Source of the DNA: Branchiostoma floridae
Taxonomy: Eukaryota; Chordata; Leptocardii; Amphioxiformes; Branchiostomatidae
Assembly: GCF_000003815.2 (NCBI RefSeq)
Contig: NC_049986.1
Coordinates: 10,053,292 to 10,117,291, forward strand
Length of the DNA stretch: 64,000 nt
Direction: 5' to 3'
The stretch's first letter is position 1; every line of letters starts with the position of its first letter. The notes below the pieces were generated by a model that had not been told where the DNA came from, did not search any database, and saw only the letters and a list, made by a program, of their open reading frames with translations. Below, piece by piece: positions 1 to 64,000 of this stretch. Position numbers and translations under genes: made by a program.

Positions 1-349
1 CAAACTCTTAATGTCTAAGTCTATATAATACTTCTAAACAGGGAGGAAAAACAAGGCTTATGGGTCCGAATGCTTGCAAGTTTGGTGTTCTATCGGCGGC
101 AGGCTACCAGTGATGATTACATATTGCTTGTAAAGCAAACTCAAAAGCAAACGTTATCATCCAACATATATATGATTTATTTTTCATCGTTGTATGATAA
201 TCTGTTTCTCCACATCTGTGGGTTTATGAATCGATAAACCAGTTACTTATTTGGTGTTTACAATTATAGAATTCTGGCCTACTTCCCATCAAATAAGACT
301 AAGATATTTTCAAGTTAGTCTGAATACGTTTTGTGGAAATCTCACTGTT

Positions 350-604
350 GTAAGGCCCCCTTTCCACTAGACGGCGATCGCGCTGCGCTCTCACTGCGAC
401 CTAAATAGGATATGTGTAACCTTAATTTGATTTCATACTGGGTATATTATACAGCATATCAAAGTGTGACTGAGAGGACAGCAAAACACACAAAGTGTAA
501 AAAAATAGTTTCTTTTCTATACAATTCGTTGAGCGATCTGTCAAATTCTAAATGTCGCAGAGAGAGCGCGGCGAGAGCGCCGTCCTAGCGGAAAGAGGGT
601 ATAA
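350..604. mobile_element. short inverted-repeat element (MITE-like)
   Basis: About 250 bp. The left end (GGCCCCCTTTCCACTAG, then a GC-rich stretch) reappears in imperfect inverted form at the right end (CTAGCGGAAAGAGGG). The interior is AT-rich with no reading frame. TAA lies outside both ends (just before GGCCCC and just after AGAGGGTA), which would fit a 3-bp TAA target duplication of the Harbinger type. The class is inference. Confidence 0.55.
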
Positions 605-1549
605 CTGAATCATAAACCGCTGTAAAATGATATCCAAAATGTATCCAAAATAGCTTTTCAGTAATAAAAGGATGTTTACTTTTGATACTTGGTGCAAAAT
701 AGGCAAAATATAACCTTGATACTGTTGAAAGCATGTTGGTGTCACTGTTGTGTCACTGTTGTGTCACTCTTGGGGCATCTTGCCACTTATTTTTTAACTT
801 TCAAAAAACCGTCGTGCTTGCTTGTGTCACCTCTAGGTTCGCTCGCGTCACCTCTAGGTTCCGTGGGGTTGAGTCTGCGTTGTCGAACCCCGAAGCGACT
901 CAAACGTGACGCGAGTCTCGTGGGAGCGCACCTTTACCGTCACCCCAGCATGGCCCGTACCGTGCTTATTTATGTAAACATTACAACATACAAAAGCAGA
1001 ACCGACCGGGAGACATGCTACAGCGACGGTATGCAGGTAGCAAATGTTTACCATTTTGTCCCATGACCATGACCATTGCCGTGTCAGGAACAGCCAGTGC
1101 ACAAATATTCATGGCATGAATGTTTGTTTAACAGATCATTATCAGTGTTGAACATGTCAAAACAAGTCACACACATGTATATCTGTTAGATCTCAACGCT
1201 TACTTGGCAAAAAGCCATGCTTTGGAGTTACGCATTACGTCATTTAGAAGAAATAAAGACGATCTAACCCTTTTAAACAACTTCTACTTCATAATCAATA
1301 TCATAAACGTAACTAGATATGATGACTATACTGTTGGAATTGAATCAGATGGAGATCTAATGGGAATGTGTTGCTATCGTGTAGTAAACTCGATACCCTA
1401 TGGCACGCTAGAGGCCCTGCTCCACCATTTGCATAAATACTAGGAGTCCTTTAAGTTCCGTTCGAGACGTGATAAAAATTTCGAGGTCATGTGCCATCAT
1501 GGTGTCCGACTTGTGGTCAGTAAGGGTCCCGGCGTGTACTACGATATCG
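605..1549. other. no recognisable gene
   Basis: Only short open frames without recognisable domains or splice context are seen. A stretch near 750-900 has short repeats (tgtcactgttg three times; cacctctaggttc twice). Nothing supports a gene. Confidence 0.5.
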
Positions 1550-1642
1550 TTTCAACCGCGAACTTAAAACACCGCGAAACAATCCTTTCCGTTCCTACCG
1601 TGAAATTTTATCCCCGTGAAAATAAATGAATGTACAGTATAA
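1550..1642 (-). repeat. CGCGGT-type dispersed repeat, fragment
   Basis: This reads, on the opposite strand, like the element at 62876-63058: both contain runs such as TTTAAGTTCGCGG and TTTCACGGTA. It is a partial copy of a short interspersed element without coding capacity. Confidence 0.6.
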
Positions 1643-1981
1643 AACGAGCCATATCAGGGTACTTCATGGCTTTTTTGGGTTCGGGAACATGATAAATCAG
1701 GTAGTGATGGAGGTAAGTTATGGAGACTTTTTGTGTAGCTGTGAGCCTGTGTGAAAACCACACATAGCTGTCATAATGTCTTGTTTCTAGATATATTTTC
1801 AATATGCATGACGTAGTCCTGCATCCACGTGTCCTATGTATTAAACGGCGTCACATATGTGGGTGCTGGTAACCCCCATACAGAGCCTTTTTCATTGTGT
1901 ACGATATACTAGATATACGCAGTGATCTAGTTAGGTACCTACTTAATGACGTTAAAGAGCACAAATAAAAAAAGTGTAAAA

Positions 1982-2200
1982 TCAAGGTAATTCATTTTCA
2001 GGTATCCTCATATCCCCCATGTAGAGCCCAAATTAACATTTCCAATCAGTTATGATATTTTTCACTGTTAAGTATGATTTACAAGATGACAGGAGCAAAA
2101 TGATGTGTCAGCGAACTTGACTCCCTGCTGTTCTTTGCTTGAAACATAACTGAGTACACCCTTAGCAACGGCCTTAGCAACAGTTTTATTTATCTATTTT
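1982..2200 (+). repeat. dispersed repeat, copy 1 (partner at 15033-15250)
   Basis: It begins ATCAAGGTAATTCATTTTCA and runs with only scattered differences parallel to 15033-15250. Both copies end in a run of AGCAACGGCCT-like motifs. It is noncoding. The two copies flank the retrotransposon and the left inverted-repeat arm. Confidence 0.75.
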
Positions 2201-2494
2201 TATTTTTTGCTAAGGCCATGTTGATTTGATTATATGGATGACATCCGCGCTCGCACCAATTTTCGGCCATTTCCAAAAAAAAAGTTTTCGACCACACAAT
2301 AAATTGTGCAAAGCAGCTGTAAAATGAGCACATATATACCATAGATTGAAAAAAAAAAAACTATCAGAAAACAGATAACCAATGCCATCGACTGTCAAAA
2401 TAAATCTAAAGTCAAAGAATAAGATGTGGAAGGACAGAACAAAAAAAATCTATTGTTGGTAGGGGGAGGTACCAGTACAGAAAATTCAGGTCCA

Positions 2495-3051
2495 GAGGCC
2501 ATTTTCAGGCTCTTTTGCTGGTGTCAAGCCTGCTGAAAACTCACAAAGTTTGTCCTTGGAACGGTTTTGTAATCAAGTCAAAGCTCACGGACAGGACGAT
2601 TGAAGTAGATTTTATTTGGTGATGTTTATCTTTCTAACTATATTGGAGATGTGTGAAGCAGCTTGGTCTGACATAGGTGTGAAACCTTCCTGATCCTTGC
2701 GACAATGTGCAATGATTCATGCCTTTGGAACTTTTTCTGTACCCTCTACACTGTCTGACCGTCTGGAAAAAAATGTTCACTTTGCATTGAGAGCATTTTA
2801 AAGAATCTTGAGACTTATCAAAATGATCTCAAGATTCTCATGAAAAATCTCAAGATTAACTCAATACATCTCAAGATTTACCACAAAATTTCAAGACTTT
2901 TGGAAGAAATCTCAAGATTTTTCGATTTTCAACGAGGCTCTAAGACCCCCGCTGGGGTCCATAAGATCCGTTGAGTATCAGAGAAGTTTTTCACAAAATA
3001 TCAGCAGTGTAAGTTTAAGCTGTAAGAGGCTACAAGCATTTGTCCAAAGTG
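2495..3051 (+). repeat. left arm of large inverted repeat, outer part
   Basis: This stretch is the reverse complement, with moderate divergence, of 18420-19015, and again of the second copy near 23480-24090. It contains a run of about 25-bp steps built on TCTCAAGATT (2800-2930) that is also present in the other arms. The arm is interrupted at 3051/3052 by the retrotransposon and resumes at 14220. Confidence 0.85.
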
Positions 3052-3222
3052 CTATTCTAATTGGGTCATGTGGACGTCCCCGAGCTGATTGCGCATTCGT
3101 TAAGAATCGGAATTAGGTTGGGGACAGTCCACGTGACCTTTAGACACAGGTGCACATCCTCACCTGTTGATAGAGTATTTATTGCATAGGGAAAACGTGT
3201 GTTTAACCATTTTGGAGGAGAG
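3052..3222 (+). repeat. split direct repeat A1
   Basis: 171 bp, identical to A2 at 13798-13968. It starts with the core CTATTCT and contains an imperfect hairpin (3066-3081 pairing with 3120-3136) around GTGGAC-GTCCCC. It also holds a TATA-like box and probably the promoter. Confidence 0.93.
3176..3182 (+). promoter_or_regulatory. TATA-like box in repeat A1
   Basis: TATTTAT lies about 75 bp upstream of the first in-frame ATG (3255) of the leader exon. Placement inside a terminal repeat suits a retrotransposon promoter. No transcription start can be seen; the assignment is inference. Confidence 0.4.
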
Positions 3223-3254
3223 CAGCCTGAGTGCGTGTCGTGTAGCAGCGCGTG

Positions 3255-3665
3255 ATGATACGGCCACGTTTACCTCAGCAGGCTCCCGCGGCGCCGGCAC
3301 GTCAGCCGGCGGCCGCGGGGGCTGGGGCTGGGCAGCTTCCAGGAGCAGGCCTTGCTCCGCAGGCACCGGTAGGAGTACAGCAGGCCGCGGTGCCGGGTTT
3401 GGTTCCAGCCCCGGCAGCTTTGCAGCCAGGCGGTGGGGTACAGCAGGCCGGTGCCGGTCCCTTTCAGCAGCCCCCGGCAGTTCAGCCAGCAGGAGGAGTG
3501 GCTCAGCAGGCCGCGGCAGGCCTAGGAGGTGCTGCCCAGCAGGCCGCCGCGGTACAGCAGCCGGTTGGTGGGGTTCAGCAGCCTGCGCTAATCCCCGGGG
3601 GTGTGGGTCAGCAGGCCGCCGCTGGGCTGCAGCCCGGTCAGCAAGGGGTGCCTGGAGTCCAGGAG
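3255..3665 (+). CDS. leader exon of the retrotransposon (Gln/Pro/Ala/Gly-rich)
   Basis: 137 codons starting at ATG 3255, ending in VQE immediately before a donor GAG|GTGAG. The predicted peptide is low in complexity, with repeated GGVQQ and QQAAAGL motifs. It is much more GC-rich than the sequence after the donor. The exon ends in phase 0. It therefore joins in frame to the Gag body at 5684, and equally well to the RT body at 9650 or the recombinase body at 12128. Another open frame covers the same DNA from 3167, but it leaves the donor in phase 1 and fits no acceptor. The role of the leader is unknown; a structural N-terminal region of Gag is plausible. An alternative view is that it belongs to Gag only. 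Confidence 0.75.
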
Positions 3666-3784
3666 GTGAGATTTCTTTCTTGGATTGTTTTCAGGTTTTT
3701 GTAGAGCTTTGTTGTTCTTGTATTGTTTGTTTCTGGTTCATGGTGGCTAACCATTTGTAACTGTTTTATTTTTCTACGCAGTAT

Positions 3785-4600
3785 GTTCGTTAGTGCAGGT
3801 TTTTGGTTTATGTGGAGGTTTCCCATTATTTGCAATGATGTTTTGTTTTTTGTAGTGGTTAACTACTAGTATGTAATGTTTCGTTTGTATGTAGGTTGTC
3901 AACTAGCAAAGTTTATTCGTTTGTGTGGAGGGTATCCATTTTGGTTTGTGGTTTTTGTTTTGCGGTGGCTAACCGCAAGTAATTGTTTTTATCGTTCCGT
4001 GGACGTTAGTTTTCCAATAGTAAAGTTTCTTCTTTTATGTGGAGGATATCCACGAGTTTCTCTTTTGTGGTGGTTAACTACTGGTAATTGCTTTGGTTTT
4101 ATGTGGAGGTTTTCCACTAGTATTCCTTTTGTGGTGGTTAACCACTAGTAATTCTTTTCGTTTCCGTGGACGTTATTTACTAGTAAAGTTTCTTCTTCTA
4201 TGTGGAGGATATCCAGTAATATTCCTTTTGTGGTGGTTAACCACTAGTAATTCTTTTCGTTTCCGTGGACGTTATTTACTAGTAAAGTTTCTTCTTCTAT
4301 GTGGAGGATATCCAGTAATATTTCTTTTGTGGTGGCTAACCACTAGTAATTGATTTTTTGTTTCCTGGGTGTTTTCCACTAGTAAAGTTTCGTCTTTTAT
4401 GTGGAGGTTTTCAACTAGTATTTGTTTCGTGGTGGCTAGCCACTAATAGTTTTTCAGTTCTGTGGTCGTTATCCGTTAGTAATATTTTTAAGTGGTGGTT
4501 AACTACTAGTAGTTGTTTTATTATTTAGTGGAGATTTTCCGCTAGTAAATTTTTAGTAGTTTTATGGGGGTTATCCATTGGTTATGTTTTATAGTTATGC
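3785..4600 (+). repeat. array of short palindromes with 99-bp tandem units
   Basis: Two almost identical 99-bp units (4131-4229 and 4230-4328) lie inside a longer degenerate array. The array alternates palindromic words such as GTGGTTAACCACTAGTAA and TGGAGGATATCCA. Each word can fold on itself. Other copies of the words occur from about 3800 to 4600 with irregular spacing. Confidence 0.85.
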
Positions 4601-4687
4601 AGAGGGTATCTGCATTACAGGTTTTCATCTGGCGTCTTTTAAAATTTCTGACATCCATGTGGTGGATAATTGACTTTAGCAGTTTTG

Positions 4688-4862
4688 TTTGCGTGTGGTT
4701 TACAGCTGTTCGCTAGAATTCAATATGGCGCAGGTGGCGCATAATTTGTTACCCCTGGCGGATAATTAATTTTATCAGTTTTGTTTTTGTATGGTTTACA
4801 GCTGTTCGCTGGAATTCAATATGGCGCAGGTGGCGCATAATTTGTCTCCCCTGGCGACCATG
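4688..4862 (+). repeat. twofold tandem repeat
   Basis: Two consecutive copies of a unit of about 105 bp, each containing GGTTTACAGCTGTTCGCT followed by ATGGCGCAGGTGGCGCATAA. It is noncoding and lies inside the first intron of the element. Confidence 0.8.
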
Positions 4863-5683
4863 TGCTGATTGATTCCTTTTAACGGTGGTTTTGGCGTGTG
4901 CTACATTTGTGCGTGTTTTATCTAACTTGGTTTGATTTTAGTTGGAAAGCAGGTAATGTTAAAACTGATTTTATGAAGGATTTTGTTGTTTTTGATGGAT
5001 TTCGTTGGTGTGCAAGTGTTTATATGGAGGGTATTTATTTGTATTTGAAGTGTTTATTTGGAAAGGCTACTGTGTTTTAGTATACTATGCGGTATGAAGT
5101 ATCCAATTGTAGGAATTCAGTGTTGATTTGTAATTACCATTTTTATAGTGGTGGTGTTTATATGTAGTATTTGTTTTTTCTTGTTGCTGTGTGGATATTT
5201 TTCTGTTTTGCATGGACTGCTGTTTGTGTTTTTTCCGTTTGTATGACTTTAGTTTTGTTTGGTTGTTTTCATGTTTTGTAGTGTGTTTTATAGGAGTAAG
5301 GTTTTTTATTCTTTGTTTCATATTGGGAAAGTTCGACGACGGGCACCGGGGTTTCCTATTATTACCCTTCTACTTCGGTAGGCCCACCAACCGGGGGTTG
5401 GTGCTCGTCCTAGGGCTGACCCTGAGTTTTTAGAAGTGTAATTGTGTTTTCTGTGTCTACTTTGTTGTTAGTTTGTTTTTGGTTGTGTAATTCGCTTTGT
5501 TATCTCTTTGTATTATCTTTTTTTTACCCTGTTGGGGAGTGGTGTATTTTAATTGGGGTTTTTGTTCTTTACACTTCTCAGGGTCCGCCTTGGGGCGAGT
5601 GTTTTAAGTTTGGAAATGTGACGACAGTATTTTTTAATAAGAGTTGATGTTGATTGTTGTTTCCTTTTTTATGTGTTTTTTAG

Positions 5684-6511
5684 ACGGTTCGGCAATTAAG
5701 AGAGGAGCTGGATAGAATGGCTGCAGTACGGGCTCTTGAGAGGGTAGATGAGGCCAAGCTGCTAGTCTTGGAGGAGGCGAGGACGCCTCCACCACTCTTC
5801 TCGGCAGCAAAGGTTTTAGCGGCCTTAAACTCATTGGAAGAGAGAGCGAAGGTGGTTAATCACGTTAATCTTCCAACATTCACAGCTACAGTCAACGAAG
5901 CCAGAGTGTTTTATTTCCACCCCGCATTAGGTAAAATGGTTCAGCGTGCTTTAGGCCCGCGAGAAGACGAGGCTGTGGCAAAGAAGTTTAACGCGGTGGC
6001 TTCTGCTTCTAATTCTCAGTCGTTTGCTCAGCTTCAACCTCCTGTGGCCCCTCAGCTTCAACCTCCTGTGGCCCCTCAGCTTCAGCCTCCTGTCGTCTCT
6101 CAGTTTCAACATCCGGGGGTCTCTCAGTTCCAGACTCCTGCGGTCCCTCAGTTTCAACATCCGGGGGTTCCTCAGTTCCAGTCTCCTGCGGTCCCGCAGT
6201 TTCATCATCCGGGGGTTCCTCAGTTCCAGTCTCCTGCGGTCCCTCAGTTTCAACCTTCCGGGGTCCCTCAGTTTCAACCTCCTGTGTTTCCACAGTTTCA
6301 ACCTCCTGCGTTCCCTCACTTTCAACCTCCGGCGCCCACTGCTCCGTTTTTGGCGGGAGGTTCTTCGGGTGATTGGGAGGGTAGGTGTTTCTTGTGTGGG
6401 GGCGAGGGACACTATAAGAGTAGGTGCCCTTCTAATAAAGGTGTTAGAGCCCCGGCTCAACGTCCCTCTCCTTGGGGTCGGGGGAGGGGAAGGGGTTTTG
6501 GACCACGTTGA
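5684..6511 (+). CDS. Gag-like protein body with zinc knuckle
   Basis: 275 codons after the acceptor at 5683, ending in TGA at 6509-6511. With the 137-residue leader the protein would be about 412 residues. The N-terminal third (from TVRQLREELDR) is charged and probably helical. The middle is a run of about a dozen repeats of the type P-x-F-Q-P/H-P-x-V. Near the C-terminus is one CX2CX4HX4C zinc knuckle (C-FL-C-GGEG-H-YKSR-C), followed by a basic, Gly/Arg-rich tail. Zinc knuckles of this type bind nucleic acid in Gag proteins. An internal ATG exists at 5717, but the frame is open back to the acceptor. Products probably package the element RNA; that is inference from the family. Confidence 0.82.
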   Translation, partial: TVRQLREELDRMAAVRALERVDEAKLLVLEEARTPPPLFSAAKVLAALNSLEERAKVVNHVNLPTFTATVNEARVFYFHPALGKMVQRALGPREDEAVAKKFNAVASASNSQSFAQLQPPVAPQLQPPVAPQLQPPVVSQFQHPGVSQFQTPAVPQFQHPGVPQFQSPAVPQFHHPGVPQFQSPAVPQFQPSGVPQFQPPVFPQFQPPAFPHFQPPAPTAPFLAGGSSGDWEGRCFLCGGEGHYKSRCPSNKGVRAPAQRPSPWGRGRGRGFGPR

Positions 6512-9500
6512 TGTGCGAACCCTGCCGTATTGCGTATAACGCTGGTTGCTCTCCGTTATTAGTGTTTGGAACTTTTCTGTTATTGTGTCATTAATTTATT
6601 TTTCTATGATGTTTGCATTGTATACCCTTTATTTTCCATAAGAACTCTTGTTATTTTGCCTTTGTTGGTAATTGTTTCTGCTGTTTTCTCCTATTTTAGA
6701 CATTTCTGTGTTAACATTGTAAACTTTGCTGTTCCGTAAGATCTTTTTGCTCAGTGAGGTTTAACCATTAGCACTCTCCTGTTCTTTTAACAGGCATCTT
6801 TTTGAGCTATGATGTTAACAGTATGAACTCCGTTGTTGTAAACTTGAACGTTTCACATTTATTGGTTTTTGTTTTCTGCTGTTGTAAGACCTCTTGATGT
6901 TCCGAATGGTCAACAACTTTAACGATGTTTTTTTGACAGAAAAGTTTGAATATTCAATGATGTTAGTAAGCGTGAACTCCCCTATTGCAACAATATTCGA
7001 CTTCCTTTGTATTATTAATTTTTTAGGTTCTGCTAGTTTGTAAGGGAGTGAGAGATTTGCAATGATGTTGATGAGTTTGAGTTCTGCTGTTTTTGCAAGA
7101 GAACTGTATAAGATTTGCAATGTTAGCAGTTTTTGGTATTCCTGTTTTGTATCAGAAATGTTCGTTTTCTACAATGTTATTAACTTGATGTTTGCTGTTT
7201 TGTATGAAATTCCGAGATGCCATGATGTTAGTCCATGCTGTGTTGTGTACGATTATCTCTAGGTGTTTTATGTAATGAAATTGCAGAAGTTATTTTGTTT
7301 TGTGAGTATGTCAGTATGTAACATGACTTGATTAGTGCTTGTTTTTCTAAGATCATGTTCTATCCATGGATGTGTTTTGTTTGTTGGAGAATTGAAGAAT
7401 TTTGTGAGAGGTTTTTTTTGTGGACATTGCATATTTATTTTGATTCTGGTATAGTTTGTTTTATTTTTGTTTTCTTCTTTTGTTCTCAATTTTTTGTTTT
7501 TTCTTTTGATGTAAATTTTGGTTAAAATAGTCTTGATTTCTTGTTTTATTTTTGGTATTCTTTGATAGTTATATATTTTGACTTTTGGTTATGATGGACT
7601 GGCTATGGATAACGACTTTTGAACCTATGTTTATATAGGATTTGTTGTTTTTTCTTTATTTTCTGAATAAACTCTTTTCCTGTTGGATTTGCTTGTGCTT
7701 TTCGTTGTTTGTTCTTCTCCTGGAAGAAAAAGTTTTTCCTGTAACATAGTAGATAGTAGTTTGTACAAGAAAGAGTTAAGTTTTAAAAAAATAAAAAAAG
7801 TTAAACATCTCTGTTAAAAAATACTTTAGTTCTGTTACTTTATTATTAGTAATTTAGCAGTAAGTAATTTAGCAGATAATCGTTTTTGATTTTTCAAGGA
7901 AACGAGTGTGTGTAGTTGTAATTCGTAATAGGTAATGACTCAAGGGTGTACTAGTGTGAGAGAGCTAGTTTATTCATTTTAAAACAAAAACAAAAAATCA
8001 CAGTCATGTACAAGTTTGTAGTCCTAAGACTAATTTGCCTCATACTAGGTACACAAGGGTTTATAATGTGAGGCCTTGCCTAAGTACGTCAATCAATTTT
8101 TTAATAGTCACTTTATTCCCGCTTAGCTATACATTTTTAAAGTGTGGAGTTACGCACACATATATTTTTATTTTACATTAGTAATAGTTTTATTTCAATC
8201 TAAAACAGAACTAGTGAGGAAGTTATAAAAGTGCCATCTAAAGTTTAATATGAATTTAAAAGGTCGATACAGTATGGTGGCGTAGTGTTTCTTAAAACGA
8301 GCCGTTCTACATTTTAAACTTAGTGAAGTTGTTAGTTTATCTTAGGTTTCCTGCTATGCGCCTCGCGTGGTGGTAGCCAGTTGAAGACCTCAGAATTAAC
8401 AAGTGATCTAGCAAACTTCAGGCAGTGAGCATTTCGTCTTACATGCAGTTGTTCTTTCTAGAGTTAGTTATGTGTAGTTTACACGTACACATAGGGTTGT
8501 TTTTAAGGTGAATTTGTACTTAAGTATTTTTAAAGGCAGGTAGAACATACATAGCCTTTGTAGTTGGAGGTTACAGAGTGGGTGTGACAAGGAGGTGAGG
8601 CAGTTAGAAGTGGTCTGTCCCTTCTTGAACACTCCTTCCTCCAGGAAGAATTTGGACTGTCCCCGTTTTTAACAGTCCTGTCTGCAATGGGCAATGGACT
8701 GTCCCCATCTGAATGTGGACTCTGCAGCAAGTAGAAATGGTCTAGCTCCTCGTGTATAACGCCTCCTTTGGCAGGTTTTAAGTACTTGACGTATATGTAT
8801 ACACGAGGTGCGAGGGTCGTTCGGCTAAACAAAGTTTGGTGCATGTAATAAAGCTTGCCGCCTGGTTATTTTACTGCATGCATAAGTTTTTGGATATGAC
8901 CGTCAGGATTGGCATTTTGTTACATTCCTCTGTTAATTTTTTGCATAGTGTTCATATTTAATGATAATCTTTTTGTTAACATTTATATTTGGCGGAAGGT
9001 TTTTATTGGAAGTTTTCTTTTGTTTATTTTATAACATTGAGCTCCTTCAGGGATGCATTTTTTCAGCAATTTTGCTATTTGTTTATTCTTGTGACGTTTT
9101 TAGATTCAGAGTTAATACTCTTCTTTGTTTTTATGTGTTGATAGCTTTTAAGTTTTTGATTGAGCGTTGTATTTCATCATTTTGGCGCAATTTGACAACC
9201 TATTTAACTTAAGTGCACTTTAGTTTTGCCCCTTTATGTAGTTTTGAATTGAGTAGGTGAGATAAACTCGTAGCTTGTGAGTATGTGATAGAATTGTATT
9301 GAATAAGTATAATGTTATACTCACAGATGTCTTTGGAAACAAGACCGGCCATTTGTCACTGATTGTGTCATTAAAATTCAGTATGGCGCCCCATGGTTTT
9401 TGAATGTTCAGGGGGATTGGGTAGTCCTTGCATAGGAGGGTGGTTGGTTTCTCTCATTTTATGTGGGTTGGTTTCTGCTATGTTTTTAGGTTAAGGTGAA

Positions 9501-9649
9501 ACTGGTTGTCCGGCCTTTATTTGTTCTTTTCTGTTTGTTTTTTAGCTATTTTTGGTGTTTGTGTCAGGTGTTTTCTTATCTGTGTTATGTTGTGTTTTGG
9601 GAAGGCAATCATTTTTTGGTTCTGATTGCATGTTTTTTGTTCTTTTCAG
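6512..9649 (+). other. intron-like region between Gag and RT frames
   Basis: 3.1 kb, T-rich, with no domain-bearing frame. It ends in a pyrimidine run and TTTTCAG at 9649, directly before the RT frame. It contains degenerate repeats around 6820-7260 (GATGTT...TGAACTC words), a polyadenylation-type hexamer at 7666, and two copies of TGGACTGTCCCC (8653 and 8695) complementary to repeat A. Read from the leader donor at 3665, it would be part of one long intron. Confidence 0.6.
7666..7671 (+). terminator. candidate polyadenylation hexamer for a Gag mRNA
   Basis: AATAAA, 1.15 kb after the Gag stop codon. It could end a Gag-only transcript upstream of the RT frame. The hexamer is short and the region AT-rich, so chance occurrence is likely. 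Confidence 0.3.
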
Positions 9650-11872
9650 TTTTCTGACAGGAAACAGGCATGTCGGGAATGGCATTTCCCGGCATGGGAA
9701 AAGGGGATTTCCTTCGACCCATCTGAGGCATTGTTAGAGGCTGATCGAAGGGAATTACGATATGTGGATATGCATGGACGGCCTTGGAACCCTCCCATGT
9801 CACCGCCTCCGAGTGTTCAGGAAGTTTCTTTGGGATTGAAGCATGCCAACGCGTCGTTGGTGAAATTCCCGGACCCTGACTTCTTTCTGGCAGGACAGCT
9901 TCAACGACATGTAGACGAGTGGGAGTTAATTTTGCAAGATCATGAGAGTAAAGACGTGTTGTTGGAGTGGATTAGAGATGGAGTGGATGTGGATAAATTC
10001 ATTGAGCCTTTTAAGGGTTTTTTCCAGGGAAGGAGGGTTGACGCTGACTATCCTATTAGGCAAGTTTTTCAGAATAGTCCTTCTTGTTTGCCGTTTGCTG
10101 ATTTCATTTCTGATACATTGGTAGAACGTATCAAAACGGGAGCAGTTTCTGTATGGGGGAAGGTCGGCGAGGTTGATCCTCCTTTCCTGGTAATGCCTTT
10201 AACTGTGGAGCCTACAAAGCCCAGACTTTGTTGTGACCAGAGATATCTGAACATGTTTACTAAAGACTGTCCATTTACGTTGGACAAATTAGTGGATGTT
10301 ACCAGGTATGTTGAGAAGGATACATTCCAGACTAAGGTGGATGATAAATCGGGTTATGACCATGTCACTATCCACCCTAATTCTCGGACACTTATGGGTT
10401 TCCAGTGGGCAGGATGGTATCTTGTTTGTAACACGTTGGCCTTTGGGTGGAAGGCTTCAAGCTTTATATATAGTACTATTGGTCTGGCTGCGTCAGGTTA
10501 TATCCGATCATTAGGGGTCCCTCTGACCCAATATATAGATGACAGGCAGGCAGGCCAGTTGCAGCGGCCTAGTGTGTTGCCTTTGACTTTAGAAGACAAC
10601 TTCAAGCGAGCGGAGGCAGCTGTGTTTATTATGACTACTATTCTAGTTAGATTGGGCTATATTTTGGGTTTGGGAAAATCGGTGCTGGTGCCTACCCAGT
10701 GTTTGACGTTTCTTGGCTTTATCATTAATTCAATATTATGTGCGTTTGGTATCCCTCGTCATAAGAAGGACAGTTTTAAGGCTTTACGGCAATCCATCCT
10801 CGCTCAGACTCATGTTAACATGAAGACAATGCAGAGGTTTGTGGGTAAGGTGGTATCTTTCACGTTGGCTGTTCCTGGGGCTTTACTCTTCACAAGAGAA
10901 TGTAATCTAGCGTTATCAAGGGCTGCTAAGAGTGGAGAGAGGATTCACATAGTGGGGGATTTGAGGAAGGAAATCCAGCGTTGGGAGTGTGTGGATAATT
11001 GGAAAGATGATTGGAAGTGGAGGGAAGAGAAACACATTGTTGTCTCGGTGGCCTCTGATGCATCTCAGGCGAAATGGGGTGGAGTAATAGGTGTGGACAG
11101 TCATGATGCCTTAGAGGTCGGTGATTTGTGGCTTCCTTGCGAAGCATCCTTGGGGATTGCTTCCAAAGAGGCTTTGGCGCTGTATCGTGTTCTCCAAGTC
11201 TTGGGTGCGAAAATGTTGAATGCCAGGGTAGATGCATTCGTAGACAGTAAGGTGGTTGTAGACACGTGGCAGGCGCAAGGGAGGAAGTCCAAGCATATTT
11301 TTGATGTCATGAAAGATATCTTTGCTCTCACTTGTGTTCACAACTCTTCTTTGAAGTTGCATTTTGTAAGATCGGAATATAACCCTGCAGATGCCCCCTC
11401 TAGACGTTTTTCTCCTCTTGAGGTGAAACTTTCTCCGTCAGCGTGGTGTACCGTTCAGCAGGAATTTGGACCGCATAACATAGATTGTATGGCTCTCCCT
11501 TCTAATACCCAAGTGGGTGTGTTTTTCTCGAGGTTTCCGGCTCCAGGTGCGGAAGGGGTAAATTTCTTTGCACAGCCTTTGGGCCCAGGTCAGAGATTTC
11601 ATGATCAAAGAGGTTATGTTTTTCCTCCCCCGTGTTTGATTGGTTCAGTATTGAATTTTGTTAAGGAGTGTAGTTTTTCCTGCACCTTGGTGGTCCCGGC
11701 CTATGTCCCAGCCAAGTTTTGGCTGCCTGTCTTAAAAAGGTTGTCTTCGAGGTCTGTTCGACTGGGGAGAAAAGGAGAAGTGGGCATTCTCTTACATCCT
11801 GGGCCGCGTGGTTACCAAGCGAGGAAACCTCTACCGTGGGATCTGTGGGCGTTTAGTGTGGATTTCTATTAG
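9650..11872 (+). CDS. reverse transcriptase-RNase H protein of the retrotransposon
   Basis: 740 codons after an acceptor at 9649, stop TAG at 11870-11872; about 877 residues if joined to the leader. The frame is closed by TGA at 9623-9625, and no in-frame ATG occurs for the first 40 or so residues, so splicing is needed to supply a start. Domains: an N-terminal region of about 150 residues; reverse transcriptase at about residues 170-370, with KVDDKSGYDHV and the catalytic YIDD at 10532-10543; RNase H from ASDASQAKWGG (Asp at 11056-11058) through SKEALAL and FVDSK to NPADAPSR; and a C-terminal region of about 140 residues (HNIDCMA ... FPPPCLIGSVL) resembling the extension found in other DIRS-order polyproteins. 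That last part may derive from an adenine methyltransferase-like domain; this is uncertain. It makes element cDNA. Confidence 0.92.
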   Translation, partial: FSDRKQACREWHFPAWEKGISFDPSEALLEADRRELRYVDMHGRPWNPPMSPPPSVQEVSLGLKHANASLVKFPDPDFFLAGQLQRHVDEWELILQDHESKDVLLEWIRDGVDVDKFIEPFKGFFQGRRVDADYPIRQVFQNSPSCLPFADFISDTLVERIKTGAVSVWGKVGEVDPPFLVMPLTVEPTKPRLCCDQRYLNMFTKDCPFTLDKLVDVTRYVEKDTFQTKVDDKSGYDHVTIHPNSRTLMGFQWAGWYLVCNTLAFGWKASSFIYSTIGLAASGYIRSLGVPLTQYIDDRQAGQLQRPSVLPLTLEDNFKRAEAAVFIMTTILVRLGYILGLGKSVLVPTQCLTFLGFIINSILCAFGIPRHKKDSFKALRQSILAQTHVNMKTMQRFVGKVVSFTLAVPGALLFTRECNLALSRAAKSGERIHIVGDLRKEIQRWECVDNWKDDWKWREEKHIVVSVASDASQAKWGGVIGVDSHDALEVGDLWLPCEASLGIASKEALALYRVLQVLGAKMLNARVDAFVDSKVVVDTWQAQGRKSKHIFDVMKDIFALTCVHNSSLKLHFVRSEYNPADAPSRRFSPLEVKLSPSAWCTVQQEFGPHNIDCMALPSNTQVGVFFSRFPAPGAEGVNFFAQPLGPGQRFHDQRGYVFPPPCLIGSVLNFVKECSFSCTLVVPAYVPAKFWLPVLKRLSSRSVRLGRKGEVGILLHPGPRGYQARKPLPWDLWAFSVDFY

Positions 11873-12127
11873 GTATTCAGTGTCTGGATGTTTTATGGAG
11901 GCTACAAGGATTGCTGGTTTTCTCTGTATGCATAAGAGGGAATTTTTGGTTTTTCTCTGATTGGTTAATTTTTCGCTTACAATGAAAATTAGGGAATTTA
12001 TAAATAGAGATTTTCTTAGGCTTTTTTGTTCTTTTTGTTGAACTGTTTTTCTCTTGTTTTGAGTGTTTATGTCTTCTTTTGTTTTTTATCTTTTTTATAG
12101 TTTTTGCCCTTTTGTGGTTTGTTACAG
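11873..12127 (+). other. short T-rich intron-like spacer before the recombinase frame
   Basis: 255 bp between the RT stop and the acceptor GTTACAG (ending 12127). It is rich in T with a clear pyrimidine tract. The recombinase frame is closed by TAG at 12098-12100, so the body opens only at the acceptor. Confidence 0.6.
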
Positions 12128-13426
12128 CCATTACCGCCTGTCGCTAGAATTTGGACCCCGGCAGTTGCATGTCCGGTATGCCGTCAACCCAACGATGAAG
12201 ACTTCAGCTACTGTCAGAGATGTGGTTATGCAAGGGAGACAGAGGTCCCTGCCGATGTTAATTCGTTGCCCAACGTGGACTGGGGGGCTATTGAGGCGCG
12301 TAAACATTTGGTCTTCTCTCAGTGTGCCGGGTCGGCGTACGGACGGCAGAAATCCCGTTTGCAGTTGGAGTTAGTGAATTTTTTGGCTGCGGCTCCCATC
12401 CCTCGCAATATTTTTTCGGCTACTCCAGATGATGTGGTGCGGTTTTTGATTTGGAAGGACGGTGCGGGGAAAACGATTTTACATAGCCATAATTGTTTTG
12501 CTCCTGACCTTAATTCTAAGTGTTCCTGTTCGCGGCGACTTGCAGCGGGAACTGTGGATTCAATGATTGGAAAGTTGAGGGCAATCTTTGATGCTTCGGG
12601 CAGAGTGGGTAGTTGGGATCCTAGGTTGGGTGTGGGGAACCCGGCTAGTGACAAGTTGGTTGCAGGTTATAAAAAGGTGGTGATGGAGGAGCAGGCGAAA
12701 TTGGGTATAACACCTAGTCAGGCGACTCCGGTGTTTGTTGATAAGTTGACAGTGATAGTTGGATTTATTGATGATCTTTTGAAGGCACCTTCCATCTCGG
12801 CTATTAAAATGTATATTTTGTTGAGAGATCAAGCCTTTTTGAAGCTTTTGTTCTTCACTGGGAAGCGTGCTAATGATTTGTCTTTGGTCGTGGCTCGTAA
12901 TGTGTTAAGATTTGCACTGGATGAATATATCATCTTTAAGCAAACGTTTGGGAAGACTTTGAGAGGGGGGCAGGCCAACTTTTTCGGTGTAAAGAAGTGT
13001 CTGAATGAGAAAGTTTGTCCGGTGGTTGGCCTAGTCAGGTATTTAGACACGTGTGCGCAAATGGGAATAGATTTGACTACGGGGTACTTGTTCAGAGCAT
13101 CTTCGGGATATTCCGTTTCTCCAGATCTTTTCTCAGCCTCGGCGGCGAGTAGCCGTTTTAAGTATTATCTTAAGAATTTGGGTCAGGATGAGGGGGAGAC
13201 CATTCATGGTTTTAGGGCGGGGGCAGCTATCACGCTCGCAATGTCTGGGGTTGAGATAGAAGCTATAATGTCGCATGTAGGCTGGGATTGTGTAGCTACA
13301 GCAGAACACTATTTGCAGATGGGCAACATCCTGAGGTCCTCTAGTCCGGCCTCGTTGTTGGCGAAGGCGGCTGGGGAAGGGTCGGCAGCGTTTGTGGCTC
13401 AGCGAATGAGAAGCCTGAAGAAGTAA
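12128..13426 (+). CDS. tyrosine recombinase of the retrotransposon, with zinc ribbon
   Basis: 432 codons after an acceptor, stop TAA at 13424-13426; about 569 residues if joined to the leader. An N-terminal zinc-ribbon-like motif (CPVC ... CQRC, near 12168-12235) is followed by a SAM-like helical core and the catalytic domain. Seen catalytic residues: Arg in FTGKRANDLS, the HxxR pair in IHGFRAGA, a His in SHVGWD, and the nucleophilic Tyr in AEHYLQ. The first in-frame ATG lies well inside the protein, beyond the zinc ribbon, so translation from this DNA alone would lose the N-terminus. The family integrates circular cDNA by site-specific recombination without target duplication, which matches the junctions of this copy. 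Confidence 0.92.
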   Translation, partial: PLPPVARIWTPAVACPVCRQPNDEDFSYCQRCGYARETEVPADVNSLPNVDWGAIEARKHLVFSQCAGSAYGRQKSRLQLELVNFLAAAPIPRNIFSATPDDVVRFLIWKDGAGKTILHSHNCFAPDLNSKCSCSRRLAAGTVDSMIGKLRAIFDASGRVGSWDPRLGVGNPASDKLVAGYKKVVMEEQAKLGITPSQATPVFVDKLTVIVGFIDDLLKAPSISAIKMYILLRDQAFLKLLFFTGKRANDLSLVVARNVLRFALDEYIIFKQTFGKTLRGGQANFFGVKKCLNEKVCPVVGLVRYLDTCAQMGIDLTTGYLFRASSGYSVSPDLFSASAASSRFKYYLKNLGQDEGETIHGFRAGAAITLAMSGVEIEAIMSHVGWDCVATAEHYLQMGNILRSSSPASLLAKAAGEGSAAFVAQRMRSLKK

Positions 13427-13731
13427 GGGGGACCTATTGCTGGATACTGGGTCCTTTTTGTAAGGATAGAATGTTTTCAGATATGAAGATGTTTTTCATG
13501 TAAGATACTGGCGTGTTATGTTAAAGAACATTAAGGAAAGAATAATAAGAAGAAATAAACTAGAAGAGAAGAGTTTTTTGTGTTTGTGTGTTATTTGAGT
13601 GATATGGTGTATGTGACTTAGAAAGGGTTTGGAGAGAGGTTTGGGTTTGAGGTTTGGGGGATGATTGAGGATGGGGTTATCATGGGGGTATGGGGAAGAC
13701 CGCGATAAGTTCATGATAGGGGAGTGGCGGA
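13427..13731 (+). other. 3' noncoding region of the retrotransposon
   Basis: Follows the recombinase stop. It contains AATAAA at 13554-13559, a plausible polyadenylation signal about 130 bp downstream of the stop, then a G-rich stretch leading into B1. No gene is seen. Confidence 0.5.
13554..13559 (+). terminator. polyadenylation signal downstream of recombinase
   Basis: AATAAA in the context AGAAATAAACTAG, 128 bp after the recombinase stop codon. If used, the RNA would end before B1-A2-B2. A full-length template RNA would have to read through it. Confidence 0.45.
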
Positions 13732-13804
13732 GGACTTTTTTGCCCATACCTTACCCCTTTTTCCGGAGTTGCCCTGGGGATCAGGTAGGATATAGTACTA
13801 TTCT
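13732..13804 (+). repeat. split direct repeat B1
   Basis: 73 bp, identical to B2 at 14147-14219. Its last seven bases (CTATTCT) are also the first seven of A2. This B-A junction is what a circular intermediate would carry at its joining site. Confidence 0.93.
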
Positions 13805-13968
13805 AATTGGGTCATGTGGACGTCCCCGAGCTGATTGCGCATTCGTTAAGAATCGGAATTAGGTTGGGGACAGTCCACGTGACCTTTAGACACAGGTGCA
13901 CATCCTCACCTGTTGATAGAGTATTTATTGCATAGGGAAAACGTGTGTTTAACCATTTTGGAGGAGAG
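13798..13968 (+). repeat. split direct repeat A2
   Basis: 171 bp, identical to A1 at 3052-3222, and overlapping B1 by the CTATTCT core. The sequence after it (13969-14146) is G/T-rich with runs such as GTGTTGTGGGGTGGG. Confidence 0.93.
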
Positions 13969-14146
13969 GTGCCTGAGTTCGGGAAGAGTGAAGCAAGCGT
14001 GTGTTGTGGTGTGTTGTGGGGTGGGTTGTGTATCTGGTGGGGTGGTAGGGATCTGATTGAATTTTAGTTTTTGGATGTCCCACCCTCCCCCCCGGTTTCT
14101 TATGTTTTTATGAGGTTCCGCTCTTTGACTCTCTGGGGTTTGCTCC

Positions 14147-14219
14147 GGACTTTTTTGCCCATACCTTACCCCTTTTTCCGGAGTTGCCCTGGGGATCAGG
14201 TAGGATATAGTACTATTCT
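14147..14219 (+). repeat. split direct repeat B2
   Basis: 73 bp, identical to B1. It ends in CTATTCT directly at the junction with host sequence CAGTCCAATAATAATC. This is the right boundary of the element. Confidence 0.93.
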
Positions 14220-15032
14220 CAGTCCAATAATAATCTGCTCGCTGTTAGTAATATTCTACAAATGGTTATTTCTAACCAAAAATTATTGTACAGCGATTCA
14301 TACCGTATAATACTAACTGATTATGAGTTTTTGTCGATAAAGACCAAGGTTGTACTATAAAATCACCCAAGGAATTCGGCTAACGGCCCTCAGTCTGGTC
14401 CCAACCACCATGGTGTTCACATCAGTGGAGACAGGCTAATACTGATTAGCAATTGTTAGAGTTACTCTTCAAAACAGTTTTGAAATACACATAAGCCTGT
14501 AGTCTTGAACAGATAAGGAATTGAAGTATGACTTCACACAATTCAGCATAGCTTCACAAGTCAGCTTACAAACATTATAAAGCATAGCTGGCCATGGTCT
14601 GCCTGGAAGTGTGTCTCAGAAAATATGACCTAGATGCAACTTCCAGAAAGTATTGCTCTGTTAAACGGTTGTCAATGTGGGCACAGGACCTTCTAATAAC
14701 ATTGTTAATTTTCCTTTTTTTAATCGTAGAGAATCAAACATTTTCTTGTTATCACCTTTTGAATATGTGTGATTTTCATCAACTAGCAACATTTTGTTGA
14801 CAACAGATAGTTACACTAGAAGTTACGTGACTCTAATGGCCAACACATGGGTGTCACATGCCTTAATAAGGTTGAGATGCCAAATTTGGAGACTTTTGAT
14901 ACCCATTATGGGCAGGGAGAACAAAATATAATTTTGGTGTGATACAAAACAAAAAATCCAAAAATGAATCATTTGAAGAAGTGCATGCCAATAGTGTTGA
15001 ACAAATTACATAATGTGGGCATATGTCATAGA
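14220..15032 (+). repeat. left arm of large inverted repeat, inner part
   Basis: 14220-14330 and 14640-15032 are the reverse complement of parts of 17812-18430, for example CTCGCTGTTAGTAATATTCT and GCATGCCAATAGTGTTGA. The segment 14340-14630 has no counterpart in the right arm. Open frames here are shared with the other arms only because the DNA is duplicated. Confidence 0.85.
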
Positions 15033-15250
15033 ATCAAGGTAATTCATTTTCAGGTATCCTCATATCCCCCATGTAGAGCCCAAATTAACAATTCCAATCA
15101 ATTATGATATTTTTTTACAGTTAAGTGTCATTTACAAGATGACAGGAGCAAAATCACGTGTCAGAAAACTAAACTCACTGATTTTCTTTGCTTGAAACAG
15201 AACTGAGTACATCCTTAGCAACGGCCTCATCAACAGTTTTGCTAATGATT
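15033..15250 (+). repeat. dispersed repeat, copy 2 (partner at 1982-2200)
   Basis: Parallel to 1982-2200 with few differences, in the same orientation. It is noncoding and ends in a run of AGCAACGGCC words. Confidence 0.75.
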
Positions 15251-17561
15251 CTGAAAGAAAATAACGTACAACATATTTCTGCATCTGTTAAACGTTGAAC
15301 ATTACAACACTATTCCTCATATTTCTACTGAGGTAATCAGAGCAACATACAACAGAAAAGTTAGTTCTTTGTATCAGTTTTGTTGTGGAGTACGATCTGA
15401 AACCTCCTTAGCAACAGCCTTAGCAACGGCCTTACCAACGATATTGTCACTACAAGCACTACACCGGAAGATTGGGGTCGGCCAAATCGACTCAAACTTT
15501 TTATGTGTGATAGGTATGTGGAACTATGAACAGCCATATAATTTAAACCCTCCAGCTATTTTTCGTTATGGCGTTCTGGGACCCCCCTCAGAGACCCTCT
15601 AAAATCCAACAATTTATGGCTGAAAATTACTGAAATTCCGATGGCAATCCTGAAAAATCTGATTAAGATACGAATATAACTTTTGCATTTCCAAATAGCA
15701 TGAGTTCTAAAGTGTTACAGATTAAAAGATGAAGATGATGCATTAAAGTTAAGAGGGTGTTAGAAAGTAGAAGTTTTAGAACCATTTTGTAAATTTTAGT
15801 AATTTTTAAGGCGCAATAACATCTATGCGCAGTGGGTCTGGGGAATGGTTTTAAGAGAGAGAGAGAGGAACATCTACTAATTCAAAAACAAAAATAATCT
15901 ATTTGGCCATGCATAATGCAAGCTGTGAGAGGGGGGTCTTTATGGGGATTTTTCGGGTTTGGGCCTATAGTTAATCGGATGTTTATTTTACTCTATGGGG
16001 GTAAGTCATGGCGAATGTTTGCGAAGTTGTTTGTGAACCATGCATTATTGTCAAAATATCATGATTGATTGGTAATATTAATTTGGGCTCCATATGGGGG
16101 AATTAGGGATACTATAAAATGAATTATGCTGATTTTATACATTTTCACTGTTGCTTTCTAATGTTATTAAACCGGTATCTGTTCCTAAATTACTTTGTAC
16201 ATACCAGCTATGTCGTGCATAATGAGAAGGCTCTACACGGGAGTTACCAGTATTCCATAAATGTGATACCATTTAATAGAAAGGGCATAAGGAAGCGGAT
16301 CTACTTCATATATATTGATAATCACAGAATAAGACCACAAGAAAGGTCAAGATTAACGCTTTTGAGGATGGATACGTGTATATTGTACTTTTTCATCAAT
16401 TAGCCAGGGTATACCATACGGGTGCAGTATAGGTACTGCTATAGACAAACAAGATTACATTAATGGTTTGTTAGTATGCCTGACTATTCATTCACCACTA
16501 TAGGGTCATGCTGATTTGGGAACTGATGCGTGTATACGAATACAGAAATGGCCGGAAAAAGTTGCCTTTAATAATGTCAATACTAAGGCTATTAAATGAT
16601 GACTTGTACATTGTACTTTATTTATCGATTGCGGCATATCATAGGGCACAGTTTAGGTGACAAAGTGCTGTACACCAATGGCTATTCATTCATTACCATA
16701 AGGACGAACCAAAAATCCTTCACTCCTGTTCCAGATGTACATGTTGTTTTACGTTTATATCAGATATGGTCACTATTAATATCCATATACAGTGTCACTT
16801 ACAAGTTTTGTGCATATTGTGCATGTAAACTTAACTTTTAAGGAAAGCAAATCCAGTTTTATGTACCCTTTCATGCACGATACCAATTATGCATCCACCT
16901 CCTTGGATGGATTAGGTAGTGCCGTGGACTTGAAGGTATCATTGTATGTATATACTGGGCAGATCTTCCATCTTCGTGTGGCTACTGAGAGTAACTTTAA
17001 TTAATGGTCAACGGAGATACACAGGACATATGGCCACAGGACGTATGCGCACTTTTGGCATAGACCAATTCAAAATTGTTTAGTTTGGGATTTATTTTTC
17101 CTCTCTTCGGAAATCCAGGCGAAAATTTCAGAATCTGGACTCTTGTGCCTTGGTATACTAAAAGAATAACCTCGAATTTCATCTCGGAGTGTTGAGAGCC
17201 CATGTTCACAAGACATGTCCACAATATTGTTTGAACTGTCATGAGTATCCATTAAGTCTTTTTATACCGCATTTCACATTGGTGCAAATTCATTTCCCCT
17301 GTCATTTCTTTCTACTTATGTTTTTCAGTCATATTATGTTAATACTACATTTTTTATTTATATCGTAAAATGATATTATGTATTGGTTATTCCTAAGTTG
17401 CTATCATTTGTATTGATTTGTATTGCGTTAAGGTTAATTTTCTCTTTCAATACTACTTTTTATTCTATTTGATATGTATGTACATGTATGTCTGGGGTTA
17501 CCACCCAGGGCATATTGAAGACCGCCAATATAATGGCGATATGTACCCCCTGGTAAAATAA

Positions 17562-17611
17562 AAAAACAAAAAAACAAACAAACAAACAAACAAACAAACA
17601 AACAAACAAAC
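17562..17611. repeat. AAAC microsatellite
   Basis: About eleven AAAC units. The second duplication copy (22668-22686) has only four or five, so the array has changed length since duplication. Confidence 0.9.
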
Positions 17612-17811
17612 ATGTTCGCGTCTTTGGCATACATCACCTTGAATGATTTGATTTTGTGGTTTGGGGCTATTTTCAGACTACAAATGTAAATTTCCCAGCT
17701 TCTATGTCTTATATATCTAAATAGCATGAGAATCAGCCATGTTAGTTTACTGGGGCTCCCATCCCCCCTGGCTACTATTGAAACCCTGTGTCCTGAAATT
17801 TTGTATGTGTA

Positions 17812-19015
17812 TGTCTATGACATATGCCCACATGATGTAATTTATTCAATACTATTGGCATGCACTTCTTCAAATGATTCATTTTTGGATTTTTTGTTTT
17901 GTATCACACCAAAATTATATTTTGTTCTCCCTGCCCATAAAGGGTATCAAAAGTCTCCAAATTTGGCATCTCAACATTATTAAGGCATGTGATACCCATG
18001 TGTTGGCCATTAGAGTCACGTAACTTCTAGTGTAACTATCTGTTGTCAACAAAATGTTGCTAGTTGATGAAAATCACACATATTCAAAAGGTGATAACAA
18101 GAAAATGTTTGATTCTCTACGATTAAAAAAAGGAAAATTAACAATGTTATTAGAAGGTCCTGTGCCCACATTGACAACCGTTTAACAGAGCAATACTTTC
18201 TGGAAGTCTTGTGTGAGCAGTCTATATAAAGTGACAAGGCATAACTTTGGGGCAAAAACGTACTTTTCTGAAAATTACAAGCATTAAAGGCAATTGACAA
18301 ATAACTCATAATCAGTTAGTATGAATCGCTGTACAATAATTTTTGGTTAGAAATAACCATTTTTAGAATATTACTAACAGCGAGCAGATTATTATTGGAC
18401 TGAGCATAGCACTTTGGACAAATGCTTGTAGCCTCTTACAGCTTAAACTTACATTGCTGATATTTTGTGAAAAAAACTTCTCTGATACTTATCGGATCAT
18501 ATGGACCCCATTGAAAATCGAAAAATCTTGAGATTTCTTCCAAAAGTCTTGAGATTTTGTGGTAAATCTTGAGATGTGTTGAGTCAATCTTGATATTTTT
18601 CATGAGAATCTTGAGATCATTTGATAAGTCTCAACTTGAAGATTCTTGAAAATGCTCTCAATGCAAAGTGAACATTTTTTTCCAGACGGTCAGACAGTGT
18701 AGAACGTACAAAAAAAGTTCCAAAGGCATGACTCATTGTCATAGGGACAAAAGGTCTTGGGCGGTACCTTATACATGCACATTGTCGCAAGGATCAGGAA
18801 GGTTACACGTCGGACGTGCCCAATGACACATGTATGTCAGACTAAGCCGCTTTACACATCTCCGATATAATAAGAAAGAAAAACATCACAAAATAAAATC
18901 TACTTCAATCGTCCTGTCCGTGAGCTTTGACTTGATTACAAAACCGTTCCAAGGACAAATTTTGTGAGTTTTCAGCAGGGTTTTGACACCAGCAAAAGAG
19001 CCTGAAAAGGTCTCA
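17812..19015 (-). repeat. right arm of large inverted repeat (copy 1)
   Basis: Reverse complement of the left arm (2495-3051 and 14220-15032). At 18391-18411 it keeps the unoccupied version of the retrotransposon target (reverse strand: AAAGTGCTATGCTCAGTCC). Another right arm is at about 22890-24095 in the second duplication copy. Confidence 0.85.
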
Positions 19016-19539
19016 ATGGCCATAAATCATACGTTATTTAGACCCAGACTGACAGGTCACTGAGTCAATGTAGCTTAAAATCGGCTTGATTTGGCCTTGT
19101 GGTGTTTTTACCACTTTGTGATCGTCAGTAACGATTTTTTAACCGAATGATCGCTACTTCCAAATATTTTTTCACATTCCAATGACCTTCAATACACACA
19201 GTGTAACTCCCCAAGGCGCCAGTTCCCTTCCCCTTTCACAATTATACAAAGTTTCCTCCTCCAGAGTGTTTGGCCAACAAGCAAGCAAAGAAGCAAAGAA
19301 CAGGCCGTTAGCCTTCACCAGGCCTTCCTAAGGGGACACGCATGGACCTTAGAATTCGGTAAAAGGGGCAGTACAGTACAGGGGCAGTTAACGTACAGAT
19401 ATCTGTGCTGTAGACAGAGTATAGACAGGGTGTAACCCAACTTGCGCAGTCACGCTAGCTATGACAAACGATAGCCTACGGCGAAATACCTTATAGTGTG
19501 TTATCGCCAACCGGTGACATTGTTCTTGCGCGTCACGTA

Positions 19540-19815
19540 CACACACACACACACACACAGAGACACACACACAAACACACACACACACACAAACACACAC
19601 ATACACACACACATACATACACACACATACATACATACACACACACACAAACACACACACGCATACATACACACACATACACATACATACACACACATAT
19701 ATATACACAAACACACACACACACACACACATACACACACGCATATGTATATAAACAAACAAACACATATGCACATACACACACACACACACATATATAT
19801 ATATACACATACACA
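19540..19815. repeat. CA/TG microsatellite
   Basis: Long imperfect (CA)n with TA interruptions. All long open frames here are poly Thr-His or Val-Cys artefacts of the repeat. Confidence 0.95.
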
Positions 19816-20331
19816 TATACCCAACAGCGCAATACCGAACAGCACAAAAATATTTTGGGACCGATATTTCTTGCAACACTGGACGCAAGGCTCAGGTATT
19901 TCACCAAAATTTTCACCAAAAACACTTCACTGTGTACTAAAGTACCCTTTTCAGCCATGCTAAAATCTAATGTCATGTTGCAGTAGATTATTAGAAGTGT
20001 GAACTCGAATTTGGACCCTTGATACCCCTTCTTGTACATTGATATGACACTGACCTTAACCTTTTTTTCTATTTCTAAATAGTATGAACTGATTCTTAAT
20101 CTCACATATGAAATATGAATAGATTACATGTGTTTGCACTAAAGATGGAAAAGAAGTATCACATTGTAGATCCGGTGCGTACGCGTATTGCATCAAATGT
20201 ACATTAAATCTGTGTTTTTCCCCTAAAATCAGTTCCATTCATTATGTTGTAAAATGCAACAATAACAAATAAATCGATTCAAGTCACCTTTAAAGACTGT
20301 ATAATGCCCTAAGCCAATCGTTGCTATGGAG

Positions 20332-20345
20332 GTTGCCATAGAAAC
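20332..20345. promoter_or_regulatory. X-box-like palindrome in repeat DNA
   Basis: GTTGCCATAGAAAC resembles the RFX X-box consensus (GTNRCC-N0-3-RGYAAC). The copy at 27140-27153 is identical. It lies in repeat DNA with no gene nearby, so function is doubtful. Confidence 0.25.
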
Positions 20346-23300
20346 ATACCAGGCACTTTCAAGGTTAAAAAAATTAACACAAGTGACTTTCTTCAAGTGT
20401 GATTTCATTTGAATAAGTATTACAGTTACATGTATGATGCGTTATTTTAGGCAAACTTGCAGAAATCCATTGCCAATGCGTCATAGATATGGTGCATACA
20501 ATACATCATAGGTAAATTAAGAGTCGTTGCACGAGAAAACCAAGCAAAACCAGGCAGAGGCCGGAAGATTGGGGTCGGCCAAATCGACTCAAACTTTTAT
20601 GTGTGATAGGTATGTGGAACTATGAACAGCCATATAGTTTAAACTCTCCAGCTATTTTTCGTTATGGCGTTCTGGGACCCCCCACAGAGACCCTCTAAAA
20701 TCCAACAATTTATGACTGAAAATTACTGAAATTCCGATGGCAATCCTGAAAAATCTGATTAAGATACGAATATAACTTTTCCATTTCCAAATAGCATGAG
20801 TTCTAAAGTGTTACAGATTAAAAGATGAAGATGATGCATTAAAGTTAAAAGGGTGTTACCTGAACCATTGAAAGTAGAATTTTTAGAACCATTTTGTAAA
20901 TTTTAGTAATTTTTAAGGCGCAATAACATCTATGCGCAGTGGGTCTGGGGAATGGTTTTAATGTTGCTAGAGAGAGGAACATCTACTAATTCAAAAACAT
21001 AAATAATCTATTTGGCCATGCATAACGCAAGCTTTGAGAGGTCTTTATGGGGATTTTTCGGGTTTGGGCCTATAGTTAATCGGGTGTTTATATTACTCTA
21101 TGGGGGTAAGTCATGGCGAATGTTTGCGAAGTTGTTTGTGAACCATGCATTATTGTCAAAATATCATGATTGATTGGTAATATTAATTTGGGCTCCATAT
21201 GGGGGAATTAGGGATACTATAAAATGAATTATGCTGATTTTATACATTTTCACTGTTGCTTTCTAATGTTATTAAACCGGTATCTGTTCCTAAATTACTT
21301 TGTACATACCAGCTATGTCGTGCATAATGAGAAGGCTCTACACGGGAGTTACCAGTATTCCATAAATGTGATACCATTTAATAGAAAGGGCATAAGGAAG
21401 CGGATCTACTTCATATATATTGATAATCACAGAATAAGACCACAAGAAAGGTCAAGATTAACGCTTTTGAGGATGGATACGTGTATATTGTACATTTTCA
21501 TCAATTAGCCAGGGTATACCATACGGGTGCAGTATAGGTACTGCTATAGACAAACAAGATTACATTAATGGTTTGTTAGTATGCCTGACTATTCATTCAC
21601 CACTATAGGGTCATGCTGATTTGGGAACTGATGCGTGTATACGAATACAGAAATGGCCGGAAAAAGTTGCCTTTAATAATGTCAATACTAAGGCTATTAA
21701 ATGATGACTTGTACATTGTACTTTATTTATCGATTGCGGCATATCATAGGGCACAGTTTAGGTGACAAAGTGCTGTACACCAATGGCTATTCATTCATTA
21801 CCATAAGGACGAACCAAAAATCCTTCACTCCTGTTCCAGATGTACATGTTGTTTTACGTTTATATCAGATATGGTCACTATTAATGTCCATATACAGTGT
21901 CACTTACAACTTTTGTGCATATGCATGTAAACTTAACTTTTAAGGGAAGCAAATCCAGTTTTATGTACCCTTTATGCACGATACCAATTATGCATCCACC
22001 TCCTTGGATGGATTAGGTAGTGCCGTGGACTTGAAGGTATCATTGTATGTATATACTGGGCAGATCTTGCATCTTCGTGTGGCTACTGAGAGTAACTTTA
22101 ATTAATGGTCAACGGAGATACTCAGGACATATGGCCACAGGACGTATGCGCACTTTTGGCATAGACCAATTCAAAATTGTTTAGTTTGGGATTTATTTTT
22201 CCTCTCTTCGGAAATCCAGGCGAAAATTTCAGAATCTGGACTCTTGTGCCTTGGTATACTAAAAGAATAACCTCGAATTTCATCTCGGAGTGTTGAGAGC
22301 CCATGTTCACAAGACATGTCCACAATATTGTTTGAACTGTCATGAGTATCCAGTAAGTCTTTTTATGCCGCATTTCACATTGGTGCAAATTCATTTCCCC
22401 TGTCATTTCTTTCTACTTATGTTTTTCAGTCATATTATGTTAATACTACATTTTTTATTTATATCGTAAAATGATATTATGTATTGGTTATTCCTAAGTT
22501 GCTATCATTTGTATTGATTTGTATTGCGTTAAGGTTAATTTTCTCTTTCAATACTACTTTTTATTCTATTTGATATGTATGTACATGTATGTCTGGGGTT
22601 ACCACCCAGGCATATTGAAGACCGCCAATATAATGGCGATATGTACCCCCTGGTAAAATAAATAAAAAACAAACAAACAAACAAACATGTTCGCGTCTTT
22701 GGCATACATCACCTTGAATGATTTGATTTTGTGGTTTGGGGCTATTTTCAGACTACAAATGTAAATTTGCCAGCTTCTATGCCTTATATATCTAAATAGC
22801 ATGAAAATCAACCATGTTAGTTTACTGGGGCTCCCATCCCCCCTGGCTACTATTGAAACCCTGTGTCCTGAAATTTTGTATGTGTATGTCTATGACATAT
22901 GCCCACATGATGTAATTTGTTCAACACTATTGGCATGCACTTCTTCAAATGATTCATTCTTGGATTTTTTGTTTTGTATCGCACCAAAATTATATTTTGT
23001 TCTCCCTACCCATAATGGGTATCAAAAGTCTCCAAATTTGGCATCTCAACCTTATTAAAGCATGTGACACCCATGTGTTGGCCATTCGAGTCACGTAACT
23101 TCTAGTGTAACTATCTGTTGTCAACAAAATGTGGCTAGTTGATGAAAATCACACATATTCAAAAGGTGATAACAAGAAAATGTTTGATTCTCTGCGATTA
23201 AAAAAAGGAAAATTAACAATGTTATTAGAAGGTCCTGTGCCCACATTGACAACCGTTTAACAGAGCAATGCTTTCTGGAAGTCTTGTGTGAGCAGTCCAT

Positions 23301-24777
23301 ATAAAGTGACATGGCATAACTTTGGAGCAAAAACGTACTTTTCTGAAAATTACGAGCATTAAAGGCAATTGGCAAATAACTCATAATCAGTTAGTATGAA
23401 TCGCTGTACAATAATGTTTGGTTAGAAATAACCATTTTTAGAATATTACTAACAGCGAGCAGATTATTATTGGACTGAGCATAGCACTTTGGACAAATGC
23501 TTGTAGCCTCTTACAGCTTAAACTTACATTGCTGATATTTTGTGAAAAACTTCTCTGATACTTATCGGATCATATGGACCCCATTGAAAATCGAAAGATC
23601 TTGAGATATTTTCCAAAAGTCTTGAGATTTTGTGGTAAATCTTGAGATGTGTTGAGTCAATCTTGAGATTTCTCATGAGAATTTTGAGATCATTTGATAA
23701 GTCTCAACTTGAAGATTCTTGAAATACTCTCAATGCAAAGTGAACATTTTTTTCCAGACGGTCAGACAGTGTAGAGGGTACAGAAAAAGTTCCAAAGGCA
23801 TGACTCATTGTCATAGGGACAAAAGGTCTTGGGCGGTACCTTATACATGCACATTGTCGCAAGGATCAGGAAGGTTACACGTCGGACGTGCCCAATGACA
23901 CATGTATGTCAGACTAAGCCGCTTTACACATCTCCGATATAATAAGAAAGAAAAACATCACAAAATAAAATCTACTTCAATCGTCCTGTCCGTGAGCTTT
24001 GACTTGATTACAAAACCGTTCCAAGGACAAACTTTGTGAGTTTTCAGCAGGGTTTTGACACCAGCAAAAGAGCATGAAAAGGTCTCAATGGCCATAAATC
24101 ATAAGTTATTTAGACCCAGACTGACATGTCACTGAGTCAATGTAGCTTAAAATCGGCTTGATTTGGCCTTGTGGTGTTTTTACCTCTTTGTGATCGTCAG
24201 TAACCATTTTTTAACCGAATGATCGCTACTTCTAAATATTTTTTCACATTCCAATGACCTTCAATACACACAGTGTAACTTCTCAAGGTGCCAGTTCCCT
24301 TCCCCTTTCACAGTTATACAAATTAAAGTTTCCTCCTCCAGAGTGTTTGGCCAACAGGCAAGCAAAGAACAGACCGTTAGCCTTCACCAGGCCTTCCTAA
24401 GGGGACATGCATGGATCTTAGAATTCGGCAAAAGGGGCATATTTGGCCAGGAGAGTCAGTCCACGAGAAGGGGAACATTTCCCCTCCAGGCTGATCAAAC
24501 CCTTCGGTGACCAGACTCCCCTAGCAATTGCAAATTCATCTTATAGACAGCGTACTTAGTCTGGTAGAGACCAACAGAACGTCTGGCTTACCTTGCTTGA
24601 TTGCCCGTAGTGAATTGTAACACGTTTGTTGGCTGCTTGAGTCAAAACTGGTCTGCAACAGGAGTAAATAATTTAATGTACAGATATCTGTGCTGTAGAC
24701 AGAGTATAGACAGGGTGTGACCCAACTTGCGCAGTCACGCTAGCTACGACAAACGATAGCCTACGGCGAATTACCTT

Positions 24778-26262
24778 AAGATGGGGTCACACCTACGTAT
24801 ATTTTCAAGTGCGCATGATTTCCGCATGAAATTTTGTCAATACGCGGCCGAACGCCCAACATTTGGAAATTTTTGGAATAAATTCAATTGTACGTCGAGC
24901 CCATCTGGCGTTTGCATTACGACTTCAGCGTTTCCATTTCGCACGAGGTGCGTATGGATGCATATAAAATGCGCAACAGAATTTCCGTGCTGCGAATGAG
25001 GTACGTATGTTGGGCGTTTTCCGGACGCACACAACGTCTACCAACCGCATGCCTGACGCACCAAACGCTTTTCCGGTGTGTCAGTGGAACAGTTTCTGTT
25101 ACATATACTTTTGTTTGCGAGCATTGCCAATCGAGCATTTTTGTTAGAGGAACACATTGTACTACGTATTTTTTTGTTTACACGCAGTGCAAGTAGACCA
25201 TTTGGCAGAGGAGAGGTTTTTATATTCATTTGCGAAGCAGTGAAACTGTACTTTTACAGTAACGTGGGTCATCATTCACCTTTAAAAATTATATGAACTG
25301 TTAAGATTGTGTTTGTTTTCACTTTGTCCTTAATGATTCCTTATATCATCTTAGTATTCTAACTACTGTAAAAATCATACTCATACACACCACAAAACGT
25401 ATTCAAGATGTTTATCAAACACGTAAATTAAACAAATCTGAAACCTTACGCCCTCTTTCAAAGTTGTAATATGTCTCTATTTTGCACCTTGATATCATGT
25501 GGTTCTACACACAAAAATAGTATTATCAGCAAATAAAGTCATATATCTGTTACACAAAATGACCCGAGTGTTACACAAATTGACCCAGTGCTTCAGCAGG
25601 TTCCTCTGCATCTTCTTTTCCCTGGAGGCTCTGTTGGGACCAGTCACATTGATGGTGTCCTGCAAGTTGTGACCATCTCTCCATGCCCCCGGTACAAATT
25701 CGTCGGTCCTGGCCTGAATCTACCATCTTGAGATGATCTGTTTTGTCTGGACTCAGATGCACCTTCGTATTTATTCCAAATCTGGAGTGTGCGTCGATCA
25801 CGGTATCACTACGCGTAGTATACGCAACCCGATCGCAGAACGAACTGTACTAATTCGTGATCTATGAGTGCATTCGTTATACGGTCGTTCATGGTGCGTT
25901 TTGTCTGCGCTGTAAGCACGCTATGTACTCGCAATACCACGATATCCGCGTATTACTGCGTATAAAGCACAAACATATATACCGCACTCAACAATCGTGG
26001 GACCACTGTATTGCGTATTCATGACGTTTAGGCAACCAAACTGCGTACGAAGGATAGTTTTGTGCATGTCCAAAACTATCCGGCGTGCTGGGCGTATATT
26101 TTCGTTTGCCTGCGTACTTGAAACTATCTAAAAACGATTCAGATGCGTTTGAGGTGCGTCTTGTGCGTGCGGCCGCGTATGGAAGAAATTATTTTTAATT
26201 AGCCAAAATGTCAAAACGGAACTCATGCGGCTTGAAAATATACGCAGGTGGGACTCCACCTT
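24778..26262. mobile_element. terminal-inverted-repeat element, 1.5 kb, non-autonomous
   Basis: The left end starts AAGATGGGGTCACACCTACG and the right end finishes GTGGGACTCCACCTT; the terminal 32 bp are inverted copies with few mismatches. Subterminal regions share TACGCGGCCG words in inverted orientation. The equivalent place in duplication copy 1 (about 19490) lacks the element, so it inserted after the duplication. No transposase is visible. A more GC-rich internal patch (25571-25801) has an open frame on the minus strand that I do not recognise; it may be captured sequence. A target duplication is not clear. Confidence 0.8.
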
Positions 26263-26304
26263 GTTTTATGGCCAACCAGTGATATTGTCCTTGCGCGTCA
26301 CGTA

Positions 26305-26595
26305 CACGCACAAACACATACGCGCGCACACACACACGCACACACACACACACACACATATACATACGCACACATATACACATACACACACACACACACA
26401 CATACGCACACACATACACACACCAGACACACACACACATACGCACGCACACATACACACACACACACACATACGCACACGTAAACACACACAAGACGCA
26501 CACACACATACGCACACATACACACACACACACACACATACACAAACACACACACACATACACAAACACATACACAAACACACACATATATATAT
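26305..26595. repeat. CA/TG microsatellite (copy 2)
   Basis: Counterpart of 19540-19815, richer in CGCA and GCACAC interruptions. Open frames here are repeat artefacts. Confidence 0.95.
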
Positions 26596-27330
26596 ATCCC
26601 AACAGCGCAATACCCAACTGCGCAAAAATCTCTTGGGACCGAAATTTCTTGCAACACTTGACGTAAGGCTCAGGTATTTCAAAAAAATTTTCACCCAAAA
26701 CACTTCACTGCTTACTTAAGTACCCTTTTCAGCCATGGTAATATCTAACGTCATGTTGCACTAGATTATTAGAAGTGTGAACTCGAATTTGTACCCTTGA
26801 TACCCCTTTTGTACATTGATATGATACTGACCTTAACCTTTTTTTCTATTTATAAATATTGTGAACTGATTCTTAATCTCACATATGAAATATGAATAGA
26901 TTAGATGTGATCATAGTGTTTGCACTAAAGATGGAAAAGAAGTCACATTGTAGATCCGGTGCGTACGCGTATTGCATCAAATGTACATCAAATCTGAGTT
27001 TTTCCCCTAAAATCTGTTCCATTCATTATGCTGTAAAATGCAACAAGTTTTGCATAAATTAATCGATTCAACTCACTTTTAAAAACTGTATAATGCCCTA
27101 AGCCAATCGTTGCTATGGAGGTATATTGTCCTGACAGCGGTTGCCATAGAAACATACCAGGCACTTTCAAGGTTAAAAAAATCAACACAAGTGACTTTCT
27201 TCAGGTGTGATTTTATTTGAATGAGTATTACAAAGTTACATGTATGATGCGTTATTTTAGGCAAACTTGCAGAAATCCATTGCCAATGCGTCATAGATAT
27301 GGTGCATACAATACATCATAGGTGAATTAA

Positions 27331-28065
27331 ATCATATTAGATTGGAGTTTTATTGAAAATTAATCAAAATTACTCTTGCTGTGAAATACGACTGCTTCAT
27401 GAACTAACGACTTTAACATACTTAATTAAAGTAACTGTATAATGCTATTTCCCATTGCTATGTACATATCTTTTCCTTAGCAACGGTTGCCATGGAAACA
27501 TGCTAGGCACTTTTACAGATTAAAAAATGAAACTCTCCTGCTGCATACTTGTAACTTTCACTGTATGTTTTATGATTTTGCCTTTATTTAAGTATTTTAA
27601 CGCCAATGGAACAGAACCATAGAAATAGACATCATTGGTAAAAATTGGCCAAATCGTCACTTTTTTACAAACCACAGTAGTCTTGTCGACATTTTTTGCA
27701 GTGTGCTATGATAAGATTATCAATTGCATAATTTTACCAAGTAACAACCTAAGAGCAAAAGCCAAAAATGTACATTTTAAAAAAAGTGGATAAAAGGGTG
27801 ATAAAATGGATTTCGGAAGATGTACTGTAAAAAGGACTGTCGAAATTCTATAGAAATGGGTTTAGTTACTGCAGTACCCGCTTTTGTGTCATTTGGCATA
27901 CAAATCAAGGCATTTCCAGGCAGAAATGCAGACAGTGGCTCAACTTTGGTAATCGTTGCCATGCAAAAAAAGTTGCCTAGCAACAGTTGCCATGTAAAAG
28001 CAGGTCTCTACTGGCTCCACCCCTAGAATTGTTTCTATTGTAACAGTTGTACCGAACACGTCTGC
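27331..28065. other. noncoding spacer with X-box-like motif
   Basis: No gene is seen. It holds GTTGCCATGGAAAC at 27486-27499, a full match to the RFX X-box consensus, and related AGCAACAGTTGCCAT words near 27970. These words also occur in the repeats upstream. Confidence 0.4.
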
Positions 28066-28070
28066 CAAGT

Positions 28071-29774
28071 CACCCCCGTTAAACTCCAGCTCCGGCCCAC
28101 ACGGTCCAGCTCTTGCCCGCACTGTCCAGCTCCGGCCCGCACTGATTCCAGCTCCGGCCCGCACGTCCCAGCTCCGGCCCACACGTCCCAGCTCCGGCCC
28201 GCACGTCCCAGCTCCGGCCCGCACGGTCCAGCTCCGACCCGCACGGTCCCTTTTTCACAAAAGAAATGGCCAAAAAAAGTTTAAAAGTTGTCCATTTTAA
28301 GAAAATTCCGGGACGACTTGCAAAACTTTTTAGCGCATTCTTTGGCTAACATGTTCGCCCATCCTCTGACCGAATATGACGGCCCAAGACCCGCTGGTTT
28401 TTGAGATTACCCATACCTCCCGTCGCGATACTATAAGTCAGGCGCGCCTATGCGTAGAACGCCATGGCCAATGAAAGTTTCCGCTTTACACACAGAAGGA
28501 AAGCACAATCTTTAATAAATGCAGATAACATGGATAACATGACTGTCCATTTTCAAACGGTGGTCCATTACCCGGTTCATGTCCGCACATACGACTGTGT
28601 CATGTGGAATGTGGGGAGGGGGTGGAATACAAAGACCAGCACCAGTACAGGAGACATTTGAAAACAAGACATTTATCACCTCACTTCCTTTTCAATACAT
28701 TCTGAGTAATATTAGTCACCCTCTTTATTTTGTAAAATTACATGCTGTTTTCCTAGATCCTGTATTTTTTCTGTTTGAAACATTGCAACACATCATGTTC
28801 TGATTCAACATGTCAAAACATTAATGATTTTGCTTACAACTGCAGTAGCAATGTGCATCGAAAATACATGTACGTCCGTGCGAACACTTTCATTCATTTG
28901 CTGTATATACATGATAGGCTTCATTACATGAGAAGCATTTATCTAGTCCCATATTATTTCCATATGTTTAACAACAATCTGTTGAACAGCAATTGGCATA
29001 ACCAAAACTAAAAACCTTCTGTTACACAACTTTCTTGAGGATACACAAACTTTTGGGCATGACCAATACATCCCATTTGCTCACCATAAAAGTACAACTA
29101 TTTCCATTGTATACATGTATATCAGACATGTTAATTTGCAAGCATCTATAGATATAAGGTGACTATGTAACTACATACAAGTAGATAGTCTCTATCATGG
29201 GCAATTTGTTAACCATGTATAAGTAAGTAGTCTCTATCATAGGCATTTTGTTAGCCATTTAGAAGTCAGTCAGGGGCACGATGGGTGTCGCAAGAGGAAC
29301 CGGGTCATGGACCACCGTTTGAAGTTGTGAAAATGGACAGTCATGTTATCCATGTTATCTGTATTTATTAAAGATCGTGTGTTCCTTCTGTGCGTAAAGC
29401 GGAAACTTTCATTGGCCATGGCGTTCTACGCGCAGGCGCGCCTGATAAGTTATGGTATCGCGACGGGAGGTATGGGGTAATCTCAAAAACCAGCGGGTCT
29501 TGGGCCGTCATATTCGGTCAGAGGATGGGCAAACATGTTAGCCAACGAATGCGCTAAAAAGTTTTGCAAGTCGTCCCGGAATTTTCTTAAAATGGGCAAC
29601 TTTTAAACTTTTTTGGCCAATTTCTTAAGTGAAAAAGGGACTGTGCGGGCTGGAGCTGGACCGTGCGGGCCGGAGCTGGGACGTGTGGGCCGGAACTGGG
29701 ACGTGCGGGCCGGAGCTGGACCGTGTGGGCAAGAGCTGGACCGTGCGGGCCGGAGCTGGAGTTTAACGGGGGTG
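28071..29774. mobile_element. foldback element with GC-rich minisatellite arms
   Basis: 1.7 kb. The ends are CACCCCCGTTAAACTCC and its inverse. Inverted arms of roughly 480-500 bp (28071-28580 and 29297-29774) surround an AT-rich loop. Each arm begins with a 20-bp minisatellite (CCGGAGCTGG-ACGTGCGGG type), about eight units on the left (28085-28254) and six on the right (29640-29764). It is flanked by CAAGT on both sides (28066-28070 and 29775-29779), a 5-bp target duplication. No transposase is seen. The long frames in the arms are minisatellite products. Confidence 0.88.
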
Positions 29775-29928
29775 CAAGTTTCATGCTTTTATCATAATTC
29801 GAACAATTTTTGCACCAATCGACTGGACTATCAGTCACCTTTTTGAATACAGGAATTGTGACAGGCGTGTATTGTGAGCAAATATCACAATTTGTTTTAG
29901 AACACAAATTGCGTAGACATATGCATCC

Positions 29929-32900
29929 CTAGCGTTTAGTAATGCAAATGTTCACTCCAGGTGGAACCAAGGTTATTCCCAGGCTGCCATCGGTCGAAGG
30001 TGCAGCGGCGCCCTCTGGCAACTTGAAGGTGAAGTGCTTCAAGAGGGAAGAAAAGAGTAGAAAGAGCTCCATCTTAGCCAGCTGCTCACCGATGCAGACA
30101 CGGCGGCCTGTAGAATAGGATAATGAGACAAAATGAAATTTAAAAAAGACAAAACGTTTTTGATGACACCAATTACTGGTTTATAACATAGTGGCTCTAA
30201 AACATACATCTAGTGGTTTTGTTCGGGTATCAAAACTCACCAGCAGAAAAAGGGAGGAAGGATTCCTGCCTGGTAACCACCTTGCCGTCAGAGTCCAGGA
30301 ACCTACGGGGGTCAAACTTCTCTGGGTCTGGCCAGAATTCCGGGTCCATGTTAGCTGACCACAGGTTGGGAAGAACCTTTAAAGTGAATTGAGCGTAAAC
30401 ATATTTAGTTATCACTTCCGGTGTCTGAGTCGTAATGGTACGACTGTGGAAACATTATTTTGCACTTTATGCATAAAAAGTTGATTTGTTTATGATTAAT
30501 TGATAGAAACACAAAACATCCTCACATCTTCATCATATATATCTACGACCCATAAACACCCCCTCATATCCAAGTGTGCGTGTATGATAGTGATGCATTA
30601 TGGTGTAGGGCAAAGTTGAGCGATCCACAACGAAGATCTATCAACGATTTTCAAATCTCTCACCTGCGTTCCTGCTGGGATATCATAGCCTCGGAAAGTC
30701 GTGTCCTCGTTCGTGGCGTGAGGAAGATTAAGGGGAAGGATGGCCCTGATTCGCTGGATCTCCATGATAGTAGCCTCGGTATACGGGAGCTGGGACCTGT
30801 GGGCCAGGGTGGGCACGTCATGGTCTGCTCCCAGGACACTGTCCAGCTCAGCTTGAACCTGTTACAGATTTTTTTCTCATATTAATCAACATGTTTCATT
30901 TCAGTGTCTACATATTTAATTCCACGGGAGTTCGTTGAATTGTGCCAAAAGTGAAATCCCCTGACTTGTTATCAGTTGTTGTCTCGACAACTGGCTTCAT
31001 TTGCATAACAATGTCCCGACGTATTTTACTGATGTCTCAGAGGCCTTCACGTTTATGACACAATACCCACCATTCCTGTCGCGGTACATGCGCATTCGCA
31101 ACATTGGTGAACGAGCTCATTCCCTCTTGTAACAATTTGTGTAACATTAGATCTGGTTTCGTTGAAAGGTTCATCATTCAAGTATGTATACAGTTACTAT
31201 CAATTTTTTTCCAACAGTGACTTTTTTAAAGGTAGAGTACGTACCTCTAAATGAGGGTTGGAAGATCCCCAAGTTCTACGTACCCCTTCTCTGCAAAGAG
31301 GCGGGGGGTGGGGCTGGGATTGGGATTGGGGGCAGATGATTGAAACTAGGCCATTCTCAGACCAAGATGTGCTGTCTGACATCGAACATTTGGAGGTACG
31401 TACTCTACATTAAAACAGTCACTGTTGGAAGAAAATTGATAGTAACTAGATCTGGTTTGAAATGATAATGTCACTGAACCGAATGCAGCTCTCTATATAC
31501 GGGAACAGGACATGCGTACACATCGAGGAACTGTTAACTAGACCAAAAACGATCACTAGCACGTGCGCACTCAGCACTGTGACGTACCTTGTGCTGCTCC
31601 TCTGGACACAGAACCATGTAGAGAAGACCCCATCGCAAGGAGTTGGCCGTGGTCTCGACTCCAGCAAGAAACAGGCCTTGAACTATCCACACAATGTTCT
31701 CTTCTGTAAAGCAGTCGGTATGCTCTTGGGTCTGTAGCTCGTTGAGGAGTAGGTCGATGAAGTCTCGTGGATTCTTGTTGTCCAAGGTCTCGCGATGCTT
31801 GGTAATTTCTTGTCGAATGAATGTGTGGACCTCGTTAAGGTATTCGAAAAGAATTCTGTTTGTTGAATTTACTGTGAGAAAGCAATTCGATATGATATCG
31901 TGCAGTTAATAACTGTTCAAATTAAAAAAAGTCAGTGCTGTATATAGTTCGTATCTCTGAGTTTTGAACACTCTTGTTCTTGTTCAGTTACTGGATAACA
32001 CCCCTAGTTTGTGTTGGGGCAAACCATCCAGGAGAGTATCTGAACCATTCAAAAATGAACAAAATCGATCTTTTGTAACGTGATATTGCTTGATCCGAAC
32101 AAACATTTGCTTTTAATTAAGTACTCAAAGTGAAAGAAATTCATGAACAGAACATCATTACACAAATACTATCCTACCTCCCGGTATGAATCGCAGAAAG
32201 GGAAACACAGTCATTAGCTGACTGGATTTCAGTTGGGCGTGTAGCTTGTTTACAATCTTGGTCAGTTCCACAAACTTCACATCATCGTAGTCGTAGCGTT
32301 TCCCGAACACCATGGAGCAGATGATGTTGGCGACTGACACAGTCAGGTTGTCGGCGATGTCGCGTGCCTGTGCGTCCCCTTGTTCTGACATCTATCAAAG
32401 TACAAACTACATGGGTCAGATTATCAATCCTCTGATAAATCCGCTGGTATCTATGTAAAACCCAGACCCAGTGTAGCCTGCGTTCTATCGTCTCACTTAG
32501 TTAGATCATTCCCAGCCAATCACGTCGCTGCCTGTGGTCAAAAGGCAACGTGATTGGCTGGTGACCTTCCCCAAAAACAACAAAAGGGACAGACTCTGAC
32601 TCGCCAACGGCTGTGATTAATCCTGGCCATAATTTTGAAACTATTAATATTATATAGAAAAATTGTAAATTGTATTTATTTATTTATTTGTACAGTTGTT
32701 AACCAACAGCCAGGGTTGCCCAACTAGCCATGGGCTATTGCCAAGGACTTACCCCGAGAGGAAAAGTACATGTTACATATTATATAAATCATTAACATTA
32801 GTTTAGAAACAATAATGGTTACAAATTTACATCATATATTACATGTATACTATCTGTGTGTACATGCTAAAAGTCACATATCATGAGGTAGTACAGGTTC

Positions 32901-34140
32901 TGACATTAAGCAACAGAGAATGGATCTCCGAGGGAGAACCAGGTTTTGGCTTTGAAGGATGATAATGTGGTAGCTGTTTTGTTTCAAGTAGGAGATTGTT
33001 TCATTGTAAATTGTAAAAGTAGAATTTGTTTGTTCTTTGTTAATGCGCAATGCCACACTCTGGCATTTTACACTACTCAGGGTTGACTCTAAATCGCGTG
33101 TATAAAACTCAGCCATTGTTAATGTTTGGAAATGAGACTTATGTATTCACCCAGTCACCTGATCGTCTTTATTTGTGTCGTGTTGTTACGTTATTTAAGC
33201 TTGAGTATTGCATAAAATACCTCTAAAATGAGAATATCCGCAAAAATACCTTCAGACAGAGCTGACGAGCCTCTTCTCTGATGTTTTCTTCCATACTGCC
33301 TGGTCCCATTCTCATTCCCAGGTTTCTCAGCGCACTGTAGGCAAACTTGCGTTTTTCTTTGTAGACGTGGTCGAATTTTGTGAGCCCTATGCCTGAGATA
33401 TATTAGAGAGAATTCGAACAAACAAAAGAGTCATGGGTAGTATGTCGTTATGCGAGGACAAAGTGTGCAAAATCACACATATAGAAGGAGCCATTTCTCC
33501 CTCACAGGAGTTAAGAAAACGTCTCACACGTAGAGAGGTTTTATGACTATGATTTTCTCTCCCTTATTGATTTTGAAAAATTACAATTTTTCTCTTACGG
33601 ATGTTTCAAATATTATTCACATATCTTTTTTGTGTGCGACATTTTATCAACAATTGTGTATGTGTGAGAAAAGAAAAATATGTCTCTTTATATGTGTCAT
33701 TTTGCAGCACTTGCCCCCCGATACTATTGGTGCCTTCTTGCAACCTATGGTATAGTGAACGCGAAAATTGAAGAGAAACCCACAAGCATACCTTTTCCAA
33801 AGCCAGATACTAGATTCAGCATATAGACGTTTGGCCTGCTGGAGAAAGCATCCTTGTAGTCCACAAGCGCCTCTTTGATGGCTCGGTAGCCGTTCAGAAC
33901 CACCACGTCTTCCATCCCCATTCGAACAGTGTACACGTCGCCATACTGCTTCCTCCACTCCGTAAGCTTCAGGTGGGGCGCTCGGCCGAGGGACAACAGG
34001 TGGCCGACAACAGGCCAGCTCCCACTCGGTGACGGTGGGAGGTTCTTACGTCGTTTGAAGAAGACCAGAAGAGTGAAGGAAACGACCAAAAATACCGCGA
34101 TGGTGCGTATGGAGACTTCTGACAACAACGCAGCCAACAT
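29929..34140 (-). CDS. cytochrome P450, clan 2 (CYP2-like), gene 1 of cluster
   Basis: Seven coding exons: 34140-33792, 33392-33250, 32391-32178, 31871-31588, 30858-30664, 30376-30241, 30107-29929. All junctions are GT-AG, phases 1,0,1,0,0,1, total 499 residues, the usual CYP2 length. Seen: an N-terminal membrane anchor ending in a basic KRRK; a proline hinge [10 protein letters not shown]-helix AGVETT; EIQR as the ExxR motif; FDPRRF as the PERF-type motif; and the heme loop [11 protein letters not shown], whose Cys ligates iron (the loop is split across exons 6 and 7). Predicted ER-anchored, haem-thiolate monooxygenase using NADPH-P450 reductase; the substrate cannot be told. An untranslated exon ends at 34276 and is joined across a 131-bp intron to 34144. 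Intron 2 holds a retroposon-like insert and intron 4 a MITE. No lesion is seen. Confidence 0.95.
31193..31446. mobile_element. MITE in intron 4 of P450 gene 1
   Basis: About 254 bp with inverted ends of about 55 bp: GTTACTATCAATTTT on the left, its complement on the right, then AGAGTACGTACCTC inward. No coding capacity. Paralogous introns of genes 2-4 lack it. Confidence 0.85.
32510..32566. repeat. inverted CCAAT-containing hairpin, intron 2 of gene 1
   Basis: CAGCCAATCACGT and its inverse ACGTGATTGGCTG are separated by about 30 bp. A related hairpin lies at 55608-55655 in intron 2 of gene 4 (CCAATCACGT ... TTTGATTGG). It is absent from genes 2 and 3, so it is probably an old short element shared by genes 1 and 4. 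Confidence 0.6.
32675..33116. repeat. retroposon-like fragment in intron 2 of gene 1
   Basis: It begins with (TTTA)n next to CAGCCAGGGTTGCCCAACTAG, wording also seen at 43740-43800, and is absent from paralogous introns. A tail-like simple repeat at one end suggests a minus-strand LINE 3' fragment. The family was not identified. Confidence 0.45.
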
Positions 34141-34275
34141 TGTCCTGTGTTCGAAAACAAGTGGGAGGGGGTGTACTACAGTTAATAACTATAATTGTTG
34201 CCTTTTTTTCACACACTATGGTTTTAACACATTCACAAGAAGCTCTTAAATGATCAATGAAAAGTTTACCTCACC

Positions 34276-34468
34276 TTGCCATTATAGCATCTGTAGCTGT
34301 GTTACATGTACAGAAAGATAAGGTGTCTTGAAGAAACGTCCGGGCAGCGTCGTGGATCGAGTGATTGACCTTTGTTTTTCGCCTCGTCTTTGCTGCTTGG
34401 TTGACTCCGGTTCCAAAGGGTACACGTGCATCGGTCGTACCAGGGTTTACGTCTTTGAACTTTAACCT
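34276..34468 (-). promoter_or_regulatory. promoter region and untranslated exon of P450 gene 1
   Basis: The leader exon ends at 34276 (GCAAG|GTGAG). At 34456-34468, 180 bp upstream of that donor, lies AGGTTA-A-AGTTCA (minus strand), a DR1-type nuclear-receptor half-site pair. Receptors binding DR1 include HNF4 and RXR heterodimers, known regulators of CYP2 genes in vertebrates. Binding here is inference. Confidence 0.5.
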
Positions 34469-34679
34469 CGGAATGATCACACAATGGCTGTCAAAAGTCT
34501 ACCCAAGATCTCCAAAAAGCCTTGACGTTTAAAGATGTCAGTTAAGAACTCGATACGACATGTCAACTTGAAATTATATAAACCTACCTCAACATAAACA
34601 CCACGGTATATAGCTTAATTGTATTCTTTAGAAACCTTTTCCCCCACATTCTCATGCACTTCATTTGTTCAATCATTTT

Positions 34680-35545
34680 CCCTACCGTACTGACTTATGG
34701 TTCTGAAACATTCACCAAAAGCTCTTACGAAACATAAATCTATCTCACCAATGTGTAACTGTGATACACGTGCAGGAATATGAGGAATCTTAAAAAACGC
34801 CCAGGCAGCTTGGCGGAGAGATCATTGCTTGATTCCTGTAGCGTCTTTATCCCCCCATGTACCAGGTTTCACGTACTTGATCTTTTGACCTCGGAATAGT
34901 GATACAATTGTTCTTAAAAAGTCTTCATAATGTCGTCATATAACACGATAACGACACAAGTTTTTACCGTAATTGTTGTTTACAAGTACATCATTGTCTG
35001 AAAATTTTGTGATCATACAATAAGTTTAGGTGTGGGTCCCAAAAGTTTGTTTTAAAAAACTGCACATTTTGCTGGGGTCAGTTTTGAACCCACTGGACCA
35101 TACATAAACTTTCTAGAATAACTTAATTAACGATGAGCCAATCTCAGTAAAAACGTATGAGAAGTTTTATATTTATAAGATATATATACAAACAAACTCA
35201 TAGGAGGAATTTTGTTTTCGACCAGAAATGTCACAATGGTACATAATTATCTATATACGCCTGGGGTCAGTTTTGACCCCATACGGTGGTTTGAGGGTCT
35301 TAACATTAGACTAACAAGGCGCGGTATGATCAAACAGAATATATTTTCTGATTCCGTTCAACAGTATATATATGTCAAAGCGTCAAATGTAATATGTAGA
35401 AATTTCTTACACCGTTTTATACATGTGTATTGTCGATAACCTTCACAATACGTCTTTAATGGACCACCCTAGCAACCCATGCAGTCATAGACCTCCGGTG
35501 CAGCGACGCCCTCTGGTAACTTGAAGGTGAAGTGTTTCATGTTGT
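34680..35545 (-). pseudogene. remnant of a deleted P450 copy (promoter plus last-exon end)
   Basis: 34700-34930 matches the promoter and untranslated exon of the other genes: a CTCACC donor near 34745, an AGGTCA-AA-AGATCA repeat at 34878-34891, and the same order of words between. 35469-35540 (minus strand) matches the end of exon 7: [13 protein letters not shown], then DCMG and an early TAG, with about ten codons missing before the stop. The 3' flank (35300-35468) is most like that of gene 4 (53310-53470). Everything between, exons 1-6 and the haem loop, is absent; only about 550 bp separates the two remnants. The ages of the deletions are unknown. Confidence 0.8.
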
Positions 35546-36272
35546 TATAAGTGAGAAGTGTATTGTGCAACCATCGCAAGGACCCGGTGACAATTTATTC
35601 ACCATTCGTCAGGTTACTATGTACATATAATATATGTATATAGTAGCCTGACGATTTTTTTAAGATGACTATATGTCCTTGCACAAAACCGTGGGAATAC
35701 TTGCGAAATACTAAACACATTTACGTCTCAACATGTTGAATACTTACATTGCAACATGCTATACATACATTTTGTACGTGCTAGTAAGGCCACAGCAAGT
35801 AAATTTTATGGATGACATCCTCTGCGGACTGCAAAAATAGTGCGATAGGGCGAAAAAAAAACAAGATGGGTGAAAAAAAACAGGATGGCTATTTTAGAAA
35901 ATAGGCACCATAAAGTTGTGATGGATGTTGTAACAAGAATTAGAGGGACAAAGCATGGTATCAGCGCCAACAAGGCATTCATTCCTGTATTCAAGACATG
36001 TACTGGTGTGGTATAAGTGACACTAGTGTGGTAGACTGGCACTCATACGCGTAGCTTCCATATTGGTATCACTTTTACAACTATCCAATAAGTTTTCTAC
36101 AACTGCAGTCCTGGGTCCACTTCCTATCAAGTGGGTTGCAACACATTTTTCACACAAAAAACATGATATTATGTATTTGTAACTCCAACATGTGAATATC
36201 ATAGTTCATCTACTTTAAATGTAAACGTAAATTTCACAATCAATATCTACAATGTCCTAAATGAGTAATAAC
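35546..36272. other. intergenic spacer with duplicated 3'-flank sequence
   Basis: No gene is seen. 36110-36270 (TCCTATCAAGTGGGTT onward) is a paralogue of 44600-44735 downstream of gene 3, showing that the flanks were duplicated with the genes. Confidence 0.5.
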
Positions 36273-37585
36273 TAGAGTTCGACAAACACATTCTCTTTGC
36301 CAAATAATCATGCCTTTATCAAGACTGTAACGTCTTATTCATGTATAATACATATATTATATAATAATTTAGTAATTTACTAAATAGTACCTACCCCAAT
36401 AGCAAATGACTGCATGAACGTGTGTTCCTCAGAAACCGACAAACGACAAATGCTACCAAAAACATAACCGTCTCAGCGAACTGATGACAATGAAATTATG
36501 TACATATGTTGTGATATTTTCCAGCGCAACTTTCATAGTGTTTTGTTAAAATCAGTAGTCTCACCAGACTACGGCCTGGTCGAATAGTACACAGATGACC
36601 TTGTATGATCCCTGGTCAATCAGAATTTCATGCTTTCAAGACATATCATCCCTGGTCAATCAGAATTTCATGCTTCCAAGACAACGCCAGGGATTCTCTG
36701 CTTCCACTGGCTCTCTTGACCTAATTCTTCTCTATTTTTAGACATCTATGGGCCGATTCAAGTCCTTTCAGGTAACTCCGTCACAAGTATATTGCAACCA
36801 TTATAGTTTCCCTAAGTAATTATATTTAATACATAGTGATTTATATAATTAGCATCTCATTATGTTGATAATCACCCAAAGTACCTACATACCAAAAACA
36901 AAGAATATCCATCAATCCCCTCAGGAGTTATACATCTAAAAAGTTACAAACTATAAGACCCACTGCAGTTCCAAACAAGCTACTAGGGGGCCCAAAATTA
37001 CACCATTTACTCCTAGTCCCAACAGCTACCCACCACTTAAAATTCATGAACCTGGCACTTCTGGAAAATTTAGGCGCAAACTTTGACGCTCACTTGCAGT
37101 ACCAAAACAAGTTGCCAGGAAGCCCATTATCGAACTTGACCTTCCTTTCTGTGTCCCCTACCTATCAACGAAATATCATTAGCATCCATCAAGAACATCT
37201 CGAGTTATCTTGCATACAGACAAACGCACTTACATACAAAGCCAGCTACAGCACCATAGGTAAAAGCTAGCTAAACCATTCTCGCACATGACAATCCTTT
37301 CCACAACCGCTACACACCTGCTAAATATCGTGGAAATCGCCCAGCTGCATTTTGACTTATGCTTCCGGAAACAAACCCCGAAAAAATACAAAGCTCACTG
37401 CTGTACCGTAGGAAAACGCCAGGTAAACCGTTTTCGAAATAGGCATGCCTTTTGACAACCGCTACACACCTGCAAAAAATCAAAAAGTTCCATCCACAAT
37501 TTCTCGACTTATATGTTGTTGACCTACATACAGACCCAAGTCGGCAAAATCATACTCTATCGCCATTGGCGAAGAGAAAAATATG
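36273..37585 (-). repeat. 1.1-1.3 kb dispersed repeat, copy 1
   Basis: It starts CTAGAGTTCGACAAAC and ends in GCCATTGGCGAAGAGA. It is the inverse of 59493-60600 and related to 56800-57790. It splits the duplicated 3' flank of gene 2. Its ends carry inverted CTCTTCGCCAA words. The internal text repeats motifs such as ATAACTCGAGAA and GTGTAGCGGTTGT. No protein is recognised. Confidence 0.75.
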
Positions 37586-37755
37586 CACTGCATGCTCAAT
37601 CAGAAAAGTTATGATAAATTCCATTATATAGTCCGCATATGTGAAAGCATACGTCAAAGGTCATAACATAATTATAAAAGGGTTATACACTTATTCTGTA
37701 CATGTTAACATGTGCATCATCAATCCTTGTCACAATTTGCTTTAAAACGGACATA

Positions 37756-40700
37756 CTAGCGCCGATTAATGCACATATTGATTGTTGGTGGGACCAAAGT
37801 TATTGTCATGCAGCCATCTGTCGAAGGTGCAGCGGCGCCCTCTGGCAACTTGAAGGTGAAGTGCTTCAGGAGGGAAGAGAAGATCAGAAAGAGCTCCATC
37901 TTAGCCAGCTGCTCACCAAGGCAGACACGGCGACCTGTAGAATAGGATAACGAGAAAAAATTAAAAGAACATTGCAAGAAAATCGTTTTTGATGACACGA
38001 ATGACTGGTTTATGACTTAATAGTTTAAGGTGCTTAAACACACTTCTAGTGCTTTTCGTGATCAGTGTGGATGACATCAGTTTATAGTTTAAGGTTCCAA
38101 AACATACTTTGAGTGTTTTTATGTCATCTTGTTTAAAAACTCACCGGTAGAAAAGGGCATGTAGGATTCCGGCCTGGTAGCCACCTTGCCGTCAGAGTCC
38201 AGGAACCTACGGGGGTCAAACTTCTCTGGGTCCGACCAGTATTCTGGGTCCATATGAGCTGACCACAGGTTGGGAAGAACCTTCAAATTAAAACGAATAG
38301 ACTGCAGTAAAAGAATTTTTAAGTTTTAGTATCAATTGCAATACCACGTGGCGAGTGGCTATAGAAATATCATTTTGCGATTCTAGTCAAAATAAAGAGC
38401 TTTTTGACATATAAATCACCCGATTGAAACGTAAAATCCTCATATATACCTAGCTAACTACGTCTCATGAACGATCCCAAAGATTTTTTTTTTTAATTTT
38501 TTTTATTCACATTTCTTTAAAGAGGATGAGACGGAAAGCAGACCCTGCTTATCGAGGTCTTCTCCTCATGTACATAAACAAAATAAGGACACACATACAG
38601 GACTACAAAACGCTAAATAACAAAGGCAAGAGATAATGATAACGACATGAAATAAAACAACAAGGAATCAAATAACAAAGTGACGTGTAGCTGGCATAAA
38701 AACTTAGAAGTAATCAAATAAGGTTATAAATCAACTTAAACAACCTGTCTATTGAACACAAGACATAACTACATGAAAATAAACAAGGAATCAAACAACA
38801 GAGTGACATATGGCTGATAAACAAACTTAGAAATAATCAAATAAGGTTCAGCTAAAATGATCTGTCTGTTTGATGAACTTAAATACAACATCAAATAAAT
38901 GACAGTTCTGAATGGTAGATAGTACTGGGTTTCCCCTGAGTAAGGTTGAACATAAAATATTTTCAGTGGTGTGTCTTGGGTCAAATGGTAAGATACCCTG
39001 CATGAACATAGTGGTTAAAGATGACAACATATCAAGTCTTGCATCATTGTATAGAGGACAGTGTAGGCTCTTAATAAATCTCTCACCTGCGTTCCCGCTG
39101 GGATGTCATAGCCTCGAAAAGTCGTGTCCTCGTTAGGGGCGCGAGGAACACCGAGAGGAAGGATGGCCCTGATGCGCTGGATTTCCATGATAGTAGCCTC
39201 GGTATACGGGAGCTGGGACCTGTGAGCCAGGGTGGGCACGTCATGGTCTGTTCTCAGGATACTGTCCAGCTCAGCTTGGACCTGTTACAGATTTTTCTCA
39301 TATGAATCAACAACGCTTACTGCAGTTACAATAACAGTATCCATTACTTTAGGTCAAAGTAGACGTTTATACTTCAAATAAGCTATCTGGAGTTCTAAGT
39401 CCGTATATGTGACTTATGAATTGTGTTATAGCTTAAATTTTAGAACTTGAAGATCCTTTGACTATTGTACGACCAGCTTCCTCGCCATTCCGAATACGCA
39501 TGCGCAGCGACAGGAATTGTGGGACGGGTAATACAAATGTATGTCAAAAGCGACCGTTGTCTTGATTTGCATAAAAATGTCCAGACGCGTGTTTTGCTTA
39601 TGATATATAAATGTCTCAGGGTCTATTTTGCTGTGAATGCGTTATTGGAATCGTGAACAAGCCTATGCCTTCTCACACTTTCGACTTTTGTAAAACACTA
39701 GAACTAGGGCCTAGACGACAATGCATTACTCGTACATGCGTACTACGCACTTTAAGGTACCTTTTGTTGTTCCTCTGGACACAGAACCATGAACAGAAGA
39801 CCCCATCGCAAGCTGGTGACTGTGGTCTCGATTCCAGCGAAAAACAGGTCTTGAATTATCCAGTCAATATTCTCCTCAGTAAAGCAGTCGGTCTTCTGTA
39901 ATTCGTTGAGGAGGAGGTCGATGAAGTCTCGTGGATTCTCGTTGTCCATGGTCTCGCGATGCTGTGTAATTTCTTCTCGAAGGAATGCGTGGGTCTCTTC
40001 AATGCATTCGACAAGAATCCTGTTTGTTGAATTTACTGTAAAGGAAACAAATTCAATATGACATCAAGCAGAAAACAACATTGCTGCGTCAAAACTACAA
40101 GCTGTGTGACCAAAATGAGATCATCGATATTGAATATACGTCGATGTAAGTTAAACATCCAGGTAGTAAGATACGCCAAAAAGTAGTTACTCAAGAAACT
40201 GGATATGGTTTTGGAAACGGTCAGACGTTTCGGACCTACCTTTGTTTGCGGTTGAAATCTAAATTGTCTTCAGCTTGAATTGTCTTACATGTCTCCGATT
40301 GGACATCTAAAATTTTCTTCATTCATAGTTAGGGTAAAAAAAAGATCTGTTTCTTTCAGATCACTTTAGTGTCACTGACGAAGGATAGTGGATTCTATCC
40401 GAAGCGTCTGACCGTTTCCAAAACCATATCCAGTTGCTTGAGTAACTACTTTTTGTGGATATTGGACATATCTGTGCTTTGCGACTATAGACTTTGCCGC
40501 TCTACAATCAGTAAGGTGAGCACTTGTGATGAATACTGACGTAATTGCTCAAACTCAAAACCATTTATGAACAAAGCATCGTTACATATCTAATATCATA
40601 GCCTGGGTACCATCCGATTACTACCAGGCTAAATATTTAAGGTGCCCCGGTAGAAGTTGGATGGTACCTGAGCTAACAATATCTTACCTCCCGGTATGAA

Positions 40701-43289
40701 CCGCAGAAAAGGAAAAACAGCCATTAGTTGACTTGATCCTACTTGGGCGGCCACCTTGTTGACGATCTTGGAAAGTTCGAGGAACTTTTCATCATCGTAG
40801 TCGTAACGTTTCCCGAACACCATGGAGCAGATGATGTTGGCGACTGACACAGTCAGGTTGTCGGCGATGTCACGTGGATGTGCGTCCCCTTGCTCGGACA
40901 GCTATGGAAGATTATCTTTATTCTCATGTCATGCTTGTATCTATATGTACAGCAAAGGCCGTGTACGACGTGCATTTGGAATTGAGAAAGACTGATCATG
41001 TGCTCACAACTCAAACCACTATCACCTGGTCGTCATTAATTTTGTGCTGTGTTGTAACATTATGAAACCTTATTTGTCCCTTTGGAAGTGCCAGAAGTGA
41101 AATTTAAATACCTTCATACAGAGCTGACGAGCCTCTTCTCTGATGTTCTCTTCCATACTGCCTGGTCCCATTCTCATTCCCAGGTTTCTCAGCGCACTGT
41201 AGGCAAACTTGCGTTTTTCTTTGTAGGCTTGGTTGAACTTTGAGATCGCGATGTCTGTGAGATGTATGATATCATATTCATATATATTTTACAAATGCGG
41301 TATGTCATGGGCTGAAGGGAAGAGCAGAAGGGTATGATTATCATTGTTTGTTAAGTATTGTTTGCAATGCTGCCGGGCCATATTGTACAGATGTACTAGT
41401 ACATAGTGCCGCGGATAATACATTGAGAATTGGTACCCATCTTATTGGCACCCATCTTATTAACACTGCTACAAGTGAAGGTCACTATTAAGTTAAGATA
41501 TTCGAACACCTTATGGTAACAGTGTGATGGCTCCTTGAAAATCGTCATGTAGTAATATACATTCCCGAATGTTCTTTGAAACTCTATTGAGGGGGGGGGG
41601 GCGGTCTTTTGAGGCCCACGCAAACTTTCATATCGCATGACGTCAGAACTTACGCTAGAGCCACCAAATTTGGTGACTTTTCGCGAAATTTATATTAATT
41701 GCCAAAGATTTCAAAAAATGTTTCCCGCACTAGCGATCTCGCCCTCCCCGGCTAGTGATCTCGCCCCCCTACCTCGCCCCCCTTTAGCGATTTCGCCCCC
41801 CCCCCCAAAAAAAAACGGGTTTACATGACATTTTAGAAGTTGATTGGTATTAATCACAAAATGCAGTTTCAGAATGATATAAGTACACGAGTTTGATACA
41901 TAACTCCATTCATAGTATCAATATTAACGTAATTACATGGTAATAAGATAGTTGAACTTGTTTCAGACAAGGAGGGTTTGGTCCCTTGAATTCCCATTAT
42001 TGCATATACCTGAGTCTTGACATAAGATGTATTTCATTGTATTCACCTGTCCTCAAGCAACCTATATATCTCCAATATGAAGTCTCTACCATGAAGTGAC
42101 CACAAAAGAACTATGTAATGTCTTTATTAATTATGCAAATATTAGGTATTAATTAGAATAACGCACATTTTGGTATATGCACCTGGCCAAGGGATATATA
42201 AGGATATAATAAGATTTATTATTATTTTCACCTCCAACATGACTGTTTTTTTCTAGTATTTAGGAACTGATGCATTTACCCGTGTTTCTTAAGACAGGTA
42301 CTTTACAAGTGTTTGTGTAGCATTTAGCAACAGCTATATCAACTTGCGCTTAGATAGTGTTTATAATGAGAAACTATTATTCACTTGTGTTTTTGTTAGT
42401 GCTTTGGAAATGTTTCCAGCACAAGAAAGAAAACACTGTGACAAATTGAAAACATATAGCTGACGTATTCCGTACCATAGACGGTGTTGATTTATACGTT
42501 ATGCCAGCTCAGCTGCAAAAATTGTCTTTTTCATTTCAATGTCATGTTTGCACCGAACAATATAGTATCGACTTTCGAGGTGTGACATCTTACGGTACGG
42601 TAATAAGGTGCCATATAGGTACCAGGTAACACACCATATACGTTACTCCCCAGGTGCAGTATAGTACCAGGTAGCGCACCTGTAATATGTAGTAGCCAGC
42701 TGCTCTTGGGGGGGGGGGCGAAAACGCTAGTGATCTCGCCCCCGGGGGGGGGGGGCGAGATCCCCGGGGGGGCGAGATCGCTGTCACACCGGTCTGAATA
42801 GGGTTAACATAGTAGTATAAACATCTCTTCCTGTACGAGCTAGCACCTAACTAAATCGTTCAAGACCATCAGTTTCAAAACTCTACATAGTTGCAGGCTA
42901 TGAAGACTGCGAAAATTCGAGAGAAGCACCTAGTATGTACCTTTTCCGAAGCCAGATATCAGATTTAGCAAGTAGACGTCTGGCCTGTTGGAGAAAGCGT
43001 CCTTGTAGTCCACAAGCGCCTCTTTGATGGCCCGGTAGCCGTTCAGAACCACCACGTCTTCCATCCCCATTCGAACAGTGTACACGTCGCCATACTGCTT
43101 CCTCCACTCCGTAAGCTTCAGGTGGGGCGCTCGGCCGAGGGACAACAGGTGGCCGACAACAGGCCAGCTCCCACTCGGTGACGGTGGGAGGTTCTTACGT
43201 CGTTTGAAGAAGACATGAAGAGTCAGGAAAACGACGAAAAATAGCGCAATGGTCTGGATGGAGATTTCTGGCCACAACGCAGAAAACAT
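37756..43289 (-). CDS. cytochrome P450, clan 2 (CYP2-like), gene 2 of cluster
   Basis: Coding exons 43289-42941, 41254-41112, 40901-40688, 40035-39761, 39281-39087, 38280-38145, 37934-37756; 496 residues. Exon sizes equal those of gene 1 except exon 4, which is nine bases shorter and loses three residues before TDCF. Motifs: a hydrophobic anchor, [10 protein letters not shown]-helix AGIETT, EIQR, FDPRRF and haem loop [12 protein letters not shown] Ser replaces the usual Pro in YWSDPEKF just before the PERF-type motif. The untranslated exon ends at 43423. Intron 1 contains a C/G-homopolymer repeat, intron 3 two MITEs, intron 5 a tandem repeat. Closest to gene 3 by shared intron insertions and flanks. 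No lesion is seen. Confidence 0.95.
38480..38985. repeat. repeat with twofold tandem unit, intron 5 of gene 2
   Basis: A poly-T-rich start, then two related units (about 38661-38785 and 38786-38895) sharing AAGGAATCAAA, AGTGACRT and AATCAAATAAGGTT. It is probably the 3' end of a retroposon; the family was not identified. Confidence 0.55.
40182..40456. mobile_element. MITE in intron 3 of gene 2
   Basis: Inverted ends of about 50 bp: AAGTAGTTACTCAAG, then GGAAACGGTCAGACG inward, with the complement at the right. 275 bp, noncoding, not present in the matching intron of genes 1, 3 or 4. Confidence 0.85.
40599..40677. mobile_element. small MITE next to exon 3 of gene 2
   Basis: About 79 bp, ends TAGCCTGGGTACCATC and GATGGTACCTGAGCTA. 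The same element sits at the same place in gene 3 (50389-50463). Gene 1 has the flanks (ATGAACAGAACATCATTACA, then the exon 3 donor) without the element. Confidence 0.88.
41690..42795. repeat. element with C/G homopolymer ends, intron 1 of gene 2
   Basis: CACTAGCGATCTCGCCC-type text with long C runs (41740-41815) is mirrored by GGGCGAGATCGCTGTCA-type text with long G runs (42707-42785). Between them is ordinary AT-rich sequence. It is probably an inverted-repeat element; the homopolymer lengths may be unreliable. Confidence 0.55.
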
Positions 43290-43422
43290 TGTCCTGTGTT
43301 TGAAAAGAAATGGGAGGGGTCGTATCTACTATAATTTTGTTGCCCATATATTTGCCTTTTTTTACACTCTATGGCTCTGAAACATTCACCAAAAAGCTCC
43401 TAGGAAATACAGTGTATCTCAC

Positions 43423-43615
43423 CTTGCTTTAAGAAAATGTGTAGCTGTATATACCACGTACAGGAAGATTAGAAATCTTGAAGAAACGCCCAGACACTTT
43501 GGCGGGATCCTTTCTTGGTTTTTGTTGCGTCTTGCTGCTTGATTGACTCCGGTGCCAAAGGGGGTCACGCATACCTTTGTTGTACCAGGCTTTCACGTCA
43601 TTGATCTTTTAACCT
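43423..43615 (-). promoter_or_regulatory. promoter region and untranslated exon of P450 gene 2
   Basis: The untranslated exon ends at 43423. 179 bp upstream of its donor is AGGTTA-AA-AGATCA (minus strand, 43602-43615), a DR2-type half-site pair at the position where gene 1 has a DR1. Confidence 0.5.
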
Positions 43616-43734
43616 CCGAATAGTGATACAATTCTTCTAAAAAAAGTCCTTACATGCTGCAAAATAAACACCAAGGTATGTGGAATCGACTCTAATACTG
43701 TTGTATATTGTATACTATTGTATAATGTATTTTG

Positions 43735-43835
43735 TATTGTTACCAGGGCTAGCCCGTGATAATAGCCTCCGGCTAGTTGGGTAGCCCTGGCTGTATCTCT
43801 TATGACTATACAGCCGAATAAATCAAATAAAATCA
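43735..43835. repeat. retroposon 3' tail
   Basis: CAGGGCTAGCCCGTGATAATAGCC ... ends in AATAAATCAAATAAAATCAAA, a simple tail typical of truncated LINE copies. The family was not identified. Confidence 0.5.
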
Positions 43836-43879
43836 AATTAACCTCTGTTCTAAGGAAACCCAATCTTCAACAAAAACTT

Positions 43880-44180
43880 TCCTCACTGACATCGCTTGAA
43901 AGTGCCGTGAAAGGAAACGCAAGGGCTTACGATGAAGAACCATAGCGCCATGAGTATCAGGTATCTTCTGAACTGTTGTATAAACATTCTGGCGTTTGTA
44001 TTTTGGTCAGGCACATTGTCAAAGAAAACACACTGCCAGGGCACTGCCGCGGTCACTGCTCTGGAGGATTGCTTCAAATGGTACGATGCGTTGTTTGAGG
44101 GGTGGGGTCGGGGTTCGATGGGTATAAAATACTATATTAAAGTTCAGCTATCTAAATCTATGTGAATGATTATTGATATC
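43880..44180. repeat. duplicated upstream block of gene 2 (partner 52745-53045)
   Basis: Parallel to 52745-53045 upstream of gene 3, including CATTCTGGCGTTTGTATT and GGGTATAAAAT. It is part of the unit duplicated with the P450 gene. The plus-strand open frames in the two copies differ by frameshift, arguing against coding. Confidence 0.75.
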
Positions 44181-44899
44181 GATTTATGAAATATAGCACT
44201 ATATCACATTGTCATAATGATTTAAATTACATGCCGCCAAATAATTTTATTCACAGAGCAGTAGAATGCTTCATTGTATGCAATAATTCTCAAGTGGTCA
44301 TTACTGACCTCTGGGAAGAGCAGCTAAGGCCGATTGGGCCATTCCAGTTCAAATAAAGGAAGCTGAACTGAACGTAAATTATACAAAAAAAAGCAAGAAA
44401 AATACACCTTTGTCTCTAGCATGTCGTTTTGGTTCAAAAGTGGGAGGTTAAGTCCGGTGTTTTAACGAGCTACAGTCAGATGATGGGAATGACACCTGGT
44501 GGACTTTACCCTGGTCTAATATTGTAGGACTTGTATAACATTCATTATCCACATGATACTGCTTGCTTATACAAAGTTTTGAAAAAAATTATTAGTTCCT
44601 ATCAAGTGGGTTTCTATGCTCTTTCACCAAAAACATACATTTGTAACTCTAACATGTGAACATAATAGTTCATCTACTTTACATGTAAACGTAAATTTGA
44701 CAATCAATGTCTACAATGTCGTAAGATGGGTAATAAGAATAGGCACTTCAAGGTCAATCAGAAACGTTAACGTTATGGTAGATTCCGTCATATGGTGCAC
44801 ATATCCAAAGCTTCAAAGGTTATAACATTTAAAAACTGTTATAAACTTATTAAGTACATGTTATCAATCCTTGTCACAATTTGCTTTAGAACGAGCATA
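44181..44899. other. intergenic spacer between genes 2 and 3
   Basis: No gene is seen. 44290-44370 resembles a retroposon tail (CAAATAAAGGAAGCTGAAC). 44600-44899 is the duplicated 3' flank also found downstream of gene 2. Confidence 0.5.
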
Positions 44900-47800
44900 C
44901 TAGCGCTGGCTGATGCACATATTGATTCTTGATGGGACCAAGGTTATTCCCATGCAACCATCTGTCGAAGGTGCAGCGGCGCCCTCTGGCAACTTGAAGG
45001 TGACGTGTTTCAGGAGGGAAGAGAAGAGCAGAAAGAGCTCCATCTTTGCCAGCTGCTCACCGAGGCAGACACGGCGGCCTTTGGAATAGGATAATGAGAA
45101 AAAAATTCAAAGAACAAGCAAAACGTTTTTATGACAACATATCGTTTATGACTTAATAGTTTGACATGCTACACACACTTAATTGGGTGAATTTGTTAGT
45201 CTTTGCAACTGGTTTAAAAGACCTCACCTGTTGAAAAAGGCATGAAGGATTCCGGCCTGGTAACCACCTTGCCGTCAGAGTCTAGGAATCTACTGGGGTC
45301 AAACTTCTCTGGGTCTGGCCAAAACTCCGGGTCCATATTAGCTGACCACAGGTTGGGAAAAACCTTCAAAACAAATAGACAGTAAAGACATTTTTGACTG
45401 TCAGTATTAGTACCATACTGGCATGTCATGTGGCGTGTGGCTATGAAATCATATCGGCACTAATTACTCAAGTACATAATGTATGTTTACTATGTATTCT
45501 GTATACCTGTCCCATGTTGCAATTAGCCCTCGGGCAAGAACTTGCAAATAAACTTTCATTGTAGAGACCTTATTTGACATATAGTCACTTGATTGAAAGG
45601 CGAAAACGAAATTCCCATGTCTATGTACCTCACTTATTACGTCCCATGAACGACTCCCAAAGATCCGTGTGCGCATGTGTGAGTAATGCATTATGGTCGA
45701 GGTCAATGTTCAGCAAAACGCAGCGAAGATAGCAGAGAAACGTAAAGGCTCTTTATCTAAAAATCTCTCACCTGCGTTCCCGCTGGGATGTCATAGCCTC
45801 GGAAAGTCGTGTTCTCGTTAGGAGTGTGAGGAGCAGCAAGGGGAACTATGGCCCTGATGCGCTGGATCTCCATGATAGTAGCCTCGGTATACGGGAGCTG
45901 GGACCTGTGGGCCAGGGTGGGCACGTCATGGTCTGCTCCCAGGACACTGTCCAGCTCGGCCTGGACCTGTTAAAGATTATTTGTCTCATACGAATCAACA
46001 AAACTGACTGCAACTGCAATAACAGTGTCCATTACGTTTGCCGTTTTTACTTCAAATAAGCCATGTGGAGTTCCATGTGCAACAGTTCTAGCAATCATGA
46101 CCATTGTCTCGATTTGCATTAACATATTCCAGACTTGTTTTGTTTATATTTCAGGGGCCTTTGCTGTTCATGCGTTATCGGAATGGTAAACAAGTCTATT
46201 CACACTTTTTGGAAACAGTAAATAGTGTTAAACAATTTTTAAAAAATCACTGAAATCGACTCTAACCCTCTGTATACGTAAGACAGCAGAATTTTTCGTA
46301 AACATCTGGACAAGTGTTTCCTAATCGAAGTAAGAGATATTTGACTTGGACCTAGACCATAACCCATACAAGCACATGCGCACTCAGCACTGTGACGTAC
46401 CTTTTGCTGTTCCTCTGGACACAGAACCATGTACAGAAGACCCCATCGCAAGGTAGTGGCCGTGGTCTCGACTCCAGCAACAAACAGGTCTTGAATTATC
46501 CACTCAATATTCTCTTCTTTAAAGCAGTCGGTCTTCTCTTGGGTCTCTAGTTCGGCGAGGAGAAGGTCGATGAAATCTCGTGGATTCTCTTTGTCCATGG
46601 TCTCGCGATGCTTTGTAATTTCTTGTCGAAGGAATGCGTGAACCTCTTCCATGCACTCGACAAGAATCCTGTTTGATGAATTTACTGTGAAGAAAACAAA
46701 ATTCAATATGATAAAGTACATGAAACAACATGCTTAATGTGAACAACATCGCTGCTGCGTCATTGTGGACTAAATAGGCAAAACTACGTACTAGTATACA
46801 AGCCAGGTGACTGAAAATGAGATCATCGATCTTGGGCATACGTGATATTTTCGAATGTAGACTTTACCGCTCTACAATCAGTCAGGCTTTGTTGGCCTGA
46901 AAAAGGCTGTTAGACTGCCTGAAATCATAATGTTTCATCAGAACTCCAGTATCTACCCACATATTAAAACTCATACATAACTAGAGTTCGGCGACCTCAT
47001 ACCTCCATGAATATTTAGAGCTTTTGTTAATTTCATGCAAATGACTTAACATTAACATGATTATTGTATGGTGTTGTTCATCATTGAATAACGTACAGTA
47101 CACCTGTCAAATTCCCAATTCAGATCATTAATCATTAATTTGTTTTGCAATTTTTGCATAAATTATGCAAATAAGTTCCTCATTTGCATATTTCATATCT
47201 ACATATGTTTCACCGATTATAATTAACAAGTGTTAAATTTATCAAAGTCCAGTTATTGCAAACAATGGAATTATACAATTTACTCATTAATTATGCAAAT
47301 TAAGTCCTCATTTGCATAAAATGCATATCATTATGAACATCTTTGCCTAAGCTACCTGCATACCTAAAATGCAGGCAATCCATCGTTCCTTTCTGCAGTT
47401 ATTGTTAGGGGACTGAAACTTGCCCTACTTTGTCATGACGCTAAACGCTATCTACCACCCAAATGTCACGACCATATCATGTCCGGGAGAAGAGATACAT
47501 TGAAAAAACTGCTATGATAGAATATTCTCATTAATTATGCAAATGTACTACTATTTTGCATAATTAGTATCTTATCTTGTACAACATTGTCTAAGGTACC
47601 TACATACCAAAAATCATGACAATCCGTTGTTCCCTTCTTGAGTTATCCTCTTCAGAATTTTTTGACAAAAATGCCCCTGCTATCCCAAAACTAGACGCTA
47701 GGGGGCCCAAACTTATGTCATTTCTTCCTGAGCACAAGAGCTATCTAATACTCAAAAATCGTGACCATGGCATGTTCAGAACACCGAGAAAGCAAAACCA

Positions 47801-50800
47801 GAAGTTGCACTGCAGTACCAAGGGGACCCGCTAGGGGGGCCAGAATCTAATCATTTCCAGCTTTCACCACACCCCACCAACACACCAAGTATGAAACCAA
47901 TCTTCCCAGCCGTTCTTGAGTTATCTTGTTTACACACACACAGACACACACACAGACACACAGACAAACGCAGGGTAAACTAGAGTTCGGTGACCTCATA
48001 CCTCAATGAATATTAAGAGCTTTTGTAAATTTCATGCAATTGACTAAGACATTAACATAATTTATGCATGGTATTGTTCACCATTGACTAACGTACACGT
48101 GTCACAATAATAAAATTTCCATCATAAATTATAAAGCGGTTTAGCAATTTTACATAAATTATGCAAATAAGTTCCTCATTATCATATTTGGTATTTGCTT
48201 ATAATCCACCCATCATAATTAACATGTGTTACATTTATTGAAGTCCAGTTATTGAAAACAATCGAATTATACAATTTCCTCATTAATTATGCAAATTAAT
48301 TCCTCATCTGCGTAACATGCATATCATTATGAACATCTTTGCTCAAGGTACCTGCATGCCTAATATGATGCCAATCCCTCAATCCTTTCTGCAGTTATCC
48401 TCTTTGGAATGTCTTGACAAAAACGCCCCTGCAGTTCCCAAATTTAATGTTAGGGGGCTGAAACTTGCTCCACTTTGTCATGACACAAAAAGCTATCTAC
48501 CGCTTAAATGTCAAGACCATAGCATGTCTAGAACGAGAGATATATTGAAAAAAACTGCTATGATAGAATATTCTCATTAATTATGCAAATGTGCTCCTAT
48601 TTTGTATAATTAGTATCTTATCTTGTACAACATTGTCTAAGGTACCTACATACCAAAAATCATGAAAATCCGCTGTTCCCTTCTTGAGTTATCTTCTTCA
48701 GAAGTTTTTGACAAAAATGCCCCTGCTATCCCAAAACTAGGCGCTAGGGGGCTCAAACTTATGTGACTTCTTCCTGAGCACAACAGCTATCTAACACTCG
48801 AATATCGTGACCATAGCATGTTCAGAACACCCAGATAGCAAAACCGGAAGTTGCGCTGCAGTACCAAGGGGAGTTGCTAGGGGGCCCAAAATCTAATCAT
48901 TTCCAGCTTTCACCACACACACACCAAGTATGAAATCAATCCACCCAACCGTTCTTGAGTTATTCTGTTTACACACACACAAACGCAGTGTAAACTAGAG
49001 TTCGGCGACCTAATACCTCAATGAAAATTTAGAGCTTTCGTAAATTTCATGCAATTGACTAAGACATTAAGATAATTTATGTATGGTGTTGTTTATCATT
49101 GACAAACGTACACATGTCACAATTATAAAATTCCCATTATCAATCATAAAGCGGTTTTGCAATTTTACATAAATTATGGAAATAAGTTCCTCATTACCAT
49201 ATTTGGTATCTGCTTATATTCCACCTATCATAATTAACATGTGTTACATGTATTGAGGTCCAGTTATTGAAGACAATGGAACTTATCAATTTCCTCATTA
49301 ATTATGCAAATTAAGTCCTCATTTGCATAACATGTATATCATTATGAAAATCTTTGCCTAAGCTACCTGCATGCCTAAAATGCAGGCAATCCGTCGTTCC
49401 TTTCTGCAGTTATCCTCTTTGGAGTGTCTTGACAAAAACGACCCTGCAGTTCCACAATTAAATGTTAGGGGGCTGAAACTTGCCCCACATGTTTGTGGCA
49501 CTAAGAGCTATCTACCACCTAAATGTAAAGACCATAGCATGTCTGGAACAAGAGATACATTTGAAAAAATGCTATGATAGAATATTCTCATTGATTATGC
49601 AAATGTACTCCTATTTTGCATAATTAGTATCTTATCTTAAACATTGTCTAAGGTACCTACATACCAAAAATGATGAAAATCCGTTGTTCCCTTCTTGAGT
49701 TATCCTCTTCAGAAGTTTTTGACAAAAATGCCCCTGCTATCCCAAAACTAGGCGCTAGGGGGCCCAAACTTATGTCATTTCTTCCTGAGCACAAGAGCTA
49801 TCTAATATTTAAAAAATCGTGACCATAGCATGTTCAGAACACCGAGATAGCAAAACCGGAAGTTGCGCTGCAGTACCAAGGGGAGCCGCTAGGGGGCCCA
49901 AAATCTAATAATTTCCAGCTTTTGTCACACACTACCAACAAACCAAGTATGAAACCAATCCACCCAACCGTTCATGAGTTATTTTGTTTACACACACACA
50001 GACACACACACAGACACACACACAGACAGACAAACGCAGGGTAAAATATAACCTCCATGACATTTCATGGAGGTAAATATAACCTCCATGACATTTCATG
50101 GAGGTAAATATAACCTCCATCATGCTCCATGACATTTCATGGAGGTAATCATCAGCAGGCACTTGAGTTATAGGTGCAAACACACAAACAGTACCCCCGT
50201 AAGAACTAAACCTTCTTCCTGGACCCATTATGGTTTATGCGTCAGTCATCATAAAGTAGATATTTGCTGACACGTTAAAAGCATAAAGGTAGTAATCGAA
50301 CACACCAGGTTGGTTCGGTTGGTGAACACTATTGGTAAATACTGACATAAGTGCCATTCATGAACAAAACGTTACATGTCCAATATCCTAGCCTGGGTAC
50401 CATCTGATTACTACCAGGGTAGGCAAGGTACATCTGAATAGCAATCGGATTGTACCCAAGCTAACATTATCCTACCTCCCGGTACGAATCGCAGAATAGG
50501 GAAAACAGTCATTAATTGACTCGATCCGAGTTGGGCGACCAGCTTGTTTGCAACCTTGGACAGTTCGAGGAAATTTTCATCATCGTAGTCGTAACGTTTC
50601 CCGAACACCATGGAGCAGATGATGTTGGCGACTGACACGGTTAGGTTGTCGGTGATGTCACTTGGCTGTGCGTCCCCTTGCTCGGACAGCTATCAAAGTA
50701 CACATTGCATGGGTCAGATTGTGTATCCTCTCATGTCATGTTTGTAGCTATGCATTTGTACAACAAAGGCCATATACATTTGGAAATGAGGAAGGCTGAT

Positions 50801-52035
50801 GTACTCTCAACTTAAAATCTTAAACCACTTTTACCTGATCGTTATTAACATCGACTATCATAATTCCACCAGGTGCCATAACAACACCACCTCAAAAAAC
50901 GTTAGTATAGAGGTCTTCCCAAGATTGTCTTGAACACCAAATGTTAAATATCCTAAATGTGATACAATTCAGATATTTAGGTGTTGAAGACAATCCTTAG
51001 CAGGCCTCTCTAACAACGTTTTTTGAGGTGGCGGTATGATGGCACCTGGTGTAATTATGTGAATGTATGTTCCTTGCGTGTTGTAATGTACCGTTGTATC
51101 CACACCCCATTTGTAACCGTTTCAAGTACCTAAAATATAAGCAAAAATACCTTCAGACAGAGCTGACGGGCCTCGTCCCTGATGTTTTCTTCCATACTGC
51201 CTGGTCCCATTCTCATTCCCAGGGTTCTCAGCGCACTGTAGGCGAACTTGCGTTTTTCTTTGTAGGCTTGGTTGAATGGTGACATCACAATGTCTGTAAG
51301 ATGTGTGATATAATATTTATCTATACATACGTCATGGATTGAAGAGAGCAAAACAGTAGGGTATCGTTACCATTGTTTGTTATAAGCATTGTACAAATGT
51401 AGGCAGTACATAGTGCCTTGGGCAATACATTTTGAATGGGCACCCAAACAAAACAAAACAAGGCGTGTTATCAAGACTGCTAAACGACGAAGGTGACTAA
51501 GAAATTCGGACACCTTAAGTAATATGCAACACCCAATGTTCTTTAACATATGTAGTATAAACATTGCTCCCGGTACGAGCTAGCACCTCACTACATCGTT
51601 CAACGACAGGTCATCATCAGTTCCAAGACAATATAGTTACAAGTTATGGGAACTGCGAAAATTGAAGAGAAGAACCTAGTACGTACCTTCTCCAAAACCA
51701 GATACTAGATTCAGCACATAGACGTTTGGCCTGCTGGAGAAAGCGTCCTTGTAGTCCACAAGCGCCTCTTTGATGGCCCGGTAGCCGTTCAGAACCACCA
51801 CGTCTTCCATCCCCATTCGAACAGTGTACACGTCGCCATACTGCTTCCTCCACTCCGTTAGCTTCAGGTGGGGCGCTCGGCCGAGGGACAACAGGTGTCC
51901 GACAACAGGCCAGCTCCCACTCGGTGACGGTGGATCCATCTTACGTCGTTTGAAGAAGACGAGAATGGTCAGGAAAACGACCCAAATCACTGCGATAGTG
52001 CGGATAGAGACTTCTGACAACAACGCAGCAAACAT
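44900..52035 (-). CDS. cytochrome P450, clan 2 (CYP2-like), gene 3 of cluster
   Basis: Coding exons 52035-51687, 51293-51151, 50689-50476, 46684-46401, 45966-45772, 45363-45228, 45078-44900; 499 residues, same phases as the other copies. Motifs: an anchor, then [13 protein letters not shown]-helix AGVETT; EIQR; FDPSRF; haem loop [11 protein letters not shown]. Compared with its neighbours the hinge carries MDPP in place of NLPP. Intron 3 is enlarged to 3.8 kb by a threefold tandem repeat of about 1 kb. The untranslated exon ends at 52160. An intact, probably functional monooxygenase of the ER membrane; substrate unknown. Confidence 0.94.
46979..50042. repeat. threefold tandem repeat of about 1 kb, intron 3 of gene 3
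   Basis: Units 46979-47977, 47978-48992 and 48993-50042, each starting AACTAGAGTTCGG and ending in a short CACACAGA array and AAACGCAGKGTAAA. Inside each unit are two related halves marked by CTCATTAATTATGCAAAT, GGTACCTACATACC and TTCTTGAGTTATC. No protein is recognised; small frames recur with frameshifts. Confidence 0.9.
50046..50147. repeat. palindromic minisatellite
   Basis: Three consecutive units built on ACCTCCATGACATTTCATGGAGGT, each a near-perfect hairpin; the third has a 10-bp insertion. They match the ACCTCCATGAAT end of the adjoining 1-kb repeat, so they are probably its amplified terminus. Confidence 0.85.
50389..50463. mobile_element. small MITE next to exon 3 of gene 3
   Basis: Same family and same intron position as 40599-40677 in gene 2: TAGCCTGGGTACCATC and a degenerate inverse end. 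The flanks are homologous, so the insertion predates the split of genes 2 and 3. Confidence 0.88.
50864..51058. mobile_element. MITE in intron 2 of gene 3
   Basis: About 195 bp, almost entirely palindromic: left end CCACCAGGTGCCAT..., CACCTCAAAAAACGTT, and the complement at the right. TA flanks could be a target duplication of the Tc1 type. Gene 2 lacks it. Confidence 0.85.
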
Positions 52036-52159
52036 TAGCCTGTGTTCGAAAACATGTGGGAGGGGGTGTACTTAGTACTGTTGCCAAAATTTGCTATTTT
52101 TCACCCTTTGGGATTGAAACATCCAACAAAAGCTCTCAGGACATGAAAATCTATCTCAC

Positions 52160-52366
52160 CTTGCTATTAGAGCATGTGTAGCTCTGAAAAATGGGCAGGA
52201 AATGAAGAATCTCGAAGAAACGCCCAGGCTAGGTAGCGTGGCGCAGACTCTACGAGATCCTTGCTTGTTTGTCGTTGTGACTTTACCGCTTGATTGACTT
52301 TAGATCTGGTGCCAAAGGTCATGTGTACTGGTTGTACCAGGTTTCACAGTCATTGCCTTGTTACCT
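52160..52366 (-). promoter_or_regulatory. promoter region and untranslated exon of P450 gene 3
   Basis: The untranslated exon ends at 52160. 194 bp upstream of its donor is AGGTAACAAGGCA (minus strand, 52354-52366), a shortened version of the DR2 motif in gene 4, with one half-site missing a base. Confidence 0.45.
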
Positions 52367-52744
52367 TGGAATAATGACAGAACCTCGAAATAATCTCACA
52401 GTTGTACTGAAAAAGTGTCCAGAGGCTCTTCAGAAGGCCTTGACGTTTGAAAATGTCAGTTGAGAACTCGTAGCAACATTCAAATACGTCACCTTGAAAT
52501 TATGCATGATCACCAAGGTATAACATGAGTAAATTCTTTAAAAGCCCCCCTCCCCATCTCCTCACGCACGTCTTCTGGAAAGCAGTGAGGCTTCAAATAA
52601 CTTCCCCTACCCAAAAACCTAGCGTACTGACCTAAACCAAGACCAAATAAAACGATATTTTGATTATTCCATCTGTTGTAAGGAAATCCAATCTTCAACA
52701 AAGACTTTCCTCACTGACATCACCAGGCCAAGCTGGCATATTTG

Positions 52745-53045
52745 CCGTGAAAGCAAGGTTAAGGGCTCATGCTAAAGCCAAGGGTTCACGCTAAAGAATC
52801 AAGGCGCTATGAGTATCAAGTGTCTTTTTAACTGTTGTTTAAACATTCTTGCGTCTGTATTCTGGTCAGGAACGCATCGCCAAAGAAAACACACCAGTTG
52901 TCGGGGGACTGTCGCGGTCATTGCTCTCGAGGATTGCTTTCACCGGCCCTACGTACGCGTTGTTCGCGGGGTGGGTTTGGGGTTTGATGGGTATAAAATG
53001 CCATATGCAAGTTCAACTATCTAAAGCTATGTGTATGATTATTGC
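52745..53045. repeat. duplicated upstream block of gene 3
   Basis: Counterpart of 43880-44180; see that entry. It shows that the duplicated unit reached about 1 kb upstream of the coding start. Confidence 0.75.
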
Positions 53046-56000
53046 TATCGAATTATGAAATATAGCATGATATATCACATATATATCACATTATCAGTAA
53101 AATTACATGCCGTGGAATCATTTTATTTACTTGTACAAAACAGTAGAATTCTACATGGTATGCAATGATTCTTAAAGTGTTCAACACAATCGCCAAGGTT
53201 ATGTCTGGGGTAGCATTTGTATGTATGTATGTGTGAATGTAGAAGACCAGCATAAATGGAGAACGTTTAGTCGATCTAACAAGTAATATCTGCAATGTCT
53301 TATATGAGGGAACAAGGCGCGGTACGATCAACAGAAGATATGTTCTGATTCCGTTCTAAATTGCACATATGTCTAAGCGTCAACAATTATATAGAGAAAG
53401 ATTTTACACCGTTTTATACAAGTTAACTTGTGTATTGTCGATGATCTTCACAATATGTTTTGAATCGAGCACCCTAGCGCCGAGTGACGCACATATTCAC
53501 TGTTGGTGGTGAAAGACCCATGCAGTCATCGGCCGACGGTGCAGCGACGCCCTCTGGCAACTTCAAGGTGAAGTGTTTCAGGAGGGAAGAAAAGAGCAGA
53601 AAGAGCTCCATCTTAGCCAGCTGCTCACCGAGGCAGACACGGCGTCCTTGATACAGGATGATACGAAGTAAGAAACAAAACTAAAAAAAGTTGACACCAA
53701 CTGCTTGGTTATAACTTTATAGAGTACTTTAAAAGGTTGTTTTTTTTTCAGAACTGGGAGAGCAAAACGTCTATTTTCATTGGCACCAGAGAACTATCGC
53801 AGTCGATCGCGAAGAAAAATACTTCTATGGAGTTTTCGGCTGAATTTGGGTTTAAAGACTTACCAGCAGAAAAGGGTAGGTACGAGTCCGGCCTGCTGAC
53901 CACTTTGCCGTCAGAGTCCAGGAACCTACGGGGGTCAAAAGTCTCTGGGTCCGGCCAGTATTCCGGGTCCATGTGGGCTGACCACAGGTTGGTAAGGACC
54001 TTCATAGCGAATAGACGACAAAAAAAAGTTTGTTTCTGACACTATCTGCACTGTGATCGTGAGGCTCTCTATGTACATCATGTGACATAACACGTAAAAT
54101 ATCATCATTCTTCATACAAAAAAGTATCAACGGTGAAAATGCCAAGACCTATATTCTTACACAAACCTCACTTTTCAGTGACGTCGACTCGATCAGTGAA
54201 CCATCGGGGTTCTACAAGTAAAGAAACGCAATGAGGATAACGAAACGTAAATAATGCATATACATTACTCACCTGCATTCCCGCCGGGATGTCATAGCCT
54301 CGGAAAGTCGTGTCCTCTGTAGCAGCGTGAGGAGCATTAAGTGGGGCTACAAGCCTGATGCGCTGGATCTCCATGATAGTAGCCTCGGTATACGGGAGCT
54401 GGGACCTGTGGGCCAGGGTGGGCACGTCATGGTCTGTTCCCAGGACACTGTCCAGCTCAGCATGGACCTGTTACAGATTTTTCTCATGTGAATCAATAAA
54501 GCTTACTACAGCTATAAGTGTAACAGTGTTTTGTTTTCCTTTTCAAATAAGGCATTTGGGGTTCCAAGTGCGCACATTTGAACTTATGGCTCCCTGGATT
54601 AGCAAAAAGATAAGCTCGTTTACCATTCCGAGTACGCATGCGCAGTACCAGGAATTGTGGGTAGTACTTCAAATGTATACGTCAAATCGAACCCTCTACA
54701 AGATAGCAGACCTTTGCATAAAAATCTAGACAATTCTTGAACTTTGACCTAGACCACAATGAATTACGTAACGTACGGTACCTTCTGCTGTTCCTCTGGA
54801 CACAAAACCATGTAGAGAAGACCCCATCGCAAGGTGTTGGCTGTGGTCTCCATTCCAGCGAAAAACATATTTTGAATGATCCACACAATATTCTCCTCTG
54901 TAAAGCAGTCGGTCTGCTCTTGGGTCTGTAGTTCGGTGAGGATGAGGTCGATGAAGTCTCGTGGATTCTCGTTGTCCAGGGTCTCGCGATGCTTTATAAT
55001 TTCTTGTCGAAGAAATTCGTGGACCTTGTTAATGCATTCGACAAGAATCCTGTTTGCTGAGTTAACTGTGAAGAAAACAAAATTCAGTATGTTGGTGTCC
55101 CGGTAATTTAGACATGAAATGATTGTCCGATGATGAACCCTTCACATAGTCATTGTCTACGGCTCAAAGAAGAGAAGTAGGATTGGTTAATACTAGTCAT
55201 ACGTACTAGCCGAAAATCAAGTTTTCAAACATAAATCCAGGTATATATTTGAGATCCTACCTCCCGGTACGAATCGCAGAAAGGGAAACACTGTCATCAG
55301 CTGACTGGATCCATGTTCAAATTGGGACAGTAGCTTGTGTATAATCTTGGTCAGTTCGACGAACTTTTCATCATCGTAGCCGTAGCGTTTCCCGAACACC
55401 ATGGAGCAGATGATGTTGGCGACTGACACAGTCAGGTTGTCGGCGATGTCACGTGGATGTCCATCTCCTTGCTCGGACAGCTTAAAAAATGCACACCACA
55501 TGGGTCAGATTGTCCGTCCTCTCATGCCATGCTTATGTATTTTTGTCAAACAAAGACCCTGCACTGCTGCTTGCTATCGCCTCCCTGCTCTAGCGCTGAG
55601 CAACAGGCACCAACCAATCACGTCTCAGCCTACAGTGAAAAGGCCATTTGATTGGCCTACTGAAACCGTAATAACATGATCACTACTTATGTGCAACGTT
55701 ATTCAAGCCTAATGTGGGTTTAAAATGTCAAAAGTGGGAATATTCACAAAATACCTTTATGCAGAGCTGACGAGCCTCTTCTCTGATGTGTTCTTCCACG
55801 CTGCCAGGTCCCATTCTCATTCCCAGAGTTTTTAGGGCACTGACGGCAAACCTACGTTTTTCCAAGTAGGCTTGGTTGAATTTTGAGAGGGCAATATCTG
55901 TGAGATAAATATGCGGTATGTCATGCATTGAAACTCTGCTAGTAAACTGGAAATTTGGTGGCCATATGATGAGTCATTTGGGAGTTAGAAGGGGCGTGCC

Positions 56001-56799
56001 TCAAACGCCCCCCCCCCCGTCCCATGTTGATAAAAAAAAGTCCGGTCTGAATAGTATCGACTCCTATAAGGGCTTATTCTTTATCATTGATTGTACACAC
56101 AGGTCTCCAGATACAGGCTACTATCAAACTACATTGTTTACTTAAAATCTAAAAACTACTTGGCTGCACAATAAGCTTTAGTATTATGTTGATACGTAAA
56201 GTAAAGAGAAGAACATAGCATACCTTTCCCAAAGCCAGATACTAGATTCAGCAAATAGACGCTCGGCCTACTGGAGAAAGCGTCCTTGTAGTCCACAAGC
56301 GCCTCTTTGATGGCCCGGTAGCCGTTCAGAACCACCACGTCTTCCATCCCCATTCGAACAGTGTACACGTCGCCATACTGCTCAGTGCGACTAAGACATA
56401 TCTCAAGACCCCCAGCAAAGCGGGCGTTGGCTGCCCTAGCAACACATAGATACAACCTTTGACCCTGAATTTTCCTCATTTCCCCTATTGTTCGATAATT
56501 ACCCCCTCCCCACCCAGTGTGATAACAATGCAGGGAGGGTGCCAGTGGACCAGGTGAGGTGATGCCTGTCCTCCTGTGGAGTGTGAAATATCAGACTGTC
56601 TGGGATTGGTGCTGGATGTGTATTATGATTGACAAAGGATTTCCTGGGTTTAGGAGTATTTCTAATAACTTACACACTGATTGATTCACGGTTTCATCAA
56701 ATTTGACCACTTTAATTACAAATAGCCCGACAGAATCTTATAAAGATAACCAAATTCAACCAGGGTGTAATCTGACCAATTAAGCTGACCAATAGTTTG

Positions 56800-57790
56800 A
56801 TAATTAGCTTCGCCAAGAAGCTTATGTTTTTGTCGACTTGGGTCTGTATGTAGGTCAACAGGATATAACTCGAGAAATTGTGGATGGAACTTTTTTATTT
56901 TTTGCAGGTGTGTAGCGGTTGTTTAAAGGCATGCCTAGTTCGAAAATGGGTTACCTGGCGTTTTCCTATGGTACATTAGCGAGCTTGGTATTTTTTTTGG
57001 TGTTTTTTCGGGAGGCATAAGTCAAAATGTAGCTGGGCGATTTCTACGATATTTGGCAGGTCTGTAGCGGCTGTGGAAAGGATTGCCATGTGCGAGAATG
57101 GTTTAGCTACCTTTTACCTATGGTGCTGTAGCTGGCTTTGTATGTAAGTGCGTTTGTCTGTAAGCAAGATAACTCGAGATGTTCTTGATGGATGTTAATG
57201 ATATTTGGTTGATAGGTAGGGGACACAGAAAGGAAGGTCAAGTTCGATAATGGGCCTCCTGGCAAATTGTTTTGGTACTGCAAGTGAGCATCAAAGTTTG
57301 CGCCTAAATTTTCCAGAAGTGCCAGGTTCGTGATTTTTTACTGGTGGATAGCTGTTGGTACTAGGAGTCAATGGTCTAATTTTGGGCCCCCTAGCAGCTT
57401 GTTTGGAATTGCAGTGGGTGTTATATTTCGTAACTTTTTAGATGGATAACTCCTGAGGGGATTGATGGATATATTTGTTTTTGGTAGGTAGGTACTTTGG
57501 ATGATTATCAACATAATGAGATGCAAATTATATAAATCACTCTGTATTTAATATAATTACTTAGGGAAACTTCTATAACGGTTGAAAAATACTTGTGACG
57601 GAGTCACCTGAAAGGACTTGAATCGACCCATAGATGTCTAAAAATAGAGAAGTAGGTCAAAGGAGCCAGTGGAAGCAGGGGCTCCCTGATAAACAGACGT
57701 TGTCTTGGAAGCATGAAATTCTGATTGACCAGGGATGTTACTAGGTCATCCATGTACTATTCCGCCAGGATGGAGTCTGGTAGAGACTAC
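56800..57790 (+). repeat. dispersed repeat, copy 2, inside the insertion
   Basis: Related to 36273-37585 (inverse) and 59493-60600: TTTTTGTCGACTTGGGTCTG, ATAACTCGAGAA and the final CATGAAATTCTGATTGACC are shared. Confidence 0.75.
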
Positions 57791-58799
57791 TGGCTGAAAA
57801 ATGCCTATAAATGGTCATGGTTCATGTTAGCAAAATACAAAGCCTGACCGTGTCCAACACGTATCTATAAAATTAAGCAATTAAATAGCTTGCTGAATTG
57901 ATGTCAATACGACGGCACACAGCAAAGGATTCATAGCAGTTGAAATATAACATATCTATATACAAGTGTTGCTTATATCTATATACAGATCAACAATAAA
58001 AGTAACACTATATCATGGGAACGGTAAAAATGTAGTAGAGGGAACTTGACGAATATCACTTGATATAAAGATGTAGAGCTAATATCTACGAGACACTTCA
58101 GGTGTATTTTCTTATGATGGACTGCAAGGAAACTTGGTGTTCCATGTGCCAGTAACACTACATGGGTCTAAACAAACGAATAAGTACTATGTAAAGTCAG
58201 TAATATAACATAATTGAACAATGACGGCTTGTAACACATAGTACTTACATCTGTGAACTAGGTTAAAACAACAAGTGACCAAGTGCTGGGACAAGACAAA
58301 CCCAACATGTTGAAGAACAGCACTTAGGTCAAAAGGGTCACCGTCAATTATCCACGCATTCCTCAACTCTTAACAGAGATGTCATGTTGTAAGGGAAAGG
58401 TCGGCTAGAAAGAACTGACATCATTGCGAGAAATACAAATCGCCAAAGGTGACAGGCGGCTGTCATCGGACAGTCGCAGAAATCATAACCTTGGACTCTG
58501 TAAAATACCTCTGACTTAACTCGCGACTGCAAAACTTTACTTTCTATTTTCATGAGATTGAAACAAACGTTCACCAAGGCGGGGGTCGTAGCAATCCTTA
58601 CATATGGCCCTTAGATGACCCTTGGTGAGTTAAAAAGTTCCGTAAATTGGAAGGAACAACTGTTACAGTGGCCGGGGTTTGGTGAGTGACGAATGCAATT
58701 ATCGGCGTGACTTCCTGTGGTTTCCAGGTTTCCAAGACCTACCCACGTACCAAATATCACTTCAATCCATTCAGCCGGTCTTCAATTTGCTGGTTTCTA

Positions 58800-58841
58800 C
58801 ATACATACATACATACATACATACATACATACATACATACA
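58800..58841. repeat. CATA microsatellite
   Basis: About ten CATA units; the frames across it are repeat artefacts. Confidence 0.95.
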
Positions 58842-59492
58842 AACGCTACCCAAAACATAACCAGCTCTCCGAAAGTAATTATGACAACACAAAATAGAAC
58901 AGTAACCTCATACCTGTACAAATTGTTCTGATTATGCAAAGACATTCATTCACATCGCCAAAACATTTGCTGCATTATGTACACCGACAGAATAGACTAA
59001 TCTACTCACAATGTTCATAATCCAACCAACCACTACATGATGTGACTAGATAACATATGGACTTATACACATTAATCATTCAAAAAGAACTATCTTCCAT
59101 AGAAATTGTTTATTTGGCGAAGATATGTGTTCGAGGAACTCTAGTTCCCCATGTTCTTTCCTGGATCTGATGCCGGCTTTGTTTGTTTTGATAATCGATT
59201 TTTATTCCAAAACAAGGTATTTGATAGAAAACAACGCTCAGATGAAAACTGTTGTACCAATAGTCTGTTTGATATACTACGGTTACGTAACCTACCACAC
59301 ACACATTTTTTTTAGCAAAGTTCACAAGAGCAAGGACGTTATAGTTGAGAAAACACTCTTTTGATAGAGATAAAGAGATAACGGATTGTATTGTAATCAA
59401 AGTCTCAGTGTAAGCACGTCTAATCCTCGTGTGTCAAGGAACAACAGGCAATAACCTGGATAGTTTCAGTCTGGGAGTGTAATTAACTTGTT

Positions 59493-60600
59493 CTCTTCGC
59501 CAATGGCGATGAGTATGTTTTTGTCGACTTGGGTCTGTATGTAGGTCAACAGCATATAACTCGAGAAATTGTGGATGGAACTTTGTGATTTTTGGTAGGT
59601 GTGTAGCGGTTGTCGAAAGGAATGCCAAGTTCGAAAACGATTTACCTGGCGTTTTCCTACGGTACTGCAGCGAGCTTGGTATGTTTTTTGCAGTTTGTTT
59701 TGGGCAGCATAAGTCAAAATCTAGCTGGGCGATTTTCAAGAAACTTGGTAGGTGTGTAGCGGTTTTGGAGAGGAAGGTCAAGTGCGAAAATGGTTTACCT
59801 GGCTCTTACCTACGGCACTGTAGCGGGATTTGTATGTAAGTGCGTTTGTCTGTAAGCAAGATAACTCGAGAACCCTTGAATGGATCCTGATGATATTTGG
59901 TAGGTGGGTGGGGGTCAAGAAAACGAAGGTCAAGTTCGATAATGGGCCCCCTAGTGACTGCCTAAGGTACTGCAGCAAAACTTTTATTTTTGACACTTCG
60001 TGTTTTGGATATGCTGTGGTCATGATTTTTGAGTGGTAGATAGCCCTTGGGGCAGAGAGTAAGTGCTGTGAGTTTGGACCCCCTAGCGGCTTTTTGGGAA
60101 CTGCAGGCACCGATTTCCTTTCAAACTTTGAACGAGAATAACTCGAGAACGTGTTGACGGATCATCAGGATTTTTTGGTATGTAGATAGAATGAGTACTT
60201 AAAATAATAATCTACATGGAAAGATGCATTTAATTGTAATCAGTGGCCAATTAACAGAAATAAACTGTTTTGTATATACATGTATCTCACTTGACCTATA
60301 TCTATGGACACATCTGTTTGACAGATGTTTGTACTGGAGGAAACACTGACAAGCCGTGAGCTGGACACTGAAAAGCTTGAAATTCTGATTGACCAGGGGT
60401 GCTATCAGGTCATCTTGTACAATCAGGTCTTGTTTTGGTAGCATTTGTGGGGTTTGGGGGTAGGTACTATTTAGTAATACATGAATAAGACCTTAAAGTC
60501 TTAAATAAAGGCATGATTTAGTAATACATGAATAAGACCTTAAAGTCTTGAATAAAGGCATGATTATTTGGCGAAGAGATGGGTTCGTTGAACTCTAGTT
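59493..60600 (+). repeat. dispersed repeat, copy 3, inside the insertion
   Basis: The most complete copy. It starts CTCTTCGCCAATGGCGATGA and ends TTTGGCGAAGAGATGGG, followed by AACTCTAGTT. The ends are short inverted repeats. Four related blocks inside each contain GTGTAGCGGTT or AAGATAACTCGAG. Confidence 0.75.
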
Positions 60601-61988
60601 AAAAAGAGTATCGCACCACTCTAAGTTACACATTTTGCTGCTCCTTTAATACATGCTTAAGCTGTCGCCAGACTGTAATTTCAGGGCCACACAGGCCAGC
60701 TCTGACAGCTCCAGAGCCCACATTCAAAGGTTTTTGTTGCCTGTCCCGGGCTGGCCCTGAACAGATGCAGCTTTTTACCTGTTGTGCACTGACATAGTTG
60801 AATGTTGACACTATGTTTGTATCATTCTATATTTGTTTAAGCTATAAATTGCAGTAAAGCTATAACATGCTGTTAACTACGTCTTACTCTCTAATTTTGA
60901 ACTTTTGGTCACTCTGTCAATAACCAGCTGCCTAAGAATTCCCTTTATGTACACAATTGTTTTACCAAATTTGTTACATAAGTCACTTGAATCCCTTCAT
61001 GCCAAATGCCCTCATAAGGCCTCTTGCAACATTCAAGCAAGGAGCTTTTAACAGTTTGATTCAAGTAACTTCAGTGTACATGAGCATCTTCCATTTGTTT
61101 CAAGGAAAATTTTGTTTCTGATTGCAAACATATCTTTGATAGACAGTTATGTCTTCTGTGTACATATTGTATTTTGAAATCCATGCTTCATAACAATTCT
61201 TGTAACATATTCCTTGTTTACACTAAATTACAGCCATGTTTGTGTTTTGTTGATATAACCCAAGCCAAGCTGTCTGCCACCTATGCCACTTTCAAGCAAA
61301 GGTGTGAACACCTGGCTATTGTTTTCCTCAGGTGCTGAGCTACCCTGCTGTCAGTGCCCTAAGTAAACAAGTTAATTGCCCTTATTGTCCACTTGTCCAA
61401 ACAAAGATATCAAATTTCACCCATGGAGGAGCCAAAACTTGAATATTTGTAATTTTATTCTATTTCAGAAGGTGCAACCATATGCAATATATTTTGCGGT
61501 CATAAAAGACATTTTTAGAAAGTAGACATGTGGTGCTACAACATCCAAGTGGGAATGTACATTGTAAAGTCACTAGGACTTAACAAGACCTTCATGAATA
61601 TTGCCAATATGCCATTTTTGTCAATATTTTTAACATATTAAAGAATATCCTTGTTATTATTGGATCAGCAAGCATGTACCTCCCTGATTGTTACAGAGTA
61701 CTTATTGATGAATACATACATACCAAATTTACTTCAATTAGATATACCTTAGCGATGCACCAAGAGCCTAAAAGCGATAAAATGCAGCAGTGCTTATTAT
61801 TCATATAATTTAATATCAATTATATTTATGTGAAACCAATGAAGTCAGACTAAATCTTATGGACATGATACATGGCCAGTAATTGAAGATTTTATAATAT
61901 TACCACCAGGTAAACATTTATTACACCAGAAAGTTTCCAGGTCAGTTAATTAGCCAAGGTGGGCAAAACCTGTCTTAACAATACTGAG
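60601..61988. other. AT-rich part of the insertion, nothing recognised
   Basis: No coding domain, repeat unit or RNA gene could be recognised on either strand up to the right border of the insertion. Confidence 0.5.
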
Positions 61989-62307
61989 TGCTTCCTCCAC
62001 TCCGTAAGCTTCAGGTGGGGCGCTCGGCCGAGGGACAACAGGTGGCCGACAACAGGCCAGCTCCCACTCGGTGACGGTGGGAGGTTCTTACGCCGTTTGA
62101 AGAAGACCAGAAGGGTCAGGAAAACGACGCAAACTACCACGATGGTCCGGATGGAGACTTCTGACAACAACGCAGCCAACATTGTCCTGTGTTCGAAAAC
62201 AAGTGGGAGGGCGGTGTACTTAGTACTGTTGCCAAAATTTGCTATTTTTCACCATTTGGTACTGAAACAGCCACCAAAAGCTCACAGGACATGACAATCT
62301 ATCTCAC

Positions 62308-62509
62308 CTTGCAATTATTAGATCATATGTAGCTCTGAAATAGGTACAGGAAAATGAGGAATCTTGAAAAACGCCCAGGTAGCTTGGCTCAGAGTTTGAG
62401 AGATATCCTTGCTTGTTTGTCGTTGTGACTTTTCCGCCTGATTGAATCCGGTGCCAAAGGTCATGTGTACTGGTTGTACCAGGTTTCACGGTCATTGACC
62501 TTGTTACCT
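62308..62509 (-). promoter_or_regulatory. promoter region and untranslated exon of P450 gene 4
   Basis: The untranslated exon ends at 62308. 188 bp upstream is AGGTAA-CA-AGGTCA (minus strand, 62496-62509), a DR2 half-site pair with one consensus half. The promoter is preserved although the coding exon is broken. Confidence 0.5.
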
Positions 62510-62875
62510 CAGAATAATGACAGAACCTCGGAATTATAACACAGTTCTTCTCAAAAAGTTTCTCAGAGGCTCTTTACAAGTCCTAATGACGTTTGAAAAA
62601 GTTTGTTGAGAACTCGTTGCAACATTTAAAGACGTCACCTTGAAATTATGCATGTCACCGAGGTATGACGTGTGTGAATTCTTTGCCCCCCCCCCTCATC
62701 TTCTCACGCACTTCTTTTGGAAAGTAGACAGGCTTCCGATCACCTCCCCTACCCAACAACCTAGCGTACCCAACAACCAACAACCAACCTAAAATATTTT
62801 GATACTTCCATCTGTTTTAGGAAACCAAATCGCTAACAAAGACTTTCCTCGCTGACATCACTAGGCCAAGTCGGC

Positions 62876-63058
62876 ATACTGTAAATGCATTTAAGTTCGC
62901 GGGGATTTAATTTCACGGTAGCGAGAAAATGGACTTTTCGCGGTGGATTTAAGTTCGCGGTAACACCATAGACTGCAGTCTAATACCATTATAGAAAAAT
63001 GTTCGCGGTGGTTTTAATTTTGCGGTAAAGTGGTCACCGCGAAAACCGCGAACAGGCT
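62876..63058. repeat. CGCGGT-type dispersed repeat
   Basis: Six or so TTCGCGG/CACGGT/ACCGCGAA words alternate with TTTAATTT, in inverted arrangement around the middle. It is a fuller copy of the family at 1550-1642. It interrupts the duplicated upstream block of gene 4. Confidence 0.75.
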
Positions 63059-63740
63059 TGTGATTGGTTTAGATGGCATGACTATTCGATAACGTCGTCA
63101 ATTATTACCTGCTTGAAAAAAGCAGGTCTTGATTCTGGTAGGGATCTTTGTGATTCCGGACCGATATCTTTAGAACCTCTGGATGGATTGCGATCGCGTT
63201 TGCTATTGGGATAGATATTGCCAGCCATTGTGCTATAGTGCGCATAAGAAGTTTGCTGCAGTTTTGTGGTTCGTTTAAAAAAAAATATTTACACCCCTTT
63301 TTTACTTTTTTTGAGTAGAGTGGTCCCAGTAACTGATACCCAGCTGTGCCATTAAGCACCACTGTGTGCGGGGTGAATCACTATATACACATTAGGGATA
63401 TGAAGTCGATGGCTGCACAGATCCACAACTAGTAGAAAGAGTTACTGTGACCATCCCTGTCACTTATGTATTGAATTAACCAAATTGAATATATACACAT
63501 TAGGGATATGTGCCAGGTGCAGGTGTAACAATAGGAAATAAAAAGGAAATGGTGAGGTCACTAGAAAGTTGTAGTTTGGGATCTCACCATTTACCATAGG
63601 TAGATATATAAGAACAACGATGAAGTAATTTTGCCGAACGTCAAACCATATCAACCCCACAACACACCATACGCACCATCACAAAACAAAATATTTCATG
63701 CAGGCTTGAGTTTTCAGACTTTGGTTTTCTCTGTTTATAG
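63059..63740. other. spacer upstream of the plus-strand P450 exon
   Basis: No P450 exon 1-3 text is found on the plus strand here. A 20-bp direct repeat (TATACACATTAGGGATATG) occurs at about 63385 and 63492. The end is a pyrimidine-rich acceptor (TGTTTATAG). Confidence 0.5.
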
Positions 63741-64000
63741 TAAATGCATCTTGCAAGATTCTTTACGACCTCACTGAAATGGTCACCACTGTTTTGCGAC
63801 AAGAAATCAATTGCCACCGCGAGACCTTGGACCGCGAGAATCCACGAGACTTCATCGACCTCATCCTCAACAGTATCCTCAACAAACAAGAGACCCAAGA
63901 GAAGACCGACGGTTTTACAGAAGAAAACGTCGTGTTCATAGTTCTTGACATGTTTGTCGCTGGGATCGACAGCACAACCATCACCTTACGCTGGGGTCTT
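63741..64000 (+). CDS. cytochrome P450 exon 4 homologue, partial, opposite strand
   Basis: It starts after an acceptor at 63740 in the same phase (1) as exon 4 of the cluster genes and is open to the window end. It reads VNASCKILYD, then [26 protein letters not shown] and the I-helix AGIDSTT before LRWGL. Compared with the cluster genes it is clearly divergent, has two or three extra residues before QETQEKTD, and carries Asp instead of Glu in the I-helix acid position. It is therefore a different CYP2-type gene or fragment. No upstream exons 1-3 can be found within reach, so it may be a 5'-truncated gene, an orphan exon, or the start of a copy whose early exons are too diverged to see. Confidence 0.85.

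Follow-up and report, generated by a model that had tools for sequence, protein, structure and literature searches.

How does a retrotransposon with one leader frame and three separate coding bodies produce its proteins when, for two of these bodies (RT-RNase H and recombinase), the ATG of the leader is the only well-placed start codon seen? This question is raised by an element in the stretch of the Branchiostoma floridae genome analysed here (64,000 nucleotides, hereafter the window). In an earlier note on this DNA, it had been proposed that the leader is spliced to each body in turn. This proposal is supported by the conservation of the phase and place of the acceptors and of the leader donors among related copies, and we regard one leader spliced to each of three bodies as the best reading of the sequence, and a likely one.

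The element and its class

The element is a tyrosine-recombinase retrotransposon of the ALOG-DIRS class with a PAT-like repeat layout, as assigned by its domains and repeats. Its bounds and repeats are as follows.

3048..14219, + strand: whole element, from the start of A1 to the end of B2, about 11.2 kb (split direct repeats, junctions, empty site)
3048..3235, + strand: A1, the left split direct repeat, 98% identical to A2 over 188 nt
13732..13804, + strand: B1, split direct repeat, 100% identical to B2 over 73 nt
13794..13981, + strand: A2, split direct repeat, partner of A1
14147..14219, + strand: B2, partner of B1 and right end of the element
18371..18445, - strand: empty target site, retained by the opposite arm of a larger inverted repeat (repeat comparison)
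3740..4560, + strand: palindromic-repeat array in the first intron (repeat comparison)

The split direct repeats are thus laid out as A1...B1A2B2, and the same layout was found in seven of ten other copies; in L039/L040, the B pair alone was found, and in L041/L042 and L045/L046 the picture is obscured by other repeats. Given the high identity within both repeat pairs, the element probably inserted recently. It lies in one arm of the larger inverted repeat whereas the opposite arm retains the empty site, and comparison of the filled and empty sites indicates that this particular insertion took place at a short common core, CTAT, and left no target duplication, which is the outcome expected of a tyrosine recombinase.

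In the 5' to 3' direction, the element encodes a leader ORF, a Gag with a zinc knuckle, an RT-RNase H, and a recombinase with a zinc ribbon and an ALOG domain, and all four coding exons are open (here and below, a slash within a motif or between adjacent positions marks an exon boundary).

3255..3665, + strand: coding part of the leader exon, 137 codons, rich in P, Q, A and G (open frame)
3666..3671, + strand: phase-0 donor, GAG/GTGAGA, with a counterpart in L031
5684..6511, + strand: Gag exon with a CCHC zinc knuckle, acceptor AG at 5682-5683 (zf-CCHC, E 0.0012)
9650..11872, + strand: RT-RNase H exon, acceptor AG at 9648-9649 (RVT_1, RVT_3, C-terminal alignment)
9659..9660, + strand: competing AG, phase 1, 11 nt inside RT (score 8.6 vs 7.9 for 9650)
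12099..12100, + strand: competing AG, phase 0, 27 nt upstream of the recombinase acceptor (8.6 vs 5.7)
12128..13426, + strand: tyrosine recombinase exon with zinc ribbon, ALOG and integrase domains, acceptor AG at 12126-12127 (Pfam; conserved acceptor)

The zf-CCHC match of the window Gag is just below the Pfam curated cut-off; in L047 and L049, the Gag match to the same domain exceeds it. The RT matches are below the curated cut-offs as well (RVT_1, 7.2e-5; RVT_3, 0.019). In the recombinase, the ALOG match is above the cut-off (8.7e-21), Phage_integrase is just below it (6.2e-6), and the zinc-ribbon models fall below theirs (3e-4 to 0.007); the CxxC...CxxC pattern is present in all 11 recombinase starts inspected. 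A search of NCBIfam gave one weak XerA match. The C-terminal block of RT is conserved in an alignment of eight copies and may resemble the inactive methylase of DIRS elements; this region has no Pfam methylase match, and comparison with PDB gave a single match, to a diiron monooxygenase (E 0.89). The label of inactive methylase for this region in DIRS elements is that of Iyer and Aravind (2012; PMC3537659). The same block bears on the distinction from Ngaro elements, which are without a methylase domain.

In the window copy, the leader is a low-complexity stretch without a Pfam match; that of L047 has no Pfam match either, and the sole match of the L049 leader is CHASE3 (E 0.24).

Conservation of the predicted splice sites

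All sites of the original proposal are present in the window, namely, the phase-0 leader donor 3665/3666 and the acceptors at 5683, 9649 and 12127, each in phase 0 with the leader. The leader frame starts at the ATG at 3255, is closed by a stop at 3702-3704, and contains GAG/GTGAGA at 3663-3671. With a generic splice matrix, this donor ranks third among the 991 GTs of the element, after 10306 and 8595, and, among its 722 AGs, the acceptors before 5684, 9650 and 12128 rank seventh, sixth and fifteenth, respectively. The Gag frame opens at 5684, so that the preceding TAG is a stop and an acceptor at once; the RT and recombinase frames open upstream of their acceptors, at 9626 and 12101. Because the AGs before 9661 and 12101 outscore the respective sites, the matrix alone cannot fix the exact acceptors; conservation of position favours 9650 and 12128 over these higher-scoring neighbours.

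The claim that RT and recombinase lack early start codons holds for the window copy, in which the stretch from the upstream stop to the conserved core contains no in-frame ATG for either body. Separate translation of the window recombinase would indeed lose the zinc ribbon, given that its first methionine is residue 146, past the ribbon; six other copies have theirs inside the ribbon, at residue 31, and further copies at residue 59, 83 or 96 or, in L042, at residue 2. In-frame ATGs are also present upstream of the recombinase acceptor in the L033/L035/L037 family and near the RT start in L043 and L045. The window Gag has an early in-frame ATG at 5717, and several other copies have one near the start of this body, so Gag would not need the leader for initiation. 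The survey of start codons thus suggests that, in most copies, recombinase and RT have a strong need for the leader, whereas that of Gag is weak. The Gag acceptor is the one nearest to the leader donor, yet Gag could start on its own ATG.

These ATGs near the start of Gag, and of some RT and recombinase copies, would suit internal or non-AUG initiation of the bodies without any splicing, with the AG sites present by chance. We consider this highly improbable given that the place, phase and distance of the acceptors are conserved and that the coding signal starts at the acceptor, as detailed below.

Relatives were collected by an RT search of the same genome (513 Mb, 431 contigs), which gave at least 61 matches (60 of the 298 candidates were scored). 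Ten other copies were taken with flanks, and further copies were read from the loci of the RT search. These copies are 35-63% identical to the window copy in the RT protein, and the pattern is kept. When the 240 nt before each conserved core were scanned, the best AG was in phase 0 in 28 of the 30 tests counted by copy (Gag, 8 of 8; RT, 9 of 11; recombinase, 11 of 11 copies), with L039, L041 and L045 outside the Gag scan. With the near-identical copies L033, L035 and L037 collapsed into one family, the result was 22 of 24 (binomial p = 4e-9 at an expectation of 1/3, which is not a strict probability because the families share ancestry). In two of the Gag scans (window copy and L049), stops intervene between the top-scoring AG and Gag, and the second-ranked AG is the likely site. 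For further copies, examined with a somewhat different scan window, the top AG was in phase 0 for RT in two of six (L016 and L018) and for recombinase in four of four.

Counting any phase-0 AG at the RT start, we found it in 15 of the 18 copies including the window copy (window, L031, L033, L035, L037, L039, L041, L043, L045, L047, L049, L012, L015, L016 and L018; weak in L039, L041 and L043), with one contrary and two unreadable; the count leaves out L020, in which the boundary is deleted, and the decayed group L021-L030. The RT acceptor of L013/L017 is in phase 1, though the recombinase acceptor is in phase 0, and the RT start is unreadable in L014 and L019. Within the decayed group, L021, L022 and L028 have an AG at the same place (RT residue 1). 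The distance from the RT acceptor to the core is 63 nt in the window copy and L031, and 48 nt in L043, L045, L047 and L049. At the recombinase start, a phase-0 AG is present in all 15 copies (the 11 scanned copies, including the window copy, plus L012, L013, L015 and L016), and L018 has no recombinase match within its locus. In 12 of these 15, the spacing from a phase-0 AG to the zinc ribbon is exactly 39 nt (the AG at this spacing in the window copy is second-best to 12101); in L040, L042 and L044, the phase is kept and the distance is different.

The leader frame is found at or just past A1 in the window copy, L033, L035, L037, L043, L047 and L049. It is also present in L031, with one in-frame stop, and in L045, where it is broken by about 1 kb and the translation reads ME/VGS at the place of a putative donor; in L039 and L041, a search for the leader found none. 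Phase-0 donors close the leaders in six families, being top-scoring in the window copy, L031 (GAG/GTAGGC, at the place matching the window donor), L033 exon 2 (GAG/GTAAAA), L043 (CAG/GTATCT) and L047 (GAG/GTTAGT), and second-best in L049 (GAG/GTTGGT). In the trio of L033, L035 and L037, the leader is split over two exons, and the donor used for exon 1 of L033 (CAG/GTAGTG) ranks third. The leaders of L047 and L049 are homologous proteins (41% over 168 aa, E 3e-21), with a third-position excess among the differences at codon positions 1/2/3 (72/63/103).

According to the earlier note, related copies with ATGs and continuous frames at the bodies and with unconserved splice sites would speak against splicing from the leader. 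For the most part, the relatives point the other way: the position and phase of the acceptors persist even in distant copies, and the leader donors are in phase 0 in six families. On the opposite side stand the phase-1 RT acceptor of L013/L017, the in-frame ATGs near the bodies of some copies, and the three copies in which the recombinase distance is not kept.

Exon starts look coding from the distribution of differences over codon positions, which are 36/21/57 for the recombinase exon start (window copy and L032) and 22/15/29 for the RT exon start (window copy and L031). The third-position excess begins at the first codon past the acceptors and is weaker or absent in the upstream controls, which are short (17/14/18, 15/18/24, 7/10/11 and 54/45/54). 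The intervals between exons showed no blastn or tblastx similarity at E 0.01 between the window copy and L031/L032 or between L047 and L049, two pairs that do conserve exons. Within the near-identical trio, the compared exon pieces are free of indels (an apparent indel of 8 nt is a locus end), whereas the introns contain indels of 1-31 nt. Substitutions in the trio amount to 0-2.8% in leader exons, 0.3-1.4% in introns, and 0.3-0.7% in Gag and RT; the leader exons evolve no more slowly than the introns.

Proposed joining of the leader to the bodies

From these observations we infer a scheme in which a single primary RNA, putatively starting near A1, would be spliced from the leader donor 3665/3666 to one of 5683/5684, 9649/9650 and 12127/12128. 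The products, Gag, RT-RNase H and recombinase, would have the leader as a common N-terminus, and the unspliced RNA, introns included, would be the template for new copies; genomic copies do retain introns. The shared N-terminus could gather the proteins in one particle, a role played by the Gag-Pol fusion in retroviruses. The palindromic array of the first intron, whose folding over 3740-4520 has z = -4.3 against 20 shuffles, may regulate splicing or export.

That RT and recombinase receive the leader is suggested by the phase match and by the failure to find another convincing conserved donor. Given that the leader is tied to these two bodies by phase only, the acceptors might be real and the leader might serve Gag only, or none of the bodies, with RT and recombinase using other donors, located in Gag or RT and producing fusions, or a private short exon. 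Candidate donors of this kind do exist: a phase-0 GT is found 24-39 nt into Gag in L043 (score 6.3), L047 and L049, and two valine columns of RT have phase-0 GTs in all eight copies (scoring at least 0 in five), which could in principle serve as donors. However, the RT candidates are weak-scoring and lie inside the enzyme, and the last 400 nt of Gag contain no phase-0 GT scoring at least 1 in six copies. A private exon, in turn, is at odds with the absence of similarity in the Gag-RT interval in the two pairs described above, and little room is left for one before recombinase, the acceptor of which lies close to the RT stop or inside RT. Specifically, this acceptor is 49-560 nt past the first stop of the RT frame, and only 49-91 nt in five copies (the 560-nt distance is that of L032, whose RT frame breaks earlier), and in L044, it is 61 nt inside RT. 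We therefore consider such arrangements unlikely.

Acceptors without a local ATG would also suit a trans-spliced host leader, or upstream host exons, supplied to the bodies. This is barely credible given that a phase-matched donor is present in cis and is conserved. To our knowledge, leader trans-splicing is not known from cephalochordates.

Splicing from the element's own leader could have left spliced copies in the genome, and queries for the leader-Gag, leader-RT and leader-recombinase junctions found none, the matches being confined to the two exons of the window copy, each hit separately. Because the query halves match the exons of the window copy alone, the family appears to have few close copies, so little was to be expected from this search. 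Several loci were considered as spliced copies and rejected: L021, L022 and L028 retain unspliced sequence (kin of L031) before the AG; in L014, the join of RT and recombinase looks like a deletion, with ends off the splice sites; and in L020, the nearest kin of the window copy (84-92% DNA identity in four main blocks), the Gag-RT interval is missing, but the ends are again off the splice sites. A frame of 1845 aa on contig C156, considered as an intronless relative, was discarded as a gap artefact, given that its upstream part reads as N.

Known systems and implications

The ALOG-DIRS retroposons, with Branchiostoma among their hosts, have been described by Iyer and Aravind (2012; PMC3537659), and the window element resembles them in the zinc knuckle of Gag, the RT-RNase H, and the zinc ribbon and ALOG domain of the recombinase. 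The available part of that work infers that the metazoan copies are inactive owing to stop codons; unlike these, the window element has open coding exons throughout. Words beginning with intron or splic are absent from the main text of this paper and from that of the DIRS1 overview. The account of PAT-like elements of the echinoderm form and of Ngaro includes a zinc-finger Gag in Pat1; in the part covered, it describes no leader splicing and contains no word beginning with intron and two beginning with splic, one of them about transposable elements in general (PMC4157794). An Ngaro-like element near amphioxus VCBP2/5, comparable to the window element by description only, is a three-ORF recombinase element with split direct repeats, for which the part of the report covered describes neither leader nor splicing (PMC2632668).

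Splicing from a single 5' donor is familiar from retroviruses: all spliced RNAs of HIV-1 use one major donor (D1), Pol of foamy viruses is made from a spliced RNA, and the unspliced RNA is the genome (PMC9143442, in the part covered). The window element would be similar in drawing several messages from one donor and would differ in that its Gag comes from spliced RNA, whereas retroviral Gag comes from the unspliced RNA, and in that its three bodies share coded N-terminal residues. In Caenorhabditis elegans, Cer1 produces a spliced CERV message beside the unspliced genomic RNA, and the splice consensus is kept in relatives (PMC10309623, in the part covered); unlike the window element, Cer1 is an LTR element with one accessory protein made from five exons. 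By analogy, the design proposed here would work like retroviral and Cer1 splicing, though in a different order of elements, and Gag and a coding leader seem to be included in it as well. Abascal et al. (PMC4495291, in the part covered) infer that the DIRS Gag that gave rise to the LAP2alpha exon came with its own splice acceptor, and a ready-made acceptor before Gag fits this inference. The literature searched, which includes the partial texts of PMC3537659, PMC3266345, PMC4495291, PMC2632668, PMC4157794, PMC9143442, PMC10309623 and PMC5633606 and lies outside the main DIRS, Ngaro and kangaroo papers, contains no description of a leader shared by Gag, RT and recombinase. The class of the element is already known, and the expression design appears, provisionally, to be new.

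It is possible, though doubtful, that hub splicing of this kind is the standard mode of the whole retrotransposon class, with a common N-terminus co-packaging the three proteins instead of a Gag-Pol fusion. Retroelements have to produce Gag in quantity and smaller amounts of enzyme from a single transcript, and the usual answers are frameshifts, readthrough and proteases. A leader spliced to each body would offer a further solution, in which the strength of the splice sites sets the ratio of Gag to enzyme and the shared N-terminus would be free to drive co-assembly. If such splicing is indeed class-wide, the in-frame acceptors would explain how parts of DIRS elements came to be captured as host exons (LAP2alpha from DIRS Gag and perhaps the plant ALOG domain), and why metazoan copies have been read as broken. 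The gene models of the class would then change, because stops between exons can pass for decay.

Copies departing from the common pattern

Among the other copies of the element in the same genome, L013/L017, two loci of one copy, has a phase-1 RT acceptor, yet its recombinase acceptor is phase-0; the phase-1 acceptor reflects either a small indel or a true exception. In another copy, L045, a stretch of approximately 1 kb with many CAGCACTGG-like repeats (L045 5225-6248) breaks the leader; this stretch is either an insertion or an additional intron. The loci L021-L030 form a repeated, decayed group with an almost identical stop pattern, in which the match covers RT residues 1-288, and both loci of this group that were compared (n = 2) show kinship with the copy L031. 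The group is perhaps a non-autonomous derivative.

Repeats at the boundaries of the element

The window element sits inside a larger inverted repeat, with arms 86-100% complementary, that retains the empty site. The end of the direct repeat B1 and the start of A2 jointly make inverted arms, and the short spacer between them has ACTAT as its core, a pattern discerned by eye and most distinct in two other copies, L047/L048 and L049/L050. These arms and spacer resemble a recombinase binding site.

2502-3058, 14209-14303, 18319-19008: pieces of the larger inverted repeat
13780-13815: B1/A2 inverted arms, also at the L047/L048 and L049/L050 junctions

Repeats within Gag and the first intron

6027-6334: 24-nt tandem repeat, 12.8 copies, within Gag
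3740-4560: array of palindromic repeats, e.g., GTGGTGGTTAACCAC, inside the first intron

The tandem repeat encodes a PQF-rich stretch of the window Gag. In the first intron, the predicted fold of 3740-4520 beats 20 of 20 shuffles (z = -4.3), and the palindromic array of this copy is possibly a control element for splicing or export.
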